The position numbers and the translations under genes were made by a program. Shown here one piece after another: positions 1-64,000 of a stretch of 64,000 bases of DNA. The notes below the pieces were generated by a model that worked only from the letters and a program-made list of their open reading frames with translations, had not been told where the DNA came from and made no database searches. Position 1 is the first letter of the stretch, and the number at the start of each line of letters is the position of its first letter. The stretch comes from Bacteroidota bacterium (GTDB taxonomy: Bacteria > Bacteroidota > JABWAT01). Where the stretch lies: NCBI GenBank assembly GCA_013360915.1, contig JABWAT010000002.1:446098-510097 (forward strand), written 5' to 3'.

Positions 1-3000
1 CCTTTTTTTACAATTGGTTCGGGCGGTGGGGCTGATATCGGTTCTTCGCCCTGAGTGTAGGCAGGGAACCGAATGACAAACTCGGTGCCAATACCGGGTT
101 GACTTTTAACATCAATGGTTCCGCGATGACGGCTTACTGCACCGAAAACCTGTGAAAGTCCCAATCCGGATCCTTTTACGCCTTTTGTGGTGAAAAATGG
201 CTCAAATATTTTCCTGACGGTGGCCTCGTCCATTCCGATGGCGTCGTCCAGAATTCTGACTTCCACTTCCGTATCGGTTGGTTGGCTGGTCCGGATGGTT
301 ATGGTTCCATCGGTGCGGTAAGCATCTATGGCGTTGAGAATCAGATTGGTGAATGAGGCCCGTAATTCGGCCTGATTCCCATAAATCCTGGGGGAAGGTG
401 AGACCAGATGCCGGTTAAAAGAAATCTGAATGGATTCCTTTTTTCGCCGTTCATTCATTCGGTACTGGGTCATATCCATGACATCATCGAGCAATGAATT
501 GATCTCAACGGCTGCAACACGGTCATCGGCGGTCTGCCGGCTGAATTCCTGCAACTGACTGATAATGTAAGCGCCATCCATGGAGGCCTTCTCAATTACG
601 GTCAGCTGACGGTTCAGTTCCGGATCCTTGTGCTTTTTGTTAAGCAGGTTGGCAGAACCGAGAATAATCGAAAGAACATTATTGATGTCATGGGCAATCC
701 CGCTGGCTAATTGCCCGACCACCCTCATTTTTTCAGTATGGATCAACTGCTCCTGGCTGAGTTTCAGTTCAGCCGTACGGGCTTCGACCAGACTTTCGAG
801 TTCCACGTTTCGTTTCTGAAGTTGAGCTGCGCGGTAACGGACCCAGGAAACGACCAATCCGATTATCAGCAGTACAACCAGTCCGATAAACCAACGGGTT
901 TTGTAAAAAGGAGGGACAATCTCAATCAGAAGGGCTGTTCCGGTTTCATTCCATACCCCATCGGCATTGGAGGCACGGATCTGAAGACTGTAAGATCCGG
1001 CATCGAGGTTGGTGAAAGTGACAAACCGCCGGTTACCCAGCATGACCCAATCTTTATCGAATCCTTCCAGTTTATACATGTAATTGTTTCGGGACGGATT
1101 CACAAAATCAAGCGCAGAAAACTCGATGCTGAAGAAGTAATCGCGGGAATCAATGGCAAGTGTTTCTCCGGAAAGCTGGTAGGGAAGCAGGTTGACCGGC
1201 TGATCCAGTATCCGGGCTGAGGTGATCGCAACCCGGGGTGGATTCGGGTTGTCGGTGATATCCAGTGGATAAAACCAGGAGATACCTTCCAGTCCGCCGA
1301 AGTACATCGACTGAGTGCTCTCATGAAAATAGAAGGCACCCTGGTTAAACTCATTGGAGAGTATTCCGTCGGCTTCATCAAAGAACCGCAGGGACTGAAG
1401 CTTGTCTGCATCGGGATGAAACCGGACCAGACCACTGTTGGTACTCATCCAGAGATTTCCGTTACGGTCGGGCAGCACCCCATAGATAAAAGAGGATGGA
1501 AGTCCAGATTTATCGAAATACCTGACAAACGTCTGGTTCTGTGGTAAAAACAGCGTGAGTCCACGTGATGTGGCAATCCAGATGCGTCCTTTGAAATCCT
1601 CATGAATATCGTTGATGGTATTATGGCTGAGTGAGGCCGGATTACCGGAATCACTGAGGTAGCGGATGTAGGAATTGCTATCTGGCGTAGAAAAGCGGAT
1701 CAGTCCGAAATCGGTGCAATAATAATAGGATCCATCCGAGGCCTGCAGCAGGCTGTTGACCACCAACTGGTTTTTAGGAACAGGCCCAAATCTGCTGAAG
1801 CGACGTTCCTGCCGGTTGTAATGATAGACTCCGTCACTGGTTGCCACCAGCCATCGCTGGTCGCGGTCACTGTAAAACCGGTAAACGCCAAAGGCGGGAA
1901 ATTGGGTGGGACCCTTATCCGTCGGGCGAAACCTGATTACCTCACCGGTGGAAAGATTATGAACCGATAAACCGGCATTGTCTGTGCCCACCCATAACCA
2001 TCCGGCTGAATCAATGGCCACGGCCATGATCCGGTCGGTGTTGGGTGCCAGGAAATGACCCGATCCGGCCCGGTACAGATCGGTTGTACCGGTGGTTAAA
2101 TTCACACGGGCCAAACCACCCCCATAGGAACCCTGCCAGACGACATTCTTGTCACGCAGGACTGCCATGGTCACCGGATCTCCCAGTGGATGGGTTCGTT
2201 TTGAAATAGAATAAAACCGGGTCGGCCTTGAATCAGTTTTATTCAGTCCGTAACCATCAGTTCCGATCCAGATCATTCCAGCCTGGTCATGAAAAATTGA
2301 ATTGATAAAATCAGAAGACAGGAAGTGATCCGTACTTCCTCCCTTCAGATGACCAACCACCTGATTGGTGATGGGATTGTAGACCAGAACACCATTTCCA
2401 TAAGTCCCGATCCAGAGGTTTCCATCATGACCTTCGACCATTTCTACGAAAGTAGGCTCGTCTTCACTTTTGCGGAGTACCGATGTGGTATGATATAACC
2501 CGGTGGTTGAATCAAACCATTTCAGTCCGGTGGAGGTCATAACCCAGATTTTTCCGTTTGAATCCTGCAGCAATCCGTAGATCCGGCCTGAAAAAACAGG
2601 TCCTGTTCCAGAAGACGATTGCCCGTTGAATAACCGGAATTGTCCGTTTGCAGGATCGAACAATGAAAGACCGCGATTGGTGGCCACCCAGATCCGGTCG
2701 GATTGGTCTACCAGAACCGCTGTGGGGCGAATGGCAGGAAGTCCGGATTTATCCTGAGGTGAATGGGTGAATACCCGAAGGGTTCGGTTTTGGGTATTGA
2801 TCTCGTACAGGCGGTCTGTGGCCCCTATCAGCACCCGGTTCCCGGTGACAGGCATCAGGAAAGTCAGGTGAGTGGGAACAAAGGTGGAATCCTGATTCAG
2901 TAACCAGTTCCAGCGGGTGACCTTTTCCGTGACCGGATTAAATTGATTGATACCTTGAGAGGTCAGCATCCAGATCTGACCGTTCCTGTCAGGTTTCATG

Positions 3001-3275
3001 TCGAATATGAAACCATCATCGAGACTCAGACTGTCTTCAGGGTCGGGCCTGTATACACGGAAAGAGTATCCGTCAAACCGGTTCAACCCATCCTGGGTGG
3101 CGATCCAGAGAAATCCCTGGCGATCCATGACAATCCGGTTTGCAGAATTCTGACTGAGCCCATTGCGGATCGACCACTTTTCAATCCGGTTTTTCCAATC
3201 AGCCGGAGAGCCGACTCCAGTGTAACCATTGGAGAAGAACAGGCCTGCAACAACGATGGATAGCAAAAATCGCAT
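1..3275 (-). CDS. Beta-propeller hybrid-type sensor histidine kinase (partial, 3' end beyond window)
   Basis: Membrane sensor kinase of the HTCS kind. The minus-strand frame is open from ATG at 3275 to the window edge (1,091 codons). After a signal peptide come repeated Reg_prop blades (WIATQDGL, WIGTYGNG and WIGTDGYG-type motifs) to about residue 700, then a Y_Y_Y domain, one transmembrane helix near residues 795-815, a short coiled coil, a HisKA-like box GIAHDINN with the phosphoacceptor His near residue 862, and a HATPase domain with GLGL. The last readable residues form a Pro/Glu-rich linker ending in VKKG. That suggests a further domain, most likely a receiver, outside the window (inference). 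It lies 83 bases downstream of metH on the same strand. The periplasmic ligand is unknown. Confidence 0.9.
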   Translation of the reverse strand, partial: MRFLLSIVVAGLFFSNGYTGVGSPADWKNRIEKWSIRNGLSQNSANRIVMDRQGFLWIATQDGLNRFDGYSFRVYRPDPEDSLSLDDGFIFDMKPDRNGQIWMLTSQGINQFNPVTEKVTRWNWLLNQDSTFVPTHLTFLMPVTGNRVLIGATDRLYEINTQNRTLRVFTHSPQDKSGLPAIRPTAVLVDQSDRIWVATNRGLSLFDPANGQFRLFNGQSSSGTGPVFSGRIYGLLQDSNGKIWVMTSTGLKWFDSTTGLYHTTSVLRKSEDEPTFVEMVEGHDGNLWIGTYGNGVLVYNPITNQVVGHLKGGSTDHFLSSDFINSIFHDQAGMIWIGTDGYGLNKTDSRPTRFYSISKRTHPLGDPVTMAVLRDKNVVWQGSYGGGLARVNLTTGTTDLYRAGSGHFLAPNTDRIMAVAIDSAGWLWVGTDNAGLSVHNLSTGEVIRFRPTDKGPTQFPAFGVYRFYSDRDQRWLVATSDGVYHYNRQERRFSRFGPVPKNQLVVNSLLQASDGSYYYCTDFGLIRFSTPDSNSYIRYLSDSGNPASLSHNTINDIHEDFKGRIWIATSRGLTLFLPQNQTFVRYFDKSGLPSSFIYGVLPDRNGNLWMSTNSGLVRFHPDADKLQSLRFFDEADGILSNEFNQGAFYFHESTQSMYFGGLEGISWFYPLDITDNPNPPRVAITSARILDQPVNLLPYQLSGETLAIDSRDYFFSIEFSALDFVNPSRNNYMYKLEGFDKDWVMLGNRRFVTFTNLDAGSYSLQIRASNADGVWNETGTALLIEIVPPFYKTRWFIGLVVLLIIGLVVSWVRYRAAQLQKRNVELESLVEARTAELKLSQEQLIHTEKMRVVGQLASGIAHDINNVLSIILGSANLLNKKHKDPELNRQLTVIEKASMDGAYIISQLQEFSRQTADDRVAAVEINSLLDDVMDMTQYRMNERRKKESIQISFNRHLVSPSPRIYGNQAELRASFTNLILNAIDAYRTDGTITIRTSQPTDTEVEVRILDDAIGMDEATVRKIFEPFFTTKGVKGSGLGLSQVFGAVSRHRGTIDVKSQPGIGTEFVIRFPAYTQGEEPISAPPPEPIVKK

Positions 3276-3311
3276 TCAGTTTACATTCTGCTTGTGGGTA
3301 TTCAGATAACC

Positions 3312-3342
3312 AGAATTTAATGGAATTACCTTCCGAATCAAA
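3312..3342 (-). promoter_or_regulatory. Possible Bacteroidota-type promoter for the sensor kinase
   Basis: On the minus strand TTTG (3342-3339) is followed after 19 bases by TAAATTCT (3319-3312), a partial match to TAnnTTTG. It sits about 37 bases upstream of the ATG at 3275, in the gap behind metH. Confidence 0.35.
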
Positions 3343-3358
3343 ATGATTTTTCCCACGA

Positions 3359-6300
3359 TCAGGGGTTGTAGGAAAGGACCGGTGCGAGCCATTTTTCGGT
3401 TTCGGCAAGGGAAAGCCCTTTTCTGGCTGCATAATCTGTAACCTGATCGTTCCCGATTTTTCCAATGGCAAAGTAGTCGGCCTCCGGATGGGAAAAATAC
3501 CAGCCGGAAACCGAGGCGGCCGGATACATGGCCATTGATTCGGTCAGACTGATTCCGGTATATTTTTTTACATCGAGCCATTGCCAGATGACCGGTTTTT
3601 CCGTATGGTCAGGGCAGGCAGGATAGCCGGGGGCAGGCCGGATTCCCACATACTTTTCACGGATCAGGTCCTCGCCAGAAAGCGACTCGCCGGCCGCATA
3701 GCCCCAATAGTCGGTCCTGATCAGCTGATGAAGTCGTTCAGCGAAGGCCTCGGCAAGCCGGTCGGCAAGAGATTTGGCCAGAATAGCGCGGTAATCATCA
3801 TGTTTCTCTTCGAAAGATCTGACCAGAGCGTCCAATCCGTGTCCGGCAGTGACGGCAAAGCCACCCAGATAGTCAACCAGACCAGACTGTACCGGGGCAA
3901 TAAAGTCGGCAAGGGATTTATTCGCATTCCCACCGGTCTTTTCTCCCTGCTGTCTGAGCATTCTGAATCGAACAAAGGGTTCCTTTCTGTCGGTATCCTT
4001 CCAAACCACCACATCATCTCCTTCCGAATTGGCAGGATAAAGACCTGCCACCCCATCGGCTTTCAGAAGCTGGCGGCTGATGATGGTATCCAGCAGTTCG
4101 TTGGCATCAGAAAACAATTGGGAAGCCTCTTTGCCAACCACAGGATCTGTGAGTATAGCAGGATATTTTCCTGCCAGTTCCCAGGCCTGAAAAAAGGGAG
4201 TCCAGTCGATAAAGGATCTCAGATCAGAAAGGGGATAATTCTTTAAGACGGTGATACCGGGTTTTTTGGGAACCGGAGGATGATACCCGCTCCAGTTCAG
4301 AGCCGGTTTATTGGCCCGGGCGGTCTCAATACTTACCACCTGCCGGTCGTTCTGACGGTTCTGATGTCTTTTCCGCAGTTCTTCATACTCGGCCTGAATC
4401 CCTGTAACCAATTCAGCTTTCAGGTCGGGAGTGGTAAGAGAATTGACCACCGGGACGCTGCGCGAGGCATCGAGCACATGAATGACCGGCTGATCATAAA
4501 CAGGCGCAATCTTGACAGCGGTATGAATACGTGACGTCGTGGCTCCTCCGATCAGAAGCGGCTGACGGAATCCCTGCCGTTTCAATTCGGAGGCAACATG
4601 AACCATTTCATCGAGCGACGGGGTGATCAGTCCGCTTAATCCAATCACATCCACCTGATGTTCTTTTGCTGCAGCCAGAATCTTGTCAGAGGGGACCATG
4701 ACCCCCAGATCAATGATGTCAAAATTGTTGCACCCCAGAACCACTGCCACAATGTTTTTTCCGATGTCATGCACATCACCCTTGACGGTTGCAAGTAATA
4801 CTTTCGCACGGGCACGGGCAGCCACCTGGTTCTTTTTCTGTTCTTCAATGTGAGGAATCAGCCACGCAACCGATTTTTTCATCACCCGCGCACTTTTTAC
4901 TACCTGGGGTAGGAACATTTTTCCGGCACCAAACAAATCACCCACGTGATTCATCCCATCCATGAGCGGACCTTCAATCACCGACAGCGGGTCCCCCGTT
5001 TTAGAAAAGGCTTCGGCTGTGTCCTCATCAATATATTCTACGATGCCTTTAACAAGCGCATGCTTCAGCCGGTCTTCAACGGGCAACAAACGCCATTCAT
5101 CAGCAGCCTTTTCCTGTTTATCGGTGGATTTCAGGGAATCGGCCAGCCGGATAAGCCGTTCGGTGGCATCGGGCCGGCGGTTCAGGATCACATCTTCAAC
5201 ATGGCTGAGCAAATCGTCCGGGATCGATTCATATACCTCGAGCTGCCCTGCATTCACAATCCCCATATCCATTCCGGCCCGGATGGCATGAAAAAGAAAG
5301 GCGGAGTGCATGGCTTCCCGGACCCGGTCATTGCCCCGGAAAGAGAAGGAGATGTTACTAACCCCACCGCTGACTTTGGCAAGTGGAAGGTTTTTCTTAA
5401 TCCACTCGGTGGCCCTGATAAAATCAATGGCGTAGTTATTGTGTTCCTCCATCCCGGTTGCCACCGTCAGGATGTTCGGGTCGAAAATGATGTCCTGAGG
5501 CGGGAACCCGATATCATTTACGAGGATGCGGTAAGCCCGTTCACAGATGGCAATCCGGCGCTCGAAGGTATCTGCCTGTCCCTGTTCATCAAAAGCCATG
5601 ACAATCACACTGGCCCCGTATTTTCTGACGAGTCGGGCATGGTGTCTGAATGCTTCTTCGCCTTCCTTCAGACTGATGGAATTCACAATGGATTTTCCCT
5701 GAAGATATTTCAGCCCTGCTTCAATCACCGACCATTTTGAAGAGTCGATCATGACGGGAACTCTGGCTATATCGGGTTCTGCGGCCAGCAGTTTGATAAA
5801 CCGTTCCATGGCAGCTTCAGAATCGAGCATGCCTTCATCCAGGTTGATATCGATAATCTGGGCGCCGGCTTCCACCTGCTGTCGTGCGATGGCCAGCGCT
5901 TCATCATAGGCACCGGCCAGAATCAGCTTCGCAAATTTCCGCGAACCCGAAACGTTCGTCCGTTCACCCACATTGACAAAGTTGGTTTCCGGACGAATAA
6001 CAAGGGGTTCCAGTCCCGAAAGACGCAGATAGGGAGGTAAAGCGGGCAGCATCCGGGGCTTCAGGTTTCTGATATGGTCAGCCATGTGTCTGATGTGATC
6101 AGGGGTGGTTCCGCAGCACCCTCCGACAATATTGGCGTAACCTGATCGGGCAAAATCCTCGACATCGCAAGCCATCATGTCCGGAGTTTCATCATAACCG
6201 CCAAACGCATTGGGAAGTCCTGCATTTGGGTAGACAGAAACAAAGACCGGACAGGCATTGGACAGTTCCTCCAGAAACGGACGCATCTGCCGGGCACCCA

Positions 6301-7051
6301 AGGCACAATTCAGACCAACCGACACAAGGTTCCGGGTATGCAGAACCGAGGTCAGCATGGCTTCGGGGGTCTGTCCGGAAAGCGTTCGTCCGCTGGCATC
6401 AACAATGGTTCCGCTGATCATGACGGGAATGTTCAGTTGTCTGGCTTCACATTCATCTTCAACCGCCATGATGGCCGCTTTTGCATTCAGTGTATCGAAA
6501 ATCGTTTCTATCAGCAGGATGTCCACGCCGCCATCGAGAAGACCCCTGGTTTGTTCACGGTAGGCTTCATAAACCTGATCGAAACTGACTGCCCGGAAAC
6601 CAGGGTCGTTTACATCGGGTGACAGGGTCAGTGTCCGGTTGGTGGGTCCGAGGGCTCCGGCGGCGAATCTTGGCTTTTCCGGCGTACGGGTCGTAAATTC
6701 GCGGCAGGCTTTTACGGCCAGCCGGGCAGCTTCCAGGTTTATTTCATAAACCAGATGTTCCAGATGATAGTCTGCCTGTGATAAACGGTTGGCGTTGAAG
6801 GTATTGGTTTCAATCAGGTCCGATCCGGCTTCCAGATACTGGCAGTGAATATCAAAAATCACATCGGGCCGGGTGATAGCCAGCAAGTCATTGTTACCTT
6901 TCAGCGGGTGCGGATGGTCCAGAAGGCGATCTCCCCTGAAGTCGGGTTCCTGCAGATGAAACCGCTGAATCATGGTTCCCATGGCTCCGTCCAGAAGAAG
7001 GATACGGGTGGATAACAGGTCAGTAATCGGATGTTTAATCAGTAATGCCAA
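3359..7051 (-). CDS. metH: Cobalamin-dependent methionine synthase
   Basis: Transfers a methyl group from 5-methyltetrahydrofolate to homocysteine through cobalamin, in the cytoplasm. At 1,230 residues it matches the usual four-module length. The N-terminal homocysteine domain starts with [12 protein letters not shown] and carries zinc-ligand cysteines in GLNCALG (near 248) and GGCCGT (near 311). The pterin-binding domain covers about 350-620. The cobalamin cap and B12 domain contain DVHDIGK near residue 755, with the axial His. The C-terminal reactivation domain contains [12 protein letters not shown]. The start is TTG at 7051; the spacing to the catalytic core fits E. coli MetH. No cobalamin or SAM riboswitch fits in the 92 bases upstream. 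Confidence 0.97.
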
Positions 7052-7143
7052 GTCTCTCTGCCAATCTTTATTTTCACGTAATGTGTAAAGCTAAAAAAAT
7101 AAGTTCCTCTAATCCATTTAACTGAGAAAACATAGATTCCTGC

Positions 7144-8277
7144 ATGAAAAAAGCAATTAAAACGGCCATCATCACCACGGTGAGGCATAATGTTGGTGAT
7201 GATTTCGTCCGTGAAGGAATCAAACATCTTCTCACCTCGGCCTTTCCTGACCGGCAATTCCACTTTCAATCGATTCACAAACATGCCCCGATTTCGAGTA
7301 CTTATGGTTTTGAATGGTTGCGTGATAACCGGTTTGCCCGGCGGATCGACCGGTTTTTACCGGTTAGTCTGTTGCCCGACCGGATCCGTGAAGCAGACCT
7401 GATTATTCAATCCGGCGCACCGGTATTCTGGTGTCTGCCATCCGATCATTCCTATTGCAGCCAGAATGAATGGTACCAGCCTCTGATGGTCCGTCGAAGA
7501 GGGATGAATCCTTCTGTCCCATTTATCAATCTGGCTGGAGGAAGTTGTCAGCCATATTTTTCTGCAGGAGAGGAGTTCGACCGGTTCCCTGCAGAGTATG
7601 AGTATATCAGAAAGCTTACCCGGGAAAGTGTCCTTACCACGGTTCGTGATCCGCTGGCCGCTCAGATTTGTGCAAAAGCCGGAGTTTCAGCACTTCCGGT
7701 TTTACCCTGCACCAGCATTTTTGCGGTGGATTACCACAACATCCATCCAAAACCGGGCGAGTACGTGGTATTTAACTACATGGAAGGAGGAGCTCATTTC
7801 ACCCTCGGTCAGAAAATCAACAGTCAGGAATGGCGCCAGACGGTTCTCAGGCTTTATGGGCATCTGAAAACAACGATCCGGGTGGTTTTTTCCTGTCACA
7901 ACAAGAAGGAAATCGGTGAAGTCAGAAATCTGATCCCGGATGCAGAGATTTTCTTCAGTGAAGACTATCTGGAATTCATGCGGTTTTATTCCGGGGCGAG
8001 CTTCGGAGTGATGAACCGTGTACACGGTGCTTTTCTCATGGCCAGCCTGGGTAAACCAAGTCTGATAATCGGAAATGACAGCCGGGCCAGAATGGCAGAA
8101 ATGATCGGATTGAAATCCTGGTTCATTAATGATGCCACTACCGATGAGATGTTCAGGGCTCTGGAACAACTGATCAATGGGTTGCAGGATTATCCGGCGG
8201 TTATCGGTGGTATTAAAAACGAATCGCGCAAAACCTACCAGAATTTGTTGATTCAATCCCTCGGAAACCAGATATGA
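7144..8277 (+). CDS. Polysaccharide pyruvyl transferase family protein
   Basis: 377 residues of the polysaccharide pyruvyl transferase (CsaB-like) family, which adds pyruvate ketals from phosphoenolpyruvate to surface glycans. Supporting signs are the N-terminal strand followed by NVGDDFVREG, the glycine-rich LAGGSCQ segment, and the C-terminal RVHGAFLMASLGKPSLIIG block typical of the family. It is divergent from metH and is the first gene of the polysaccharide operon. Its stop overlaps the next start by four bases (ATGA). The acceptor sugar cannot be read from sequence. The family is well supported; the exact donor and acceptor are inference. Confidence 0.8.
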   Translation: MKKAIKTAIITTVRHNVGDDFVREGIKHLLTSAFPDRQFHFQSIHKHAPISSTYGFEWLRDNRFARRIDRFLPVSLLPDRIREADLIIQSGAPVFWCLPSDHSYCSQNEWYQPLMVRRRGMNPSVPFINLAGGSCQPYFSAGEEFDRFPAEYEYIRKLTRESVLTTVRDPLAAQICAKAGVSALPVLPCTSIFAVDYHNIHPKPGEYVVFNYMEGGAHFTLGQKINSQEWRQTVLRLYGHLKTTIRVVFSCHNKKEIGEVRNLIPDAEIFFSEDYLEFMRFYSGASFGVMNRVHGAFLMASLGKPSLIIGNDSRARMAEMIGLKSWFINDATTDEMFRALEQLINGLQDYPAVIGGIKNESRKTYQNLLIQSLGNQI

Positions 8278-9845
8278 AGTACCGGTTTGTCCTTCTTCAA
8301 ATGGTTGGATGGTTTATTTTGGGTGCTTGTACCTCCCTGACCGATGAACCATTTATCGATTCAACGGACCTGACCGGTTTTTCTCTCCAGAAATCACAGG
8401 ATTCGCTGATTCTGAAACCCGGACAGTCTGAACAGACTGGTTCAAATCTGACTGTTTCTGATTCGGAGTTTCTGATTAAGCTGGTTTCATCCGTTCAACC
8501 GGCTTCCTCCACATTAAAATTGCAAAACCTTAATGTGTTGATAACTTCTCCTTCCGGAATCCGTTTACCTTCTAATATCAATCTGGACCTGAGCGGAACG
8601 ACCATTACCGTTTCTCCTGAAATAAGACAGGATGGGAATGTTTTCTGGGGACGGAATGTAAAAAATGTCCGGATCATGAATGGACAGATCAATGGTAACC
8701 GGGATCAACTTCCCGATCATGTGAATATTGCCGGAATCGTGATCACCGGGGCCTCTTCGGATATCAGAGTCACTGGTACTTCCTTTTCGAATCTGTCTTC
8801 AAATGGAATCAGAGTGATGGGAACCAGTGAGTCCCAACCCATCAGCAACGTAAATATCCAGAATTGTGTGTTTCTGAATACCTGCAATAAGTACAACGAT
8901 TACCTGGAACCCAATGTGGGACCGGTTAAAGGGACCACTCGTGATGATCAGGGTGCAGTAAAATTTTCCTTTGTCAATCAATTTCAGGTAAGGGATTGCA
9001 GACTGTCAGGTTCAAAGTCAGATGGCACCCATTTTTTCCGATCGAATTACGGTGAAATCAGTCAGAATACCATCATTGACAATAAAATGGGAGGCTTGTT
9101 TCTCGAAACCTGTGTGGGAATAACAGCCAGCCGGAATACAATCATGGGCAATGGATCACGGGGAATTACCGTCGAACGGGGTTCCGCCGATATTCAAATC
9201 ACCGATAACCTGGTCTCATCCAGCGGACGAGAAGGAATCTGGATTGATGATACAAAAAACATGATGGTATCTGGCAATTCATTCCGGCTGAACGGCCGGA
9301 AGGGGGATACAGACAGGACCTATCACATCAAATTTACCGATACGTCCTGGCCACAATTGGCATCCATGCCAAAAACCACCAATGTAACGGTGACAAAAAA
9401 CAAATTTCTCACCGACCGGATTCAGGTGCATGCCATTCAGATTTCCTCAGCCTGCCGGGATATCTCCATTAACAGCAACGAATTCAGAGGTGATATCCGG
9501 TCCATCAGACCTGATTGTTACATTTCAGGTGTCGGTTCAGTGACCCTTTCAGGAAATGACGGCTGGGTGACCGAAAATTCCGGAAGAATACGGTTGTTGG
9601 CATTAACCGGAAAACAAACGGTTGAAGTCCCTCATGGGCTGCAGGTCTTTGATCCGGCAAACCCGCAGATTCAGAAACAATTGGTGGTTGAAGTAAAGAC
9701 CGTCAGACCCGTATCAGATCCGTCAGCTATTCGATTTACCGTTAAAAGTGACCTGCAAAAACTGGTATTTTCCGATATTTTCATTTCTGAAAAGTTAAAC
9801 CTGAGTTCTGAGCTTGTCTGGACGGCCACTCTGGTCAGTAAATAA
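8274..9845 (+). CDS. Lipoprotein with right-handed parallel beta-helix
   Basis: 523 residues with a lipoprotein signal (FILGAC lipobox near residue 19). The body is made of short repeating rungs rich in N, G, V and I such as ISQNTIIDNKMGGLFLE and ITDNLVSSSGREGIWI, characteristic of PbH1 / NosD-type right-handed parallel beta-helices. Proteins of this fold are often polysaccharide lyases or epimerases, some in exopolysaccharide clusters (AlgG-like). That role here is inference from its position between a pyruvyl transferase and the flippase. I see no certain catalytic motif. The C-terminal ~90 residues look like a separate beta domain. Confidence 0.75.
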   Translation: MKYRFVLLQMVGWFILGACTSLTDEPFIDSTDLTGFSLQKSQDSLILKPGQSEQTGSNLTVSDSEFLIKLVSSVQPASSTLKLQNLNVLITSPSGIRLPSNINLDLSGTTITVSPEIRQDGNVFWGRNVKNVRIMNGQINGNRDQLPDHVNIAGIVITGASSDIRVTGTSFSNLSSNGIRVMGTSESQPISNVNIQNCVFLNTCNKYNDYLEPNVGPVKGTTRDDQGAVKFSFVNQFQVRDCRLSGSKSDGTHFFRSNYGEISQNTIIDNKMGGLFLETCVGITASRNTIMGNGSRGITVERGSADIQITDNLVSSSGREGIWIDDTKNMMVSGNSFRLNGRKGDTDRTYHIKFTDTSWPQLASMPKTTNVTVTKNKFLTDRIQVHAIQISSACRDISINSNEFRGDIRSIRPDCYISGVGSVTLSGNDGWVTENSGRIRLLALTGKQTVEVPHGLQVFDPANPQIQKQLVVEVKTVRPVSDPSAIRFTVKSDLQKLVFSDIFISEKLNLSSELVWTATLVSK

Positions 9846-9868
9846 TCGGGGATGACCGCCGAAGTCTC

Positions 9869-11359
9869 ATGACCAAACTTTTTCCCGCCTTTTCCCGTCT
9901 CATTCAACTCCCGCTTAAATATGCAGGTCAGGCCTTCTGGACAGTCTCCGATGCCCTGATCTATCCCATTCTCCTGCTGATTGCCACACCGTTTTTCATT
10001 AGTCACCTTGGGGTGGAGGATTTTGGCTATTGGATGCTGATTAACTCGGTCATTGCGGGCCTGGGAGTTCTCAATTTTGGCATGAGTGAATCGGTGATTA
10101 AGTTCGTATCAGAATTCAGCAGGGAAGACCAGCGCGATACACAGATTCACCTGGTAAATTCAATCACAGCGCTTCAGAATCGATTATCCATCGTCATTCT
10201 GGGTGTCTTTATACTGTCTGGGATTGTGGTTCTTCCGTTTGTGCTCACGGGAACCGGTGAAGCGCCGGTGTGGGTAACTCTGGGTGTGATGACGCTGATC
10301 ATTTTCCTGCTGCGGCTTTATGAGCAATTGTTTGTGGCTATTTACAAAGGGATCGAACGATATGAAATGGCCTCAAAATGGACAATTGCCTCCAAACTTT
10401 CCCAGTTGATTGTACAGATGGTGGCATTGACATTCCACGCCGATCTGGTCTGGATTTTTTCTTTTGCTCTGGGAGCAGCTGGTTTTTTTGTGATTGCTGA
10501 ATGGAAAAAACTGAAAAAGGATTATCCGCGTTTTCACCTGATGTCCTGGTCGGTTGATCAGGAGTCGATGAAAAAAGTCCTGGGGTTCAGCCTGTGGTCG
10601 TGGGGCCAGTCCATCTCTGGAATTATTGCCTCACAGGCTGACCGGTACATCGTGGCAGCCGTGGGTGGTATCCAGACGTTTACCTTTTATTCTATTGGTC
10701 AGATGGTCGCTTCCCAGTTTCACAGTCTGTTTTCTTCGGCGGTAACCTGGATTTTTCCTAAAATTTCAAGAAAATCAGCCAACCAGGAAGGGATGGAGCT
10801 TGCTTACCGGAAACTACAAGCCTGGGTGGTTGGGGCTGGTCTGGCAGGTTTGCTGATATTTTACTGGCTGAGTGAATGGCTCATCGCTTTGTGGCTTCCG
10901 GCTGATGTGTATGCGAACAGCCTTGTTTATGTTCATCTTTTTATTGTGTATGCAGGTTTCAGCATTACTTCAATAATCCCGTTTTATTTTATGAACGGAG
11001 CCGGTCTGGTTAAATTAAACACCCTTTCAGGTCTTTCAGGCATTGCGCTTTCAGCGGTTACCATGCCGATTGGCTACTGGATTGCCGGACCTTCAGGATT
11101 TGTGTATGGAAGGTATCTGGTACCCTTGCTCATTGGCAGCGTGACCCGTACTGTGCTTCATCAACGATTGTTCAACATCAGCAACTGGTATTCTGGAACC
11201 ACCTTACTGGCTCCATCTGTGTTTTTTGCGGTTGTCATTCTTCTGAATGATCCTGTTCTTAAAATGGTCTCAGCGCTTCTGATACCGGTTGTCTTTTATT
11301 TTTCCTATCTACTTCCCCTCAATGGGGCTTCCAGAAAGGCTGTATCCGTCCATGAATGA
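9869..11359 (+). CDS. Wzx-type polysaccharide flippase
   Basis: 496-residue polytopic membrane protein of the MOP/oligosaccharide-flippase superfamily, with roughly a dozen hydrophobic segments. The N-terminal region (YPILLLIATPFFISHLGVED, then FGMSESVIKFVSEF) is typical of Wzx/RfbX proteins. It should flip undecaprenyl-linked repeat units across the inner membrane for polymerisation by the Wzy protein downstream. The stop codon overlaps the following Wzz start (ATGAATGA), so the two are probably translationally coupled. Confidence 0.88.
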   Translation: MTKLFPAFSRLIQLPLKYAGQAFWTVSDALIYPILLLIATPFFISHLGVEDFGYWMLINSVIAGLGVLNFGMSESVIKFVSEFSREDQRDTQIHLVNSITALQNRLSIVILGVFILSGIVVLPFVLTGTGEAPVWVTLGVMTLIIFLLRLYEQLFVAIYKGIERYEMASKWTIASKLSQLIVQMVALTFHADLVWIFSFALGAAGFFVIAEWKKLKKDYPRFHLMSWSVDQESMKKVLGFSLWSWGQSISGIIASQADRYIVAAVGGIQTFTFYSIGQMVASQFHSLFSSAVTWIFPKISRKSANQEGMELAYRKLQAWVVGAGLAGLLIFYWLSEWLIALWLPADVYANSLVYVHLFIVYAGFSITSIIPFYFMNGAGLVKLNTLSGLSGIALSAVTMPIGYWIAGPSGFVYGRYLVPLLIGSVTRTVLHQRLFNISNWYSGTTLLAPSVFFAVVILLNDPVLKMVSALLIPVVFYFSYLLPLNGASRKAVSVHE

Positions 11360-12362
11360 AACCAATGGCAAATTTGTATCACTTGACCTGCTGACCAGCC
11401 GGATATCTGAGAACATTGGTCCTGTTCTTGCTTATTACCGAAGCCGGCTTTTCTATCTGCTCGGTTTAGGTGGCGTCCTGTCTGCTGGTCTGCTGGCCTG
11501 GCTGCTGCTGACTCCCGACAAATTTATGGCCACTGCCACAATTCTGCCGGCAACCTCTGCAAATCCGCTGGCTGCCTATTCTTCCATTGCCTCGGTCCTT
11601 GGATTTAATCTCCCCGGTTCCGACAGCAACAATGAACTGTTTCCCGATATCATGTTTTCTGAACGGATCCTCGGAAAACTGGCAGAGAAAAAATGGAAAT
11701 ATGTTAAAAGCGACAGTCTGATTTCTCTGTATACCCTATTTGAGATTGAACCTTCCGGAAAAACATCTTTCGCTGCTGAAGAGAAAAGAAAACTTCTTTT
11801 TAAACATCTGAGGGAAAATGTGTTTGATGCTTCGATTGATAAGAAAACCGGTATTGTAACTCTTTCTGCCCGGTTGCCACATGATCCGGCCCTGTGTGCC
11901 GATCTGGTCAATACCGCCATCGATGAACTGGACCGGTACCACAATTTCTCCAGAAGAACCAAGTCAATAGAGGAGAAGGAGTTTCTTGAAGGACGGCTGG
12001 AAGAAGTCAGCATGGAAATGAAACTGGCTGAAGACAGACTGAAAAATTTTGAGGAAAAGGAACGGTCCTGGCAAAATTCCCCGAGTCTGAGAACCGAGTG
12101 GGGAAGATTGAACAGGGATGTTCAGGTGTCCAACACAATCTGGATCGAATTACGCAAACAGTATGAACTGGTTAAACTGAACGTACTGAAGGAAAAAACA
12201 ACCTTCGATGTTCTTGACACAGCCTCCATTCCTGCCGTAAAATATTTTCCGAGACGAACCGTTCTCCTGATTATCGGAATGATAGGTATTGGCCTGTTTG
12301 TCATGATCGCCATTCCGGCTGCTGACTTTCTTTATCGGGTTAAATCCCGCATTACAGGGTAA
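11352..12362 (+). CDS. Wzz/GumC-type chain-length determinant (no kinase domain)
   Basis: 336 residues from ATG at 11352, which overlaps the flippase stop. An upstream in-frame start at 11289 would run 70 bases into the flippase and is less likely. Two transmembrane helices flank a periplasmic region: the first near residues 35-55, the second (VLLIIGMIGIGLFVMIAI) close to the C-terminus. The periplasmic part contains the coiled-coil segment from RTKSIEEKEFLEGRLEE onward. This is the polysaccharide co-polymerase layout that controls glycan length with Wzy. No cytoplasmic BY-kinase domain is fused, and none is encoded nearby. Confidence 0.85.
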   Translation: MNETNGKFVSLDLLTSRISENIGPVLAYYRSRLFYLLGLGGVLSAGLLAWLLLTPDKFMATATILPATSANPLAAYSSIASVLGFNLPGSDSNNELFPDIMFSERILGKLAEKKWKYVKSDSLISLYTLFEIEPSGKTSFAAEEKRKLLFKHLRENVFDASIDKKTGIVTLSARLPHDPALCADLVNTAIDELDRYHNFSRRTKSIEEKEFLEGRLEEVSMEMKLAEDRLKNFEEKERSWQNSPSLRTEWGRLNRDVQVSNTIWIELRKQYELVKLNVLKEKTTFDVLDTASIPAVKYFPRRTVLLIIGMIGIGLFVMIAIPAADFLYRVKSRITG

Positions 12363-12367
12363 AATCG

Positions 12368-13573
12368 TTGAAAACTGCCATTTCTGTTATCAGAAAACTG
12401 GTAAGACTGGGCATTCTGTTGGTCTTCTACAGTCAGGATTCCATTCAGCTTCTGATCAGACGGATGTTATCAATAACACCCGGATTGGCAGAAAACCGGA
12501 TTCTGATCGTAAAACCCGATGGAATCGGCGATTTTATTCTGTTACTTCCATTTCTGAACGCGCTTACTGCAGAATCCCGGCTTTCCGGCAGAAAAATCAC
12601 CCTGGTTTTAAATCTGGCAGTGAAGGATCTGGCTCACCTGATTGACCGGGACGTGGCCGATAAAATCATCTGGGTAAATTACAGTCGGTTCAGGAAGATT
12701 CCCTGGTACCGCTGGTCCTGGTTAAACCAGTTTTCGAAAACAGCAGATGGATCCGCCTTTTTTCCTGTTTCGTCCCGTGAGTTCAGAGGTACAGATGCCA
12801 TCGCCAGATTTTGCTGGTCACCCCACAGGATCACCATGAAAAATGATGGGGTCAGTGTGTACCTGACTCAACGTGAAATTCACTGGTCCGATCGGTATTA
12901 CACTTCCATTGTTTCACCGCCGGATGAAGTATTTTTCGAATTCAGTCTTTTGCGGCATTTCTTTCAAAACAGCGGTTTGTTGGCCGGTTGGCCTTCCCAG
13001 CCATCATTGATCCCTTTCCGCGAGGAGGGATTTTTATATGATGACCTGGCTGGTGCAGTGGTATTGTTTCCCGGAGCAGCCCAACGGTCACGGCAGTGGA
13101 ATCCATCTAATTTTGCAGCGGTCATCAAGCAGCTGAATGAATCGGGTTTGGGGCCGTTTGTGGTTTGCGGATCTCCAGCAGACCGATGGGCAGGAGAAGA
13201 AATAGTAAATCTGTCTGCACCCGCTCTGGTAAAAAATGTATGCGGAAAAACCAGCCTTACCGCTCTGGCCACAATCATCGGTCAGTCACGTCTGCTTATT
13301 TCAAATGAAACAGGGGCCGTTCACCTGGCAATTGCACTTAAAACCCCGGTTGTTTGTATTTCGAACGGTAATCATTTAATGCGGTATTCACCCTACCCAC
13401 CAGAAATGAATACAAGGTCGGTGTATGTGTATCCTCCCGGAATAAATCCCTCAGAAGAACCTGCCCGGGTGCTATACAACCGGTTCAAAACCGGCTCGGA
13501 CCAGGATATTAATCTGATCGCTCCACGTGACGTTGTGAATGCTGCCATCCGGTTACTGACGGTAGGCCCATGA
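12368..13573 (+). CDS. GT9 family glycosyltransferase (heptosyltransferase-like)
   Basis: 401 residues similar to ADP-heptose:LPS heptosyltransferases (GT-B fold). Visible motifs are ILIVKPDGIGDFILLLPFL at the N-terminal nucleotide fold, FPGAAQRSRQWNP at the start of the C-terminal half, and SNETGAVHLAIALKTPVVCI, the usual GT9 donor-site block. The start appears to be TTG at 12368, with AGGG about nine bases upstream. It lies five bases after wzz and overlaps wzy by four. The sugar transferred is not deducible; GT9 members outside LPS core synthesis also act on other glycans. Confidence 0.85.
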   Translation: MKTAISVIRKLVRLGILLVFYSQDSIQLLIRRMLSITPGLAENRILIVKPDGIGDFILLLPFLNALTAESRLSGRKITLVLNLAVKDLAHLIDRDVADKIIWVNYSRFRKIPWYRWSWLNQFSKTADGSAFFPVSSREFRGTDAIARFCWSPHRITMKNDGVSVYLTQREIHWSDRYYTSIVSPPDEVFFEFSLLRHFFQNSGLLAGWPSQPSLIPFREEGFLYDDLAGAVVLFPGAAQRSRQWNPSNFAAVIKQLNESGLGPFVVCGSPADRWAGEEIVNLSAPALVKNVCGKTSLTALATIIGQSRLLISNETGAVHLAIALKTPVVCISNGNHLMRYSPYPPEMNTRSVYVYPPGINPSEEPARVLYNRFKTGSDQDINLIAPRDVVNAAIRLLTVGP

Positions 13574-14856
13574 TGTCGGACCTGAATCAGAAATGGTGGG
13601 GGCTGCCCATCCGGCATCTGGGAGTCTTTCTGGTTTTCCTTCTGATGTTTTCTGCAGGGGGAATCCGTCTGGTTCCGGTTTTTTCGATCAATCTGATCAT
13701 TTTTGCCATCCTGCTTCCGGTCACTCTTTCAGTGATTAACCGGTCCGGAAATATCAGAATCCTTTTTTGGTCCCTGACTGTACTTGCCTCGGTCTTTCTG
13801 TTAAATTTTCTGATCAATAAACACACGGCGACCGAAAAACTCTACCTGGTTTATTCATTGAATGCGTTGAATGCCATTCAGATTATCCTTTTTTATAAAA
13901 ACTATACCGGCTATGTTTTTGCCGATGATTTATATCTGGCACTGAAAATATACCTGTTCCATGCCTTGGCAGCCTTTTTCCTGCAGTTCATTTTTCTCGA
14001 GTTGTCAGTTGTCTACAAGAATCAGACAATGACTTATAAGACCTTTGCCTATCTGTTTTACTACACCCATACCAATTTTATTTTCTACGGTATTTTCAAC
14101 AGAAATACAGGCCTGTTCTGGGAGCCTGGTGTGCTGCAGATTTTCATGAATCTCACTCTTTTCATCGCCTGGTTTATCAGAAAGGACCGTATCATTGCGA
14201 TTCTGGCTGCAGTGGCTGTGCTGAGTACTTTTTCCACCACAGGTCTGCTGATTCTGGCCTTTCAGGTGGCCGTGATGCTTGCTTCTTCAAAAAGGCGCAT
14301 TCTGTACGGGGTCCTTTTTCTTCCGGTCGGATTGTTTCTTTCCTGGCTTGTTGCTGACAACGTGACCGATAAGGTGGTGGGCGAACAGGCAGGTTCGTTT
14401 GTTTACCGGGCCTTTTTCCTTGAGGTCACCACCAATATTCTGCTGCAGAATCCGTGGTTTGGCGTGGGGCCGACTGATGCAGATCAACTGGGAAATATCA
14501 TCCGGATTACCGAATATGAAAACGTACTGGGTATCGAAAGTGACAAGGAGTACCTGGTCAGAGAAGTTTCCGAATCGGGAAACTCCAATTCATGGCTGGT
14601 TATTTCACTGGCTTTTGGCCTTCCTCTGGCTTTGCTCTTCTTTTTCTCCCTGTACCGCCAAACCATCTTTCCAGATCACCGGCTGTTGGTTTTTGTCATT
14701 CTGGGGATCAGCCTCAGTACCGAAGCGATTGCCGATACATCGGTAATGTTACTGTTTATTTTATCAGCCTGGTTGCCGGGCATTTTAACTACCAGAGGAA
14801 ACACCCATGAAAGTATCCATCGTCACGCCCTCCTACAACCAGGCAGAATTTCTTGA
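13570..14856 (+). CDS. Wzy-type O-antigen/capsule polymerase
   Basis: 428-residue integral membrane protein with about ten to twelve hydrophobic helices. It carries GLFWEPGVLQIFMNLTLF, a block common in O-antigen polymerase/ligase proteins, and a large loop after LQNPWFGVGP. With Wzx and Wzz it completes a Wzx/Wzy-dependent assembly line. It starts ATGATG at 13570, overlapping the GT9 stop. Its last ~16 codons overlap the next gene by 50 bases, so the extreme C-terminus may be poorly conserved. Confidence 0.85.
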   Translation: MMSDLNQKWWGLPIRHLGVFLVFLLMFSAGGIRLVPVFSINLIIFAILLPVTLSVINRSGNIRILFWSLTVLASVFLLNFLINKHTATEKLYLVYSLNALNAIQIILFYKNYTGYVFADDLYLALKIYLFHALAAFFLQFIFLELSVVYKNQTMTYKTFAYLFYYTHTNFIFYGIFNRNTGLFWEPGVLQIFMNLTLFIAWFIRKDRIIAILAAVAVLSTFSTTGLLILAFQVAVMLASSKRRILYGVLFLPVGLFLSWLVADNVTDKVVGEQAGSFVYRAFFLEVTTNILLQNPWFGVGPTDADQLGNIIRITEYENVLGIESDKEYLVREVSESGNSNSWLVISLAFGLPLALLFFFSLYRQTIFPDHRLLVFVILGISLSTEAIADTSVMLLFILSAWLPGILTTRGNTHESIHRHALLQPGRIS

Positions 14857-15655
14857 GAGAACCATCCGGAGTGTTGTTGACCAGGATTACCCTGACAAGG
14901 AATATATCATTATTGATGGAGGGTCATCCGATCAATCCGTTTCAATCATCAGAAAATACGAAGACCGGATCACCAGTTGGGTCAGTGAAAAGGATGAAGG
15001 TCAAAGCCACGCAATCAACAAAGGCTTTTCAAAAACAACCGGTGATATCATCTGCTGGCTGAATTCTGATGATGTATTCGTCCCGGGCGTGTTGTCCCGT
15101 GTGGTTGAAATGTTCCAGAAGAACCCATCGGTTGACTGTATTTATGGTGCCACTTATACCATCGATCAGCATGATCAGATACGCTTTGCCAGGCATGAAT
15201 TGCCCTTCGATTTCAACATCATGCTTTTTACCATGAATTACATTCCGCAGTCTTCCACATTCTGGCGCCGGTCGGTTTATGAAAAAGTAGGTCCGTTGCG
15301 TCAGGATCTTCATTATACCATGGACCATGAGTATTGGCTCAGGTTTTATAAACACGGAATCACATTCATGTATGTGGATGATTTCTTTTCCTATTACCGC
15401 TGGCATGGTGAAAGCAAAGGAACCATCAATTCGGGCAAAATCGCTCTCGAGAAATCCTGGCTGAGACGTGATTATGCTGATCTGACCCCTTTCCGTCACA
15501 CATACCGCTGGCTGTACCCGGTTCTGAATATATGGTATCGCTTCAAACGGCAGGCGATTAAGATTTTCACCTATGGCCGCTTTGAAATCATTCCGCAAAG
15601 CTGGGTCCGGGCCTATCTGAAAAATGTGAAAGGCCATTTCAAAAATGCCGGTTAA
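14807..15655 (+). CDS. GT2 family glycosyltransferase
   Basis: 282 residues with a clear GT-A fold. The start is MKVSIVTPSYNQAEFLERTI, followed by IIIDGGSSDQSV and the donor/metal motif WLNSDD near residue 85. The segment DHEYWLRFYKHG is the usual GT2 acceptor-side block. It is cytoplasmic and membrane-associated, and adds one sugar of the repeat unit. The start lies 50 bases inside wzy, and the end overlaps the next glycosyltransferase by 11 bases. Confidence 0.9.
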   Translation: MKVSIVTPSYNQAEFLERTIRSVVDQDYPDKEYIIIDGGSSDQSVSIIRKYEDRITSWVSEKDEGQSHAINKGFSKTTGDIICWLNSDDVFVPGVLSRVVEMFQKNPSVDCIYGATYTIDQHDQIRFARHELPFDFNIMLFTMNYIPQSSTFWRRSVYEKVGPLRQDLHYTMDHEYWLRFYKHGITFMYVDDFFSYYRWHGESKGTINSGKIALEKSWLRRDYADLTPFRHTYRWLYPVLNIWYRFKRQAIKIFTYGRFEIIPQSWVRAYLKNVKGHFKNAG

Positions 15656-16718
15656 ATCGATCAGGGTCTGGGCTACCTGGCCCGAATCGGATGCCTCGAC
15701 CCGATACAGACTTGCTCAGTTTTATCCTTTCTTTTTGGAAGAAGGGTACATCATTACCACCGACTACCTGTTTCCGGAATATTTTTACAGGATTAAAAAC
15801 CGACCGGGCCTGCTGGTTGCGGTTTTCAAAATTATTCTGATGATGGTCTTTCTGACCGGCCGGATTTTCAGGCTTCCGCTGGCAGCCAAGGCTGATATTA
15901 ATATCATTCACCGGGAAGGATTTCCTTTCTTTACACCGGTTACTGAATGGATCATCAGACGGTTTTCATCCTTCCTGATTTTTGATTTTGATGACGCCAT
16001 CTATTCAAAACCAGATAAATGGAAAAACTGGCGCGATTACCTCAGGAATCCAGCTCAGGTGAACCGGATTATTGCCATGGCGGATACTGTATGGGCTGGA
16101 AGTGGGTATCTTGCCAGGCATTCTGAAGCTTTTAACCGGTCCGTGGTAATGGTACCCACCATTTATCATGCTTACCCGATTGAAAAACCCGCCAACCCGG
16201 TACCTGTGATTGGCTGGATCGGAAGCTGGACCACTCTTATCAATCTGGATCTGATTGGTGAAGCTCTGACAGAACTGGCAAAAACGGACCAATTCATTTT
16301 TTCGGTCATTGGTGCTTCGAATATCCGTGAATTTTCTCCTGAAGGGGTCCATGTCAGCTATCATCTCTGGTCCCCTCAGGAAGAACAGACCAGGCTGCCA
16401 GCGTTCGATGTGGGAGTGATGCCGCTATTTGATACGCCCTGGGAAAGGGGAAAGTGTGGTTTTAAACTGATTCAATACATGTCGTTGGGAATTGCTTCGG
16501 TTGCTTCGCCGGTCGGTGCCAATCTTGAAATTATTAAAAACAATGAAACGGGATTGCTCGCTGGTTCGAAAGATGAGTGGATTAATCAGCTGAGGTTACT
16601 TATCAGGCAGCCTCAGAAAAGAAAACAACTCGCTCTGGCGGGGTATGAATTTGTCAGGGATAACTATTCTTATGAATCAAACTGCAGCCGGATGAAAGGA
16701 TCATTGGAAAAAGCATGA
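15645..16718 (+). CDS. GT4-like (GT-B) glycosyltransferase
   Basis: 357 residues. The C-terminal half has the GT-B donor site GKCGFKLIQYMSLGIASVAS with downstream GLLAGSKDEWINQL, as in GT4 family enzymes. The N-terminal half contains FDFDDAIY, a recurring feature of polysaccharide-cluster GT4 proteins. Translationally linked on both sides: it overlaps GT2 by 11 bases and GT26 by 4. Donor and linkage are unknown. Confidence 0.82.
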   Translation: MPVKSIRVWATWPESDASTRYRLAQFYPFFLEEGYIITTDYLFPEYFYRIKNRPGLLVAVFKIILMMVFLTGRIFRLPLAAKADINIIHREGFPFFTPVTEWIIRRFSSFLIFDFDDAIYSKPDKWKNWRDYLRNPAQVNRIIAMADTVWAGSGYLARHSEAFNRSVVMVPTIYHAYPIEKPANPVPVIGWIGSWTTLINLDLIGEALTELAKTDQFIFSVIGASNIREFSPEGVHVSYHLWSPQEEQTRLPAFDVGVMPLFDTPWERGKCGFKLIQYMSLGIASVASPVGANLEIIKNNETGLLAGSKDEWINQLRLLIRQPQKRKQLALAGYEFVRDNYSYESNCSRMKGSLEKA

Positions 16719-17482
16719 AACCTACCGGGAGAGTAACCCTACTTGGCGTTGGAATCGACAATCTCAGCAGTGATGACCTGGGGAACACCATTATTTCCTA
16801 CATCAGGAGCGGTGCAAAGGCGAAGATTCTGAACGTCAATATTCACTGCATGAATCTGGCCTATCAAAACCCGTGGCTCCGCACCATGCTGAACCAGTCC
16901 GAAATCGTTTTTTGCGATGGCGATGGCGTTCGCCTGGGTGCACGCCTGCAGGGAAAAACAATCAGAGAAAAAATCACTTACAACCGGTGGATCTGGAAAT
17001 TACTCGAGATTGCAGAAAAGGATCAATTTTCAGTCTATCTGATCGGATCGCAGGCGGCTGTGATGGAAAAAACAGTCGAAGTGCTCAGAACCAGATTTCC
17101 CGAGATCAGAATTGCCGGTTACCGTGATGGCTTTTTCCGGAATAAAGAGGATGTGAATCACACGCTTGAATCAATCCGGAAGGCCAGACCCAACATTTTG
17201 ATTCTGGGCATGGGGATGCCTCTTCAGGAAAAGTGGATTCTGGAACATGATCAGAATCTGTCATACAATGTGGTACTGACTGGTGGTGCTGTTTTTGACT
17301 ACATTTCCGGACATGCAAGCATGACTCCCGATTGGGCTTATCACTTAAAACTTGAATGGTTTTACCGCTTTTTGCATGAACCACGACGCCTGTTTAAACG
17401 GTACATCATCGGAAACCCGCTGTTCCTGATCAGGATCCTCGGCGAAAAATTGGGATTTATCAGGATTGAAAATGAAAAATAA
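16715..17482 (+). CDS. WecG/TagA/CpsF family glycosyltransferase (GT26)
   Basis: 255 residues, the usual GT26 length. Family hallmarks are NVNIHCMNLAYQN, the catalytic-region EIVFCDGDGVRLGARL (Asp-Gly retained), ILGMGMPLQEKWI, GGAVFDYISG and LEWFYRFLHEPRRLFKRY. GT26 enzymes add ManNAc-type or related sugars to lipid-linked intermediates at the membrane. It overlaps its upstream neighbour by four bases and its downstream neighbour by 17. Confidence 0.9.
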   Translation: MKPTGRVTLLGVGIDNLSSDDLGNTIISYIRSGAKAKILNVNIHCMNLAYQNPWLRTMLNQSEIVFCDGDGVRLGARLQGKTIREKITYNRWIWKLLEIAEKDQFSVYLIGSQAAVMEKTVEVLRTRFPEIRIAGYRDGFFRNKEDVNHTLESIRKARPNILILGMGMPLQEKWILEHDQNLSYNVVLTGGAVFDYISGHASMTPDWAYHLKLEWFYRFLHEPRRLFKRYIIGNPLFLIRILGEKLGFIRIENEK

Positions 17483-18938
17483 CTGGCGACCCGATCGGTG
17501 GAATCTGCTGATCAGTTGTTTTTTAGGGCTTCCTGCCAGCCTTGCAGCTCAGGACTTTGGACCCTATCCGTTTGGAAAAACCGATTCAGTGACCATCCGG
17601 CTTCCCGATGTGATTGTGAACGCGGCAGAGGCCCGGTTCCGGTTTTTTCCCCTGGGACAACTGGTATCTTACTCGGACCGTCAGCAGTCATATCTGATAA
17701 ACTCACGCGGAGTCGGATTTGTTTATACCGACGGTTCGCTTTCGGTTTTCTCGTCCTTTCATGACACACAGATTTCCGGAATGAAGGGGATGGCTGGTGA
17801 CAGCAGTCTGGCCGGATTAAATTTTGTTCGGTTCAAGGGAAGCGGCGAGAACCAATTTGCGATGGGTCCGGCCAACCAGGTCGATTTTGGGGATGCATCG
17901 GGCGCCATTTCCTGGAAGGGCAGTGACTGGCAGATTCAGGCCGGAAAATTTCCCGTGATTTCGGGTCCTTCTGCCCGTAATAATCTTCTGTTGAACGGTA
18001 CCACGGGCGATTTTCCTCTGATCTGGTTTCAGATGGAAAAATCGGTTTTCCGGTATGAAGTGATTTATGGTTTTATGAAGCATTTTTCGATACGCAATCA
18101 ATTGTCTGATAAGTCGGTAATCTGGCACCGGGCCAGTATGAACTGGCCTGATTGGCTGACGGTTTATGCTTATGAAGCCATGGTAACCACCGGTCATTCT
18201 GTAAAAGCAGAATACCTGAATCCCTTTCTGTTCCTCAGAGCAGTGGATCACTATAATTTCAGCCCTGACAATGCCATTCTGGGTTTTGGATTGACCTTAT
18301 CAACCGGTTGGGGATCCATTTATCAGGAAATTCTGATTGATGATCTCGAGACGAAAAAACTGGGAACCGGGTGGTTCAGAAATAAAGCAGCTGGTCTGAC
18401 CGGAATCAGTTTTGATCAGACATGGAATGAATGGAAGTTCGGATCGGACCTTGAATGTATCTGGATTTTACCTTTTACCTACTCCCACCGGGATCCTGCC
18501 CACAACCTGACTCACTATGGGTCACCAATGGGACCAACGGTGGGTCCAAACAGCGTGATGGTCGGTTTTTATAATGAAATCAGTCATGCGTCAGCAGGAC
18601 TCTCTGCTGCATTGGATGTTGAATTCCGGATGACGGGTGCTACCAGACCAGACGGTCGTTCCGTTGGGGAAGATTACCGGGTCGGACACCCGGAACCACC
18701 GGGCGATGAAAGGTTTATGGACTATGTGTCCCTGCTTGAAGGTGAACGAAAGCAGGTGCTGACCGTTTCCCTTCAGATGGCCTGGATGTGGCGGGACATC
18801 AGGGTGTGGCTGGCGCCGGGCTGGACTTCTTCGGATTATCTGATGCCGGCCCTGTATCTTAATAAAGGTGTGTCTCTGTCAGCAGGGATCCGGTATGAAA
18901 TGCCCTGGTTTGAACGGGTTCGGACCGATCGCTGGTAA
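17466..18938 (+). CDS. Wzi-like capsule assembly outer-membrane protein
   Basis: 490 residues with an N-terminal signal peptide (hydrophobic stretch ending ...LAAQDF) and a body of alternating amphipathic strands ending in an aromatic strand (MPWFERVRTDRW), as in outer-membrane beta-barrels. The order of motifs (GKFPVISGPSARNNLLLNG, AEYLNPFLFLRAVDHYNF, NLTHYGSPMGPTVGPNS) matches the capsule assembly Wzi family, including its glycine/proline-rich C-terminal loop. Wzi anchors capsule at the cell surface in E. coli, so the operon product is probably cell-attached (inference). Its stop is two bases from the convergent GT26. Confidence 0.75.
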   Translation: MKMKNNWRPDRWNLLISCFLGLPASLAAQDFGPYPFGKTDSVTIRLPDVIVNAAEARFRFFPLGQLVSYSDRQQSYLINSRGVGFVYTDGSLSVFSSFHDTQISGMKGMAGDSSLAGLNFVRFKGSGENQFAMGPANQVDFGDASGAISWKGSDWQIQAGKFPVISGPSARNNLLLNGTTGDFPLIWFQMEKSVFRYEVIYGFMKHFSIRNQLSDKSVIWHRASMNWPDWLTVYAYEAMVTTGHSVKAEYLNPFLFLRAVDHYNFSPDNAILGFGLTLSTGWGSIYQEILIDDLETKKLGTGWFRNKAAGLTGISFDQTWNEWKFGSDLECIWILPFTYSHRDPAHNLTHYGSPMGPTVGPNSVMVGFYNEISHASAGLSAALDVEFRMTGATRPDGRSVGEDYRVGHPEPPGDERFMDYVSLLEGERKQVLTVSLQMAWMWRDIRVWLAPGWTSSDYLMPALYLNKGVSLSAGIRYEMPWFERVRTDRW

Positions 18939-18940
18939 AA

Positions 18941-19702
18941 CTACCTGAGAAAATGGACGAGAAACCGTCCGGCATCTTTCAGGTAACGGGGAAACAGTCT
19001 GATGGGCTCCAGCCAGATCCGGTGCAGCCATTCCATGTTCAGCTTCAGCATCCAGCCGGGTGCCTGAGGAAAAACCCCTGCCCAATACCGGAATGCACCG
19101 CCAACCGGAATGCGGAGCGTGGCCTTTAGACGATCAGCATGCTCGTGTAAAAACAATTCCTGTTTCGGCATGCCCATTGCAACCAGAAGTAAATCTGGTT
19201 CAAACTGATTGATGTCTTCAATAATGGATTCGGTTTTGTCTGCTTCAAAGAAACCCGAATGAAACCGGATGTTCGATTCCGGAGTCCAGACTTTCATTTT
19301 AAAATAGCATTGCTGAAGAACCTGTTCAGTATCTCCCAGCAGATAAATCCGCAGCGGTTCCCGGTGATGACTCAGGAAGTCGGGAACCCATCGGCTGCCT
19401 GTCAGTTTTTCCGGTTCAAATCCGGTCAGGAACCGTGATAGGATTCGGATGATATCTGAATCACAAATGACAAAATCAGCCGAGCGGATCGAGCAGGCAA
19501 ATTCATGATTCTGATGAAACAGATTAAAGGCATGAACGTTGATATTGAAAATACTGGCAGGTGACTTTTGCCGGATCCTTTCAGAAAATGCAGCGTACAA
19601 GGTCGGGCGTGAGGCCGTATGAACGGGAACCTGTTTCAGGTAGATCAGACCATGAACATGGTCAGGGTTGGGTATATTTCCGGTAGATAGCAGAAAATTC
19701 AT
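18941..19702 (-). CDS. Divergent WecG/TagA/CpsF family glycosyltransferase (second GT26)
   Basis: 253 residues from ATG at 19702; a longer frame reaching 19774 would overlap the upstream GT4 by 113 bases. Family signs: SIFNINVHAFNLFHQNHEF, AMGMPKQELFLHEH and MEWLHRIWLEPIRLFPRY. The usual DGxG of the active-site region reads CDSDII here, unlike the CDGDGV of the paralogue at 16715, so acceptor use or activity may differ. It forms a minus-strand pair with the GT4 upstream, overlapping it by 41 bases. Confidence 0.78.
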   Translation of the reverse strand: MNFLLSTGNIPNPDHVHGLIYLKQVPVHTASRPTLYAAFSERIRQKSPASIFNINVHAFNLFHQNHEFACSIRSADFVICDSDIIRILSRFLTGFEPEKLTGSRWVPDFLSHHREPLRIYLLGDTEQVLQQCYFKMKVWTPESNIRFHSGFFEADKTESIIEDINQFEPDLLLVAMGMPKQELFLHEHADRLKATLRIPVGGAFRYWAGVFPQAPGWMLKLNMEWLHRIWLEPIRLFPRYLKDAGRFLVHFLR

Positions 19703-20792
19703 GACTCCGTTGAACCCAGTGCCAGCCGGTATACCCTTTAAACCGGGGAATTGTTGAATTGGTTGATCCGGCAATCAACGCGGCCACCCTTTGTGGTTGT
19801 CCGAAACTGACTGCCTGAATGTAGGGGGGACCTACTTCCCCGAAATTACGATACACCAGCTCGCTTACCAATACCCGGCAACCTGCGATAAGCCCTTCTG
19901 CAATCGTGTAGCCGAATCCTTCATACTCCGAGGGGTGTATCATCCATTCCGATTGGGACAGTTTTTCCCACTTTTCTTCCTCAGGGATGGAAACAAGCAG
20001 GGTGATTTCAGCAGTATGTAAAAAAAACCGGTGCCGGTACGCCCACCTGCTGATGGCTGTTCCATCCCCCGAAAGCACCAGCGTCAATGGCCCAGTGAAA
20101 CCGATCTCCCTGAGCGACTGATACACAGAAAGCACCGTATCGGGTGCCTTGTTTTTCTGAAACCTGAAAAGGGCAATCACCCCTTTCCGATCCATTGGAT
20201 CAGGTTCAGGAAGGGAGGAAGGGTATTGAACCGGATTCGGAATGAGCTCCACCGGAACAGATGGAAAAAATCGCCTGCACTTGTCAAAATCGGTTTGTCC
20301 GGAAGCCAGGATGGTGTCGGGATTATTTCCCCGTATCAGTCCGGAAAGGGTTAAATAGGCACTTTTCAGAAGAGTAAAACGTGAATGATGGAAAATGAGT
20401 CCGTGTGTGGAAGCGACCATCGGTTTGTCGGAAAATCGCCGGATGACCTGATCGAGCAGCAGATCCATGGAGTGAACATGAATCAGATCAGATTCATTGA
20501 GGACCCGGGCTGGTAACCAGGCTGCGTGCAACCAGCCGGCTTTCAGGCATGGAACCCTGAAAATGGGAATGCCGTCCCAAACCGTTGCAGATTCCAGTCG
20601 GTTCCTGTGTCCGTCCAGATCATCATTATAACAGATCACCTGATGGCGGAAACCAGAGCTGGTGTGTCTGATCAGTTGATGAACGAATCGTTCCAGTCCT
20701 CCATAGACAGGGTAAAAATGTTTGCACACATGGGTGATCAACGGAAGAGATGGTTTTTCCGCTGATGAGTTTAACTGGGGGTTATGGTTCAC
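19662..20792 (-). CDS. GT4 family glycosyltransferase
   Basis: 376 residues if started at GTG 20792; the frame is open to a TTG at 20858, but those 22 codons look like promoter sequence. N-terminal HVCKHFYPVYGGLERFVHQL is the classic GT4 opening with GG. The C-terminal half carries EWMIHPSEYEGFGYTIAEGL with the Glu pair (ExxxxxxxE) of the GT4 donor site. It is a retaining nucleotide-sugar transferase on the cytoplasmic side. Paired with the second GT26, it probably extends the same or a second glycan. Confidence 0.85.
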   Translation of the reverse strand: MNHNPQLNSSAEKPSLPLITHVCKHFYPVYGGLERFVHQLIRHTSSGFRHQVICYNDDLDGHRNRLESATVWDGIPIFRVPCLKAGWLHAAWLPARVLNESDLIHVHSMDLLLDQVIRRFSDKPMVASTHGLIFHHSRFTLLKSAYLTLSGLIRGNNPDTILASGQTDFDKCRRFFPSVPVELIPNPVQYPSSLPEPDPMDRKGVIALFRFQKNKAPDTVLSVYQSLREIGFTGPLTLVLSGDGTAISRWAYRHRFFLHTAEITLLVSIPEEEKWEKLSQSEWMIHPSEYEGFGYTIAEGLIAGCRVLVSELVYRNFGEVGPPYIQAVSFGQPQRVAALIAGSTNSTIPRFKGYTGWHWVQRSHEFSAIYRKYTQP

Positions 20793-20799
20793 AACTGGT

Positions 20800-20831
20800 T
20801 TTGATTTTACCTGCCAAGGCAAGTAATTTGC
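20800..20831 (+). promoter_or_regulatory. Putative promoter of the envelope-proteostasis operon
   Basis: TTTG (20800-20803) then exactly 20 bases then TAATTTGC (20824-20831), close to the Bacteroidota pattern. It lies about 73 bases before the ATG at 20904, which has a good ribosome site GAAGGAG at 20888-20894. On the opposite strand a TATAAT also lies here and may serve the minus-strand GT4. Confidence 0.45.
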
Positions 20832-20903
20832 AGGATTATACCATAAAAAACAAAACAAATCGTTGATTGCCCAGCGATAACACGATAGAAGGAGATAATA
20901 CGA

Positions 20904-22982
20904 ATGCAGACCAACCGTTTCCGGATTTTGTTACCGGCTATGGTTCTGGCCGCTCTCACCGGATGTCAATCCGGACCGTATGAGGTTGCCCGTTTCAAAG
21001 ATCAGGTTATTACCTCTGAGTCATTGCTCAGAGAAATGGAAAAGAACGCACCATCTTCACTGTCTGATACCAGTTTTACCGAAAGGGGAGTGAATGAATT
21101 CCTCGATCGTTACATTGTCTACCGTCTGAAGGTTCTGGACGGCCAGGCAAAAGGGTTTCATCAGGATTCCGTTCTTTTGCAGGAATTTGCCCAGTATAAG
21201 CGGACACTCGCCCAAAACCGGGTGATGGATGGGGCCATCAAGAAAAACCTCATCGAAGAGTTGTATTCCCGCCGGCAGAAAATGATGCATGCCAGCCACA
21301 TTCTTATTCAATATAATCCTTCCCGCGGACAGGGTGACAGTACCGTTCCCTGGCTCAGGATCAATGGAATCCTGAAGGAAATCAAAAACGGACTTTCCTT
21401 CGAAGAAGCCGCCCGGAAGCACTCAGAGGATCCCTCGGCCAAACAAAACGGAGGTGATCTGGGATGGTTCACCGGCGGTGATATGGTTTATCCCTTTGAG
21501 AATGCCGTTTATAACTCGGTCAGGGATTCAGTGATCGGTCCGATCAGAACCAGCTTCGGCTACCATCTGATCAAGGTTCATGGCGAAAAACCTTCGTCTG
21601 ACCCCCGTTACATTTCCCACATCATGCTCATGTTTGCCGATGACAAGGATAGCACCGTGCAACGCACAGTCATTGACTCTGCCTATCAGCTGATTGTTAA
21701 AGGTGACTCTTTTGACCGGTTGGTACAGGAGTTATCAGAAGATTTTCCAAGTAAACAGAATAAAGGATCGATGGGAGAATGGAAACCGAGCGGTCGGGTT
21801 CCGGAATTTGACCACATGATTTTTGATGTGATGAAATCGGCCGGCGAAATTTCACCAGTCGTGAAGACCCGCTGGGGATATCATATCATCCGGCTGGATT
21901 CTCTTGGGAAACGTCCGACCCTTGATCAGGAATATGAAAACCTGTCGCGGATTGTCAGCCGGCAGACCGATCGTCTCGATTCCCGCAAGGCACAGCTCTT
22001 TAAGGAACTCACACCCAAAAATAAAATTAATGTAAACCGGTCGGTTCTGAAGGCCGTTTCGGCATCTGCCGCCCTCTGGAAAGCGCAGCCAAAGGATTCT
22101 GCCGGAGTCGATATCCCTCTTGCAACTGCATTGGATTCGGTTTATCAGTCCACCGTCCTTTCCTCTTCTGAAGGGGTTTTGACGGTGAATGGTCTGATAA
22201 CCTGGGGCGAGGGACGCGGAATGTCATCCCGATTTACCAAATCGGCTGAAACCAACGAAAAACTGATCGAACAGTTCCTGACCGACTACTACATCGAGGA
22301 ATACATCAATCATCTCGATAAGTACGATCCGGAATTTGTTGATATTCTGGCTTCCTTCAAGGATGGTCTGGTCCTTTTCAAATGGATGGAAAATGAACTG
22401 TGGCAACCTGCAGTTCCTTCCGATGAGGAACTGACTGCCATCCGGAAAGAAACACCCGAGCAGTATCAATGGCCGGAGCGAGGCAAATTTGCAGTCCTTT
22501 CCATCAGAAATTTCAACCATGCTGATTCGCTCGTCAGATTTCCGGTAGTTAAACCGGAACCCAAACCTGCAAAAGGAAAAAAAGGGAAGACCGCACCGGT
22601 TAAACCCTGGTCACCCCCTGCTACCTTCGATGAATTGGTTAACCTGATGTCTGACAACAACCTCATTGTCGCCCTCGATACATTGGTGGTGGCTCCCGGA
22701 GATGGTGAGGATGCTTCCCGTTTGTGGGGTAAACCTTTTAATAAAGTCGATTTATCGCTTGTATTCATCAACAACCGTCCATCGTTTGTCTTTTTCCTGG
22801 ATAAAGTCCCTGCCGCTCCAAAGTCACTCGACGAAGCCCGTGCAGACCTGACCAGAATTTACAACGAACGGTTACAGCGTAAACGTGAAGTGGAATCAAT
22901 CGAAAACCTGAAAAAGAATGCATCCATTCAGATCAATCAGGAAGCAGTAAAACGATTTGTCAGCGACAAGAAGAAATCTTAG
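20904..22982 (+). CDS. Parvulin-type peptidyl-prolyl isomerase lipoprotein
   Basis: 692 residues with a lipoprotein signal (AALTGC). After a SurA-N-like helical region come two PpiC/rotamase domains: about 130-235 (HASHILIQYNP ... SFGYHLIKVHG) and 237-340 (ISHIMLMFADD ... RWGYHIIRLDS). A long helical C-terminal part contains a Lys/Pro-rich insert near residue 555. It should act in the periplasm as a chaperone/isomerase for exported and outer-membrane proteins. First gene of a ten-gene run with almost no spacers. It is longer than SurA (about 430), mainly because of the C-terminal extension. Confidence 0.9.
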   Translation: MQTNRFRILLPAMVLAALTGCQSGPYEVARFKDQVITSESLLREMEKNAPSSLSDTSFTERGVNEFLDRYIVYRLKVLDGQAKGFHQDSVLLQEFAQYKRTLAQNRVMDGAIKKNLIEELYSRRQKMMHASHILIQYNPSRGQGDSTVPWLRINGILKEIKNGLSFEEAARKHSEDPSAKQNGGDLGWFTGGDMVYPFENAVYNSVRDSVIGPIRTSFGYHLIKVHGEKPSSDPRYISHIMLMFADDKDSTVQRTVIDSAYQLIVKGDSFDRLVQELSEDFPSKQNKGSMGEWKPSGRVPEFDHMIFDVMKSAGEISPVVKTRWGYHIIRLDSLGKRPTLDQEYENLSRIVSRQTDRLDSRKAQLFKELTPKNKINVNRSVLKAVSASAALWKAQPKDSAGVDIPLATALDSVYQSTVLSSSEGVLTVNGLITWGEGRGMSSRFTKSAETNEKLIEQFLTDYYIEEYINHLDKYDPEFVDILASFKDGLVLFKWMENELWQPAVPSDEELTAIRKETPEQYQWPERGKFAVLSIRNFNHADSLVRFPVVKPEPKPAKGKKGKTAPVKPWSPPATFDELVNLMSDNNLIVALDTLVVAPGDGEDASRLWGKPFNKVDLSLVFINNRPSFVFFLDKVPAAPKSLDEARADLTRIYNERLQRKREVESIENLKKNASIQINQEAVKRFVSDKKKS

Positions 22983-23799
22983 TTCTCTGATCCTGCTGCT
23001 TGCCATCGGGATCGGGTGTTCCAGGCAGGAAGAACCCGAACCGGTGGTGATTGCAGAGGCGGGTAACAGTACACTGACTGCCTTGCAGATCACCAATCTG
23101 GTGCCCCGGGGTCTTTCTGCAACTGATAGCATCACCTGGCTGCGCCATTATGTGGCTCAATGGCTCGATACCGAATTGCTTTATCAGTATGGGCAGGCTA
23201 CCGGTGTTGCCGGAAGTGAGCCGGTCAGGCAAAAAATTGAAGATATTACCCGTCGGCTTGTAGCGGGGATGGTTCTGGATTCCATTTCGAACCGTTTTGA
23301 TCCGCAGATTCCTGATTCGGTCCTGATGAATACCTATCAGGCCGGGCAGCAGGAATGGACCGCCCGGGATGATGCAGCCACCCTCAGTTACTTTTACGTG
23401 GCTGAATTACTGGATGCATCTGCGGTTCAGAATGAAGCCTGGCTAAATCCTTCATGGAAATATCTGAAAGAAAAATACAGTCTTCGTACAGAACCTTCCA
23501 CCGACAGCACTGGTGTGTTTCTGTATCTGGATCAGATCAGGGTACTGATGCAGGACCCCACAGTAAGCTATCTCTCAGAAAACCGCTGGTTGATCCGGCC
23601 GGTGAAGGGTCAGGATGGAAAGCAGGTGGTTCTGGTGGCACGAACCGGTTCGGTTTACCGTAAAGGAAATATTCTGCCCTTTTCTGTTGTACGGGATGAT
23701 CTTTCAGACCGTATGCTGGTGAAGGAAAGACAACGCCGCATTGAAACAGTTCTCGATAGTTTAAAACGTTCATTCAGAGTAAGGATAAATATACAGTAA
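22957..23799 (+). CDS. SurA-N-like lipoprotein without rotamase domain
   Basis: 280 residues from TTG at 22957, overlapping the previous gene by 26 bases. Lipobox IGIGC. The region after the signal (ALQITNLVPRGLS ... WLDTELLYQYGQ) resembles the N-terminal helical chaperone part of SurA/PpiC proteins. I see no PpiC signature (no SH-I-L, no F-G-x-H segment). Squeezed between two isomerase genes, with a one-base overlap to surA, it is probably an accessory periplasmic chaperone (inference). Confidence 0.7.
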   Translation: MSATRRNLSSLILLLAIGIGCSRQEEPEPVVIAEAGNSTLTALQITNLVPRGLSATDSITWLRHYVAQWLDTELLYQYGQATGVAGSEPVRQKIEDITRRLVAGMVLDSISNRFDPQIPDSVLMNTYQAGQQEWTARDDAATLSYFYVAELLDASAVQNEAWLNPSWKYLKEKYSLRTEPSTDSTGVFLYLDQIRVLMQDPTVSYLSENRWLIRPVKGQDGKQVVLVARTGSVYRKGNILPFSVVRDDLSDRMLVKERQRRIETVLDSLKRSFRVRINIQ

Positions 23800-25106
23800 T
23801 GGTCCGTTCTGGTTTTTTAAGTGTGTTGTTAACTCTGCTGACCTGTCAGGTGGCGGTGTCTCAGGAAACCCGGCAACCCATCGACCGGGTGGTGGCCGTC
23901 ATCAATGATGAAATCATTCTTCAGTCTGAAGTGGATATGCAGGCTCAGTATTTTGCCTATTCCAACCGGATGTATTCGGTCAGCAATGAACTGTGGAATG
24001 ATGTGTTGAAAAATCTGGTCTCATCAAAAATTCTGCTGGCCAAAGCCAAACTGGACAGTATCAGGGTTCCTGCAGCGCAGATTGATGCCGAACTGGATCA
24101 GCGGATTGATTACCTGATCAGCCGGCTGGGTTCAGAAACGGCCGTCCGGGACTATTACGGAAAAAGTATTCTTCAGATCCGCAATGAACTGAGAGAAAGT
24201 GTCCAGAAGGAGCGAATGGTTAATACCATCAAACAGAAAGAGTTCGGATCGCTGACGATCACACGTCCTGAAGTGGAAGATTTTTACCGGCAGCACCTCG
24301 ATTCCATGCCGATCATTCCTGCCTCGGCAGAACTCTATCAGATTTTTATCCTTCCTGATCAGACCGATGAGGCAAAACAAAAGGCGGTGGCCAAAATTAC
24401 CGCCATCCGGGACAGCATCAGGTCCGGAGTGGCATTCGCCGATCTGGCTCGCCGGCACGGGGAAGACGGAACCGCCGCCAGAGGTGGAGAACTTGGCTTT
24501 TTTAAACGTGGGGAACTGGTTCCCGAATTTGAAGAAGCAGCGTACAAACTGGAGCCCGGCGAGATGAGCGATGTGGTGGAAACCGAATTTGGCTATCACC
24601 TGATTCAGATGATTGAACGCCGCGGTGAAACCATCAACACCCGGCATATTCTGATCCGAGCAGACCGCGCCTCTCTGGATCATGAAGCAGCTGTGAAAAA
24701 GCTCGCTGACTGGAGAGAAGCCATACTGGCCGGAAAGGAAACCTTTCAGAATCTGGCCACCATCCATTCAAAGGATGAATTCTCGCGAAAAGGTGGATTT
24801 CTCGGAAAAATTCCCCTGACTGAACTGACACCAGCCCAGCAGGCCATTGTGAACAGTCTGGAGCCCGGATCTATCTCACAACCCGCTCAGATTTCGACAG
24901 AATCGGGACAGGTGGGTTACCATATCGTCTGGGTAAAATCGAAATTGCCCGAACACCGGATGAATCTGGAACTGGATTTTGATGAACTCAGTTCAATTGC
25001 TCTGGAAAAGAAACGAAACGATGCATTTGAAGCCTGGATGGAAAAGGCGAAATCTGGCATTTTTATTGAAGTGAAATACCAACCGGAAGCTGCTGAACTG
25101 GAATGA
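23799..25106 (+). CDS. surA: SurA-like periplasmic peptidyl-prolyl isomerase
   Basis: 435 residues, the length of E. coli SurA. The signal peptide is followed by RVVAVINDEIILQSEVD, the standard SurA opening. First rotamase domain at about 165-275 (AELYQIFIL ... EFGYHLIQMIERRG), second at about 277-385 (NTRHILIRADRA ... VGYHIVWV). Delivers outer-membrane proteins through the periplasm. It overlaps the M16 peptidase start by four bases. Confidence 0.93.
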   Translation: MVRSGFLSVLLTLLTCQVAVSQETRQPIDRVVAVINDEIILQSEVDMQAQYFAYSNRMYSVSNELWNDVLKNLVSSKILLAKAKLDSIRVPAAQIDAELDQRIDYLISRLGSETAVRDYYGKSILQIRNELRESVQKERMVNTIKQKEFGSLTITRPEVEDFYRQHLDSMPIIPASAELYQIFILPDQTDEAKQKAVAKITAIRDSIRSGVAFADLARRHGEDGTAARGGELGFFKRGELVPEFEEAAYKLEPGEMSDVVETEFGYHLIQMIERRGETINTRHILIRADRASLDHEAAVKKLADWREAILAGKETFQNLATIHSKDEFSRKGGFLGKIPLTELTPAQQAIVNSLEPGSISQPAQISTESGQVGYHIVWVKSKLPEHRMNLELDFDELSSIALEKKRNDAFEAWMEKAKSGIFIEVKYQPEAAELE

Positions 25107-26353
25107 TCGAATTCGGGCAATTTGTCCTGCCGAATGGCTTAAAGGTGGTCACCATTGAAAACCACCGTGCCCCGCTGGTTGCCGTAGATCTGGTCTACCA
25201 CGTGGGAAGCAAAAATGAAACGTGGGGAAGAACCGGCTTTGCTCACCTGTTTGAACATCTGATGTTCGAAGGCAGCAAAAACGCCCCTGGCAAAATGTTT
25301 GATCACGTTTTGCAGAACGCAGGTGGTGAAAACAATGCTTATACCACCGAAGATCTGACCAATTACTACGACATTTTACCCTCCCATCAGCTGGAGCTGG
25401 CTTTCTGGCTGGAATCGGACCGCATGCGGTTTCTGAACATCAGTCAGGAAAGTCTGGACCTGCAACGCGATGTGGTCATGGAAGAGAGACGGCAGCGCGT
25501 GGATAATCAGCCCTACGGAACTGCCATGGAAAACATGTCGTCCCGTCTGTATAAACAACATCCTTACCGCTGGCCTGTTATCGGGCACATGGATCACCTG
25601 ACCGAAGCCACCCTCGATGATGTGCAGTCCTTTTATCAGCGGTTTTATGCCCCGGATAACGCAACGCTTATTGTGGCCGGTGATATTGACCCCACCCGTG
25701 TTGCTGATCTGATTCATCACTATTTCGGCGAATTCGCTCCAGCAGGAAACCAGAAAACAACGATTCCTTTTGATGAACCGCTGTCTGCCGATATCCGTGA
25801 AGTCATTTATGACCAGATTCAGCTTCCGGCGGTTTTTATCGGACTCCGGACCGTGGAGGAAACCCATCCTGATTATCTGCCGCTCGATCTGCTATCCGAT
25901 ATTCTCACCCACGGCAAAAGCAGCCGGCTGTATGAGAAACTGGTCTACAACAGACGGATGGCTCAGTCTGTGGTCTCGTTTCAGGAACAAAATGAACATC
26001 CGGGGGCCTTCCTGATTTATGCCATTGCCCGTCCTGGCGGCTCCCTCAGAGAAATTGAGACAGCAATTGACGAAGAAATTGCTGAACTTGTCGCAAAACC
26101 GGTTCTCGAAACGGAGTTGCAGAAGGTGAAAAACCTGTCAGTCTCTGCCCTCATCAGCCGGATGCAGGGAATTGCCAATCAGGCAGACTTTATTTCAAGA
26201 TATTGCGGATTGTACAATCGTCCGGAGTTGGTAAATCAACTGATTGGTCAGATCCTGGCGGTTACCCCTGATGATATCCGGCGCGTGGCCGGTACCTGGC
26301 TTCAATCACGACACCGGGTTGTTCTGGACTACTTACCCAAATCAAATTCATGA
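25103..26353 (+). CDS. M16 family zinc metallopeptidase (catalytic)
   Basis: 416 residues. The inverted zinc motif HLFEH is at residues 48-52 in GFAHLFEHLMFEGSKN, with the downstream Glu in VVMEERRQ. A second M16 domain follows with SSRLYEKLVYNRRMA. No signal peptide is evident, so it would be cytoplasmic unless exported otherwise. It is followed with a four-base overlap by a second M16 protein lacking the zinc motif: a catalytic/non-catalytic pair as in mitochondrial processing peptidase and many bacterial M16B pairs. Confidence 0.92.
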   Translation: MIEFGQFVLPNGLKVVTIENHRAPLVAVDLVYHVGSKNETWGRTGFAHLFEHLMFEGSKNAPGKMFDHVLQNAGGENNAYTTEDLTNYYDILPSHQLELAFWLESDRMRFLNISQESLDLQRDVVMEERRQRVDNQPYGTAMENMSSRLYKQHPYRWPVIGHMDHLTEATLDDVQSFYQRFYAPDNATLIVAGDIDPTRVADLIHHYFGEFAPAGNQKTTIPFDEPLSADIREVIYDQIQLPAVFIGLRTVEETHPDYLPLDLLSDILTHGKSSRLYEKLVYNRRMAQSVVSFQEQNEHPGAFLIYAIARPGGSLREIETAIDEEIAELVAKPVLETELQKVKNLSVSALISRMQGIANQADFISRYCGLYNRPELVNQLIGQILAVTPDDIRRVAGTWLQSRHRVVLDYLPKSNS

Positions 26354-27717
26354 CAATCGACCGACAACGGGTTCCCGAACCCGGACCATCTGCAGATTTC
26401 CGGTTCCCCGACTGGAAAGAATACACGTTGAAAAATGGATTGACGGTCGTACTGCTGACCGACCCAACGTTTCCTCATGTCAGCTTCAGAATCATGATGT
26501 CTACCGGTGGAAATCACGATGACGGATTGCCAGGTCTGACCTCGGTGGTCGCCGATCTGTTAAGCCGGGGTACCTCTGCGCTCACCGCATCTGAAGTGGC
26601 CGAAAAAACGGAGTTCATGGGAGGGCGGCTTTCTTCGGGGAGTCAGTGGGACTCCTCCTGGATTGGAATCACAGCCCTCTCAACCTATTCGGCTGATGCC
26701 CTCAAACTTCTTGCCGATTCCGTTATGGATCCTGGATTCCGTCAGGAGGACATCGATTTTCTGGTGGAACAACGCAAAAACCAATTTCTGATGAACATGG
26801 ATTCGACTTCCTGGCTGGCCGGTTATGCCATGAGTCTGGCTTTGTTCCCGAAACATTTGTATGAATTCCCGGTATCCGGTACGACCTGGTCCCTCGAAAA
26901 AATCAACCGTCACCGCATTCTGGAACACTATCAGAACCGGTTTCAGGCGACCGGATCTTTACTGATTGCCATTGGTGATTTTGATCCGGAAACGCTGCTG
27001 CCCGGAATTGAGAAGCATTTCAGTCATTGGAAACCCCATGCCCTCGAACCAGAAACCCTGCCGGTACTTCCGCTGATCAACAAGCGCAAAATCTGGGTGG
27101 TTGATAAACCAGATGCTGTTCAGTCGTCCATCCGCATTGCCCATCACGGTATTTCGAAATCGAATCCCGACCTTCCTGCTGTGATGGTGATGAACACCAT
27201 TCTCGGTGGCTATTTCGGTTCCAGACTGAATCTGAACCTTCGGGAAGACAAAGGCTTTACTTATGGGGTTCGTTCTGCATTTTCAGAACGACGGTATCCC
27301 GGCTTTTTTACGGTTGTGACCGATGTACGAACGGAAGTGACCGGCGAATCGGTTCATGAAATAATCAGGGAAATGGCCCGGCTTCAAAGAGAACCGGTTG
27401 ATACTCCCACTCTCGACAATGTAAAAAACTACATGACAGGCCGGTTTCCTTCCGATTTTGAAACCAATGATCAGATTGCACAGGCTATCATGGAAATCAG
27501 GCTGTATAACCTGAATGCTTCTTATTTTTCCTCCCTCAGAAATCAGATTGCAAAGATTACCCGTGAACAGGTTCTCGATGCGGCACGCAAATACCTGAAT
27601 CCGCAGAAGGCTTCCATCATTGTGGCCGGAAATGCCGCCGACGTCACCGGTCAGATTTCATCCTGGGGCCAGGTGCAGGTGATCGATCCTCAACAATGGC
27701 AGAAAGGTCCTCAGTGA
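26350..27717 (+). CDS. M16 family protein, non-catalytic partner
   Basis: 455 residues with the two-domain M16 fold: NGLTVVLLTDPTFPHVSFRI, then LPGLTSVVADLLSRGTSA where HxxEH would be, and later LGGYFGSRLNLNLREDKGFTYG... of the C-terminal domain. The zinc motif is replaced by GLTSVVADL, so it should be inactive and act in substrate binding with the upstream catalytic subunit. Its end overlaps moxR by 22 bases. Confidence 0.9.
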   Translation: MTIDRQRVPEPGPSADFRFPDWKEYTLKNGLTVVLLTDPTFPHVSFRIMMSTGGNHDDGLPGLTSVVADLLSRGTSALTASEVAEKTEFMGGRLSSGSQWDSSWIGITALSTYSADALKLLADSVMDPGFRQEDIDFLVEQRKNQFLMNMDSTSWLAGYAMSLALFPKHLYEFPVSGTTWSLEKINRHRILEHYQNRFQATGSLLIAIGDFDPETLLPGIEKHFSHWKPHALEPETLPVLPLINKRKIWVVDKPDAVQSSIRIAHHGISKSNPDLPAVMVMNTILGGYFGSRLNLNLREDKGFTYGVRSAFSERRYPGFFTVVTDVRTEVTGESVHEIIREMARLQREPVDTPTLDNVKNYMTGRFPSDFETNDQIAQAIMEIRLYNLNASYFSSLRNQIAKITREQVLDAARKYLNPQKASIIVAGNAADVTGQISSWGQVQVIDPQQWQKGPQ

Positions 27718-28700
27718 AGCTGACACCGTCAGATATCGAATTATTTACCAGGCGGATCCGTCAATCCCTTTCACAGGTCATTGTAGGTCAGGAGCAGGTG
27801 ACCGAAGAGTTGATACTGACCCTTTTCGCACGTGGGCACAGTGTCCTGATCGGTGTTCCCGGTCTGGCAAAAACGCTTCTGATTCAATCGTTATCAAGAA
27901 CACTTGACCTGAGTTTCAGTCGCATTCAGTTCACACCCGATCTGATGCCTTCAGATATCACCGGAACAGACATTCTGGAAGTGGATCCGGAAACCGGAAA
28001 ACGCTTTTTTACCTTTGTGAAAGGACCGGTGTTCGCCAGTCTGATTCTTGCCGATGAGATTAACCGGACACCTCCCAAAACTCAGTCGGCTCTGCTGGAA
28101 GCCATGCAGGAAAAGCAAGTGACCGCCGGTGGTAAACGACTGGCCCTTCCTGATCCGTTTTTTGTGCTGGCCACCCAGAATCCCATTGAACAGGAAGGCA
28201 CTTACCCGCTTCCCGAAGCTCAATTGGACCGGTTTATGACCTCGTTGCTGCTTACCTATCCAACCGAGGAACAGGAAAGAGAAGTCATCCGCCGGACCAC
28301 CACCGGGATCCAGCCGGTTCTGACTCCGGTTGTAAACAGGGAGGAACTTCTTGCTATACAGGAATCCGTGCCGGTGCTTCCCGCTTCCGATTGGCTGATC
28401 GACCGGACGGTCCGGTTGGTTACCATGAGCCGGCCGGGAACTGCGGGATTTCCTTCGCAATTGAAATCCTTTATTCGTTGGGGTGCGGGTCCGCGTGCTT
28501 CACAGGCTCTCATTCTGACTGCTAAAGCCAGAGCTGCTTCCCAGGGTCGGTCGACTCCGGAATGGGAAGACGTTGTGGCCATGGCCGGGCCGGTGCTTCG
28601 TCATCGTCTGATCCTCACTTTTTCTGCTCAGGCAGAAGGTATGTCACCTGATGATGTGATTCAAAGTTTACTGAACAACCTAAATAAAAGCTTGTCATGA
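27696..28700 (+). CDS. MoxR-family AAA+ ATPase
   Basis: 334 residues. Walker A GVPGLAKT at 53-60, Walker B LILADEINR, sensor 1 ATQNP, then the AAA lid domain. MoxR proteins act as chaperone-like ATPases in assembly of metal or surface complexes and are usually followed by DUF58 and VWA genes. Here those partners are absent and a secreted subtilase follows with a four-base overlap, so its client is unclear. Confidence 0.9.
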   Translation: MAERSSVKLTPSDIELFTRRIRQSLSQVIVGQEQVTEELILTLFARGHSVLIGVPGLAKTLLIQSLSRTLDLSFSRIQFTPDLMPSDITGTDILEVDPETGKRFFTFVKGPVFASLILADEINRTPPKTQSALLEAMQEKQVTAGGKRLALPDPFFVLATQNPIEQEGTYPLPEAQLDRFMTSLLLTYPTEEQEREVIRRTTTGIQPVLTPVVNREELLAIQESVPVLPASDWLIDRTVRLVTMSRPGTAGFPSQLKSFIRWGAGPRASQALILTAKARAASQGRSTPEWEDVVAMAGPVLRHRLILTFSAQAEGMSPDDVIQSLLNNLNKSLS

Positions 28701-30694
28701 CGCTTCGTCTGCTTCTGGTATTTCTGATTTTGCCCGTTTACGGTCAGGCTCAGCAGCGGCACTGGATCTTTTTCGAATCCAAACCAACGGTCACCAGTCT
28801 GTCGCGGCTATCTGTTGTTTTTCCTGATGGCCAGATTGAAGAAAAACTGGCCACCGGTTGGAGTCCCGATTGGTATGATTACCCGGTTGATCCCCGGATG
28901 ATTCTTCAGATTGAACAAACCGGTGCAGTGATTCACCGGCAATCCCGGTGGTTAAATGCAGTTTCCGTTACGGCAACCGCCGATCAGTTATCCCGGATCA
29001 GTCAGATGAAAGGTGTGGCAGGTCTGGAACCGGTTAAGCAACTGGTACGACCGAGGGAAACCATGGTTCCCGTTACCGGTTCAGATGGTTTACTTAAGCA
29101 GAGCCCCGGTCTTGATTACGGACCCGGAGCCACTCAGATCAGGCTCACTGGTCTGGATCGGCTTCATCGTCTCGGAATTACCGGAAGAGGAATCCGGGTG
29201 GGTGTTCAGGATGCCGGAACCAAATGGCGCACGCATGAAGCCCTGCTGGGAGCAACCGTTCTCGCCGAGTACGATTTCGTTGAGAAGGATACCGATGTAA
29301 CAGGTGACGATTCTCACGGTACTGCCGTATTTTCCCTGATGGCAGCAAATCTGCCCGGGAAGATGATTGGCGGAACCTTTGGTTCTGAATTTCTTCTCAC
29401 AAAAACCGAATATTCACCCACAGAGACCCAGATCGAAGAAGACAACTGGGTGGCGGGTATTGAATGGCTCGAATCGATGGGTGTGGATATCATGAACTCC
29501 TCACTGGGCTATACCACCTTCGATGACGGATCGGGATATACTTACGCCAATGGTGACTTTGACGGACAAACAACCAAGTGTACCATTGCCGCCGACATTG
29601 CCGCCCGCGATAAAAACCTGGCTGTCTTTGTTGCAGCTGGAAACGAGGGAAACCTGGTACCAGGCACTCTTATTGCCCCTTCCGATGGTTTCTATGTCTT
29701 TTCGTCCGGCGCTGTCCGCTTCGACAGCACCCTGGCCAGTTTTTCATCAAGTGGTCCGACCAATGACGGTCGCATCAAACCTGATGGTTTATCCATGGGC
29801 TCCGGCAATCTGATTGCCACCAATTCCAAACTGGTCTATGCCAGTGGGAATGGGACATCGTATGCATCACCCCTTTCGGCCTCAGCCGGTGCTCTGATAC
29901 TGAGCGTCTACCCGGAATTGACCCCTTCAGATTTAAATCAGTACCTGCGTGAATCGGCCGACCGGTTTACGAATCCGGATAACCGGTATGGACATGGGGT
30001 GATTCATCCCCTGAATGCGCTTTATAAAGCCGGACCGGCCGTATCAAATACCTTCACAGCCACTCTCCAGAATGGAAATCTGGTTTTGTCGGGTTTTCTG
30101 GCCTGGAACCGACCTTTTATTCATGATAGTTTGCGGTTTCATTTTCACCGTCCGGGAGTGGCAGACCAGTCATTTACCCCGGTTTTGTCCGATTCGGCCC
30201 TGACAGTCACTATACCCAATCAATGGCAGCCGGGTGATACGGTTTGGTTCTCATTAACCGGAGCAGCGGGAAGTCAACCCGGTCAGGTGGTTTCCTTCAA
30301 CTGGCCAACAAAACCTGAATTCAGACGTTACCTGGTCATCGGACAATCGGAAACCACTGCAAAAAACATCCGGAGAGGGTCCTTCAAACCGGTGATCGAT
30401 ACGGTGTATGAAAAACCCGATCCCGATTTCACCATCGGGCATGCCTACCCGAATCCATTTAATCCCTCGGTGAGTTTAAAGGTCACCACGACCCGGTCTT
30501 CCGGTTTTCAGCTTCAGGTTTTTGACATTACCGGCCGGCTGGTCAGTACCTCCGACGGAGTCTTGCAGCGAGGGGTGAATTATCTGAGCTGGAATCCTCA
30601 ATCTTCCGGTTATCAACCTGCTTCCGGAATTTACTTTCTGGTGGTCCATTCACAGAATCAAACAAAGGTCCGAAAAGCCGTTTTTCTGAAATAA
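28697..30694 (+). CDS. Secreted subtilisin-like (S8) protease with C-terminal sorting domain
   Basis: 665 residues. Signal peptide at 1-19, propeptide-like region to about 145, then the peptidase domain with the likely triad Asp172 (GVQDAG), His207 (DDSHGTA) and Ser388 (NGTSYASP), and Asn316 (AAGNEG) in the oxyanion position. A beta domain follows. The last ~85 residues begin YPNPFNPSVSLKV and contain VFDITGRLV and ASGIYFLVV, the type-A sorting domain linked to type IX secretion in FCB bacteria. It should be exported and surface-attached or released. No T9SS machinery genes are in this window. Confidence 0.93.
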   Translation: MTLRLLLVFLILPVYGQAQQRHWIFFESKPTVTSLSRLSVVFPDGQIEEKLATGWSPDWYDYPVDPRMILQIEQTGAVIHRQSRWLNAVSVTATADQLSRISQMKGVAGLEPVKQLVRPRETMVPVTGSDGLLKQSPGLDYGPGATQIRLTGLDRLHRLGITGRGIRVGVQDAGTKWRTHEALLGATVLAEYDFVEKDTDVTGDDSHGTAVFSLMAANLPGKMIGGTFGSEFLLTKTEYSPTETQIEEDNWVAGIEWLESMGVDIMNSSLGYTTFDDGSGYTYANGDFDGQTTKCTIAADIAARDKNLAVFVAAGNEGNLVPGTLIAPSDGFYVFSSGAVRFDSTLASFSSSGPTNDGRIKPDGLSMGSGNLIATNSKLVYASGNGTSYASPLSASAGALILSVYPELTPSDLNQYLRESADRFTNPDNRYGHGVIHPLNALYKAGPAVSNTFTATLQNGNLVLSGFLAWNRPFIHDSLRFHFHRPGVADQSFTPVLSDSALTVTIPNQWQPGDTVWFSLTGAAGSQPGQVVSFNWPTKPEFRRYLVIGQSETTAKNIRRGSFKPVIDTVYEKPDPDFTIGHAYPNPFNPSVSLKVTTTRSSGFQLQVFDITGRLVSTSDGVLQRGVNYLSWNPQSSGYQPASGIYFLVVHSQNQTKVRKAVFLK

Positions 30695-30698
30695 TCTC

Positions 30699-31922
30699 AT
30701 GGAATTCCGTGAAGCCCTTCTGACTGCACTCGATTCGATACGGGCTAATAAACTCCGGTCTGTTCTGACCATTCTGGGAATAGTCATCGGGGTTTTTTCG
30801 GTCATATCGGTGATGACAGCAGTCCGGACCCTTGAGCAATCCATCAACTCCGGATTGAGTGTTCTGGGTACCAATTCCTTTGTAATCCAGAAATATCCTG
30901 CCATTCAAATGGGCCATGCCACCCGGTGGCAGTACCGGAACCGCCGCGATATCACCCTTCAGCAAGGTCAGCTGGTCAAACAAAGAAACCAATTGGCACA
31001 ATATGTGTCTATCACCGAGGATCAGGGTGGTGAAATGGTCCGGTCCCGGTTCGAAACCACCAGACCGGTGATTACCATTACCGGAGGGGATGAAGCCACT
31101 TTACCCGCACTGGGTAAATATCTTGCTGATGGCAGGAATTTTTCTGAGGAAGAAATCCTTGCCGACCGCCCTGTGGCCCTGATCGGGGATGAACTGGCTG
31201 CCAAACTGTTCCCCCAGGTTGATCCGGTGGGACAGCCAGTCTGGTTGAGGGGGAAACAATTTATCATCATTGGCCGGCTGGAAAGACAGGGAAATTCCTT
31301 TGGAATGTCCCAGGATAACTTTCTGATGATTCCCATCGGTCTCTTTGCTCAGTTATTCAATGAAGATGATTTCAGTATTGCCATTACGGCCCCCTCAGCA
31401 GAAACCTTTGAAGATGTGGTTGAACACATAACCGGTATTCTCAGAACCATCCGCAAAGTTCCTCCCGGAGAGGATAACGATTTCGAAATATTCAGCAATG
31501 AAAGTCTGATTACCACGTTTCGTGAGTTTACGCTTGTATTTTCACTTGCTGCTGCCGGTATCAGTTTCATCGCCCTGCTGGCTGCGGGCATCGGTATTAT
31601 GAACATCATGCTGGTTTCGGTCACCGAACGGACCCGAGAAATCGGGATCAGGAAATCGGTTGGTGCACTCCGTTCAGATATTCTTCGTCAGTTTCTATAC
31701 GAAGCGGTCATTTTATCGCAGATCGGCGGAATTCTCGGGATTATACTTGGTGTTGCTGGGGGGAATCTGGTATCGGTTCTCCTCGATATTGCACCTGTCT
31801 TTCCCTGGGACTGGGCGCTGATCGGGTTGACAGTCTGTACCTTGATTGGTCTGGTTTTTGGCATTTATCCGGCCATGAAAGCCGCAAATCTTGATCCGAT
31901 TGAAGCACTTCGCTATGAATAA
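30699..31922 (+). CDS. MacB/FtsX-type ABC transporter permease (no ATPase domain)
   Basis: 407 residues. N-terminal transmembrane helix (LRSVLTILGIVIGVFSVISV) preceded by ALDSIRANKLR, a MacB-type periplasmic domain (about 45-270), then three transmembrane helices with the FtsX-family segment VTERTREIGIRKSVGA and the C-terminal GIYPAMKAANLDPIEALRYE. This is the MacB permease layout without fused ATPase; no ABC ATPase gene is adjacent. It starts four bases after the protease. Mechanotransmission of periplasmic substrates is the family role; the substrate is unknown. Confidence 0.9.
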   Translation: MEFREALLTALDSIRANKLRSVLTILGIVIGVFSVISVMTAVRTLEQSINSGLSVLGTNSFVIQKYPAIQMGHATRWQYRNRRDITLQQGQLVKQRNQLAQYVSITEDQGGEMVRSRFETTRPVITITGGDEATLPALGKYLADGRNFSEEEILADRPVALIGDELAAKLFPQVDPVGQPVWLRGKQFIIIGRLERQGNSFGMSQDNFLMIPIGLFAQLFNEDDFSIAITAPSAETFEDVVEHITGILRTIRKVPPGEDNDFEIFSNESLITTFREFTLVFSLAAAGISFIALLAAGIGIMNIMLVSVTERTREIGIRKSVGALRSDILRQFLYEAVILSQIGGILGIILGVAGGNLVSVLLDIAPVFPWDWALIGLTVCTLIGLVFGIYPAMKAANLDPIEALRYE

Positions 31923-33795
31923 AACCATTATGAGAATCAGAAAAAACCACTTACTTTTATTTGCCATTCCGGTGTTGGTTTGGGCTTGTCAACCAGAAAA
32001 AAAGAGCGAACCGGTGAGTTATATGAACGACCCTCACTCCTTTTCGAATCCTGAACAGGTGTCGGTCAGGCACCTCGATTGGGAAGCATTTATTGACTTT
32101 GACAGCAAGGTGATCAGTGCAACGGCCACCTTTGATCTCACCTTTCACTCCAAAGCCGATACACTGATCCTCGATACCCGCGGATTGAATATCTCGGGTG
32201 TGGTATCGGGTGAAGAACAGGTTCCGGTTTTACTCGGATCTTCACACCCCATTTTCGGGCAGTCCCTGTCTATTCCGGTTAATCCGGATCATCCTACAGT
32301 TTCAATCCGGTATGAGACCAGCCCTGATGCAGGTGCATTACAATGGCTGACGGCCGCACAGACAGCGGGTAAATCACATCCTTTTCTTTTTACCCAATCT
32401 CAGGCCATTCTGGCACGTACCTGGATTCCGCTTCAGGATGCACCACAGGTACGCTTCACCTATTCTGCCAGAGTGAAGACAAGCAACGGACTTCGTGTGC
32501 TGATGAGCGCCTCGAACCCCGATCAGCCCGATTCCTCAGGATTCTGGTCTTTCCGGATGAACCAGCCCATTCCATCTTACCTGATGGCACTTGCAGCGGG
32601 AAATCTGGAATTCAGACCCATTGACCACCGATCGGGTGTCTATGCTGAACCAGAAGTGATTGAGTCGGCATCCCGTGAGTTTTCTGACACCGGTAAAATG
32701 ATCACAGCCGCTGAATCGCTCTATGGTCCCTACTTGTGGGACCGATATGATATTCTTGTGCTTCCTCCCAGTTTTCCCTTTGGCGGTATGGAAAATCCCC
32801 GGTTAACCTTTGCCACCCCAACCATTCTGGCGGGTGATAAAAGCCTGGTGGCACTGGTCGCACATGAACTCGCTCACAGCTGGTCCGGTAATCTGGTGAC
32901 CAATGCAGTATGGGATGATTTCTGGCTGAATGAAGGATTCACCGTCTATTTTGAAGGTCGCATCATGGAAGCGGTCTATGGACGTGATTTTGCTGTTATG
33001 GAACAAACACTTTCTTTTAACGGCCTTAAGGAAACCATCAGTGAACTGGGACCCGATCATCCCGATACACGACTGAAACTCGATCTGGCTGGGCGCGATC
33101 CGGATGAAGGGGTTTCTGACATTGCCTATGAAAAAGGTGCCAATTTCCTTCGGGTCTGTGAAAGGGAAGCCGGCAGAGAACGCTGGGATGCCTTCCTGAA
33201 AGACTATTTCACCACCCATGCCTTCACCTCGGTGACCACAGAACAGTTTTTGGATTTCTTTAACCGGAAACTGATTGCAGGGGACACTGCTCTTGCTGGC
33301 AGAATTGATGCTGAAACCTGGATTTACAAACCCGGTATTCCCCAGAATGCGGTCGTCTATCAATCCGAAAAACTGATGGAAGTTGACAAACAGGTGGCCG
33401 GTTGGGCATCAGGCACACCGTCAAATAAACTGAATACTGCTTCATGGACAACACCGGAATGGTTGTATTTCCTGAGACAACTTCCTCATGATCAGAGAAA
33501 CAGCCGGATGGCTGAACTGGATAAAGCATTCGGTTTTTCCAGATCAGGAAATTCGGAAATCCTGGCTGAATGGCTGGGTCATTCGATTGATGTGGGTTAC
33601 GAGCCGGCAAAACCTGTATTGGAGGCGTTCCTGATGAAAGTCGGGCGGCGCAAATTCCTCAAGCCACTTTATGAAAAACTTGCATCGACACCTGAAGGAC
33701 TGGAATGGGCCCTGAAAGTTTATTCAAAGGCCCGGCCCGGTTATCACTTTGTCAGTGTAAACACCATTGATGGTATCTTAAAGTTCACACCCTGA
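31915..33795 (+). CDS. M1 family aminopeptidase-like lipoprotein
   Basis: 626 residues from ATG at 31915 (overlapping the permease stop as ATGAATAA); ATG 31930 is an alternative. Lipobox-like VWAC follows the signal peptide. The M1 hallmarks are present: exopeptidase motif GGMENPRLTF, zinc motif HELAHSW near residue 317 and the third ligand in WLNEGFTVYFEG. Domain order resembles leukotriene A4 hydrolase/aminopeptidase B, with a C-terminal helical domain. Probably digests peptides in the periplasm or at the outer membrane. Confidence 0.9.
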   Translation: MNKTIMRIRKNHLLLFAIPVLVWACQPEKKSEPVSYMNDPHSFSNPEQVSVRHLDWEAFIDFDSKVISATATFDLTFHSKADTLILDTRGLNISGVVSGEEQVPVLLGSSHPIFGQSLSIPVNPDHPTVSIRYETSPDAGALQWLTAAQTAGKSHPFLFTQSQAILARTWIPLQDAPQVRFTYSARVKTSNGLRVLMSASNPDQPDSSGFWSFRMNQPIPSYLMALAAGNLEFRPIDHRSGVYAEPEVIESASREFSDTGKMITAAESLYGPYLWDRYDILVLPPSFPFGGMENPRLTFATPTILAGDKSLVALVAHELAHSWSGNLVTNAVWDDFWLNEGFTVYFEGRIMEAVYGRDFAVMEQTLSFNGLKETISELGPDHPDTRLKLDLAGRDPDEGVSDIAYEKGANFLRVCEREAGRERWDAFLKDYFTTHAFTSVTTEQFLDFFNRKLIAGDTALAGRIDAETWIYKPGIPQNAVVYQSEKLMEVDKQVAGWASGTPSNKLNTASWTTPEWLYFLRQLPHDQRNSRMAELDKAFGFSRSGNSEILAEWLGHSIDVGYEPAKPVLEAFLMKVGRRKFLKPLYEKLASTPEGLEWALKVYSKARPGYHFVSVNTIDGILKFTP

Positions 33796-34433
33796 TGCTG
33801 ACTGACCTGAAAACCGGAAAATGCCTGATTGTTGATGATTCTGAAGAGAACCTGGCAACCATCAGCCGGTTGATGAAAAAGTTCGACTTTTCCTCCATTG
33901 TTCTGGCACGATCCGGTGAGGAAGCCCTGGCCATTCTTCAGAATGAACGGAATTCAATGGTGTGGGATCTGATTCTGATGGACATTTCCATGCCGGGAAT
34001 GGGTGGAATCGATGCGAGCGCCCGGATAAAATCGGATGAAGAACTGCGTGACATCCCCATTATTATTCTTACCGGACATGCAGTCGAGGAATTCCTGTCA
34101 CCCGCGTTCGAAGTGGGTGTGAATGATTATCTGAGCCGGCCCATCCGCAAAATTGAGCTGCTGGCAAGGGTAAAAGCTGCTCTCCGGCTCAAACATGCGA
34201 TAAACCGTCGCAAACAAACCATTTCAGATCTTCGCGACACGCTCAACAACATCAAAACCCTCAAGGGATTACTTCCCATCTGTGCCAATTGTAAAAAAAT
34301 CCGTGATGACAGCGGATATTGGCAGCAGGTGGAAAGCTACGTCCAGTCGCACACTCAGGCATCCTTTTCCGAATCGATTTGCCCCGACTGTCAGCAGGAA
34401 CTGGCAGCCGGGGAAATCCATCATCACTCCTGA
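33795..34433 (+). CDS. Response regulator with C-terminal four-cysteine module
   Basis: 212 residues. Receiver domain 1-125 with acidic pocket (VDDSEEN), phosphoacceptor Asp63 (LILMDISMPG), Thr93, and Arg115 (YLSRPI) where a Lys is nearly universal. A helical/coiled segment (130-158) leads to a module with Cys163, Cys166, Cys196 and Cys199 (LPICANCKKIRDDSGYW ... ICPDC), a probable zinc site. The same tail recurs on bacterial REC and PAS proteins, and I know of no established function. It starts on the last base of the M1 stop. Its own stop touches that of the convergent alpha-2-macroglobulin gene. No kinase is adjacent. Confidence 0.88.
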   Translation: MLTDLKTGKCLIVDDSEENLATISRLMKKFDFSSIVLARSGEEALAILQNERNSMVWDLILMDISMPGMGGIDASARIKSDEELRDIPIIILTGHAVEEFLSPAFEVGVNDYLSRPIRKIELLARVKAALRLKHAINRRKQTISDLRDTLNNIKTLKGLLPICANCKKIRDDSGYWQQVESYVQSHTQASFSESICPDCQQELAAGEIHHHS

Positions 34434-37400
34434 TTATTTTCTGGCCTGGACTTTCAGCCGGTTTGTTTCGGTCACCGACCGGAAACCAGGTGAATACATG
34501 GCCTCTGCCACCACACCCGGTAACTTGAAATCACCGGCCGTTACCGCACGGACCATGTAGTAAAACGTCATCTTCCTGCTGGACGGTGCTTCGGTAAACA
34601 ACAGAATCCGGTCGTCCCTGATGTCGAGATAATCGGCCTGATCAAATTCACCCAACCAGCTCATGTCGTTTTTGCCCTTCAACCTTGGATTTTCAATTTC
34701 CAATCCGGCGGGCAGCAGGTCATTGATCACCACATTGCTGATGGGGTTGCCAGTCGTATTCTGTAAGGTCAGTTTAATCACCACCAGATCTCCCTGTTCA
34801 ACCCTGTTTCCCGATAAAGGACTGCCCTGACGGTCATAAAATTGCTTCCTGATTACCAGACCAGCATCGGATGGTTCGGGGTCGGTCCCGACCGGAATAC
34901 CAGTGAGCAACAACGTATAAGGGGTGGGTGTTTTTCCAGATCCGCCGACCAGTTTAATGGCTGATTCGGGCAGAACAGAAACGGACACAGGTGTTTCATT
35001 GAATTCCTTCTCGGTTGGAACACCCGTGATTTTTACTGAAGCAAAATCTGCCTTCGACTGTGCTTCAGAAACCCTGGCTGCCAGCAGAATAAAACTGATT
35101 TCCTGAGTGCTGAACCATTTTTCCTGTTTCAGTTTGTTGCTTAAACTCGTTTGTAGCAACACCACGCTGGAGTGGGAAGGATCGGCCAACCGGATGGCAT
35201 ACAGGTTCATAGCCAGGTTTCTGGTGTCAGAGGCCCAGGTCTGGCCGGATTCCCGGGGCATTTCTTTCCCGCCAAGACCCACAGGCAGCAGGGAGCTGAA
35301 GGTTACCAGATCTCCGTTCTGACCATAGGCCGAAGCCAGCAGAATCCTGGATTCAGTGGTCAGCTCTTTAAGATTGCTTCGGTAGTAATTCATCGAACCG
35401 ACATCCGGGTCGCCATCACGGGCAAGAACGAAAAGACCGTACAGATTAACACGGCGTGGAACCGTGATCCATTTCGGAGTGCTTCCTTCATAAAGATAAA
35501 TTTTCTCATTTTCCCTGTTGCGACTGACCGAGCGGACAAAATCCTTCAATTTATTGAGAATTTTCTGGTCGACTGCATAACCTGCGCGTTTGGCCTCAAT
35601 CAGAAAATGTGCTGCATAAACCGATGTCCACAGGTCGGGAGAGTTCGTTCCGGGCCACAATAAGATACCACCGCTGTATGTTTGCCGGCTCTCCAGCATT
35701 CTGATCGATTCGGTGATGAGTTCAAGGACCGGCTGGTTTCCTGGTAATCTGATTCCCGTGGTTTTGATCAGCTGTTCATAGTTGAGCATGGCAAATCCTC
35801 TCGAGGTGATTTGCTCACTGCAACCGTATGGGTAATTAACCACCTCACTGACCAGTCTGGATACATCCAATCCGGGAAGGGGACCCACCACCAGTTTTCC
35901 CGATAGGGAACCAGGCAACCAGTCCTTCGAGTATCCTGAAAGGGTTTTGGTCTCTCCTGGTGCCACCACGCCGGTCAGCTGACTCGTCTGATAGGCAGCC
36001 GTGGGACGGATGGACAACTCGGTTTCCTGCGACCAGTTTTCAGATCCGGCTGTTGCCGAAACGACGACTTTTCCCGTCCCGGTAACCGGTTTGGCAGAAA
36101 TCCGGACAAAAACCTGTTTTTCGGATTGGGCGGGGAGATTCATCTGCACCGGCACCCGGTCCTGAAGGGTGAGAGGACCATCGGTTTTTACCATCAGCTG
36201 GATGGACAGAGGTTTTGCCGTGGTGTTCGAGACCATCACTCCCATCGATACGGTATCGGAAGGTGCCATAAAACGGGGCAGGGCTGTCGAAAGAACCACA
36301 GGATCAGAAACTGTCATGGCTGCCTCTGCATTTCCAAACTGATCTCCATGGTGGGCAACCGCCATTAACCGGAGTTTCCCTGAAAAATCAGGGATATCAA
36401 TATCAAAGGAAACCGTGCCATCACTTCCGGTCTTCAGTTTATCACTCCAGAAAGAAACCAGTTTTACCCGCCTGGCTGTCAGCGGATTGATCCGCTTGGC
36501 CAGATTGTATTTATCTCCGCCCGCACTTGATGTCCTGAAGGTCAGATCCGGATAGATCAGGTGATACATGTCGAAGGCCTCTACCTGCAGTTTCCGCTTT
36601 TGGAAAAACCAGGTGAGAGGGTCTGGGGTTTTAAAATCTTTAATGGCAAGAATGCCTTCATCGACCGCAGCAATTGTGACCGAGGTCCCTGCCTTGTTGC
36701 CGGCTTTTACGGTGATGCGCTGTTTGGTTTTGCTTCGGCTTTCAGCCACTGCCTTAATTTCAACAGGTAACCGCTGATCCGGATTCAATACACGGATTGA
36801 GTGGTATCCATGGGCAACCGTTACCGGTATGGATCCATCATCCAGTGCCCTGAACAAGGTAGCCGATACGAAAATATTGGGTCGGTATTCTTCCTTGATT
36901 TTCAGATCGAGAACGGCTGTTTTCTTATCGGTGTCCACCCAGAAATGGTCATACAATTTCTCCCGTTCAAGAGTAATCAGCAATCGTCCGGGAAACGGAG
37001 TGTTGAACATCAGCCTGGCCTGATCGCCGGGCGAGTAAGTTTCTTTATCGGCTGCAATTTCCACGTGTCCTTCCTGATTGGTGGCAAAGGCGCCGCTGCC
37101 CGAGGTTCCGAATGCATAAGCATAAAACCACCCGCTCACATAGGTGGATGAGCCTGGTAAACCTACCTGTACTTCATAAGATCCGGTGGTGGTGGGAGTA
37201 AACGGAAAGACGATTCCATCTGTCTGAGAGGTGACCGTCTGTTCGGAAAGGACAATTTTTCGTTGGCGTGTCTCGAACCGGCGTCCACCCCAGCTGTTCT
37301 CGACCAGTGCGGATTCCCAAATGGTTCTGATCACTTTTACTGTGAGCTTGGCTGCATTGAGAGGCTCGCCTTGCTCGTTTACTGCCACCAGCGGAATAAA

Positions 37401-39890
37401 CAGTTTTTCATTGGTGGCGGGGTAGGATTCAAATTCTCCCAAACCAGCAAAGTAGGGCTGCGTTGGCAGATTGACCAGGTTGATTTTATTAACCGGTCTT
37501 CCATTTTCATCAAAGACAGTTGTAAATATCCGTCCTTCAAGCAAACCAATATTCGTGAAACCGTCAGGAACAGTGAAAGTGGCTCCAAACTCACCTTTTT
37601 CATTGGTTTCACCCTCATTTACCACCTCCTCGAAAGTCAGATCGGTTCGGGTTACCAGTTTGAATGAGTAGGAAGAGAACTGCTTTGAATGGATAGGTTT
37701 CGGATAAATGGACAGTTCCGATTCAAATTTCCGGCCTGCTGCAGGCGGACCAAAATAGTTGGTGGCGGTTCCTTTTAGGCTGATGTCATCTCCCGGCTTG
37801 TAGGAAGACTTGTCCAGAGAAGTCTGAACCAGAATCCGGTCAGGTATGAACTCTTCAATAAAAAAGGTTTCAGAATTCAGCAGGATCTGGTCGGCCGAGT
37901 AAATTTCCACACGCCATTTCCCGGTGGGTGAACTGACATGGGTCGGAATGGTCCCGGTGAAATCACCGGTTTCATCGGTTTCCTTCCGTTCTGATAAAAA
38001 CTGGTTGCCATCCGGAAGCACGGCCACAACCCGGAAGGGGACTTTTTTAACAGGTTTCCATTCCCGGTCTCTGATAATCACGGAATACCGGATGGCTTCA
38101 CCTGGCCGGTACAGATTCCTTTCAGGATTGATAAAGCCCATCATTCCAGTCTGGTTTTCGGTAAAACCGGCCACATCATACCGGGAAAGATCGGTTCTTG
38201 TATCTGAAAGCATGATAAACGTGAACCCGCCATCGGCGGTCTCGGCGGTTATCATTTCCGGTTGGAACTGATACGGGTTTTTTAACAGCGAGGGGAATGT
38301 GGCCGATCCGGAAGATCCGGTCTTGCCTGTTGCCATCAACTGATTGTTGTGGGAAAGTACCGACAGGGAAACCTGCCCCAATGGCTGCGCCGTTTTCAGG
38401 GAGTTGGTGAATACAGTCAGGTTGCCGAGCGGATCCATCCTGGCAATTAGTCCAACATCTGAATAGGCAACTCCAAACACCACGCGCTCATCCGGATCAT
38501 CGGTTCCGTACATTTCGATGAGATACATTCCTTTGAAATCATCGGCCGGGGGAACCTTGAACTGATAGTGATGCCTGCCATTTTTAAAAGGCATGGAAGC
38601 AACTTTGATCTCCTCGTCACGGATGGTAGAAACCCAATCGGACCGGTGAGCAACCCAACGGAACACATACTGGTCGAACCGTCGCTGGTATACCCCTTCA
38701 TCCTCATAGTCGTAATAGTCATTTTCGGTGGCATAACTGAGAAGCGCCTTCAGATTATTTGCAAACACTTTGCGGGTAATCACCCTGACTTTATTGATCG
38801 CCGTGATTTCCAGCCCGATGGTTTGCCCGCCCTCGGTACTCAGGTAAATGGATTTCGGATTGGTGAGCCGGATGGATGGGGTTGGGGTTGCAAACGTAAA
38901 CCCCGATTTAAAGGCCGATTGCAGAGGCCCGAAGGGTCCTTTGAGCTGATCAGACAAGGTGATTGAGTAGGTCTGGCCAAAATCAAAATCCCCGGTTATG
39001 GAAAGTCCCCAGTTTTCCCGGATGACCTGAAACCGGATGGACGGCGAAATGGTAATGAGTGCTTCCGGATCTGAATTAATCACTTCCTGATTGGTTTGAA
39101 TGGAGAGCGAGGGGGACCCTGATTCAACCACCGGAGTTAAAGCCAGTATTTCGAGTCGGGTTTGCGGGGGAACAGATACCTTGCCTTCCAGCGGTTCCGG
39201 TAACTGATATGAACCGTTGTTGTTCTTAAAACCTGCGGGCAGGGTCACCTCAAGGTCCGAGGTCAACGAGACCAGTTTCGACTGAAGGATATCCAGAACC
39301 AGTTCGGCACCGGGTTCTTCCTGAATCATAGTAAACGGTATCGGCTTGTCATCCTGCCGTAGGGTTATTCCTGATTGGTTCGGCAGAACCGTTTCGGTAA
39401 ACAGCAGCCGGACTCTCAGCCTGTTTTCTGAAGAAGCCGGACCTGCAGCCATCCAGATGGCAGAGGTACCCTTCAGATTCATCCATGGTGTATGAAATTC
39501 AAATTTCTGTGAGAGATTGACCGTTTTGTTGCTACCCCCGGGAAGCAGGCGTTCCAGCCCAGGCCCTGGAGTGACGGTATATTTTGTGGATGGCCTGAAA
39601 CCATTCAGCGGAACGAATTCCACCTTGTCGGAAGTTAACCATCTGAAGGATCCGGCAACCTCGGGAGTGATGGTCAGAAACGGAGCCGGCATCCAGCTCA
39701 TCTGAAGGGAGTCCGGTGCAAGGTCGTTATTAAAGGTGACTTCCAGTCGATCCCCGGGCAGAACCTCTTCTCCAAAGGAAACATCGTCAATTTCGATGAC
39801 GGAGGACGGACTGCAGGATGACAGGATTAAAAAGGACGCAACCAGCCATTTCTGGCTGAATGACAGCAGAGCAGTTGATGGTTTTTTCAT
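34434..39890 (-). CDS. Bacterial alpha-2-macroglobulin-like lipoprotein
   Basis: 1,818 residues with lipoprotein signal (ILSSC). Multiple macroglobulin-like beta domains are followed by a complement-like helical domain with the thioester motif YGCSEQ near residue 1356 (Cys and Gln both present). The order is that of the YfhM-type proteins (1,653 residues in E. coli), including a bait-region-containing middle part and a C-terminal receptor-like beta domain. Such proteins trap attacking proteases in the periplasm. The usual partner pbpC is not adjacent. It lies next to a run of peptidases. Confidence 0.93.
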   Translation of the reverse strand: MKKPSTALLSFSQKWLVASFLILSSCSPSSVIEIDDVSFGEEVLPGDRLEVTFNNDLAPDSLQMSWMPAPFLTITPEVAGSFRWLTSDKVEFVPLNGFRPSTKYTVTPGPGLERLLPGGSNKTVNLSQKFEFHTPWMNLKGTSAIWMAAGPASSENRLRVRLLFTETVLPNQSGITLRQDDKPIPFTMIQEEPGAELVLDILQSKLVSLTSDLEVTLPAGFKNNNGSYQLPEPLEGKVSVPPQTRLEILALTPVVESGSPSLSIQTNQEVINSDPEALITISPSIRFQVIRENWGLSITGDFDFGQTYSITLSDQLKGPFGPLQSAFKSGFTFATPTPSIRLTNPKSIYLSTEGGQTIGLEITAINKVRVITRKVFANNLKALLSYATENDYYDYEDEGVYQRRFDQYVFRWVAHRSDWVSTIRDEEIKVASMPFKNGRHHYQFKVPPADDFKGMYLIEMYGTDDPDERVVFGVAYSDVGLIARMDPLGNLTVFTNSLKTAQPLGQVSLSVLSHNNQLMATGKTGSSGSATFPSLLKNPYQFQPEMITAETADGGFTFIMLSDTRTDLSRYDVAGFTENQTGMMGFINPERNLYRPGEAIRYSVIIRDREWKPVKKVPFRVVAVLPDGNQFLSERKETDETGDFTGTIPTHVSSPTGKWRVEIYSADQILLNSETFFIEEFIPDRILVQTSLDKSSYKPGDDISLKGTATNYFGPPAAGRKFESELSIYPKPIHSKQFSSYSFKLVTRTDLTFEEVVNEGETNEKGEFGATFTVPDGFTNIGLLEGRIFTTVFDENGRPVNKINLVNLPTQPYFAGLGEFESYPATNEKLFIPLVAVNEQGEPLNAAKLTVKVIRTIWESALVENSWGGRRFETRQRKIVLSEQTVTSQTDGIVFPFTPTTTGSYEVQVGLPGSSTYVSGWFYAYAFGTSGSGAFATNQEGHVEIAADKETYSPGDQARLMFNTPFPGRLLITLEREKLYDHFWVDTDKKTAVLDLKIKEEYRPNIFVSATLFRALDDGSIPVTVAHGYHSIRVLNPDQRLPVEIKAVAESRSKTKQRITVKAGNKAGTSVTIAAVDEGILAIKDFKTPDPLTWFFQKRKLQVEAFDMYHLIYPDLTFRTSSAGGDKYNLAKRINPLTARRVKLVSFWSDKLKTGSDGTVSFDIDIPDFSGKLRLMAVAHHGDQFGNAEAAMTVSDPVVLSTALPRFMAPSDTVSMGVMVSNTTAKPLSIQLMVKTDGPLTLQDRVPVQMNLPAQSEKQVFVRISAKPVTGTGKVVVSATAGSENWSQETELSIRPTAAYQTSQLTGVVAPGETKTLSGYSKDWLPGSLSGKLVVGPLPGLDVSRLVSEVVNYPYGCSEQITSRGFAMLNYEQLIKTTGIRLPGNQPVLELITESIRMLESRQTYSGGILLWPGTNSPDLWTSVYAAHFLIEAKRAGYAVDQKILNKLKDFVRSVSRNRENEKIYLYEGSTPKWITVPRRVNLYGLFVLARDGDPDVGSMNYYRSNLKELTTESRILLASAYGQNGDLVTFSSLLPVGLGGKEMPRESGQTWASDTRNLAMNLYAIRLADPSHSSVVLLQTSLSNKLKQEKWFSTQEISFILLAARVSEAQSKADFASVKITGVPTEKEFNETPVSVSVLPESAIKLVGGSGKTPTPYTLLLTGIPVGTDPEPSDAGLVIRKQFYDRQGSPLSGNRVEQGDLVVIKLTLQNTTGNPISNVVINDLLPAGLEIENPRLKGKNDMSWLGEFDQADYLDIRDDRILLFTEAPSSRKMTFYYMVRAVTAGDFKLPGVVAEAMYSPGFRSVTETNRLKVQARK

Positions 39891-39911
39891 TTTTTTCCCC
39901 GGGATAAAGTG

Positions 39912-39943
39912 GGAAAATAGAAAATGAGCTCTTTATCGTCAAC
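39912..39943 (-). promoter_or_regulatory. Possible promoter of the alpha-2-macroglobulin gene
   Basis: Minus strand GTTG (39943-39940), 20 bases, TATTTTCC (39919-39912), the same spacing as other sites in the window with a partial -7 match. It is 22 bases before the ATG at 39890. Confidence 0.3.
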
Positions 39944-39982
39944 GATTCCGCTGTGATAGCCGCTTCATAAAACCGGGGTTGT

Positions 39983-40014
39983 TTTGTTTTTAATCGGGAA
40001 TTAATGAAACTTTA
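39983..40014 (+). promoter_or_regulatory. Weak candidate promoter for prc
   Basis: TTTG (39983-39986), 20 bases, AAACTTTA (40007-40014). Only a partial -7 match, but in the right place, 37 bases before the ATG of prc. Confidence 0.2.
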
Positions 40015-40051
40015 CAGAAAAGAATAACGTCTGATGACCCTGTAATAATCT

Positions 40052-42136
40052 ATGGATAACTGGATGACCCGACTCAGTATACTCGTATTCGCTGCCGTGC
40101 TGGCAGTGGTTCTTCATGTGGTTTCATTTCCCGATCACGGAAACAATGTGGTGTGGGCATCTGCACCCGATACCAGGCCTTCCGCTCAGGGAAGTGATTC
40201 GTCGGTGACCTTGGCCCTGAAGCCGAATCACCCGTCGGTCGCCAAGTTTTCAAGCATCATTCTGTCGAAAAACCATTACGCCCCACGCCCGCTGAATGAT
40301 TCACTTTCTGCAGCCATCTATCAGCATTTTCTGAAGTCGATGGACTACTCCCGCTTATATTTTCTCAAGTCCGATATCAATGAATTTGAATCACTGAGGT
40401 ACCGGTTGGATGACATGATCACCGGCGGAGAGCTCGATCCTGTCTTCACCGTTTTTAACCGTTTTCTTGAGCGGTTCCGGAACCGGATGTCCTACGCCCT
40501 GTCTGTTTCGGACAGTGCTTTCAACTATGATGCAAACGAGGATTTCCTGGTCGATCGGGAAGAAGCCGGCTGGTTTACCAGTCAGGCCGAACAGGATCAG
40601 TACTGGCGCCAGCGGGTGAAATATGAAATTCTTTCCGTGATGGTGAATGGAAAAGATTCCCTGGCCGCCGAAACAGTGAAAAAGCGATACCGTAATTTAC
40701 TGAAGCAGTCCTACCGGTATAAAAGCGATGAAGTGTTTCAACTGTTTATGAATGCTTATACTGAATCACTCGATCCTCACAGCAATTACTTCTCACCAAG
40801 AACCTCTGAGAACTTCCGCATTAACATGAGTTTGTCCCTCGAAGGAATTGGCGCACAGTTAATTCAGGACAATGATTATGTTCAGATCAGAGAACTGATT
40901 CCGGGTGGTCCGGCAGCCATGAGCAAGACCATTCAACCAAAAGACCGGATTTTGGCCGTGGGGCAGGGAGATGAAGGTGAAATGGTTGATGTGGTGGGAT
41001 GGAGAGTGGATGATGTGGTTCAGCTGATCCGTGGTCCCAAAGGTACCGTGGTCCGGTTGCTGCTGGTTCACGATGGAGATCCCGTTCCCGGGGGTGGTTA
41101 CACCATCCGGTTGGTTCGCGACAAAATCAAGCTTGAAGAACAGGCTGCCAAAAGTGAAATCATTCCCATTAAGGTTAACGGCAGGGAAGAGAAAGCCGGA
41201 ATCATTCATTTGCCGACCTTCTACACTGATTTCGAAGGAAGAAACGCACGCCGGCCCGACTTTAAGAGCACCACAAGAGATGTGGCCATGCTGATCGATT
41301 CGATGAAAACCGCCGGAATCACCTCCCTGGTGATGGATCTGCGGCGGAATGGCGGTGGTTCCCTCGATGAAGCCGTTGAACTCACTGGTCTTTTTATCGA
41401 TCAGGGTCCGGTGGTGCAGGTCAGACATTATAACAACAAGGTCAACATCAACACAGATACCAATGAGGGTGTGGTCTGGAATGGTCCGCTGGTGGTGATA
41501 ATTGACCGTTACAGCGCGTCTGCTTCAGAAATTTTTGCAGCAGCCATTCAGGATTATGGCCGTGGAATTATCATCGGTGAACCGTCCTTCGGAAAGGGAA
41601 CCGTGCAGACACTCGATAATCTTGGAAGGTACATTGCTGGTCCTTCCTCGGGTGATTTCGGCCAGTTGAAATATACCATTGCCAAATTTTACCGGGTCAA
41701 CGGCGGATCTACCCAGATGAAGGGAGTCACTCCGGATATTGAATTCCCGGTATCGGTTTTTTCATCAGAGGTTGGTGAGCGGACCGAACAAAATGCACTT
41801 CCCTGGGATGCGATCGCACCTGCGAAGTATGAACCCGTCAGGGAGTTGGAGCCGGTTATCGGGAAGCTGACCCGTCAATCAGAATCCAGACGATCCGCCA
41901 ATCCGGAGTTTTCATGGATCCTTTCCGATAAAAACGAAAACCAGGCAGAAGAAAAACGGAAAGTGGTTAAACTGAACCGTGCAGCCATGGAAAAGGAACG
42001 GGACCTGCAGACGGAGAAAAACAAACTTCGGAATGAAGAACGTAAAAAACGGGGAACCGACGAGAAATCCGATCCGGTACTGATCGAGGCCGCCTGGATT
42101 GGTCACGATCTCGCTGCTGCACTGACCGGACGCTGA
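40052..42136 (+). CDS. prc: Tail-specific (C-terminal processing) protease, S41 family
   Basis: 694 residues, the length of Prc/Tsp. A signal-anchor helix near the N-terminus is followed by the Prc N-terminal helical domain, a PDZ domain (about 255-345: GIGAQLIQDNDYVQIRELIP) and the S41 core with the serine segment YSASASE (488-493) and Lys near 515 in SFGKGTVQ. A charged C-terminal tail ends the protein. It cuts periplasmic proteins from nonpolar C-termini. Starts at ATG 40052; ATG 40064 is an alternative. Neither has a strong Shine-Dalgarno. Confidence 0.94.
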   Translation: MDNWMTRLSILVFAAVLAVVLHVVSFPDHGNNVVWASAPDTRPSAQGSDSSVTLALKPNHPSVAKFSSIILSKNHYAPRPLNDSLSAAIYQHFLKSMDYSRLYFLKSDINEFESLRYRLDDMITGGELDPVFTVFNRFLERFRNRMSYALSVSDSAFNYDANEDFLVDREEAGWFTSQAEQDQYWRQRVKYEILSVMVNGKDSLAAETVKKRYRNLLKQSYRYKSDEVFQLFMNAYTESLDPHSNYFSPRTSENFRINMSLSLEGIGAQLIQDNDYVQIRELIPGGPAAMSKTIQPKDRILAVGQGDEGEMVDVVGWRVDDVVQLIRGPKGTVVRLLLVHDGDPVPGGGYTIRLVRDKIKLEEQAAKSEIIPIKVNGREEKAGIIHLPTFYTDFEGRNARRPDFKSTTRDVAMLIDSMKTAGITSLVMDLRRNGGGSLDEAVELTGLFIDQGPVVQVRHYNNKVNINTDTNEGVVWNGPLVVIIDRYSASASEIFAAAIQDYGRGIIIGEPSFGKGTVQTLDNLGRYIAGPSSGDFGQLKYTIAKFYRVNGGSTQMKGVTPDIEFPVSVFSSEVGERTEQNALPWDAIAPAKYEPVRELEPVIGKLTRQSESRRSANPEFSWILSDKNENQAEEKRKVVKLNRAAMEKERDLQTEKNKLRNEERKKRGTDEKSDPVLIEAAWIGHDLAAALTGR

Positions 42137-42140
42137 CTTC

Positions 42141-42722
42141 ATGTTCAAGCGGATCAGCAATAAGGTGATGATCTGGGACCGCCGGATCATCACTCAGATC
42201 ATGGAACGGAGAAAGTCTGGCTTTACCCGTTTCATGAAGCTGATGACCCGCGCCGGCGATGGCTGGCTGTATCCGGTTCTTGCGGTCTGGCAATTCGCAA
42301 CTGTAACGGTCACCTTCCGGTGGTTCCTGACCGCCCTTTTTTCGTATATCATCGAAATGACCTTCCAGCTGACCATTAAAAATCTGAGTGGCCGGCGCCG
42401 ACCCTTTAACCGGTTTCCTGGAATCAAGAATCTGGTTGCTCCCCCTGATCAATACAGTTTTCCGAGCGGGCATACAGCGGTTGCCACCGTCTCTGCCATT
42501 ATTTTTTCGGTGGGATATCCGCCTGCAACCCCGGTATTTATTGTTTTTGCGGCCCTGGTCGGGTTTTCGAGAGTCTATCTCGGGGTGCACTATCCGACCG
42601 ATGTCATCGTTGGGGTTCTCCTTGGCATCTTCTCGGTTGCGATGGCCTGGCTGCTTGCCGGGTCATTGGAGCCCCTGTTTCCTCCTGCCATCAGCGGCTG
42701 GTTCCCGCTGAACGCCTCCTGA
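42141..42722 (+). CDS. PAP2 family membrane phosphatase (copy 1)
   Basis: 193 residues with about five transmembrane helices and the three-part phosphatase signature: KNLSGRRRPF, PSGHTA, and SRVYLGVHYPTD with the catalytic His residues. PAP2 enzymes remove phosphate from lipid phosphates such as undecaprenyl pyrophosphate or phosphatidylglycerol phosphate. It starts four bases after prc, so it is probably cotranscribed. A clear paralogue follows. Confidence 0.9.
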   Translation: MFKRISNKVMIWDRRIITQIMERRKSGFTRFMKLMTRAGDGWLYPVLAVWQFATVTVTFRWFLTALFSYIIEMTFQLTIKNLSGRRRPFNRFPGIKNLVAPPDQYSFPSGHTAVATVSAIIFSVGYPPATPVFIVFAALVGFSRVYLGVHYPTDVIVGVLLGIFSVAMAWLLAGSLEPLFPPAISGWFPLNAS

Positions 42723-42758
42723 ATCACGTAACATTTCTTAACATTCCCGTAATTTCTG

Positions 42759-42790
42759 CTTGAAACTGGTTCCTGACCTTTGTAAGTGTT
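42759..42790 (+). promoter_or_regulatory. Weak candidate promoter before PAP2 copy 2
   Basis: CTTG (42759-42762), 20 bases, TAAGTGTT (42783-42790), 17 bases before ATG 42808. Spacing fits, but the -7 element is poor. Confidence 0.18.
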
Positions 42791-42807
42791 AAGAGAAGGT
42801 CAATGAT

Positions 42808-43338
42808 ATGAGCGAAATGCTGGTCAGACTTCAGCGATGGGATGAGAAGTGGATATGGAAACTGGTTTCCGGGCGGACGGAACGTCTGAACCGGTTTATG
42901 AAGCTGATGTCATCCCTTGGTGATGGTTACCTCTATGTGCTGGCGGCCCTGGCAGTTTACGGTCTGACGGGATTGTCCGTTGAATGGATGCTGTTTACCG
43001 TTATTGCATTCTCTGTTGAACTGATTTCATATAAACTGATTAAATCGGGAACCACCCGCCCTCGTCCTTTTCAGAAAAATGCCGATATCGTTAATCTGGT
43101 GATTCCGCCGGATCAATACTCGTTTCCCAGCGGACATACGGCTGCAGCCACGGTGGCAGCGGTCGCCTTTGGAATGATGTTCCCGGTAGCCATTCCATTT
43201 CTGGCCGGATTTGTGGTACTGGTGGCAGTCTCCCGTGTTTACCTCGGCGTTCATTACCCCACCGACGTGCTTGTTGGTTTTGCGCTTGGCCTGTTCAGTT
43301 GCGGAGTCGCCAGCCTCATAACCGGCTTTCCGGCCTGA
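42808..43338 (+). CDS. PAP2 family membrane phosphatase (copy 2)
   Basis: 176 residues, paralogous to the gene just upstream throughout: shared NRFMKLM, the DQYSFPSGHTA block and SRVYLGVHYPTDVLVG. Catalytic motifs TTRPRPF, PSGHTA and SRVYLGVHYPTD are all intact. It has the same predicted lipid-phosphate phosphatase role. The 85-base spacer suggests it may have its own start site. Confidence 0.9.
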   Translation: MSEMLVRLQRWDEKWIWKLVSGRTERLNRFMKLMSSLGDGYLYVLAALAVYGLTGLSVEWMLFTVIAFSVELISYKLIKSGTTRPRPFQKNADIVNLVIPPDQYSFPSGHTAAATVAAVAFGMMFPVAIPFLAGFVVLVAVSRVYLGVHYPTDVLVGFALGLFSCGVASLITGFPA

Positions 43339-43351
43339 TCACCTCCCAATG

Positions 43352-43370
43352 ACCGGTTTAACCGGTTTTT
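43352..43370 (+). terminator. Small intrinsic terminator-like hairpin after PAP2 copy 2
   Basis: ACCGG (43352-43356), loop TTTAA, CCGGT (43362-43366), then a T run to 43370. The stem is short but extendable, and it sits just before the rpsO promoter. Confidence 0.4.
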
Positions 43371-43371
43371 A

Positions 43372-43403
43372 TTTGTTTCCAAACGATCGTTTTCCTATCT
43401 TGC
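43372..43403 (+). promoter_or_regulatory. Putative rpsO promoter
   Basis: TTTG (43372-43375), 20 bases, TATCTTGC (43396-43403). Transcription would begin close to 43408, directly at a leader hairpin. Confidence 0.5.
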
Positions 43404-43407
43404 AGGC

Positions 43408-43446
43408 TTACCATCATAATCGCCTTCGCAATCGATTAACTGGTAA
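43408..43446 (+). ncRNA. Candidate structured leader of rpsO mRNA
   Basis: Two nested stems: TTACCA (43408-43413) pairs with TGGTAA (43441-43446), and AATCG (43418-43422) pairs with CGATT (43433-43437), with an internal loop between and a ten-base apical loop. It ends 20 bases before the rpsO ATG, which has GGAG as ribosome site. Ribosomal protein S15 represses its own mRNA through such leaders in several phyla; that this one does so is inference. Confidence 0.4.
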
Positions 43447-43466
43447 ACTGGATTCTTGGAGATAGA

Positions 43467-43736
43467 ATGAGCTTAGAAAGTTCTGTTAAAACTGAAATCA
43501 TCGGAAAATTGGGTTCAAGTGCGAAGGACACGGGTAAAACCGAGGTTCAGATTGCCATTTTTACCCGTCGGATCAATGATATTACGGATCACCTGAAAAG
43601 TAATCCGAAAGATCACTCCGGGCGCCGTGGGCTGATGCTGCTGGTCGGAAAACGCCGGCGGTTGCTTGATTATCTGATGAAGAAGGATATCAACCGGTAT
43701 CGGACCATCATTGCCGAACTGGAAATCCGGAAATAA
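43467..43736 (+). CDS. rpsO: 30S ribosomal protein S15
   Basis: 89 residues, standard S15 length. Contains TGKTEVQIAIFTRRINDITDHLK and the KRRRLLDYLMKKD segment that contact 16S rRNA. Binds the central domain of 16S rRNA in 30S assembly. Start ATG 43467 follows TTGGAG with good spacing. Followed by a terminator and then pnp, the conserved rpsO-pnp order. Confidence 0.98.
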   Translation: MSLESSVKTEIIGKLGSSAKDTGKTEVQIAIFTRRINDITDHLKSNPKDHSGRRGLMLLVGKRRRLLDYLMKKDINRYRTIIAELEIRK

Positions 43737-43743
43737 TTCAGGG

Positions 43744-43769
43744 AAAAAGGGGAAGGTCTTCCCCTTTTT
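43744..43769 (+). terminator. Intrinsic terminator between rpsO and pnp
   Basis: AAAAAGGGGAA (43744-43754), loop GGTC, TTCCCCTTTTT (43759-43769). Eleven perfect pairs; the A/T ends make it usable in both directions, though only plus-strand genes flank it. Confidence 0.8.
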
Positions 43770-43841
43770 CGTTTATTCTCCCCGAATTCAATTCACAAAA
43801 AAACCTACAAATACCAGACATGTTGTCTGTTGGAGATACGA

Positions 43842-45938
43842 ATGATCGTCAGTAAACAAATGACCCTTCCTGATGGACGGGTGCTTTCCATCGAAACCGG
43901 GCGTGTGGCCCGCCAGGCCAACGGAGCCGTTATGGTCCGTCTGGCAGATACCATGGTGTTAACCACGGTATGCGCTTCCACTGATGACGGAAGCAACAAT
44001 GACTTTTTCCCGCTTCAGGTTGAATACCGGGAAAAGGCAAGTGCAGCCGGTAAAATCCCCGGCGGGTTTTTCAAACGCGAAGGAAAACCCTCAGAAAAAG
44101 AAATTTTGTCCGCCCGTCTGATTGACCGGGCTTTGCGTCCGTTGTTTCCTGAAGGGTACCGTTCAGAAACCCAGGTGGTGGCATCGGTATTTTCATCCGA
44201 TCAGGTAAATGATGCGGATGTGTTGGGTGGCATCGGAGCTTCCGCTGCCCTCGTGGTGTCAGATATCCCGTTCAATGGTCCGATCACCGAAGTCAGAATC
44301 GGGCGGATCAATGGCGAGTTTGTTGCGTTCCCGACGGTCAGCCAGCTGAAATTATCCGATTTCGATCTGACTGTTGCCGGTTCTGATGATTCCATTGTCA
44401 TGGTGGAAGGCGAAATGAATGAAGTATCCGAAGCCGATATGCTCCGGGCAATTGAATTCGCTCACGGTGTCATCCGCCAGGTAAATGCCATTCAGCGCGA
44501 AATGGCCGCAGAAGTTAAACCTGTCAAGAAAGAACTGGTTATCAAGCCGGTCAATCAGGAACTGCTCGATGCGGTAAAGGCTCTTTCCTATCAGCGCCTG
44601 TCCGACCTGTATCACAAGGATACCACCAAACAGGAACGGAATAATGGCCGTAAGCAGATACAGGACGAAACCTGGGCGTCACTTTCCGAAAAATATGCAG
44701 ACCTCCAGAAGGAAGTCTTTACCCTGATGCACGATTTCGAATATGAGATCATGCGGGAAATGATCCTGAGCGAAAGCAAACGGCTCGATGGCCGCGATCT
44801 GGTGACCATCCGTCCGATTTCCATCGAAATTGGTTTAATTCCGCGTTCTCACGGATCGTCGCTCTTTACCCGTGGTGAAACCCAGTCTCTGACGACGGTT
44901 ACACTTGGTTCGAAAAAGGACGAGCAGTCCATTGACGACATCATGGGATCTTCGAATAAACGATTCATGCTTCACTACAATTTCCCTCCGTTTTCGGTTG
45001 GTGAAGTGGGTCGCATGAGCGGCGTTGGCCGCCGGGAAGTCGGACACGGGAATCTGGCCGAACGGGCTGTTAAAAAGGTCGTTCCTGAAGAAACCTCATT
45101 CCCTTATACCATCCGGGTGATGTCTGATATTCTTGAATCAAACGGCTCCTCCTCGATGGCCACCGTTTGCGCAGCCTCACTGGCGCTGATGGATGCCGGG
45201 GTTCCTCTGAAAAAGCCTGTGGCCGGAATTGCCATGGGTCTTATAAAGGAAGGGTCCCGTTATGCCGTTCTGAGCGATATTCTGGGTGATGAAGATCATC
45301 TGGGTGATATGGACTTCAAGGTGGCCGGTTCTGAAAATGGTATCACTGCTATTCAGATGGATATCAAGATCACCGGAATCACGCTTGAAATTATGGAAAA
45401 AGCTCTTCACCAGGCCCTTGCCGGACGCAAGCACATTCTGGGTAAGATGAATTCCACCATCAACGTTCATAAGAACGAATTGTCGGCCTTTGCTCCGAGA
45501 CTCTTTACCATTACCATTCCAGTTGATACCATCGGAATGGTGATCGGACCAGGCGGTAAAAACATCCGGGCCATTATTGATGAATGCAAAGTTGAAATTA
45601 ACATCGAAGACGATGGTCGCGTAACCATTGCTGCACCCAACGGTGAAGCCGCAGATAAGGCCATCGGCCGAATCCGGACCATCGCAGGTGTCTTTGAACC
45701 AGGAGAAATTTTCCGCGGAGTGATTAAACGGATCGTCAACTTTGGCGCATTCGTTGAAATTGCACCAGGAAAGGAAGGCCTCCTGCACATTTCAGCCGTA
45801 GACCACAAACGTCCTGAGCGGGTGGAAGATGTCCTGAAAGTGGGTGAAATTGTTGAGGTTAAACTGATGAAAGTGGATGGCCAGCGACTGGAACTCAGCC
45901 GCAAAGCCCTGATGCCGAAGCCGGAACCTCAAAACTGA
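43842..45938 (+). CDS. pnp: Polyribonucleotide nucleotidyltransferase
   Basis: 698 residues. Phosphorolytic 3'-5' exoribonuclease of RNA decay. Two RNase PH domains (first opening GRVARQANGAVMVRLADTMV; the second with MSDILESNGSSSMATVCAAS), then a KH domain (IGMVIGPGGKNIRAIIDE) and an S1 domain (GVIKRIVNFGAFVEIAPGKE). The best start is ATG 43842, after GGAG at 43832-43835; a TTG at 43830 is also in frame. Ends shortly before a strong terminator. Confidence 0.98.
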   Translation: MIVSKQMTLPDGRVLSIETGRVARQANGAVMVRLADTMVLTTVCASTDDGSNNDFFPLQVEYREKASAAGKIPGGFFKREGKPSEKEILSARLIDRALRPLFPEGYRSETQVVASVFSSDQVNDADVLGGIGASAALVVSDIPFNGPITEVRIGRINGEFVAFPTVSQLKLSDFDLTVAGSDDSIVMVEGEMNEVSEADMLRAIEFAHGVIRQVNAIQREMAAEVKPVKKELVIKPVNQELLDAVKALSYQRLSDLYHKDTTKQERNNGRKQIQDETWASLSEKYADLQKEVFTLMHDFEYEIMREMILSESKRLDGRDLVTIRPISIEIGLIPRSHGSSLFTRGETQSLTTVTLGSKKDEQSIDDIMGSSNKRFMLHYNFPPFSVGEVGRMSGVGRREVGHGNLAERAVKKVVPEETSFPYTIRVMSDILESNGSSSMATVCAASLALMDAGVPLKKPVAGIAMGLIKEGSRYAVLSDILGDEDHLGDMDFKVAGSENGITAIQMDIKITGITLEIMEKALHQALAGRKHILGKMNSTINVHKNELSAFAPRLFTITIPVDTIGMVIGPGGKNIRAIIDECKVEINIEDDGRVTIAAPNGEAADKAIGRIRTIAGVFEPGEIFRGVIKRIVNFGAFVEIAPGKEGLLHISAVDHKRPERVEDVLKVGEIVEVKLMKVDGQRLELSRKALMPKPEPQN

Positions 45939-45958
45939 CCAATTGGTTCACAAACCGG

Positions 45959-45989
45959 AAGCCCGTCTGAAGAGGCGGGCTTTTTTTTT
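45959..45989 (+). terminator. Intrinsic terminator after pnp
   Basis: AAGCCCGTCT pairs with AGGCGGGCTT (one G-T pair) around a GAAG loop, with the T run extending to 45989. The next gene's ATG is only two bases further on, at 45992. Confidence 0.85.
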
Positions 45990-45991
45990 CT

Positions 45992-47239
45992 ATGATCACC
46001 ACCACTTTTCATCGGTTCAGGTTACCCAACGGTCTTCAGGTCGTTGCGGAGGAGATTCCCTGGGCTCAGTCTGTTCTGATCAGTATCTGGATAAAAGGCG
46101 GTAGCCGTATTGAGGATCCCCGGGTTGCGGGCGTTTCTCATCTGGTCGAACACCTGGTCTTCAAAGGTACCCGTTCAAGAAAAATTCATCAGATTGCCCA
46201 TGGGATTGAATCGGTGGGTGGTTATATCAATGCAGTCACCGATAAGGAAAGTACCTGCTTCTATGCCAGGGTTCCTTCTGACTTTCAGGAAAAAGCCATC
46301 GATATTCTGACCGATCTGGTTTTCTTCCCGGTTATCCGGCCGTCCGACCTTGATAAGGAAAGACAGGTGGTTCTGGATGAACTGATGGGAATTGAAGATA
46401 CACCGGATGATTTCATCAACGATTGGTTTGAAGAAGTCCTGTTTGAAGGAACCGGTCTGGCACATCCGGTAATCGGAACCCGTGAAACGGTTGAAAAAAT
46501 CGGTATTGGTGACTGTCACCGGCTGATTCACTCCCATCACCAACCGGACTCTGTTCTGATTACCGTTACCGGCAGGTTCAACCGCGATCTCCTCGATAAA
46601 CAATTGAACCGGTTTACCCGGGATCTGGGTGCATTTCACCAACCGGTTGATCCGGTGGTTACCTCAGGGGTGATTCCCGCTAAAGTGTCTTCGGAACCCA
46701 TGAGGAAGCCGATTAGTCAGAGCCACCTGATGTTGGGACGAAAAGGGGTTTCCGTTGATGACCGTGCCTCCATGGTTCAGTTATTGGTCTCCAATTGTCT
46801 GGGAGGCGGAATGAGTTCGCGTCTCAATCTGCGGATCAGGGAAAAGTACGGATTTTGTTATCACATTTACTCGTCGGTTAATTTTTATTCTGATACCAGT
46901 GCCTTTTCGGTGTATGCGGCCACCGAACCGGGCAAAACAAAGAAGTTAAATTCTCTCATTGACCAGGAACTTGACCGGCTGCAGACCGACGGAATCAGTG
47001 AGAGGGAACTCGGAATGCAGAAAAAAGCCATGCGTGGCAATCTTCTGATCAATTCCGAAAGTCTCACCGCACGCCATCAGATTCTCAGCCGTACCGAATT
47101 GACCCTCGGGCACTACCAGACATTTGAAGAGCAGGTGGCTGAAATCGAATCCATCACCGTGAATGACATCCGGAAATGGCTCGATGAATACCCGCTGACC
47201 ACGGGGTTATCAAGGGTTGATATCATCGGGGAAGGTTGA
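45992..47239 (+). CDS. M16 family processing protease
   Basis: 415 residues. Zinc motif HLVEH at 50-54 within GVSHLVEHLVFKGT, with the third ligand Glu in LDELMGIEDTPDD or nearby. C-terminal M16 domain with SSRLNLRIREKYGFCYHIYS. Resembles the MlpA/YmxG-type peptidase that commonly follows pnp. The start lies directly after the T run of the pnp terminator, and no Shine-Dalgarno fits except GAGG inside the terminator stem, so expression may depend on readthrough. Confidence 0.93.
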   Translation: MITTTFHRFRLPNGLQVVAEEIPWAQSVLISIWIKGGSRIEDPRVAGVSHLVEHLVFKGTRSRKIHQIAHGIESVGGYINAVTDKESTCFYARVPSDFQEKAIDILTDLVFFPVIRPSDLDKERQVVLDELMGIEDTPDDFINDWFEEVLFEGTGLAHPVIGTRETVEKIGIGDCHRLIHSHHQPDSVLITVTGRFNRDLLDKQLNRFTRDLGAFHQPVDPVVTSGVIPAKVSSEPMRKPISQSHLMLGRKGVSVDDRASMVQLLVSNCLGGGMSSRLNLRIREKYGFCYHIYSSVNFYSDTSAFSVYAATEPGKTKKLNSLIDQELDRLQTDGISERELGMQKKAMRGNLLINSESLTARHQILSRTELTLGHYQTFEEQVAEIESITVNDIRKWLDEYPLTTGLSRVDIIGEG

Positions 47240-47266
47240 TTTTGCCTACCTGCCCGATTAACTTGA
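47235..47266 (+). promoter_or_regulatory. Putative promoter of alanine dehydrogenase gene
   Basis: GTTG (47235-47238), 20 bases, TAACTTGA (47259-47266), overlapping the stop of the M16 gene and about 40 bases before the ald ATG. Confidence 0.4.
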
Positions 47267-47305
47267 CAAGTCTGAATTCACGCAAAAAACCATGAAGGAA
47301 CCACT

Positions 47306-48421
47306 ATGATTATCGGAGTCCCAAAAGAAATAAAAACGATGGAGAACCGCGTGGGTCTCACTCCAATGAACGTTCATGCACTGGTACAGGCCGGGCATAC
47401 CGTTCTGGTTGAGAGTCATGCAGGAGAGGGGTCCGGATTTGCAGACGTTGATTATATTTCGAACGGAGCCAGAATACTTCCGACGCCGGCTGAAATTTAC
47501 CAGCAGGCCGATATGATTGTGAAGGTGAAGGAACCGATTCAGCCAGAATATCCAATGCTCAGAGAAGGGCAGATCATCTTCACCTATTTTCACTTTGCTG
47601 CATCACGCGAACTGACCGACGCCGTGATTAAAAGCAAATGCATTGCCATTGCTTACGAAACCGTCCAGAAGACAGATAAAAGCCTTCCGCTGCTGACTCC
47701 CATGAGTGAAGTGGCAGGCCGGATGGCCATTCAGGAAGGGGCCAAATACCTTGAAAAGGCCATGGGTGGCCGGGGCATTCTGCTTGGCGGCGTTCCTGGG
47801 GTTGCACCTGCACAGGTGGTGATACTCGGAGGTGGTGTTGTGGGCATGAATGCGGCCAAAATGGCGGCTGGAATGGGTGCCGATGTGACCCTTCTCGATA
47901 TCAATATAGACCAGATGCGCTATCTGGATGACATCATGCCTAAAAACGTCAGAACGGTGATGAGCAATGCATATAACATCCGGCAGGCTGTTATAAATGC
48001 TGATCTGGTCGTTGGTGCGGTTCTCCTGCCCGGAGCGAAAGCCCCCAAACTGGTCAACCGGGACCTGATCAGGGAAATGCGCCCGGGTGCAGTGGTGGTC
48101 GATGTGGCGGTTGATCAGGGAGGATGTATTGAAACCTGTACCCCAACCACCCATGAAAACCCAACTTATGTGATAGATGGTGTGATTCATTACTGTGTGG
48201 CCAATATGCCGGGAGCCGTTCCTTTCACATCCACCATTGCGCTTAACAACGCAACCTTACCCTATACACTTCAGCTGGCTAACAAGGGCTGGAAGAAGGC
48301 CTGCTCGGATAACCGCGAGTTGCTGCTCGGGTTAAACGTGGTGGCCGGAAAAGTGGTCTATGGCGGCGTGGCAGATGCTTTTGGTCTGACCCTTCATCCG
48401 GTTGAATCGGTGCTGGCCTGA
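47306..48421 (+). CDS. ald: Alanine dehydrogenase
   Basis: 371 residues, typical length. NAD-dependent reversible deamination of L-alanine to pyruvate and ammonia. N-terminal [20 protein letters not shown] with the substrate Arg, [10 protein letters not shown] with the catalytic-region Lys, and the Rossmann motif [15 protein letters not shown]. Its stop overlaps the dut start by one base. It interrupts the frequent pnp-M16-dut order. Confidence 0.96.
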
Positions 48422-48870
48422 TGGGTGTTACCGTCCACTTTCAGAAATTGTCTCACTTCGGAGACCTGGAGCTTCCTGGTTATGCAACCGACCAGTCTGC
48501 GGGGATGGACCTGCGGGCGGCGGTTGCTGAACCTGTCATTCTGAACCCCGGTGACAGACGGGTGATTCCCTGCGGATTTTCCATGGAACTTCCAGCCGGG
48601 TTTGAAGCGCAGGTAAGGCCGCGAAGCGGACTTGCCGCCAAAAACGGCGTGACGGTCCTGAATGCACCCGGCACCATCGATGCCGATTACCGGGGTGAAG
48701 TCATGGTGATTCTTGTAAATCACGGTCAGGAGTCCTTTACCGTTCACCGGGGTGACCGGATCGCTCAGATGATCATTGCCCCGGTAAGCAGAGTGGAATG
48801 GGAAGTGGCATCCTCACTGTCCGTAACCCGGCGTGGTGAAGGTGGATTCGGACATACCGGCAAGCATTGA
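48421..48870 (+). CDS. dut: Deoxyuridine 5'-triphosphate nucleotidohydrolase
   Basis: 149 residues, trimeric dUTPase family. Motif 1 SAGMDLRAA, motif 2 PRSGLAAK, motif 3 GTIDADYRGEV with the catalytic Asp, motif 4 GDRIAQMII, motif 5 RGEGGFGHTG. Converts dUTP to dUMP, limiting uracil in DNA and feeding dTMP synthesis. Overlaps the next gene by 38 bases. Confidence 0.97.
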   Translation: MGVTVHFQKLSHFGDLELPGYATDQSAGMDLRAAVAEPVILNPGDRRVIPCGFSMELPAGFEAQVRPRSGLAAKNGVTVLNAPGTIDADYRGEVMVILVNHGQESFTVHRGDRIAQMIIAPVSRVEWEVASSLSVTRRGEGGFGHTGKH

Positions 48871-49561
48871 CCCCATTCTCGGTTTCCATGATATCGGAGA
48901 CCGGTTCGACTGGACGTTAAATGTTCTTCCGGCCGATCGGTTGAGGTCCATTGCCACCATTCCTGAAGTTATGAAAACCAGAACAGGATTTTTGTTTGAT
49001 GATGGCTACGACTGTCTGTTAAACGAATCTGTTCAAAACCTGCTTCAGCCTTTCACCCGGTGGGTCAGTATCATTACCCAGGCCACCGGAGGGTCGAATT
49101 CATGGGATACACGTCCCGGCGGCGGCCAGAGAAAACATCTGAACGCCGGTGAAATCAGAACGCTGGCCGACCAGGGATGGATCATTCTGTCACATACCCG
49201 TTCTCACCGTGCGCTGACCGTTTTACCAGTCCTCGAGCAAAGGAAAGAATTGACAGAAAGCCGGGATGAACTGGAGCAGATCACCGGACGGAAAATCACC
49301 GGATTGTCTCTGCCGTTTGGCCGGTTTAATTCTGATGTGATCTCACTGGCAGGCGACTGTGGCTATGATCAGTTTTTCAGCAACCGTTACCAGACAGCAC
49401 GGGTCAGACGGGTCCTGTCGGTTTACCGGTGGGACTCAAACCGGACCATCATTAACAAACTGAACCGCCACCCGGTTGAAATGTCCAGACTCTGGTTTAT
49501 CAATACGTGTGCGTCGGGCACCATTGCTGTTCAATCGCTAAAACAAATGCTTTCTAAATGA
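48833..49561 (+). CDS. Polysaccharide deacetylase (NodB/CE4) family protein
   Basis: 242 residues. NodB-domain motifs GFLFDDGYD (catalytic and metal Asp) and SHTRSH (metal His pair), followed by LSLPFGRFNSDV as motif 3. No signal peptide is visible, which is odd for an enzyme acting on peptidoglycan or exopolysaccharide; a cytoplasmic glycan precursor is possible. The start is GTG at 48833, 48836 or 48842, inside the end of dut. Overlaps the AI-2E exporter by four bases. Confidence 0.8.
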   Translation: MVKVDSDIPASIDPILGFHDIGDRFDWTLNVLPADRLRSIATIPEVMKTRTGFLFDDGYDCLLNESVQNLLQPFTRWVSIITQATGGSNSWDTRPGGGQRKHLNAGEIRTLADQGWIILSHTRSHRALTVLPVLEQRKELTESRDELEQITGRKITGLSLPFGRFNSDVISLAGDCGYDQFFSNRYQTARVRRVLSVYRWDSNRTIINKLNRHPVEMSRLWFINTCASGTIAVQSLKQMLSK

Positions 49562-50835
49562 GTGAAAAAAGCCTGATTCCCCAATTACCCGATGGCAAAG
49601 GTCCGGACCTGCTGGCCATGGTTGCCATGGTGGCAGCCTGCGTGATTCTCATTGCCATTGCCTTCCTGATTCCCGTTGAGACCGGACCATTTGTTCTGTC
49701 AGGTCTGATTGCCATCATTTTATGGCCTCATAAGCACCATCAGGCTGCCCGAAGCATCCTGTATGCCCTTGTTTTTATTCTGCTCATCTATATCATTTCT
49801 GAATTGCGGATCGTTTTGGTCCCGTTTATTATTTCGTTTATGGTGGCCTACCTGATGGCACCCATCATGTCCTGGTTGCGCCATTTTCGTATTCCGGCCG
49901 GACTGGCAGCCATGCTTGTTACTTTGATCTTCTTGGGTGGGCTTACTCTGGTCGGATTTGGAATTGGTCCCATTCTCATCGATCAGGTTAAGTCTCTGAG
50001 TACCCATGCCAAATCCATTTCGGAGTTTATTCCATCCTTGTTGGCCGATCCGGAAGTCCGGTCGGTTCTGATGAATCTGGGGCTGGATCCAACCGTCATT
50101 CTGACGAAATACAATACTCAGCTGATACCATCTTTGCAGAACTACCTCTTTGACTCAGATGGGTTGGTTACCAATTTTCCCACCTTGCTGAATGTGGTGG
50201 CCAACGTGGTTCTGATGCTGGTGTTTCTGCCATTTCTGCTGTTTTATTTCATGCGGGATTATGAAGAGCTCATTCACCGGTTTCAGGGGTTTATTCCGGA
50301 TGAACGCAGGGAGTGGGTTGAATTTCACAGCCGTAAGCTTCAGCAGATTATTGCCACTTATGTGCGGGGTCAGTTGCTGATTGCCTTTATCGGAGGCGTG
50401 ATCTGTCTGGTTCCTTTCCTGATTTTCTCCACACCATATGCGCTGGTACTTTCAATCGGATTCCTTTTCCTGTCTCTGGTTCCCTACGTGGGAGTGATTC
50501 TGATGCTGGTGATTGGGGTCTTGTTATGTACCTCCTCCCCAAATTTTCTGTTCCATGCCACGGTGGTGGTGGCCACTTTTCTGGGAAGCTCGGCCATCCA
50601 GAACTTTATTCTGACACCTAAAATTCTGGGTGATCGGGTCGGATTGCATCCTGTGATTCTGCTTCTTTCTATTTCCATTTTCGGTTACTTCCTGGGCATG
50701 CTTGGATTATTGATTGCGATTCCGCTCACCGCTGCCCTTAACACGTACTTTAAAGACTGGCTCGAAATCAAAAACCAGGAATTCGCCAGACAGTCAGCCT
50801 CGGGGACCCGCGGCAGAAAAGGGTCCGTTTCATGA
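49558..50835 (+). CDS. AI-2E family transporter
   Basis: 425-residue membrane protein with about eight helices, of the AI-2E/UPF0118 (PF01594) family: N-terminal helical pair, FIISFMVAYLMAPI, a soluble loop region, and C-terminal GVICLVPFLIF and VGLHPVILLLSI blocks. Members export autoinducer-2, sodium/protons or unknown compounds; the substrate cannot be assigned. It is translationally coupled to the deacetylase before it and der after it. Confidence 0.88.
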   Translation: MSEKSLIPQLPDGKGPDLLAMVAMVAACVILIAIAFLIPVETGPFVLSGLIAIILWPHKHHQAARSILYALVFILLIYIISELRIVLVPFIISFMVAYLMAPIMSWLRHFRIPAGLAAMLVTLIFLGGLTLVGFGIGPILIDQVKSLSTHAKSISEFIPSLLADPEVRSVLMNLGLDPTVILTKYNTQLIPSLQNYLFDSDGLVTNFPTLLNVVANVVLMLVFLPFLLFYFMRDYEELIHRFQGFIPDERREWVEFHSRKLQQIIATYVRGQLLIAFIGGVICLVPFLIFSTPYALVLSIGFLFLSLVPYVGVILMLVIGVLLCTSSPNFLFHATVVVATFLGSSAIQNFILTPKILGDRVGLHPVILLLSISIFGYFLGMLGLLIAIPLTAALNTYFKDWLEIKNQEFARQSASGTRGRKGSVS

Positions 50836-52151
50836 GTCAGGTTATTGCCATTGTCGGCCGCCCGAATGTGGGCAAATCGACCCTTTTTAACCGGTTGCTT
50901 GGTCGCCGGATGGCGATTGTGCACGATATGCCGGGTGTGACCCGTGACCGTCACATTGCAACAGGAGAATGGGCAGGTAAACCCTTCACCCTGATTGATA
51001 CCGGTGGCTTTGTACCCGATTCGCGGGATGAAATGGAAGTCGCCATCCGGGAACAATCCGAGCTGGCCGTCCGGCAGGCCGATGTATTGTTATTCCTGGT
51101 GGATGCCCAGACAGGCATTACCCGTCATGATGAACTGATTGCCACCGAATTGAGGAAATCCCGCAAACCCGTTTTTGTCGTGGTCAACAAAGTGGATGAC
51201 AATGGCCGGGTGGGCGATATCTATGAGTTTCATAAACTGGCTCTTGGAGATCCGATCGGTATATCTGCCGTTCAGGGGTTGAATATTGGTGACCTTCTGG
51301 ACCGCCTGACCGCGTCCTTTGCCACCGGACTGGTTCCGGAAGATCCTCGTTTAAAAATTGCCATTGTCGGTCGCCCGAATGTGGGCAAATCTTCCATGGT
51401 GAACGCCTTTCTGGGTGAAAACAGGCAGATTGTCAGTCCGGTTGCAGGAACCACCCGCGATTCGGTTGATACTGAGTTTAAGTATTTCGGTCATGACCTT
51501 ATTCTGATCGACACTGCTGGCCTGAGGAAAAAAAGCAGAGTCAGGGAGTCGATCGAATTTTTCTCCACCGTCCGTACTCAGCGTGCCATGGAACGGAGCG
51601 ACGTGGTGATTGTGCTGGCCGATGCAGGTGAGGGCATTACCGATCAGGATTTACGCGTGGTCAGTGAAGCCATCCGGTTGGGGAAGGGAATCATCCTTGC
51701 AGTAAATAAGTGGGACCTGATCGAAAAGACCCATAAAACCTACCGTGAAATGGAGGCCGACATTCTGGCCAGACTGGGAACCAACCGGTTTGTCCCGGTA
51801 ATGTTTGTCAGTGTCCATGAAAAACAGCGGCTGCTTAAATTGCTGGATCTGGCCATTCAGGTGCAGGAAAACCGACGATTAAAAATTTCAACTTCAAAGT
51901 TGAATGAATTTCTTCTGCCGGTCATTCAGAAGACGCCGCCCCCCGCCACCATGGGTAAGCAGATCAAGATTAAATACATCACACAGATGGGGACAGAGCC
52001 TCCTGTTTTCGGCTTCTTTACCAATTTCCCCAAACTCATCGATGATGCCTACCGTCGTTTTCTGGAAAGGCAGATCCGGTCGAACTATGACCTGAGTGGT
52101 GTTCCGGTAAGAATGGTGTTTAAAAGCAAGAATCCGGATGCGGACCAGTAA
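50832..52151 (+). CDS. der: Ribosome-associated GTPase Der (EngA)
   Basis: 439 residues. Tandem GTPase domains: GRPNVGKST at about 8-16 with DTGG, NKVD; and GRPNVGKSS near 180 with DTAGLRKKSR, NKWD. C-terminal KH-like domain. Required for 50S subunit assembly. Overlaps both neighbours by 4 and 14 bases. Confidence 0.97.
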   Translation: MSQVIAIVGRPNVGKSTLFNRLLGRRMAIVHDMPGVTRDRHIATGEWAGKPFTLIDTGGFVPDSRDEMEVAIREQSELAVRQADVLLFLVDAQTGITRHDELIATELRKSRKPVFVVVNKVDDNGRVGDIYEFHKLALGDPIGISAVQGLNIGDLLDRLTASFATGLVPEDPRLKIAIVGRPNVGKSSMVNAFLGENRQIVSPVAGTTRDSVDTEFKYFGHDLILIDTAGLRKKSRVRESIEFFSTVRTQRAMERSDVVIVLADAGEGITDQDLRVVSEAIRLGKGIILAVNKWDLIEKTHKTYREMEADILARLGTNRFVPVMFVSVHEKQRLLKLLDLAIQVQENRRLKISTSKLNEFLLPVIQKTPPPATMGKQIKIKYITQMGTEPPVFGFFTNFPKLIDDAYRRFLERQIRSNYDLSGVPVRMVFKSKNPDADQ

Positions 52152-53490
52152 ACCACATGTGGTAATTGTGGGAGGAGTGGCAGCAGGGACTGCCGCAGCC
52201 GCTCATCTGAAACGTCTTGAACCCCGCTGCCGGGTTTCCCTGATCGAAAAGCAACCGGTAATTTCCTATTCAGTCTGTGACATTCCTTACCTGACCGATG
52301 GTCGTGCAGGCACCCCTCAGGACCTCATTGTTTACACTCCGGAACGGTTTTCCTCAGAAAAAGGGGTTCAGGTTTATACCAATTCGGTTGTAACCGCCAT
52401 CGATATCAGACGCCGCCAACTCACCTGGAAGCATACCATTTTCCGCACAGAAGAAACCACCCACTGGGATTACCTGATACTGGCCACTGGCGTGGAGCCC
52501 ATCCAACCATTCACAGGCAGCAATGTTTTCACTACCCGACAGTGGGATGAAGCCGCACGGCTGCATCAATTCCTGGAGTCTCAGACCGTCCGGAATGCGG
52601 TGGTAATCGGCGCCGGGCTTGCTGGTTGTGAAATGGCGGAATCCCTTGCCAGAAGGGGAATACGTGCGGTTCTGGTTGAAAAAGACAAGGATATTCTATC
52701 CCGCATGCTTCCTGAAACGCACAGCCGGCGACTTTCTGGTTTATTGCAGAAAAATGGGGTTCAGGTGATTTCCGGAACCAATGACTGGTCGCCCGTAACC
52801 GAGGGAAACCAGATAACCGGAATTCAGATTGGCAAAGGGGATCGGGTTCCGGCCGATCTGGTGATTCTTGCTGCAGGCGTTAAACCACCATCAGGAATTT
52901 CGGGCCTGGAAAATCTGCGAACCGATCAGGATGGTTATTTTCTGGTGGATGGAAAAATGAAAACCAGCTCGGACCGGATTTTTGCAATTGGTGATGGGGC
53001 GAGAGTTTCTGGGAAATCCGCATGGACCAGAGATCGGGACCTGCAACTGGCCACCCGTGCGGCGGCCATGGCCAGAAAAGCGGCTGAATCCATTATTGGA
53101 ACAGATTCACCCTGGAAAGTCCCTGTTTTTCCGGTCGTGCTGCGCTTGTGGGATACCGAAACGGGTTCGGTGGGTTTTCTGGATGAAGAAGATGGTCTGG
53201 ACTGTACCATGGAGATCTCACCGTTCAGCAGAACCGATCCCCGGAAGGGAACCATGCTGCTGACTCTTTTCTTCAGAAAAGGGTCTCAACTGATTACCGG
53301 TGGTGCCGTTTCGGGTCCGGAAGGATGTATGTCGGCTTTGAATCTGCTTTCTCTGGCAGTGAACCACCAGCTCACACTGCAGGATCTGATTCACACCGGT
53401 TATGCCTACCATCCGATGATTGCTCCCAGAGTTAACCCTCTTGTGATGGTTGCTTCAAAGGCACAAAAAATGATTAAACGGAACCGTTAA
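52138..53490 (+). CDS. CoA-disulfide reductase / NADH oxidase-like flavoprotein
   Basis: 450 residues of the pyridine nucleotide-disulfide oxidoreductase class with a single active cysteine. FAD motif VVIVGGVAAGTAAAAHL at the N-terminus, Cys47 in SYSVCDIPY (equivalent to the redox Cys of CoADR and Nox), NAD(P) fold AVVIGAGLAGCEMAESL, and FAD-contact IFAIGDGA. It could reduce CoA disulfide, persulfides or oxygen; no rhodanese domain is fused. It starts inside the end of der. Confidence 0.85.
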   Translation: MRTSKPHVVIVGGVAAGTAAAAHLKRLEPRCRVSLIEKQPVISYSVCDIPYLTDGRAGTPQDLIVYTPERFSSEKGVQVYTNSVVTAIDIRRRQLTWKHTIFRTEETTHWDYLILATGVEPIQPFTGSNVFTTRQWDEAARLHQFLESQTVRNAVVIGAGLAGCEMAESLARRGIRAVLVEKDKDILSRMLPETHSRRLSGLLQKNGVQVISGTNDWSPVTEGNQITGIQIGKGDRVPADLVILAAGVKPPSGISGLENLRTDQDGYFLVDGKMKTSSDRIFAIGDGARVSGKSAWTRDRDLQLATRAAAMARKAAESIIGTDSPWKVPVFPVVLRLWDTETGSVGFLDEEDGLDCTMEISPFSRTDPRKGTMLLTLFFRKGSQLITGGAVSGPEGCMSALNLLSLAVNHQLTLQDLIHTGYAYHPMIAPRVNPLVMVASKAQKMIKRNR

Positions 53491-53515
53491 TGAACACTGA
53501 TTTGTTTGGCCTTTT

Positions 53516-53944
53516 ATGAATACATCCTGGGTTTATGTAACCCGTCAGCTTCACTTTAATGCGGCCCACAGACTCTTTAACCCGCAGTTTTCAAATGAAG
53601 AGAATAACCGGATTTTCGGGCTTTGCAACAATCCGAATGGTCATGGTCACAATTACGAAATAGAGATCACGGTTTACGGACCTGTTGATTTAAAAACCGG
53701 CTATGTGATTGATCTGAAGGAGATTAAAGATCTTGCCGAGGAAGTGATCATTCAGGATTGTGACCACCGGCATCTGAATCTGGATGTTCCCTGGCTTTCT
53801 GGTGTGATTCCGACAGCAGAAAATCTGGTAATTGCATTCTGGAACCGTCTCGAACCCCATTTTAAAACTGCTAAACTCTACAACATCCGACTTTATGAAA
53901 CACCAAGAAACTTTGTCGACTACCGCGGACCTTTCCCCGGATGA
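53516..53944 (+). CDS. 6-pyruvoyl-tetrahydropterin synthase (PTPS-II type)
   Basis: 142 residues. Zinc ligands His18, His43 and His45, catalytic Cys37. The spacing Cys-x5-HGH ([11 protein letters not shown]) is that of biopterin-making PTPS, whereas queuosine-pathway QueD has Cys-x3-[20 protein letters not shown] and YETPRN also match animal PTPS. Converts dihydroneopterin triphosphate to 6-pyruvoyl-tetrahydropterin. Its end overlaps folE by 50 bases, and a short-chain reductase follows, supporting tetrahydrobiopterin-type synthesis. Confidence 0.85.
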
Positions 53945-54515
53945 ACTTAAACGGCTGGAAACAATTGCATCCGGGATGGAACACATCATCGGGCAATTGG
54001 GAGAAAACCCTGAACGGGAGGGTTTACAGAAGACTCCCATGCGGGTGGCGAAGGCGCTCCGCTTTCTCACAAGCGGTTATCAGCAAAATCCGGTTGACAT
54101 CCTGACAAGCGCCCTGTTCAGAGAGCGGTATGATGAAATGGTGCTGGTAAAGGATATCGATTTCTATTCCATGTGCGAACATCACATGCTGCCTTTTTTT
54201 GGGAAGGCCCATATTGCCTATATCCCAAATGGTAAAATCGTTGGGCTATCCAAGTTGCCCAGACTGGTGGATGTCTTTGCCCGTCGGATGCAGGTACAGG
54301 AACGAATGACCCAGCAGATCAAGGATACTCTGCAGGAAGTGCTGGAACCACAGGGGGTTGCCGTGGTGATTGAAGGCCGCCACATGTGCATGATGATGCG
54401 GGGTGTGGAAAAACAAAATTCCATCACCACCACCTCGGCCATGTCTGGTGTATTCCTGACCGATCAGTCCACACGTTCCGAATTTATGCGGTTGATCAGG
54501 CACTCCAATCTATGA
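53895..54515 (+). CDS. folE: GTP cyclohydrolase I
   Basis: 206 residues from ATG 53895 (an in-frame upstream start at 53832 would lie far inside PTPS). Zinc/active-site block [18 protein letters not shown] with Cys and two His, [20 protein letters not shown], and C-terminal [12 protein letters not shown] with the second zinc Cys. Converts GTP to dihydroneopterin triphosphate, the PTPS substrate. The stop overlaps the next start (ATGA). Confidence 0.96.
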
Positions 54516-55207
54516 AACCTGGTGGGGTGATTGTAACGGGAGCGGGTAAGGGAATCGGCAGAGAGACCTGTCGTTGGTTTGCCCGGCAAGGCTGGCACGT
54601 TTATGCCTTTTCTAAAACGTCTGCTGATCTGCTGAGCCTTGAAGCAGAATTTCCCGGTCAGGTTGAGGGATTTGCTGGTGATGCCTCTGATGAAGCAGAT
54701 GTCAGACGTTTTTTTAACGAGTTTCTGGCCGGAAAAACAACCCCTTCGGTTCTTGTTAACAATGCCGGCCGGTTTGTCCAGTCCACTCTTGAGGATTTGA
54801 GCCCCGCAGTGTTTGAAGAACAGTGGAGAACCAATACATTATCTACCTTTCTGTTAATGAAAGGTATACTTCCTGTTCTGAGACAGGCGGGCACCGGCCA
54901 GATAATTAATGTCATCTCTGTTGCAGCAAAACGTCCCTTCACAGGATCGGGTGCCTACTGTTCCTCTAAATCAGCCCAGGACGGATTGGCTGGAGTCATG
55001 CGGGAAGAGTTTAAGAAGTGGAACATCCGGGTAACGAATGTGTATCCGGGGGCGGCTTTTACAAACTCCTGGGTGGGTACAGGGGTGGAGGAAAAACGGC
55101 TCATGACAGCCGCTGATGTGGCGAAGGTAATTGGTCAGGCCGTGGACCTGGAGAACAACATGGTCCTTGAGGACATTGTTCTCAGGCCGGTTGCAGGCGA
55201 TCTATAA
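54512..55207 (+). CDS. Short-chain dehydrogenase/reductase, candidate sepiapterin reductase
   Basis: 231 residues from ATG 54512. Classical [13 protein letters not shown] cofactor motif, NNAG, catalytic Ser in VISVAAKR, and YCSSK with Tyr/Lys, then PGAAFT. In the PTPS-folE-SDR context the likely job is to reduce 6-pyruvoyl-tetrahydropterin to a biopterin, as sepiapterin reductase does. SDR substrate cannot be proven from sequence. Its stop overlaps the convergent TonB-like gene by six bases. Confidence 0.8.
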
Positions 55208-56059
55208 TTTGAATTTCACAGGGATGGCGACGGAAGAAACCACCGCTTTCCCTCTGTGACTGGCCGGAATAAACTTGGACCGGTAAATGGTTTCTACTGC
55301 GGCTTCATCGAGGGTGGGATCCACAGACCTGATAACCACGCACTGAGTGGGATCCCCATACTGATTGACGGTTACGTTAATCAGGACCGTTCCTTCCAGT
55401 TTACGCTGAATGGCCATCGGAGGATATACGATGGCTTTTATAATCGCTCCGATTCCTCCAACCGGTTCGGGTTGCTGATCGGGATTTTCCACCATCTCGA
55501 CCACATCGGTTTCATCAATGAAAATTTCACCTTCCTCGGCAGCATCTTCTTTGGCCGTCCCGGGTGTTGCAGAAGCCGTGGCTGTTTCAGGAGAGGCCTG
55601 GGTACCACTTGCAGCTCCCGGAGCCTGTGTTGCATCGGCTTGCCTGCGTTCCGCTGATTTTGACATGGGCTCCGATTTAGGAGCCGAGACAGCGGTTAAA
55701 ACGGGCCGTGAAGGTTGCTCAAGTGATTCCATACCGAGTTTAAGTTTCAGTGTGAATTTCGGATTCACCCTGATGGTCTTTGCAAAGTCTGAATAGGAGT
55801 TCTTCTTAGCAGTAATCAGGTAGGCACCTGCCGGAATGTTTACGAAACTGAAATTGCCATTCTGATCCGTTCTGGTGGAAAATTTGACCGCTCCATCCTC
55901 AAAAAGAATAATGGTGACCCCAGACAAACCAGATTCTGAAGTTTTATTTACCACCTTTCCACTGATTCTTCCATTTTCGTCATCAAGGTAGGTTCTGCCG
56001 TTGGTGACCAATGGTAAAGAAAGGAGAAATATTAACAGGATGGTTGTCGGTCTGTTCAT
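55202..56059 (-). CDS. TonB C-terminal protein with carboxypeptidase-regulatory-like domain
   Basis: 285 residues. N-terminal signal or anchor helix, then a beta-sandwich CarboxypepD_reg-like domain at about 30-110 (GRISGKVVNKTSESGLSGV ... IPAGAYLITA), an Ala/Pro/Ser/Thr-rich linker (about 115-175), an acidic patch, and a TonB_C domain at about 200-285 (YPPMAIQRKLEGTVLINVTV, LDEAAVETIYRSKFIPA). Energy-transducing TonB proteins normally have the linker directly after the membrane helix. No ExbB/ExbD genes are nearby, so a non-canonical envelope role is possible. Confidence 0.82.
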   Translation of the reverse strand: MNRPTTILLIFLLSLPLVTNGRTYLDDENGRISGKVVNKTSESGLSGVTIILFEDGAVKFSTRTDQNGNFSFVNIPAGAYLITAKKNSYSDFAKTIRVNPKFTLKLKLGMESLEQPSRPVLTAVSAPKSEPMSKSAERRQADATQAPGAASGTQASPETATASATPGTAKEDAAEEGEIFIDETDVVEMVENPDQQPEPVGGIGAIIKAIVYPPMAIQRKLEGTVLINVTVNQYGDPTQCVVIRSVDPTLDEAAVETIYRSKFIPASHRGKAVVSSVAIPVKFKL

Positions 56060-56434
56060 GATGATATCCCTGAAATTAATCAGACATGCTGCAGGTGATA
56101 TGGTAGTCGATAAGCCTATTAAAGCTCGTACAGTTAAATAAGTTAAACGCTTGTTCGTTGATTACTTAATAAATAAATAATTAGACAGAATTTAATTAAG
56201 ATATGCTGCTAAGATATTTACTCAGATATCGACAAAGATTAGTGATCTGAATCATTAAATCAACCTTAGAATGATGAAGGAAGACACTTTTTTGGTAAAA
56301 TGAATGGGTAGTCGGGGTTGGAAGCGTTTTTATTTTTCGGTTCCACTCCGATCGGGAAGTGTGGGAAAAAATTCCGGATAAAGTGTGGGGATGTTTATTG
56401 GTGCTTAAGAGTGCATTAGAAACAGAAGATTGAG
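56060..56434. other. AT-rich intergenic region without a gene
   Basis: 375 bases, clearly richer in A and T than the coding flanks, most so in 56130-56240. AGATAT occurs three times at 12-13-base steps (56199, 56212, 56224). GTGTGGG occurs twice near 56360-56390. No ORF here looks like a real protein and no RNA gene is recognised. It may hold operators for the divergent TonB-like and proline dehydrogenase genes, or the remnant of a lost gene. Confidence 0.5.
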
Positions 56435-56466
56435 TTTGATTGATCAGGAGTGGTCCGATACTTTTG
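56435..56466 (+). promoter_or_regulatory. Promoter of the proline dehydrogenase gene
   Basis: TTTG (56435-56438), 20 bases, TACTTTTG (56459-56466): a full match to the Bacteroidota consensus. Transcription would start near 56473, which favours ATG 56488 over 56476 as the start codon. Confidence 0.6.
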
Positions 56467-56487
56467 CAGGAAACCATGAGGCCGACC

Positions 56488-57393
56488 ATGTCATCACTGT
56501 TTAATCGTCTTGTTGTTGCATCGATCCCACTGGTACCCAAACCGATCGTACGGTATTTTGCCCGGCCGTATATCGCGGGTGAGTCACTGGCTGATGCATT
56601 GAACACCATCCGGGATATCAATCGTCTGGGAGCCATGGCTACCTGTGATTTACTGGGTGAATTCATTACCGAAAAATCTCAGGCTACCCGTGACCTGGAA
56701 GAATTAAAAAACCTGATACGGGCCATTCATCAGGAGAAACTCAATTCCAATGTCAGTGTAAAGCCCACCCAGATGGGTTTGTTGCTGGATGAGGAATTTG
56801 CTTATTCAAACATCAGGGAATTGGTACAGCTTGCCAGTCAGACGGGGAATTTTATCCGGATTGATATGGAAGATTCCGCGTGTACTCAGAAAGAGATCGA
56901 CCTGTACCTGCGCCTGAAGAAGGAATTTTCGAACGTTGGACTGGTAATTCAGGCCTACCTGAAGCGGACCAATGCAGACATTGATCTGCTGGTTAAGGAA
57001 AATGCCAACCTGAGACTTTGTAAAGGCATTTACCGGGAACCGGCCGAAATCGCCATTCACGACCGCGAGGCCATCCGGGCCAGTTTCCTCCGTCAGGTCG
57101 AGCAAATGTTTATTCACAACTGTTATGTAGGCGTGGCAACCCATGATGAATATCTGGTGAATGCCACCATTGAACTGGTGAAAAAACATCAGGTCCGAAA
57201 GGAAGCATTTGAGTTTCAGATGTTACTGGGCGTTCTGCCGGCCCTGAGGGACCGTATTCTTTCAGAAGGATACCGGCTCCGGATTTATGTGCCATACGGC
57301 AAACAGTGGTATGGCTATTCCACCCGCCGTTTCAAGGAAAATCCGGAAATTGCCGGATATGTTGCCAAAGCCATTTTAGGAATCAGAAAGTAA
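56488..57393 (+). CDS. Proline dehydrogenase
   Basis: 301 residues from ATG 56488, which has GAGG six bases upstream; ATG 56476 and an earlier start at 56440 are less likely given the promoter. TIM-barrel PRODH: VSVKPTQMGL, IDMEDS, FEFQMLLGV and the signature RLRIYVPYGKQWYGYSTRRFKENP that binds proline and FAD. Oxidises proline to pyrroline-5-carboxylate at the membrane. The partner P5C dehydrogenase is neither fused nor adjacent. Confidence 0.95.
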   Translation: MSSLFNRLVVASIPLVPKPIVRYFARPYIAGESLADALNTIRDINRLGAMATCDLLGEFITEKSQATRDLEELKNLIRAIHQEKLNSNVSVKPTQMGLLLDEEFAYSNIRELVQLASQTGNFIRIDMEDSACTQKEIDLYLRLKKEFSNVGLVIQAYLKRTNADIDLLVKENANLRLCKGIYREPAEIAIHDREAIRASFLRQVEQMFIHNCYVGVATHDEYLVNATIELVKKHQVRKEAFEFQMLLGVLPALRDRILSEGYRLRIYVPYGKQWYGYSTRRFKENPEIAGYVAKAILGIRK

Positions 57394-57401
57394 AACACTC
57401 A

Positions 57402-57632
57402 ATGCCCAGTATTCCACATCGCATCCCGTCCGTCCAGATACCCGGCAATTCCGGTTTTCTTAAAGGCCGGTTGGTAAACCTTATTACCACCACCGGAATT
57501 CAATTTGCAGGCACTGCAGAGTCGATTTCCGACAACTCCATCGGGATACGGGATGCCCGTGGTCACCGGCATGTGTTTGAACTGTCCGGTGTGTCAGAAG
57601 TGGTCACTGAAACCAGGGCACCGGTCCGTTGA
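57402..57632 (+). CDS. Small LSm/SH3-like beta-barrel protein, function unknown
   Basis: 76 residues. I do not recognise the family. After a short N-terminal tail the chain reads as five alternating strands (FLKGRLVNLITTTG, QFAGTAESISDN, SIGIRDARG, HRHVFELSG, VSEVVTE), the pattern of Sm-like or SH3-like barrels that bind RNA or protein. It starts nine bases after proline dehydrogenase and ends one base before the HisE-like gene, so it is probably cotranscribed with both. Confidence 0.6.
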   Translation: MPSIPHRIPSVQIPGNSGFLKGRLVNLITTTGIQFAGTAESISDNSIGIRDARGHRHVFELSGVSEVVTETRAPVR

Positions 57633-57633
57633 T

Positions 57634-58086
57634 ATGGCAGAAAAAAATCTGCAGAGTCTTCTGGCTGAGCTTCAGGATAAAATTGCACGGAATGATCCTG
57701 CCAGTAGCACCGTAAAGCTGATTTCAGGAGGGAAGCCGGCTGTTCTGATCAAACTGGTCGAGGAATCATCTGAAATCTGGATGGCTTATCGTTTTGAAAC
57801 CCAGAATGATCTTGCACTTGAACTCAGTCAGTACTGGTATTACCTGCTTGTTTTAGGATTGATTCTTCAGGAGCCAGGCTGGGCCAACCGGATCTCTTCC
57901 TGGCCTTTGAAAACACCGCTGAAGGATGAAACAGTGACTCCGAAGAAACTGGTTCAGGAAACTGCCTCTCTGGCCATCCGCTCCGGATCCTTTGGTGCCG
58001 ATGATCTGGAAAGACTTTTTCATCTTTCCTGGGAAATCGGTCAGCAACGAGAGTTGTCACTTTCAGCGGTTCTCGCACATCTTTAA
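57634..58086 (+). CDS. Tandem, degenerate HisE-like (phosphoribosyl-ATP pyrophosphohydrolase-like) protein
   Basis: 150 residues against about 90-100 for stand-alone HisE. Residues 1-90 align with HisE: SSTVKLISGGKP, then Lys40 and Glu43/44/47 of the first metal motif. The second motif ExxD-LxxH reads Glu63...Gln66...Tyr70, losing Asp and His. Residues 104-150 look like a second half-copy: KLVQETAS has lost two of three Glu, but Asp123, Glu126 and His130 (DDLERLFH) stand where the acidic pair and His belong. The two copies may complement each other, or the protein may be non-catalytic. It precedes hisG by 22 bases. Confidence 0.65.
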   Translation: MAEKNLQSLLAELQDKIARNDPASSTVKLISGGKPAVLIKLVEESSEIWMAYRFETQNDLALELSQYWYYLLVLGLILQEPGWANRISSWPLKTPLKDETVTPKKLVQETASLAIRSGSFGADDLERLFHLSWEIGQQRELSLSAVLAHL

Positions 58087-58108
58087 ACCCTTACTTCAGA
58101 GGAATATT

Positions 58109-58975
58109 ATGAAACCCAGATACCGTTTTCGGGTCGGGATCCCTAAAAATGACCGGCTGTTTTCTGAAATTTCCAGCCTGTTATACCAGGCATCACTGTG
58201 GGATGAACCCCGCCGCCGCCAGCTGTTTTCTGACCTGCATGACCAGGAATTGTCACTGATCTTCGGACGGGCCGGGGAAATCGCATTGTCACTGGCCGAT
58301 TCGAAGCTGAGCTGCGGATTTACCGGCCGTGACCTGATACTCGAACAAGCCAACCCGGATATCGTTGAGATACTTCCGCTCGGAATCGGAAAATGTCATC
58401 TGGTGTTTGCCGTTCCTTCCGATCAATTGAACCATCCCATCAGTTTCTGGGAAGGGAAAACCATTGCAACCAGCTTTGTTCACCTGACCCGTGCCTATTT
58501 CGAGAAAACCGGAACCCGCGTACATGTGAAAGAGGTATCGGGGGGAGTGGAAGGCAAAGTGGCAACCGAAGAAGCCGACGCGATTGTGGATCTGACTGAA
58601 ACAGGAACCACTCTGGAAGCCAACGGACTGCTGATAAAGGACCGTTTACTCGAAACAGAAATTGTCTTTGCCGCCCGTCGTGAATTTCTCAATGATCCGC
58701 GGGTGAGCATGATCAGAAACCGGCTGGAAGGAGTCATGACGGCCCGAAAGTCGATCATGATTGAATACATGATACCCAAAGAAAAGCTCGATGATGCCAT
58801 CCGGGTGGCCGGGGGACAGAAATCACCCACTGTGGCCCCGATTTATGGCGATGACCGTTACTTTGCTGTCCGGATTGTTGAACCAAAGTCGCGCGAAAAC
58901 GAAGTGATGGATAAACTGAAATCGATTGGTGCGGTCGGAATATTCAGTGTGCTTCTGAACAATACCCGTGTCTGA
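58109..58975 (+). CDS. hisG: ATP phosphoribosyltransferase, long form
   Basis: 288 residues from ATG 58109, with AGAGGA upstream. First step of histidine synthesis: ATP plus PRPP to phosphoribosyl-ATP. Opening RVGIPKNDRL, GFTGRDLILE, PLGIGKCHLVFAVP, and the PRPP loop AIVDLTETGTTLEANGL. The last ~75 residues (APIYGDDRYFAVRIVEP) form the ACT-like histidine-sensing domain of long HisG, so it should be feedback inhibited. Other his genes are not in the window. Confidence 0.92.
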   Translation: MKPRYRFRVGIPKNDRLFSEISSLLYQASLWDEPRRRQLFSDLHDQELSLIFGRAGEIALSLADSKLSCGFTGRDLILEQANPDIVEILPLGIGKCHLVFAVPSDQLNHPISFWEGKTIATSFVHLTRAYFEKTGTRVHVKEVSGGVEGKVATEEADAIVDLTETGTTLEANGLLIKDRLLETEIVFAARREFLNDPRVSMIRNRLEGVMTARKSIMIEYMIPKEKLDDAIRVAGGQKSPTVAPIYGDDRYFAVRIVEPKSRENEVMDKLKSIGAVGIFSVLLNNTRV

Positions 58976-59384
58976 CCCCATCCGGTTATCTTTACTGAAC
59001 CTGAGTCTGTTTGCCCCGGATGGCCGCTGTGTCAACCTGCGAGGGAATGATCTGCAGGCTGACCAGGTACCAATTCCACTGACCAGTCTGTTGTCTGAAC
59101 CCATTTTCTTCCCGGATGATTTTGGTGGCTTTCCGGTTCCTCCTGTGGTTCACCGGGATTCTGCGGGGAATCTCTGGCTGGACTGGACTGAATCAACCGC
59201 GATGTCGTCTGCCGAAGTGGTTACGTGTCTGACAGACCGGATTTTTCAGATTTGTCTCGAATGGTCCCATGAATTTCCGGGAAGTCAGGTTCAGATTCTG
59301 GATGGAGAGGCGGTTCATCCCGATTGGGTCAATCATGTTGTGAAGAGGCTCGGGCCCGTCTTTCCGCTGAAAATCGGTTCCTGA
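58968..59384 (+). CDS. Hypothetical protein
   Basis: 138 residues from GTG 58968, overlapping hisG by eight bases. I do not recognise it. No signal peptide or membrane helix. The middle is rich in Pro, Phe and Asp (LLSEPIFFPDDFGGFPVPP). The C-terminal half has alternating strands and helices (VTCLTDRIFQICLEW, SQVQILDG). Codon use looks like its neighbours. Overlap with hisG suggests coexpression. The stop is directly followed by the rimP promoter. Confidence 0.6.
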   Translation: MSDPIRLSLLNLSLFAPDGRCVNLRGNDLQADQVPIPLTSLLSEPIFFPDDFGGFPVPPVVHRDSAGNLWLDWTESTAMSSAEVVTCLTDRIFQICLEWSHEFPGSQVQILDGEAVHPDWVNHVVKRLGPVFPLKIGS

Positions 59385-59385
59385 T

Positions 59386-59417
59386 TTTGAATTAAACCTT
59401 CATCCCGCTTATATTTG
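59386..59417 (+). promoter_or_regulatory. Promoter of the rimP-nusA-infB operon
   Basis: TTTG (59386-59389), 20 bases, TATATTTG (59410-59417): a full consensus match starting two bases after the previous stop codon. Predicted transcript start is near 59423. Confidence 0.62.
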
Positions 59418-59430
59418 CTTGTCTAAAGGG

Positions 59431-59461
59431 AAAGTGGCTTCAGGCGAAGACCACTTTTTTT
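59431..59461 (+). terminator. Terminator-like hairpin in the rimP leader (possible attenuator)
   Basis: AAAGTGG-CTTC (59431-59441), loop AGGC, GAAG then one bulged A, CCACTTT (59451-59457), then more T to 59461. It lies between the predicted transcript start and the rimP ATG at 59471, so it would act on the operon's own leader. Confidence 0.5.
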
Positions 59462-59470
59462 ATTTAACAG

Positions 59471-59947
59471 ATGACGAAACAAACCGATACTCAGCAACTG
59501 ATTCAATCCATCGCAGACCGTGTCTGTCTGGAATCCGGTGCATTTGTTGTGGATATCAGTCTGACTGGTACCCCGCGGAAACGGGTGATAGACATTCGTG
59601 TTCAGACGGATGAAGGAATTAAAAGTCAGGAATGTGTTGAAATTGCCCGGCGCATCAATGAAGAGCTGGGAGATCAGGATCTGTTTGATTCGCCCTGGGA
59701 TATTCAGGTAGGAAGCCCGGGAATCGGGTTTAAAATCAGAAACTGGCGTGCTTTGAAATCACAGACTGGTCGCCTGGTTCTGGTGACCTTCAAAGCCACT
59801 GACCGCCCTGTTCTGAAAGGTCATCTGAAATCAATAGAACCCTCTGGCATTATTCTGGAAATCCGCAAGGACCGGAAGCAGCCTGCAGAACTTGTAACCG
59901 TGGATTTTGAAGCCACAGACCATGTGGTTGTTGATATTGAATGGTAA
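59471..59947 (+). CDS. rimP: Ribosome maturation factor RimP
   Basis: 158 residues. N-terminal alpha/beta domain with VDISLTGTPRKRVIDIRV and the family SPG motif (QVGSPGIGF), then a C-terminal SH3-like barrel. Assists 30S assembly. The ATG at 59471 lacks a clear Shine-Dalgarno and lies nine bases after the leader hairpin's T run. First gene of rimP-nusA-infB, a widely conserved order. Confidence 0.93.
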   Translation: MTKQTDTQQLIQSIADRVCLESGAFVVDISLTGTPRKRVIDIRVQTDEGIKSQECVEIARRINEELGDQDLFDSPWDIQVGSPGIGFKIRNWRALKSQTGRLVLVTFKATDRPVLKGHLKSIEPSGIILEIRKDRKQPAELVTVDFEATDHVVVDIEW

Positions 59948-59959
59948 AGGACCTCGCAT

Positions 59960-61276
59960 ATGAACGTCGAAATCGTTGAAACGTTTGCCCACATTGCACG
60001 GGATAAAAACATCGATAAGGATATCCTGTCGGGTATTATCAAAGAAATTTTCATGAATATGATCAGGAAGAAGTATTTCACAGATGAAAACTTCTCGGTC
60101 ATTGTAAACATGGACAAAGGTGATATTCAGATTCTGCAGGAAGTGGAAGTGGTTGAAGATGTCTTCAGTGACATCGATGAAATCTCCCTGGAAGATGCAC
60201 TTAAACTTGATCCGGATTCACAACTGGGTGACATCACGGTCCGGATTGTTCCTCTGGCCAGTTTCGGCCGGCGTCTGATCATGCAGGCCAAACAGACTCT
60301 GAACCAGAAGATCAGAGATCTGGAAAAAGATCACATTTTCAATGAGTATGCAGCCCAGATCGGTGATATTGTGGTGGGAGATGTTTACCAGAAGGGTAAG
60401 AGCTGGATGCTGGTCAACCACAACAAGGTTGAACTCTTCATGCCCCGTGATGAGCAGATTCCGAAAGAGAATCCGAAAAAGGGTGAAACCATCCGGGCGA
60501 TTATCAAGGAAGTCAAGCGACTGACCGACTTCAAGGAACAGGAAATTCAAAAGAAAAGGGATGACAAGACCGGCAAGGAGCGTATCCGGAAGGAAAACTA
60601 CAACAATGATCCCGTGATTGTGATTTCACGGGCCGATAACAAGTTTCTGGAACGGCTGTTCGAAATCGAAGTTCCCGAAATCTACGACGGAATCGTTCAG
60701 ATCCGGTCCATTGCCCGTCAGCCGGGTGAGCGCGCAAAGATTGCAGTTGAGAGTACCGATGACCGTGTGGATGCAGTGGGAGCCTGTGTGGGAATGAAAG
60801 GAACCCGTATCCACTCGATTGTTAAGGAACTCAGCAACGAAAACATCGATGTGGTTTTATTCTCGCCCGATCCGGCCACTTTTATTGCACGGTCGCTTGC
60901 ACCTGCCAAAATTCTGAAAGTGGAACCAGATGTTAACAGGCGTTATGCACGGGTCCATGTTCACACCGATCAGGTCAAACTGGCCATTGGTCGTGAAGGG
61001 CAGAACATCAAGCTGGCTTCGCTTCTGACAGGATATGAACTGGATGTGATCAGGGAATTCAAGCCAAGTACCGATGATGACATTGATATCATGGAATTCA
61101 ATGAGTTTCCTGCAGATTTTCTGCAGAAACTGGTTGAAGCCGGTTATGACAGTGCACGTCGGGTAATGCAGGTATCGCCGGAAGATATTGCTACCGATAC
61201 CAATACAGATATCGACATGGTGACCGATCTGATGGAAGCCATTGAATACGAATTCAGAGAGGATGATGAAGCCTGA
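59960..61276 (+). CDS. nusA: Transcription termination/antitermination factor NusA
   Basis: 438 residues. NusA N-terminal RNA polymerase-binding domain (1-125), S1 domain (about 130-200, GDIVVGDVYQKGKSWML), and two KH domains (IRSIARQPGERAKIAV ... VGACVGMKGTRIHSIVKEL and VKLAIGREGQNIKLAS). It ends with a single short acidic helical segment rather than the two full AR repeats of E. coli NusA. AAAGGA lies ahead of the ATG. Confidence 0.97.
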   Translation: MNVEIVETFAHIARDKNIDKDILSGIIKEIFMNMIRKKYFTDENFSVIVNMDKGDIQILQEVEVVEDVFSDIDEISLEDALKLDPDSQLGDITVRIVPLASFGRRLIMQAKQTLNQKIRDLEKDHIFNEYAAQIGDIVVGDVYQKGKSWMLVNHNKVELFMPRDEQIPKENPKKGETIRAIIKEVKRLTDFKEQEIQKKRDDKTGKERIRKENYNNDPVIVISRADNKFLERLFEIEVPEIYDGIVQIRSIARQPGERAKIAVESTDDRVDAVGACVGMKGTRIHSIVKELSNENIDVVLFSPDPATFIARSLAPAKILKVEPDVNRRYARVHVHTDQVKLAIGREGQNIKLASLLTGYELDVIREFKPSTDDDIDIMEFNEFPADFLQKLVEAGYDSARRVMQVSPEDIATDTNTDIDMVTDLMEAIEYEFREDDEA

Positions 61277-61321
61277 TAGGGCCCATCCATCTCATCAGTT
61301 ATTGAGGAAAAAAAGGCAGGT

Positions 61322-64000
61322 ATGAAAGTTTTCCAGGCCGCCAAGGAATATAACGTTACGGTCGAATCAATCATTGAGCACCTTCATAAAAAGGGGTACA
61401 AGGATGTCACCAACATGACTTCCAGACTAACCCCTGAGATGCTTGAGGATTGTGCCAGTTTCTTTCAGAAAGACAAGGCTGCTGCTGAAAGGCAGACGCA
61501 GAAGCTGAAGGAAATTACGGTTTCACGTCAGAAGGACGTTCCGGAACCGAAGCATGCAGAACCAGTGGTAAAAAAGGCAGAACCGGCAAAACCGGTTGCA
61601 GCCCCGGCTCCTCCGGTGGTCATTCCGGAACCGGAACCTGTTCCGGAACCAGTGGCAGAACTGCCAGAGCCTGAACCGGAGCCAGAACCGGAGCCAGAAC
61701 CTGTGGTGGTACTTCCGGAACCCGAACCCGAGGTGGTTCCCGAACCGGTTGCAGTCAGACAGGAAGAACAACCAGAACCGGAACCGGTATCTGAGGTTGT
61801 TCATGACATCCCGGAACCAATTGCCGAACCTGAACCAGAAGTTGCCCCACAGGAAGAGGCCGTTGTGCCCCCTGCGATGTCTTCTGCAGAGACAGCCAGA
61901 CTTGATGAAGAGAAGTCGGGATATAAATCTCACCAGCAGTTAGGCCGGATGAAGCTGACAGGGCCCAATGTGGTTGGGAAAATTGACCTTGCAGCTGTCA
62001 ATGAATTTAAAAAACGCCCACGGAAAAAAGGGCGTGCCGATGAGGCACCTGCTCCTTCAGAATCGGGTGCCGCCGGTCAGCAAAATCGTGGACCAAGGCC
62101 CCAGAGACCGGATGGAACACGTCCGGAAGGTCAGCGCAACGATCCGAATCGTCCCCCGAGACCTCCCCGTCCGGGAGAAGTGAGACCGGCTCCTCAGGCC
62201 TTTTCGCCAGCCGATGCCGCTAAAAAGGCAGCTGCGAAAGGGAAGGATCACAAGCCAAAAGAGGGCGAAGCAGCCACCGATAACCGTGATCTTGGCAAGA
62301 AGAAGAAAATTAAAAAGGGCAAAGTGGTTGATATCTCGGTTGAAGATGTTAACCGGGCTATCCGGACCACGCTTGCGACCATGGAAGACACGGGTCCGAA
62401 CGTCAGAAAATCAATCAAGAAACAAAAAAGACGTGATCGGGAAGCGGCTGAGGTTGAAAAACAGGAAGAAATCATCCGGAATTCATCCATTATCCGGGTA
62501 ACCGATTTTGCCAGTGCCAATGAATTGGCTGGTCTGATGAGCGTTCCGGTAAACCAGGTTCTATCCAAGTGTCTTGAATTGGGCTTGTTTGTTTCCATTA
62601 ACCAGCGCCTCGAAAAAGATCACATTGAACTGATTGCAGGCGATTTCGGATTCCAGGTTCAGTTCCAGGAAGAGTTTGCCGAGGATCTCTATGAATCGGT
62701 GGATGACGATCCGGCCCTGCTGAAAACCCGTCCACCGGTGGTAACCATCATGGGACACGTCGATCATGGAAAAACCTCGCTGCTCGATTACATCCGTAAA
62801 GCGAACGTGGTGGCAGGCGAGGCAGGCGGAATTACCCAGCACATTGGTGCTTATTCAGTTAAAATGCCCGATGACCGGATGATTACGTTCCTCGATACAC
62901 CGGGTCACGAAGCATTTACTGCCATGCGTGCCCGTGGTGCGAAAGTAACCGACGTGGTCATTATCGTTATCGCAGCCGATGACAGCGTAATGCCGCAGAC
63001 AGTCGAAGCCATTAACCACGCTCAGGCAGCCGGTGTTCCGATGGTGTTTGCCATCAATAAAATCGATAAGCCCGGCGCCAATTCTGAACGGATTTATCAG
63101 CAGTTGTCTGAAAGAAACATTCTTGTTGAAGAATGGGGCGGAAAATATCAGGTAGCCAAAGTCTCTGCCAAATCGGGTGTTGGTGTGCCGGAACTGCTCG
63201 AAAAGGTATTGCTGGAAGCTGAAATTCTGGATCTGAAAGCCAATCCGGACCGGAAGGCGCAGGGAACCGTGGTTGAAGCCGAACTTGATAAAGGAAAAGG
63301 TACCATTGCCACCATTCTGGTTCAGAACGGAACCTTGCGGGTGGGCGATATTTTCCTCTGCGGTGCCACCTACGGACGGATAAGAGCTTTGCAGGATGAA
63401 CGTGGCAAGAAACTGAAATCGGCCGGACCGGCTACTCCTGCTCAGGTATTGGGATTTGATGAAGTGCCTCAGGCCGGTGATGTGCTGGTGGTAATGGATT
63501 CCGAAAAGGAAGCCCGCGACATCGCCACCCGCCGGATGGTTCTGAAACGCGAACAGGAACAGCGCAAAGCGCAGAAACACATGTCTCTGGATATGATTTC
63601 CCAGCGGATGAGTGAAGGATCGGTTCGTGATCTGAACATCATCGTCAAAGGGGACGTGGACGGATCGGTGGAAGCACTCTCTGACAGTCTCATGAAACTC
63701 TCGACCGGTGAAGTCCGCGTTCGGGTGATTCACAAAGCGGTCGGACCGATTACTGAATCGGATGTTCTGCTCGCTACCGCCTCTGATGCGGTGATCATCG
63801 GATTCCAGGTCAGACCTAATCTGAATGCCAAGAAACTGGCTCAGACCGAAGAGATTGATATCCGCCTGTACTCTATCATCTATGATGCCATCAATGAGGT
63901 CAAAGCGGCTCTGGAAGGAATGCTGTCACCTGACATTACTGAAGAAGTAACGGCCACGGTCGAGGTCAGGGAGACCTTCAAGATTTCCAGGATCGGTACC
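61322..64000 (+). CDS. infB: Translation initiation factor IF-2 (partial, 3' end beyond window)
   Basis: 893 codons from ATG 61322, open to the window edge. N-terminal IF2N-like [21 protein letters not shown], then a long Glu/Pro-dominated low-complexity region (about 75-190) and a basic Pro/Arg/Lys stretch. The G domain has GHVDHGKTS (G1), DTPGHEAF (G3) and NKIDK (G4), followed by domain II and most of domain III/IV. Roughly 75 C-terminal residues are probably missing by comparison with the family. Places initiator tRNA on the 30S subunit. Confidence 0.97.

Follow-up and report, generated by a model that had tools for sequence, protein, structure and literature searches.

The locus lies within a window of 64,000 nucleotides (the whole stretch of DNA that was analysed) and, in agreement with the first-pass annotation, comprises a 150-residue HisE-like protein encoded beside a long-form hisG carrying the HisG_C domain (Table 1). 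HisE is phosphoribosyl-ATP pyrophosphohydrolase, which catalyses step two of histidine synthesis. The hisE reading frame is a genuine gene, and hisG starts 22 nt downstream of its end. Upstream on the same strand are a proline dehydrogenase-like gene (56488 to 57393) and a small 76-aa open reading frame (ORF; 57405 to 57632). The latter has a counterpart in relative L007 (36% identity), was not recovered by tblastn in the other two relatives, and matches no Pfam family. Downstream, a 138-aa ORF (58968 to 59384, plus strand) overlaps the hisG end and is possibly coupled with hisG in translation; it matches no Pfam family, and each of the three relatives has a counterpart 3' of hisG, two of these being clear and one weak, with about 31% identity over residues 67 to 136. 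Compared with the three relatives, the proline dehydrogenase-like protein is 73 to 74% identical, HisG 76%, and HisE about 36%.

Table 1. Features of the extended hisE gene and the adjoining hisG (window coordinates)
Feature	Position	Strand	Basis
hisE gene, extended form, 150 aa	57634..58086	+	ORF translation; TIGR03188 and PRK00400.1-1 matches; full-length relatives in three genomes
Catalytic HisE copy, residues 1-79, helices 6-19, 25-31, 33-54, 57-78	57634..57870	+	Profile and PDB matches (residues 2-74); Foldseek to 1y6x
First metal motif EExxE, Glu43/Glu44/Glu47	57760..57774	+	Invariant in 39 aligned HisEs
Second metal helix, Glu63xxGln66 and Tyr69-Tyr70	57820..57843	+	Glu63, Gln66, Tyr69 invariant in 39 HisEs
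Putative degenerate second half-copy, residues 103-150, helices 103-115, 122-138, 143-147	57940..58083	+	AlphaFold2; hhalign to HisE
HisE C-terminal motif LSLSAVLAHL, at chain end	58054..58083	+	Alignments
hisG, long form with regulatory C-terminal domain, 288 aa	58109..58975	+	PF01634 1e-37, PF08029 4.6e-17, TIGR00070, TIGR03455

The N-terminal part of the protein is recognized by the NCBI equivalog model for HisE, TIGR03188, which scores 43.0 bits on residues 2 to 74, just above its cut-off of 42.7 (53.8, 44.7, and 41.0 bits for three relatives). The 150-aa protein also matches PRK00400.1-1 (4e-15) and, in the PDB, the HisEs of Streptomyces (3e-11) and Mycobacterium (7e-10). The Pfam PRA-PH model stays below its gathering score (13.9 versus 21.3 bits); this miss is a sensitivity limit of a model spanning several lineages, and the NCBIfam models, which are more specific, are matched. 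Judged by sequence, residues 2 to 74 are a HisE of the actinobacterial type and are not degenerate.

The catalytic residues are consistent with this assignment. Glu43, Glu44, and Glu47 of the EExxE motif, which the first-pass annotation had rightly placed in the first copy, are invariant across 39 aligned sequences. The same annotation had considered the second metal helix lost, as Gln66 and Tyr70 occupy the places of the expected Asp and His, yet the second metal helix characteristic of actinobacterial HisE, ExxQ-x-x-Y, is present (Glu63, Gln66, and Tyr69). Among 94 single-domain relatives (from Actinomycetota, Fibrobacterota, Chloroflexota, Verrucomicrobiota, and other Bacteroidota), a sample biased to the actinobacterial-type subfamily in that single-domain loci were picked by patterns including EExxE and ELSQ, the position of Gln66 is Gln in 94 of 94, and position 70 is His, Tyr, Trp, or Gln in 61, 19, 13, and 1, respectively (Tyr or Trp in 32 of 94). 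Sixteen other Bacteroidota loci were taken from a profile search instead, and their residue pattern agrees. In the solved HisEs 1y6x and 1yxb the supposed ExxD motif is EISQ, its last residue being Gln as in the extended protein, and Trp takes the place of the expected His in the M. tuberculosis enzyme. Because the generic Asp is absent from the whole subfamily, including the solved enzymes, Gln66 and Tyr70 are no sign of degeneration. Disruption of hisE in Corynebacterium glutamicum, whose HisE is 62% identical to that of M. tuberculosis, results in histidine auxotrophy (PMC3896937), which is genetic evidence that HisE of the actinobacterial type works. From the conserved residues we infer enzyme activity, and the 150-aa protein would be a functionally ordinary HisE with an intact active site.

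Full-length relatives were found in three genomes of the same family and another genus, with 32 to 36% identity; two of them are the Bacteroidetes bacterium isolates UWPOB_BACT1 and BAC1 (GTDB). All four genomes share the gene order proline dehydrogenase-like gene, extended hisE, hisG. The extended architecture was seen in just these four genomes, all of one Bacteroidota family, and none of the 394 genomes from the rest of the phylum gave a full-length match. A scan of genome contigs with the single whole-protein sequence found no relatives, whereas a scan with the four-row alignment found 308. Glu43, Glu44, Glu47, Glu63, Gln66, Trp68, Tyr69, and Tyr70 are invariant in all four proteins; the C-terminal half has Lys104 as its sole invariant polar residue and no invariant acid or His, residue 130 being His, Thr, Gly, or Arg. 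Identity of the relatives to the window protein is 45 to 49% in the first half and 13 to 24% in the C-terminal half, and such faster change is as expected for a part retained for packing alone. In the HisE tree the four extended proteins sit on a long stem of 2.45 changes per column.

The rest of the histidine pathway had been reported as absent, which is correct for the window but not for the genome (99.35% complete). HisI (a 112-aa ORF), HisA, HisF, and HisH are grouped on contig C6, HisD is on contig C19, and HisB is on contig C5, in a check that covered these six proteins; the pathway is therefore scattered, not missing, and the missing-pathway reading was rejected. A normal HisE elsewhere in the host genome was looked for and none was found, nor was a second HisE found in any of the three relatives; the other weak matches in all four genomes are ORFs of MazG length. 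The 150-aa protein is thus the sole HisE within a his pathway that is spread over contigs and complete enough to need one. The position next to hisG is a common arrangement for HisE of the actinobacterial type: hisG is the next gene downstream, on the same strand and within about 550 nt, at 64 of 78 single-domain hisE loci and at 16 of 16 such loci in Bacteroidota. Scattered his genes with hisE directly upstream of hisG are also found in Rhodothermota, e.g., Salinibacter (PMC8305728), and in C. glutamicum (PMC3896937), and Chlorobi and many Rhodothermota are reported to have a HisIE whose HisE part is reduced to 19 to 25 residues (PMC8305728).

What sets the protein apart is about 60 to 70 residues beyond an ordinary HisE, the unusual part being residues 80 to 150. 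Profile searches of the two halves, as the first-pass annotation had proposed, placed the first over the TIGR03188 cut-off and left the second without a library match; Pfam and NCBIfam searches with residues 90 to 150 gave no credible match, with one 10.9-bit match to YaaA. The claim that the protein aligns twice with HisE holds for residues 2 to 74 and in part for the C-terminal half. A profile of the latter, built from the three full-length relatives and the window protein, can be aligned colinearly to single-domain HisE over its second half (columns 47 to 97, score 27.3, P 1.3e-4) with the KKLV stretch in the right register, and hhalign from residue 102 on returns HisE columns 45 to 97 (P 3.6e-5). 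The score was reached by 0 of 200 column shuffles, and the reversed profile also falls below it. Most of this signal comes from the last ~11 residues; when they are removed, significance is lost (the score is reached in 13/200 or 6/200 shuffles), so that duplication and insertion cannot be told apart by sequence alone. As far as the alignments go, homology of the C-terminal tail appears firmly supported and that of a second EExxE helix weakly. Single-domain HisE ends in GL(T/S)LEDVYxHL, 23 residues after the Gln, whereas the C-terminal motif LSLxDVxxHL of the extended protein (here LSLSAVLAHL) comes 84 residues after Gln66, a delay of about 60 residues relative to the single-domain enzymes. 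In the gap-free alignment of the tail, His130 stands opposite Tyr69, not opposite the His site, contrary to its proposed role as a retained catalytic His.

The AlphaFold2 model of the whole chain (39 sequences; mean pLDDT 92.9, pTM 0.89) consists of helices 6-19, 25-31, 33-54, 57-78, and 83-88, followed by 103-115, 122-138, and 143-147, so that a long-long-short helix order is predicted twice. The same helices are predicted, at low confidence (pLDDT 67), when the C-terminal half is folded by itself with no alignment as input. In Foldseek comparisons the first copy resembles 1y6x (TM 0.86 over the target), while the whole chain (136 to 172 columns) matches the dimeric dUTPases 5myd, 5myf, 5mil, 1ogk, and 1w2y with probabilities of 0.5 to 0.96 and TMq values up to 0.57, the E values being weak (0.27 to 1.9) and the rmsd 4.6 to 9.8 Å. 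No dUTPase family of Pfam or NCBIfam was matched at E<=10, and in the predicted model the likeness to dUTPases is one of fold alone.

We consider it fairly likely that the gene encodes a working HisE in which partial internal duplication has produced a single-chain pseudo-dimer with one active site. The four-helix bundle of HisE is built from two helices of each of two chains (PMC8102479). In the extended protein, the duplication would have added a second, degenerate set made up of the final pair of long helices and the short helix at the end; this half-copy would have lost the metal site and would supply the two helices of the partner within the same chain, acting as a built-in partner. Each chain would then hold one active site, formed, together with Mg2+, by the first-copy residues Glu43/44/47, Glu63, and Gln66. 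Duplication is favored because structure prediction, profile comparison, and the displaced C-terminal motif point to it, and to that extent the intragenic duplication suggested earlier stands. A functional HisE that is still a homodimer and carries an unrelated helical hairpin of ~60 residues, inserted after the last long helix and ahead of the C-terminal motif, would also explain why that motif occurs just once, at the very end, why the match of the C-terminal half to HisE comes mostly from it, and why this half diverges so fast. Such an insertion seems rather unlikely to us, however, because the short helix 83-88 predicted after the first long pair, together with the one at the end, repeats the full HisE element order, the KKLV stretch is in register, and the whole chain resembles the duplicated dUTPases.

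The first-pass annotation had offered two further readings. One was a composite active site, with the first metal motif contributed by copy 1 and the second by copy 2, and it drew on the generic Asp and His missing from copy 1 and on the acids and His130 present in copy 2 of the window protein. Conservation led us to reject it as extremely improbable, since the first copy holds the whole set typical of the subfamily, Gln66 and Tyr70 included, whereas His130 varies and the second copy has no invariant acid or His among the four relatives. The other was a nonenzymatic subunit regulating HisG, or a member of a nucleotide pathway that had been repurposed, with which both the adjoining hisG and the long branch in the HisE tree would be compatible; it is nonetheless improbable given the conserved catalytic set, the lack of another HisE in a genome that has the rest of the pathway, and the frequency of hisE-hisG adjacency among ordinary HisEs.

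The novelty of the protein lies in its architecture, which is uncommon, whereas its enzyme function is ordinary; no HisE pseudo-dimers were found in a literature search, although older work may exist. A duplication by which a helix bundle of two chains came to lie within one is believed to connect HisE, MazG, and dimeric dUTPases. If read correctly, the extended HisE would have gone through a similar step independently while remaining in its hisE-hisG operon, and, as the phylum also contains single-domain relatives, the effect on activity and stability could be tested directly. The analysis also corrects a likely misreading, as a HisE with Gln and Tyr in its second metal helix need not be inactive.

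Among known systems, the actinobacterial HisEs (M. tuberculosis 1y6x/3c90, Streptomyces coelicolor 1yxb; PRK00400.1-1) resemble residues 1 to 74, which span the catalytic core, and share the EExxE ... ExxQ motifs and the hisE-hisG gene order; however, they have about 87 rather than about 150 residues and lack the motif displacement of about 60 residues, the extra helical half-copy, and the accelerated divergence. The bifunctional HisIE of most Bacteroidota performs the same second step of histidine synthesis, whereas HisI and HisE are separate genes in the source genome. The dimeric dUTPases (C. jejuni 1w2y, trypanosomatid 1ogk, staphylococcal phage 5myd) have the four-helix bundle in one chain, an arrangement ascribed to an ancestral duplication, and a single catalytic half; in the C. 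jejuni enzyme the one-chain bundle was attributed to gene duplication of a MazG-like ancestor (PMC2954211). The predicted whole-chain structure of the extended HisE is similar to theirs, but identity is 8 to 14% (Foldseek), the sequence relation is no closer than superfamily, and the dUTPases act on another substrate, whereas the extended HisE has the sequence, operon, and pathway of HisE. On balance, it seems likely that a Bacteroidota lineage has turned a homodimeric HisE into a single-chain pseudo-dimer, repeating the route by which dimeric dUTPases have been proposed to arise from MazG-like ancestors.
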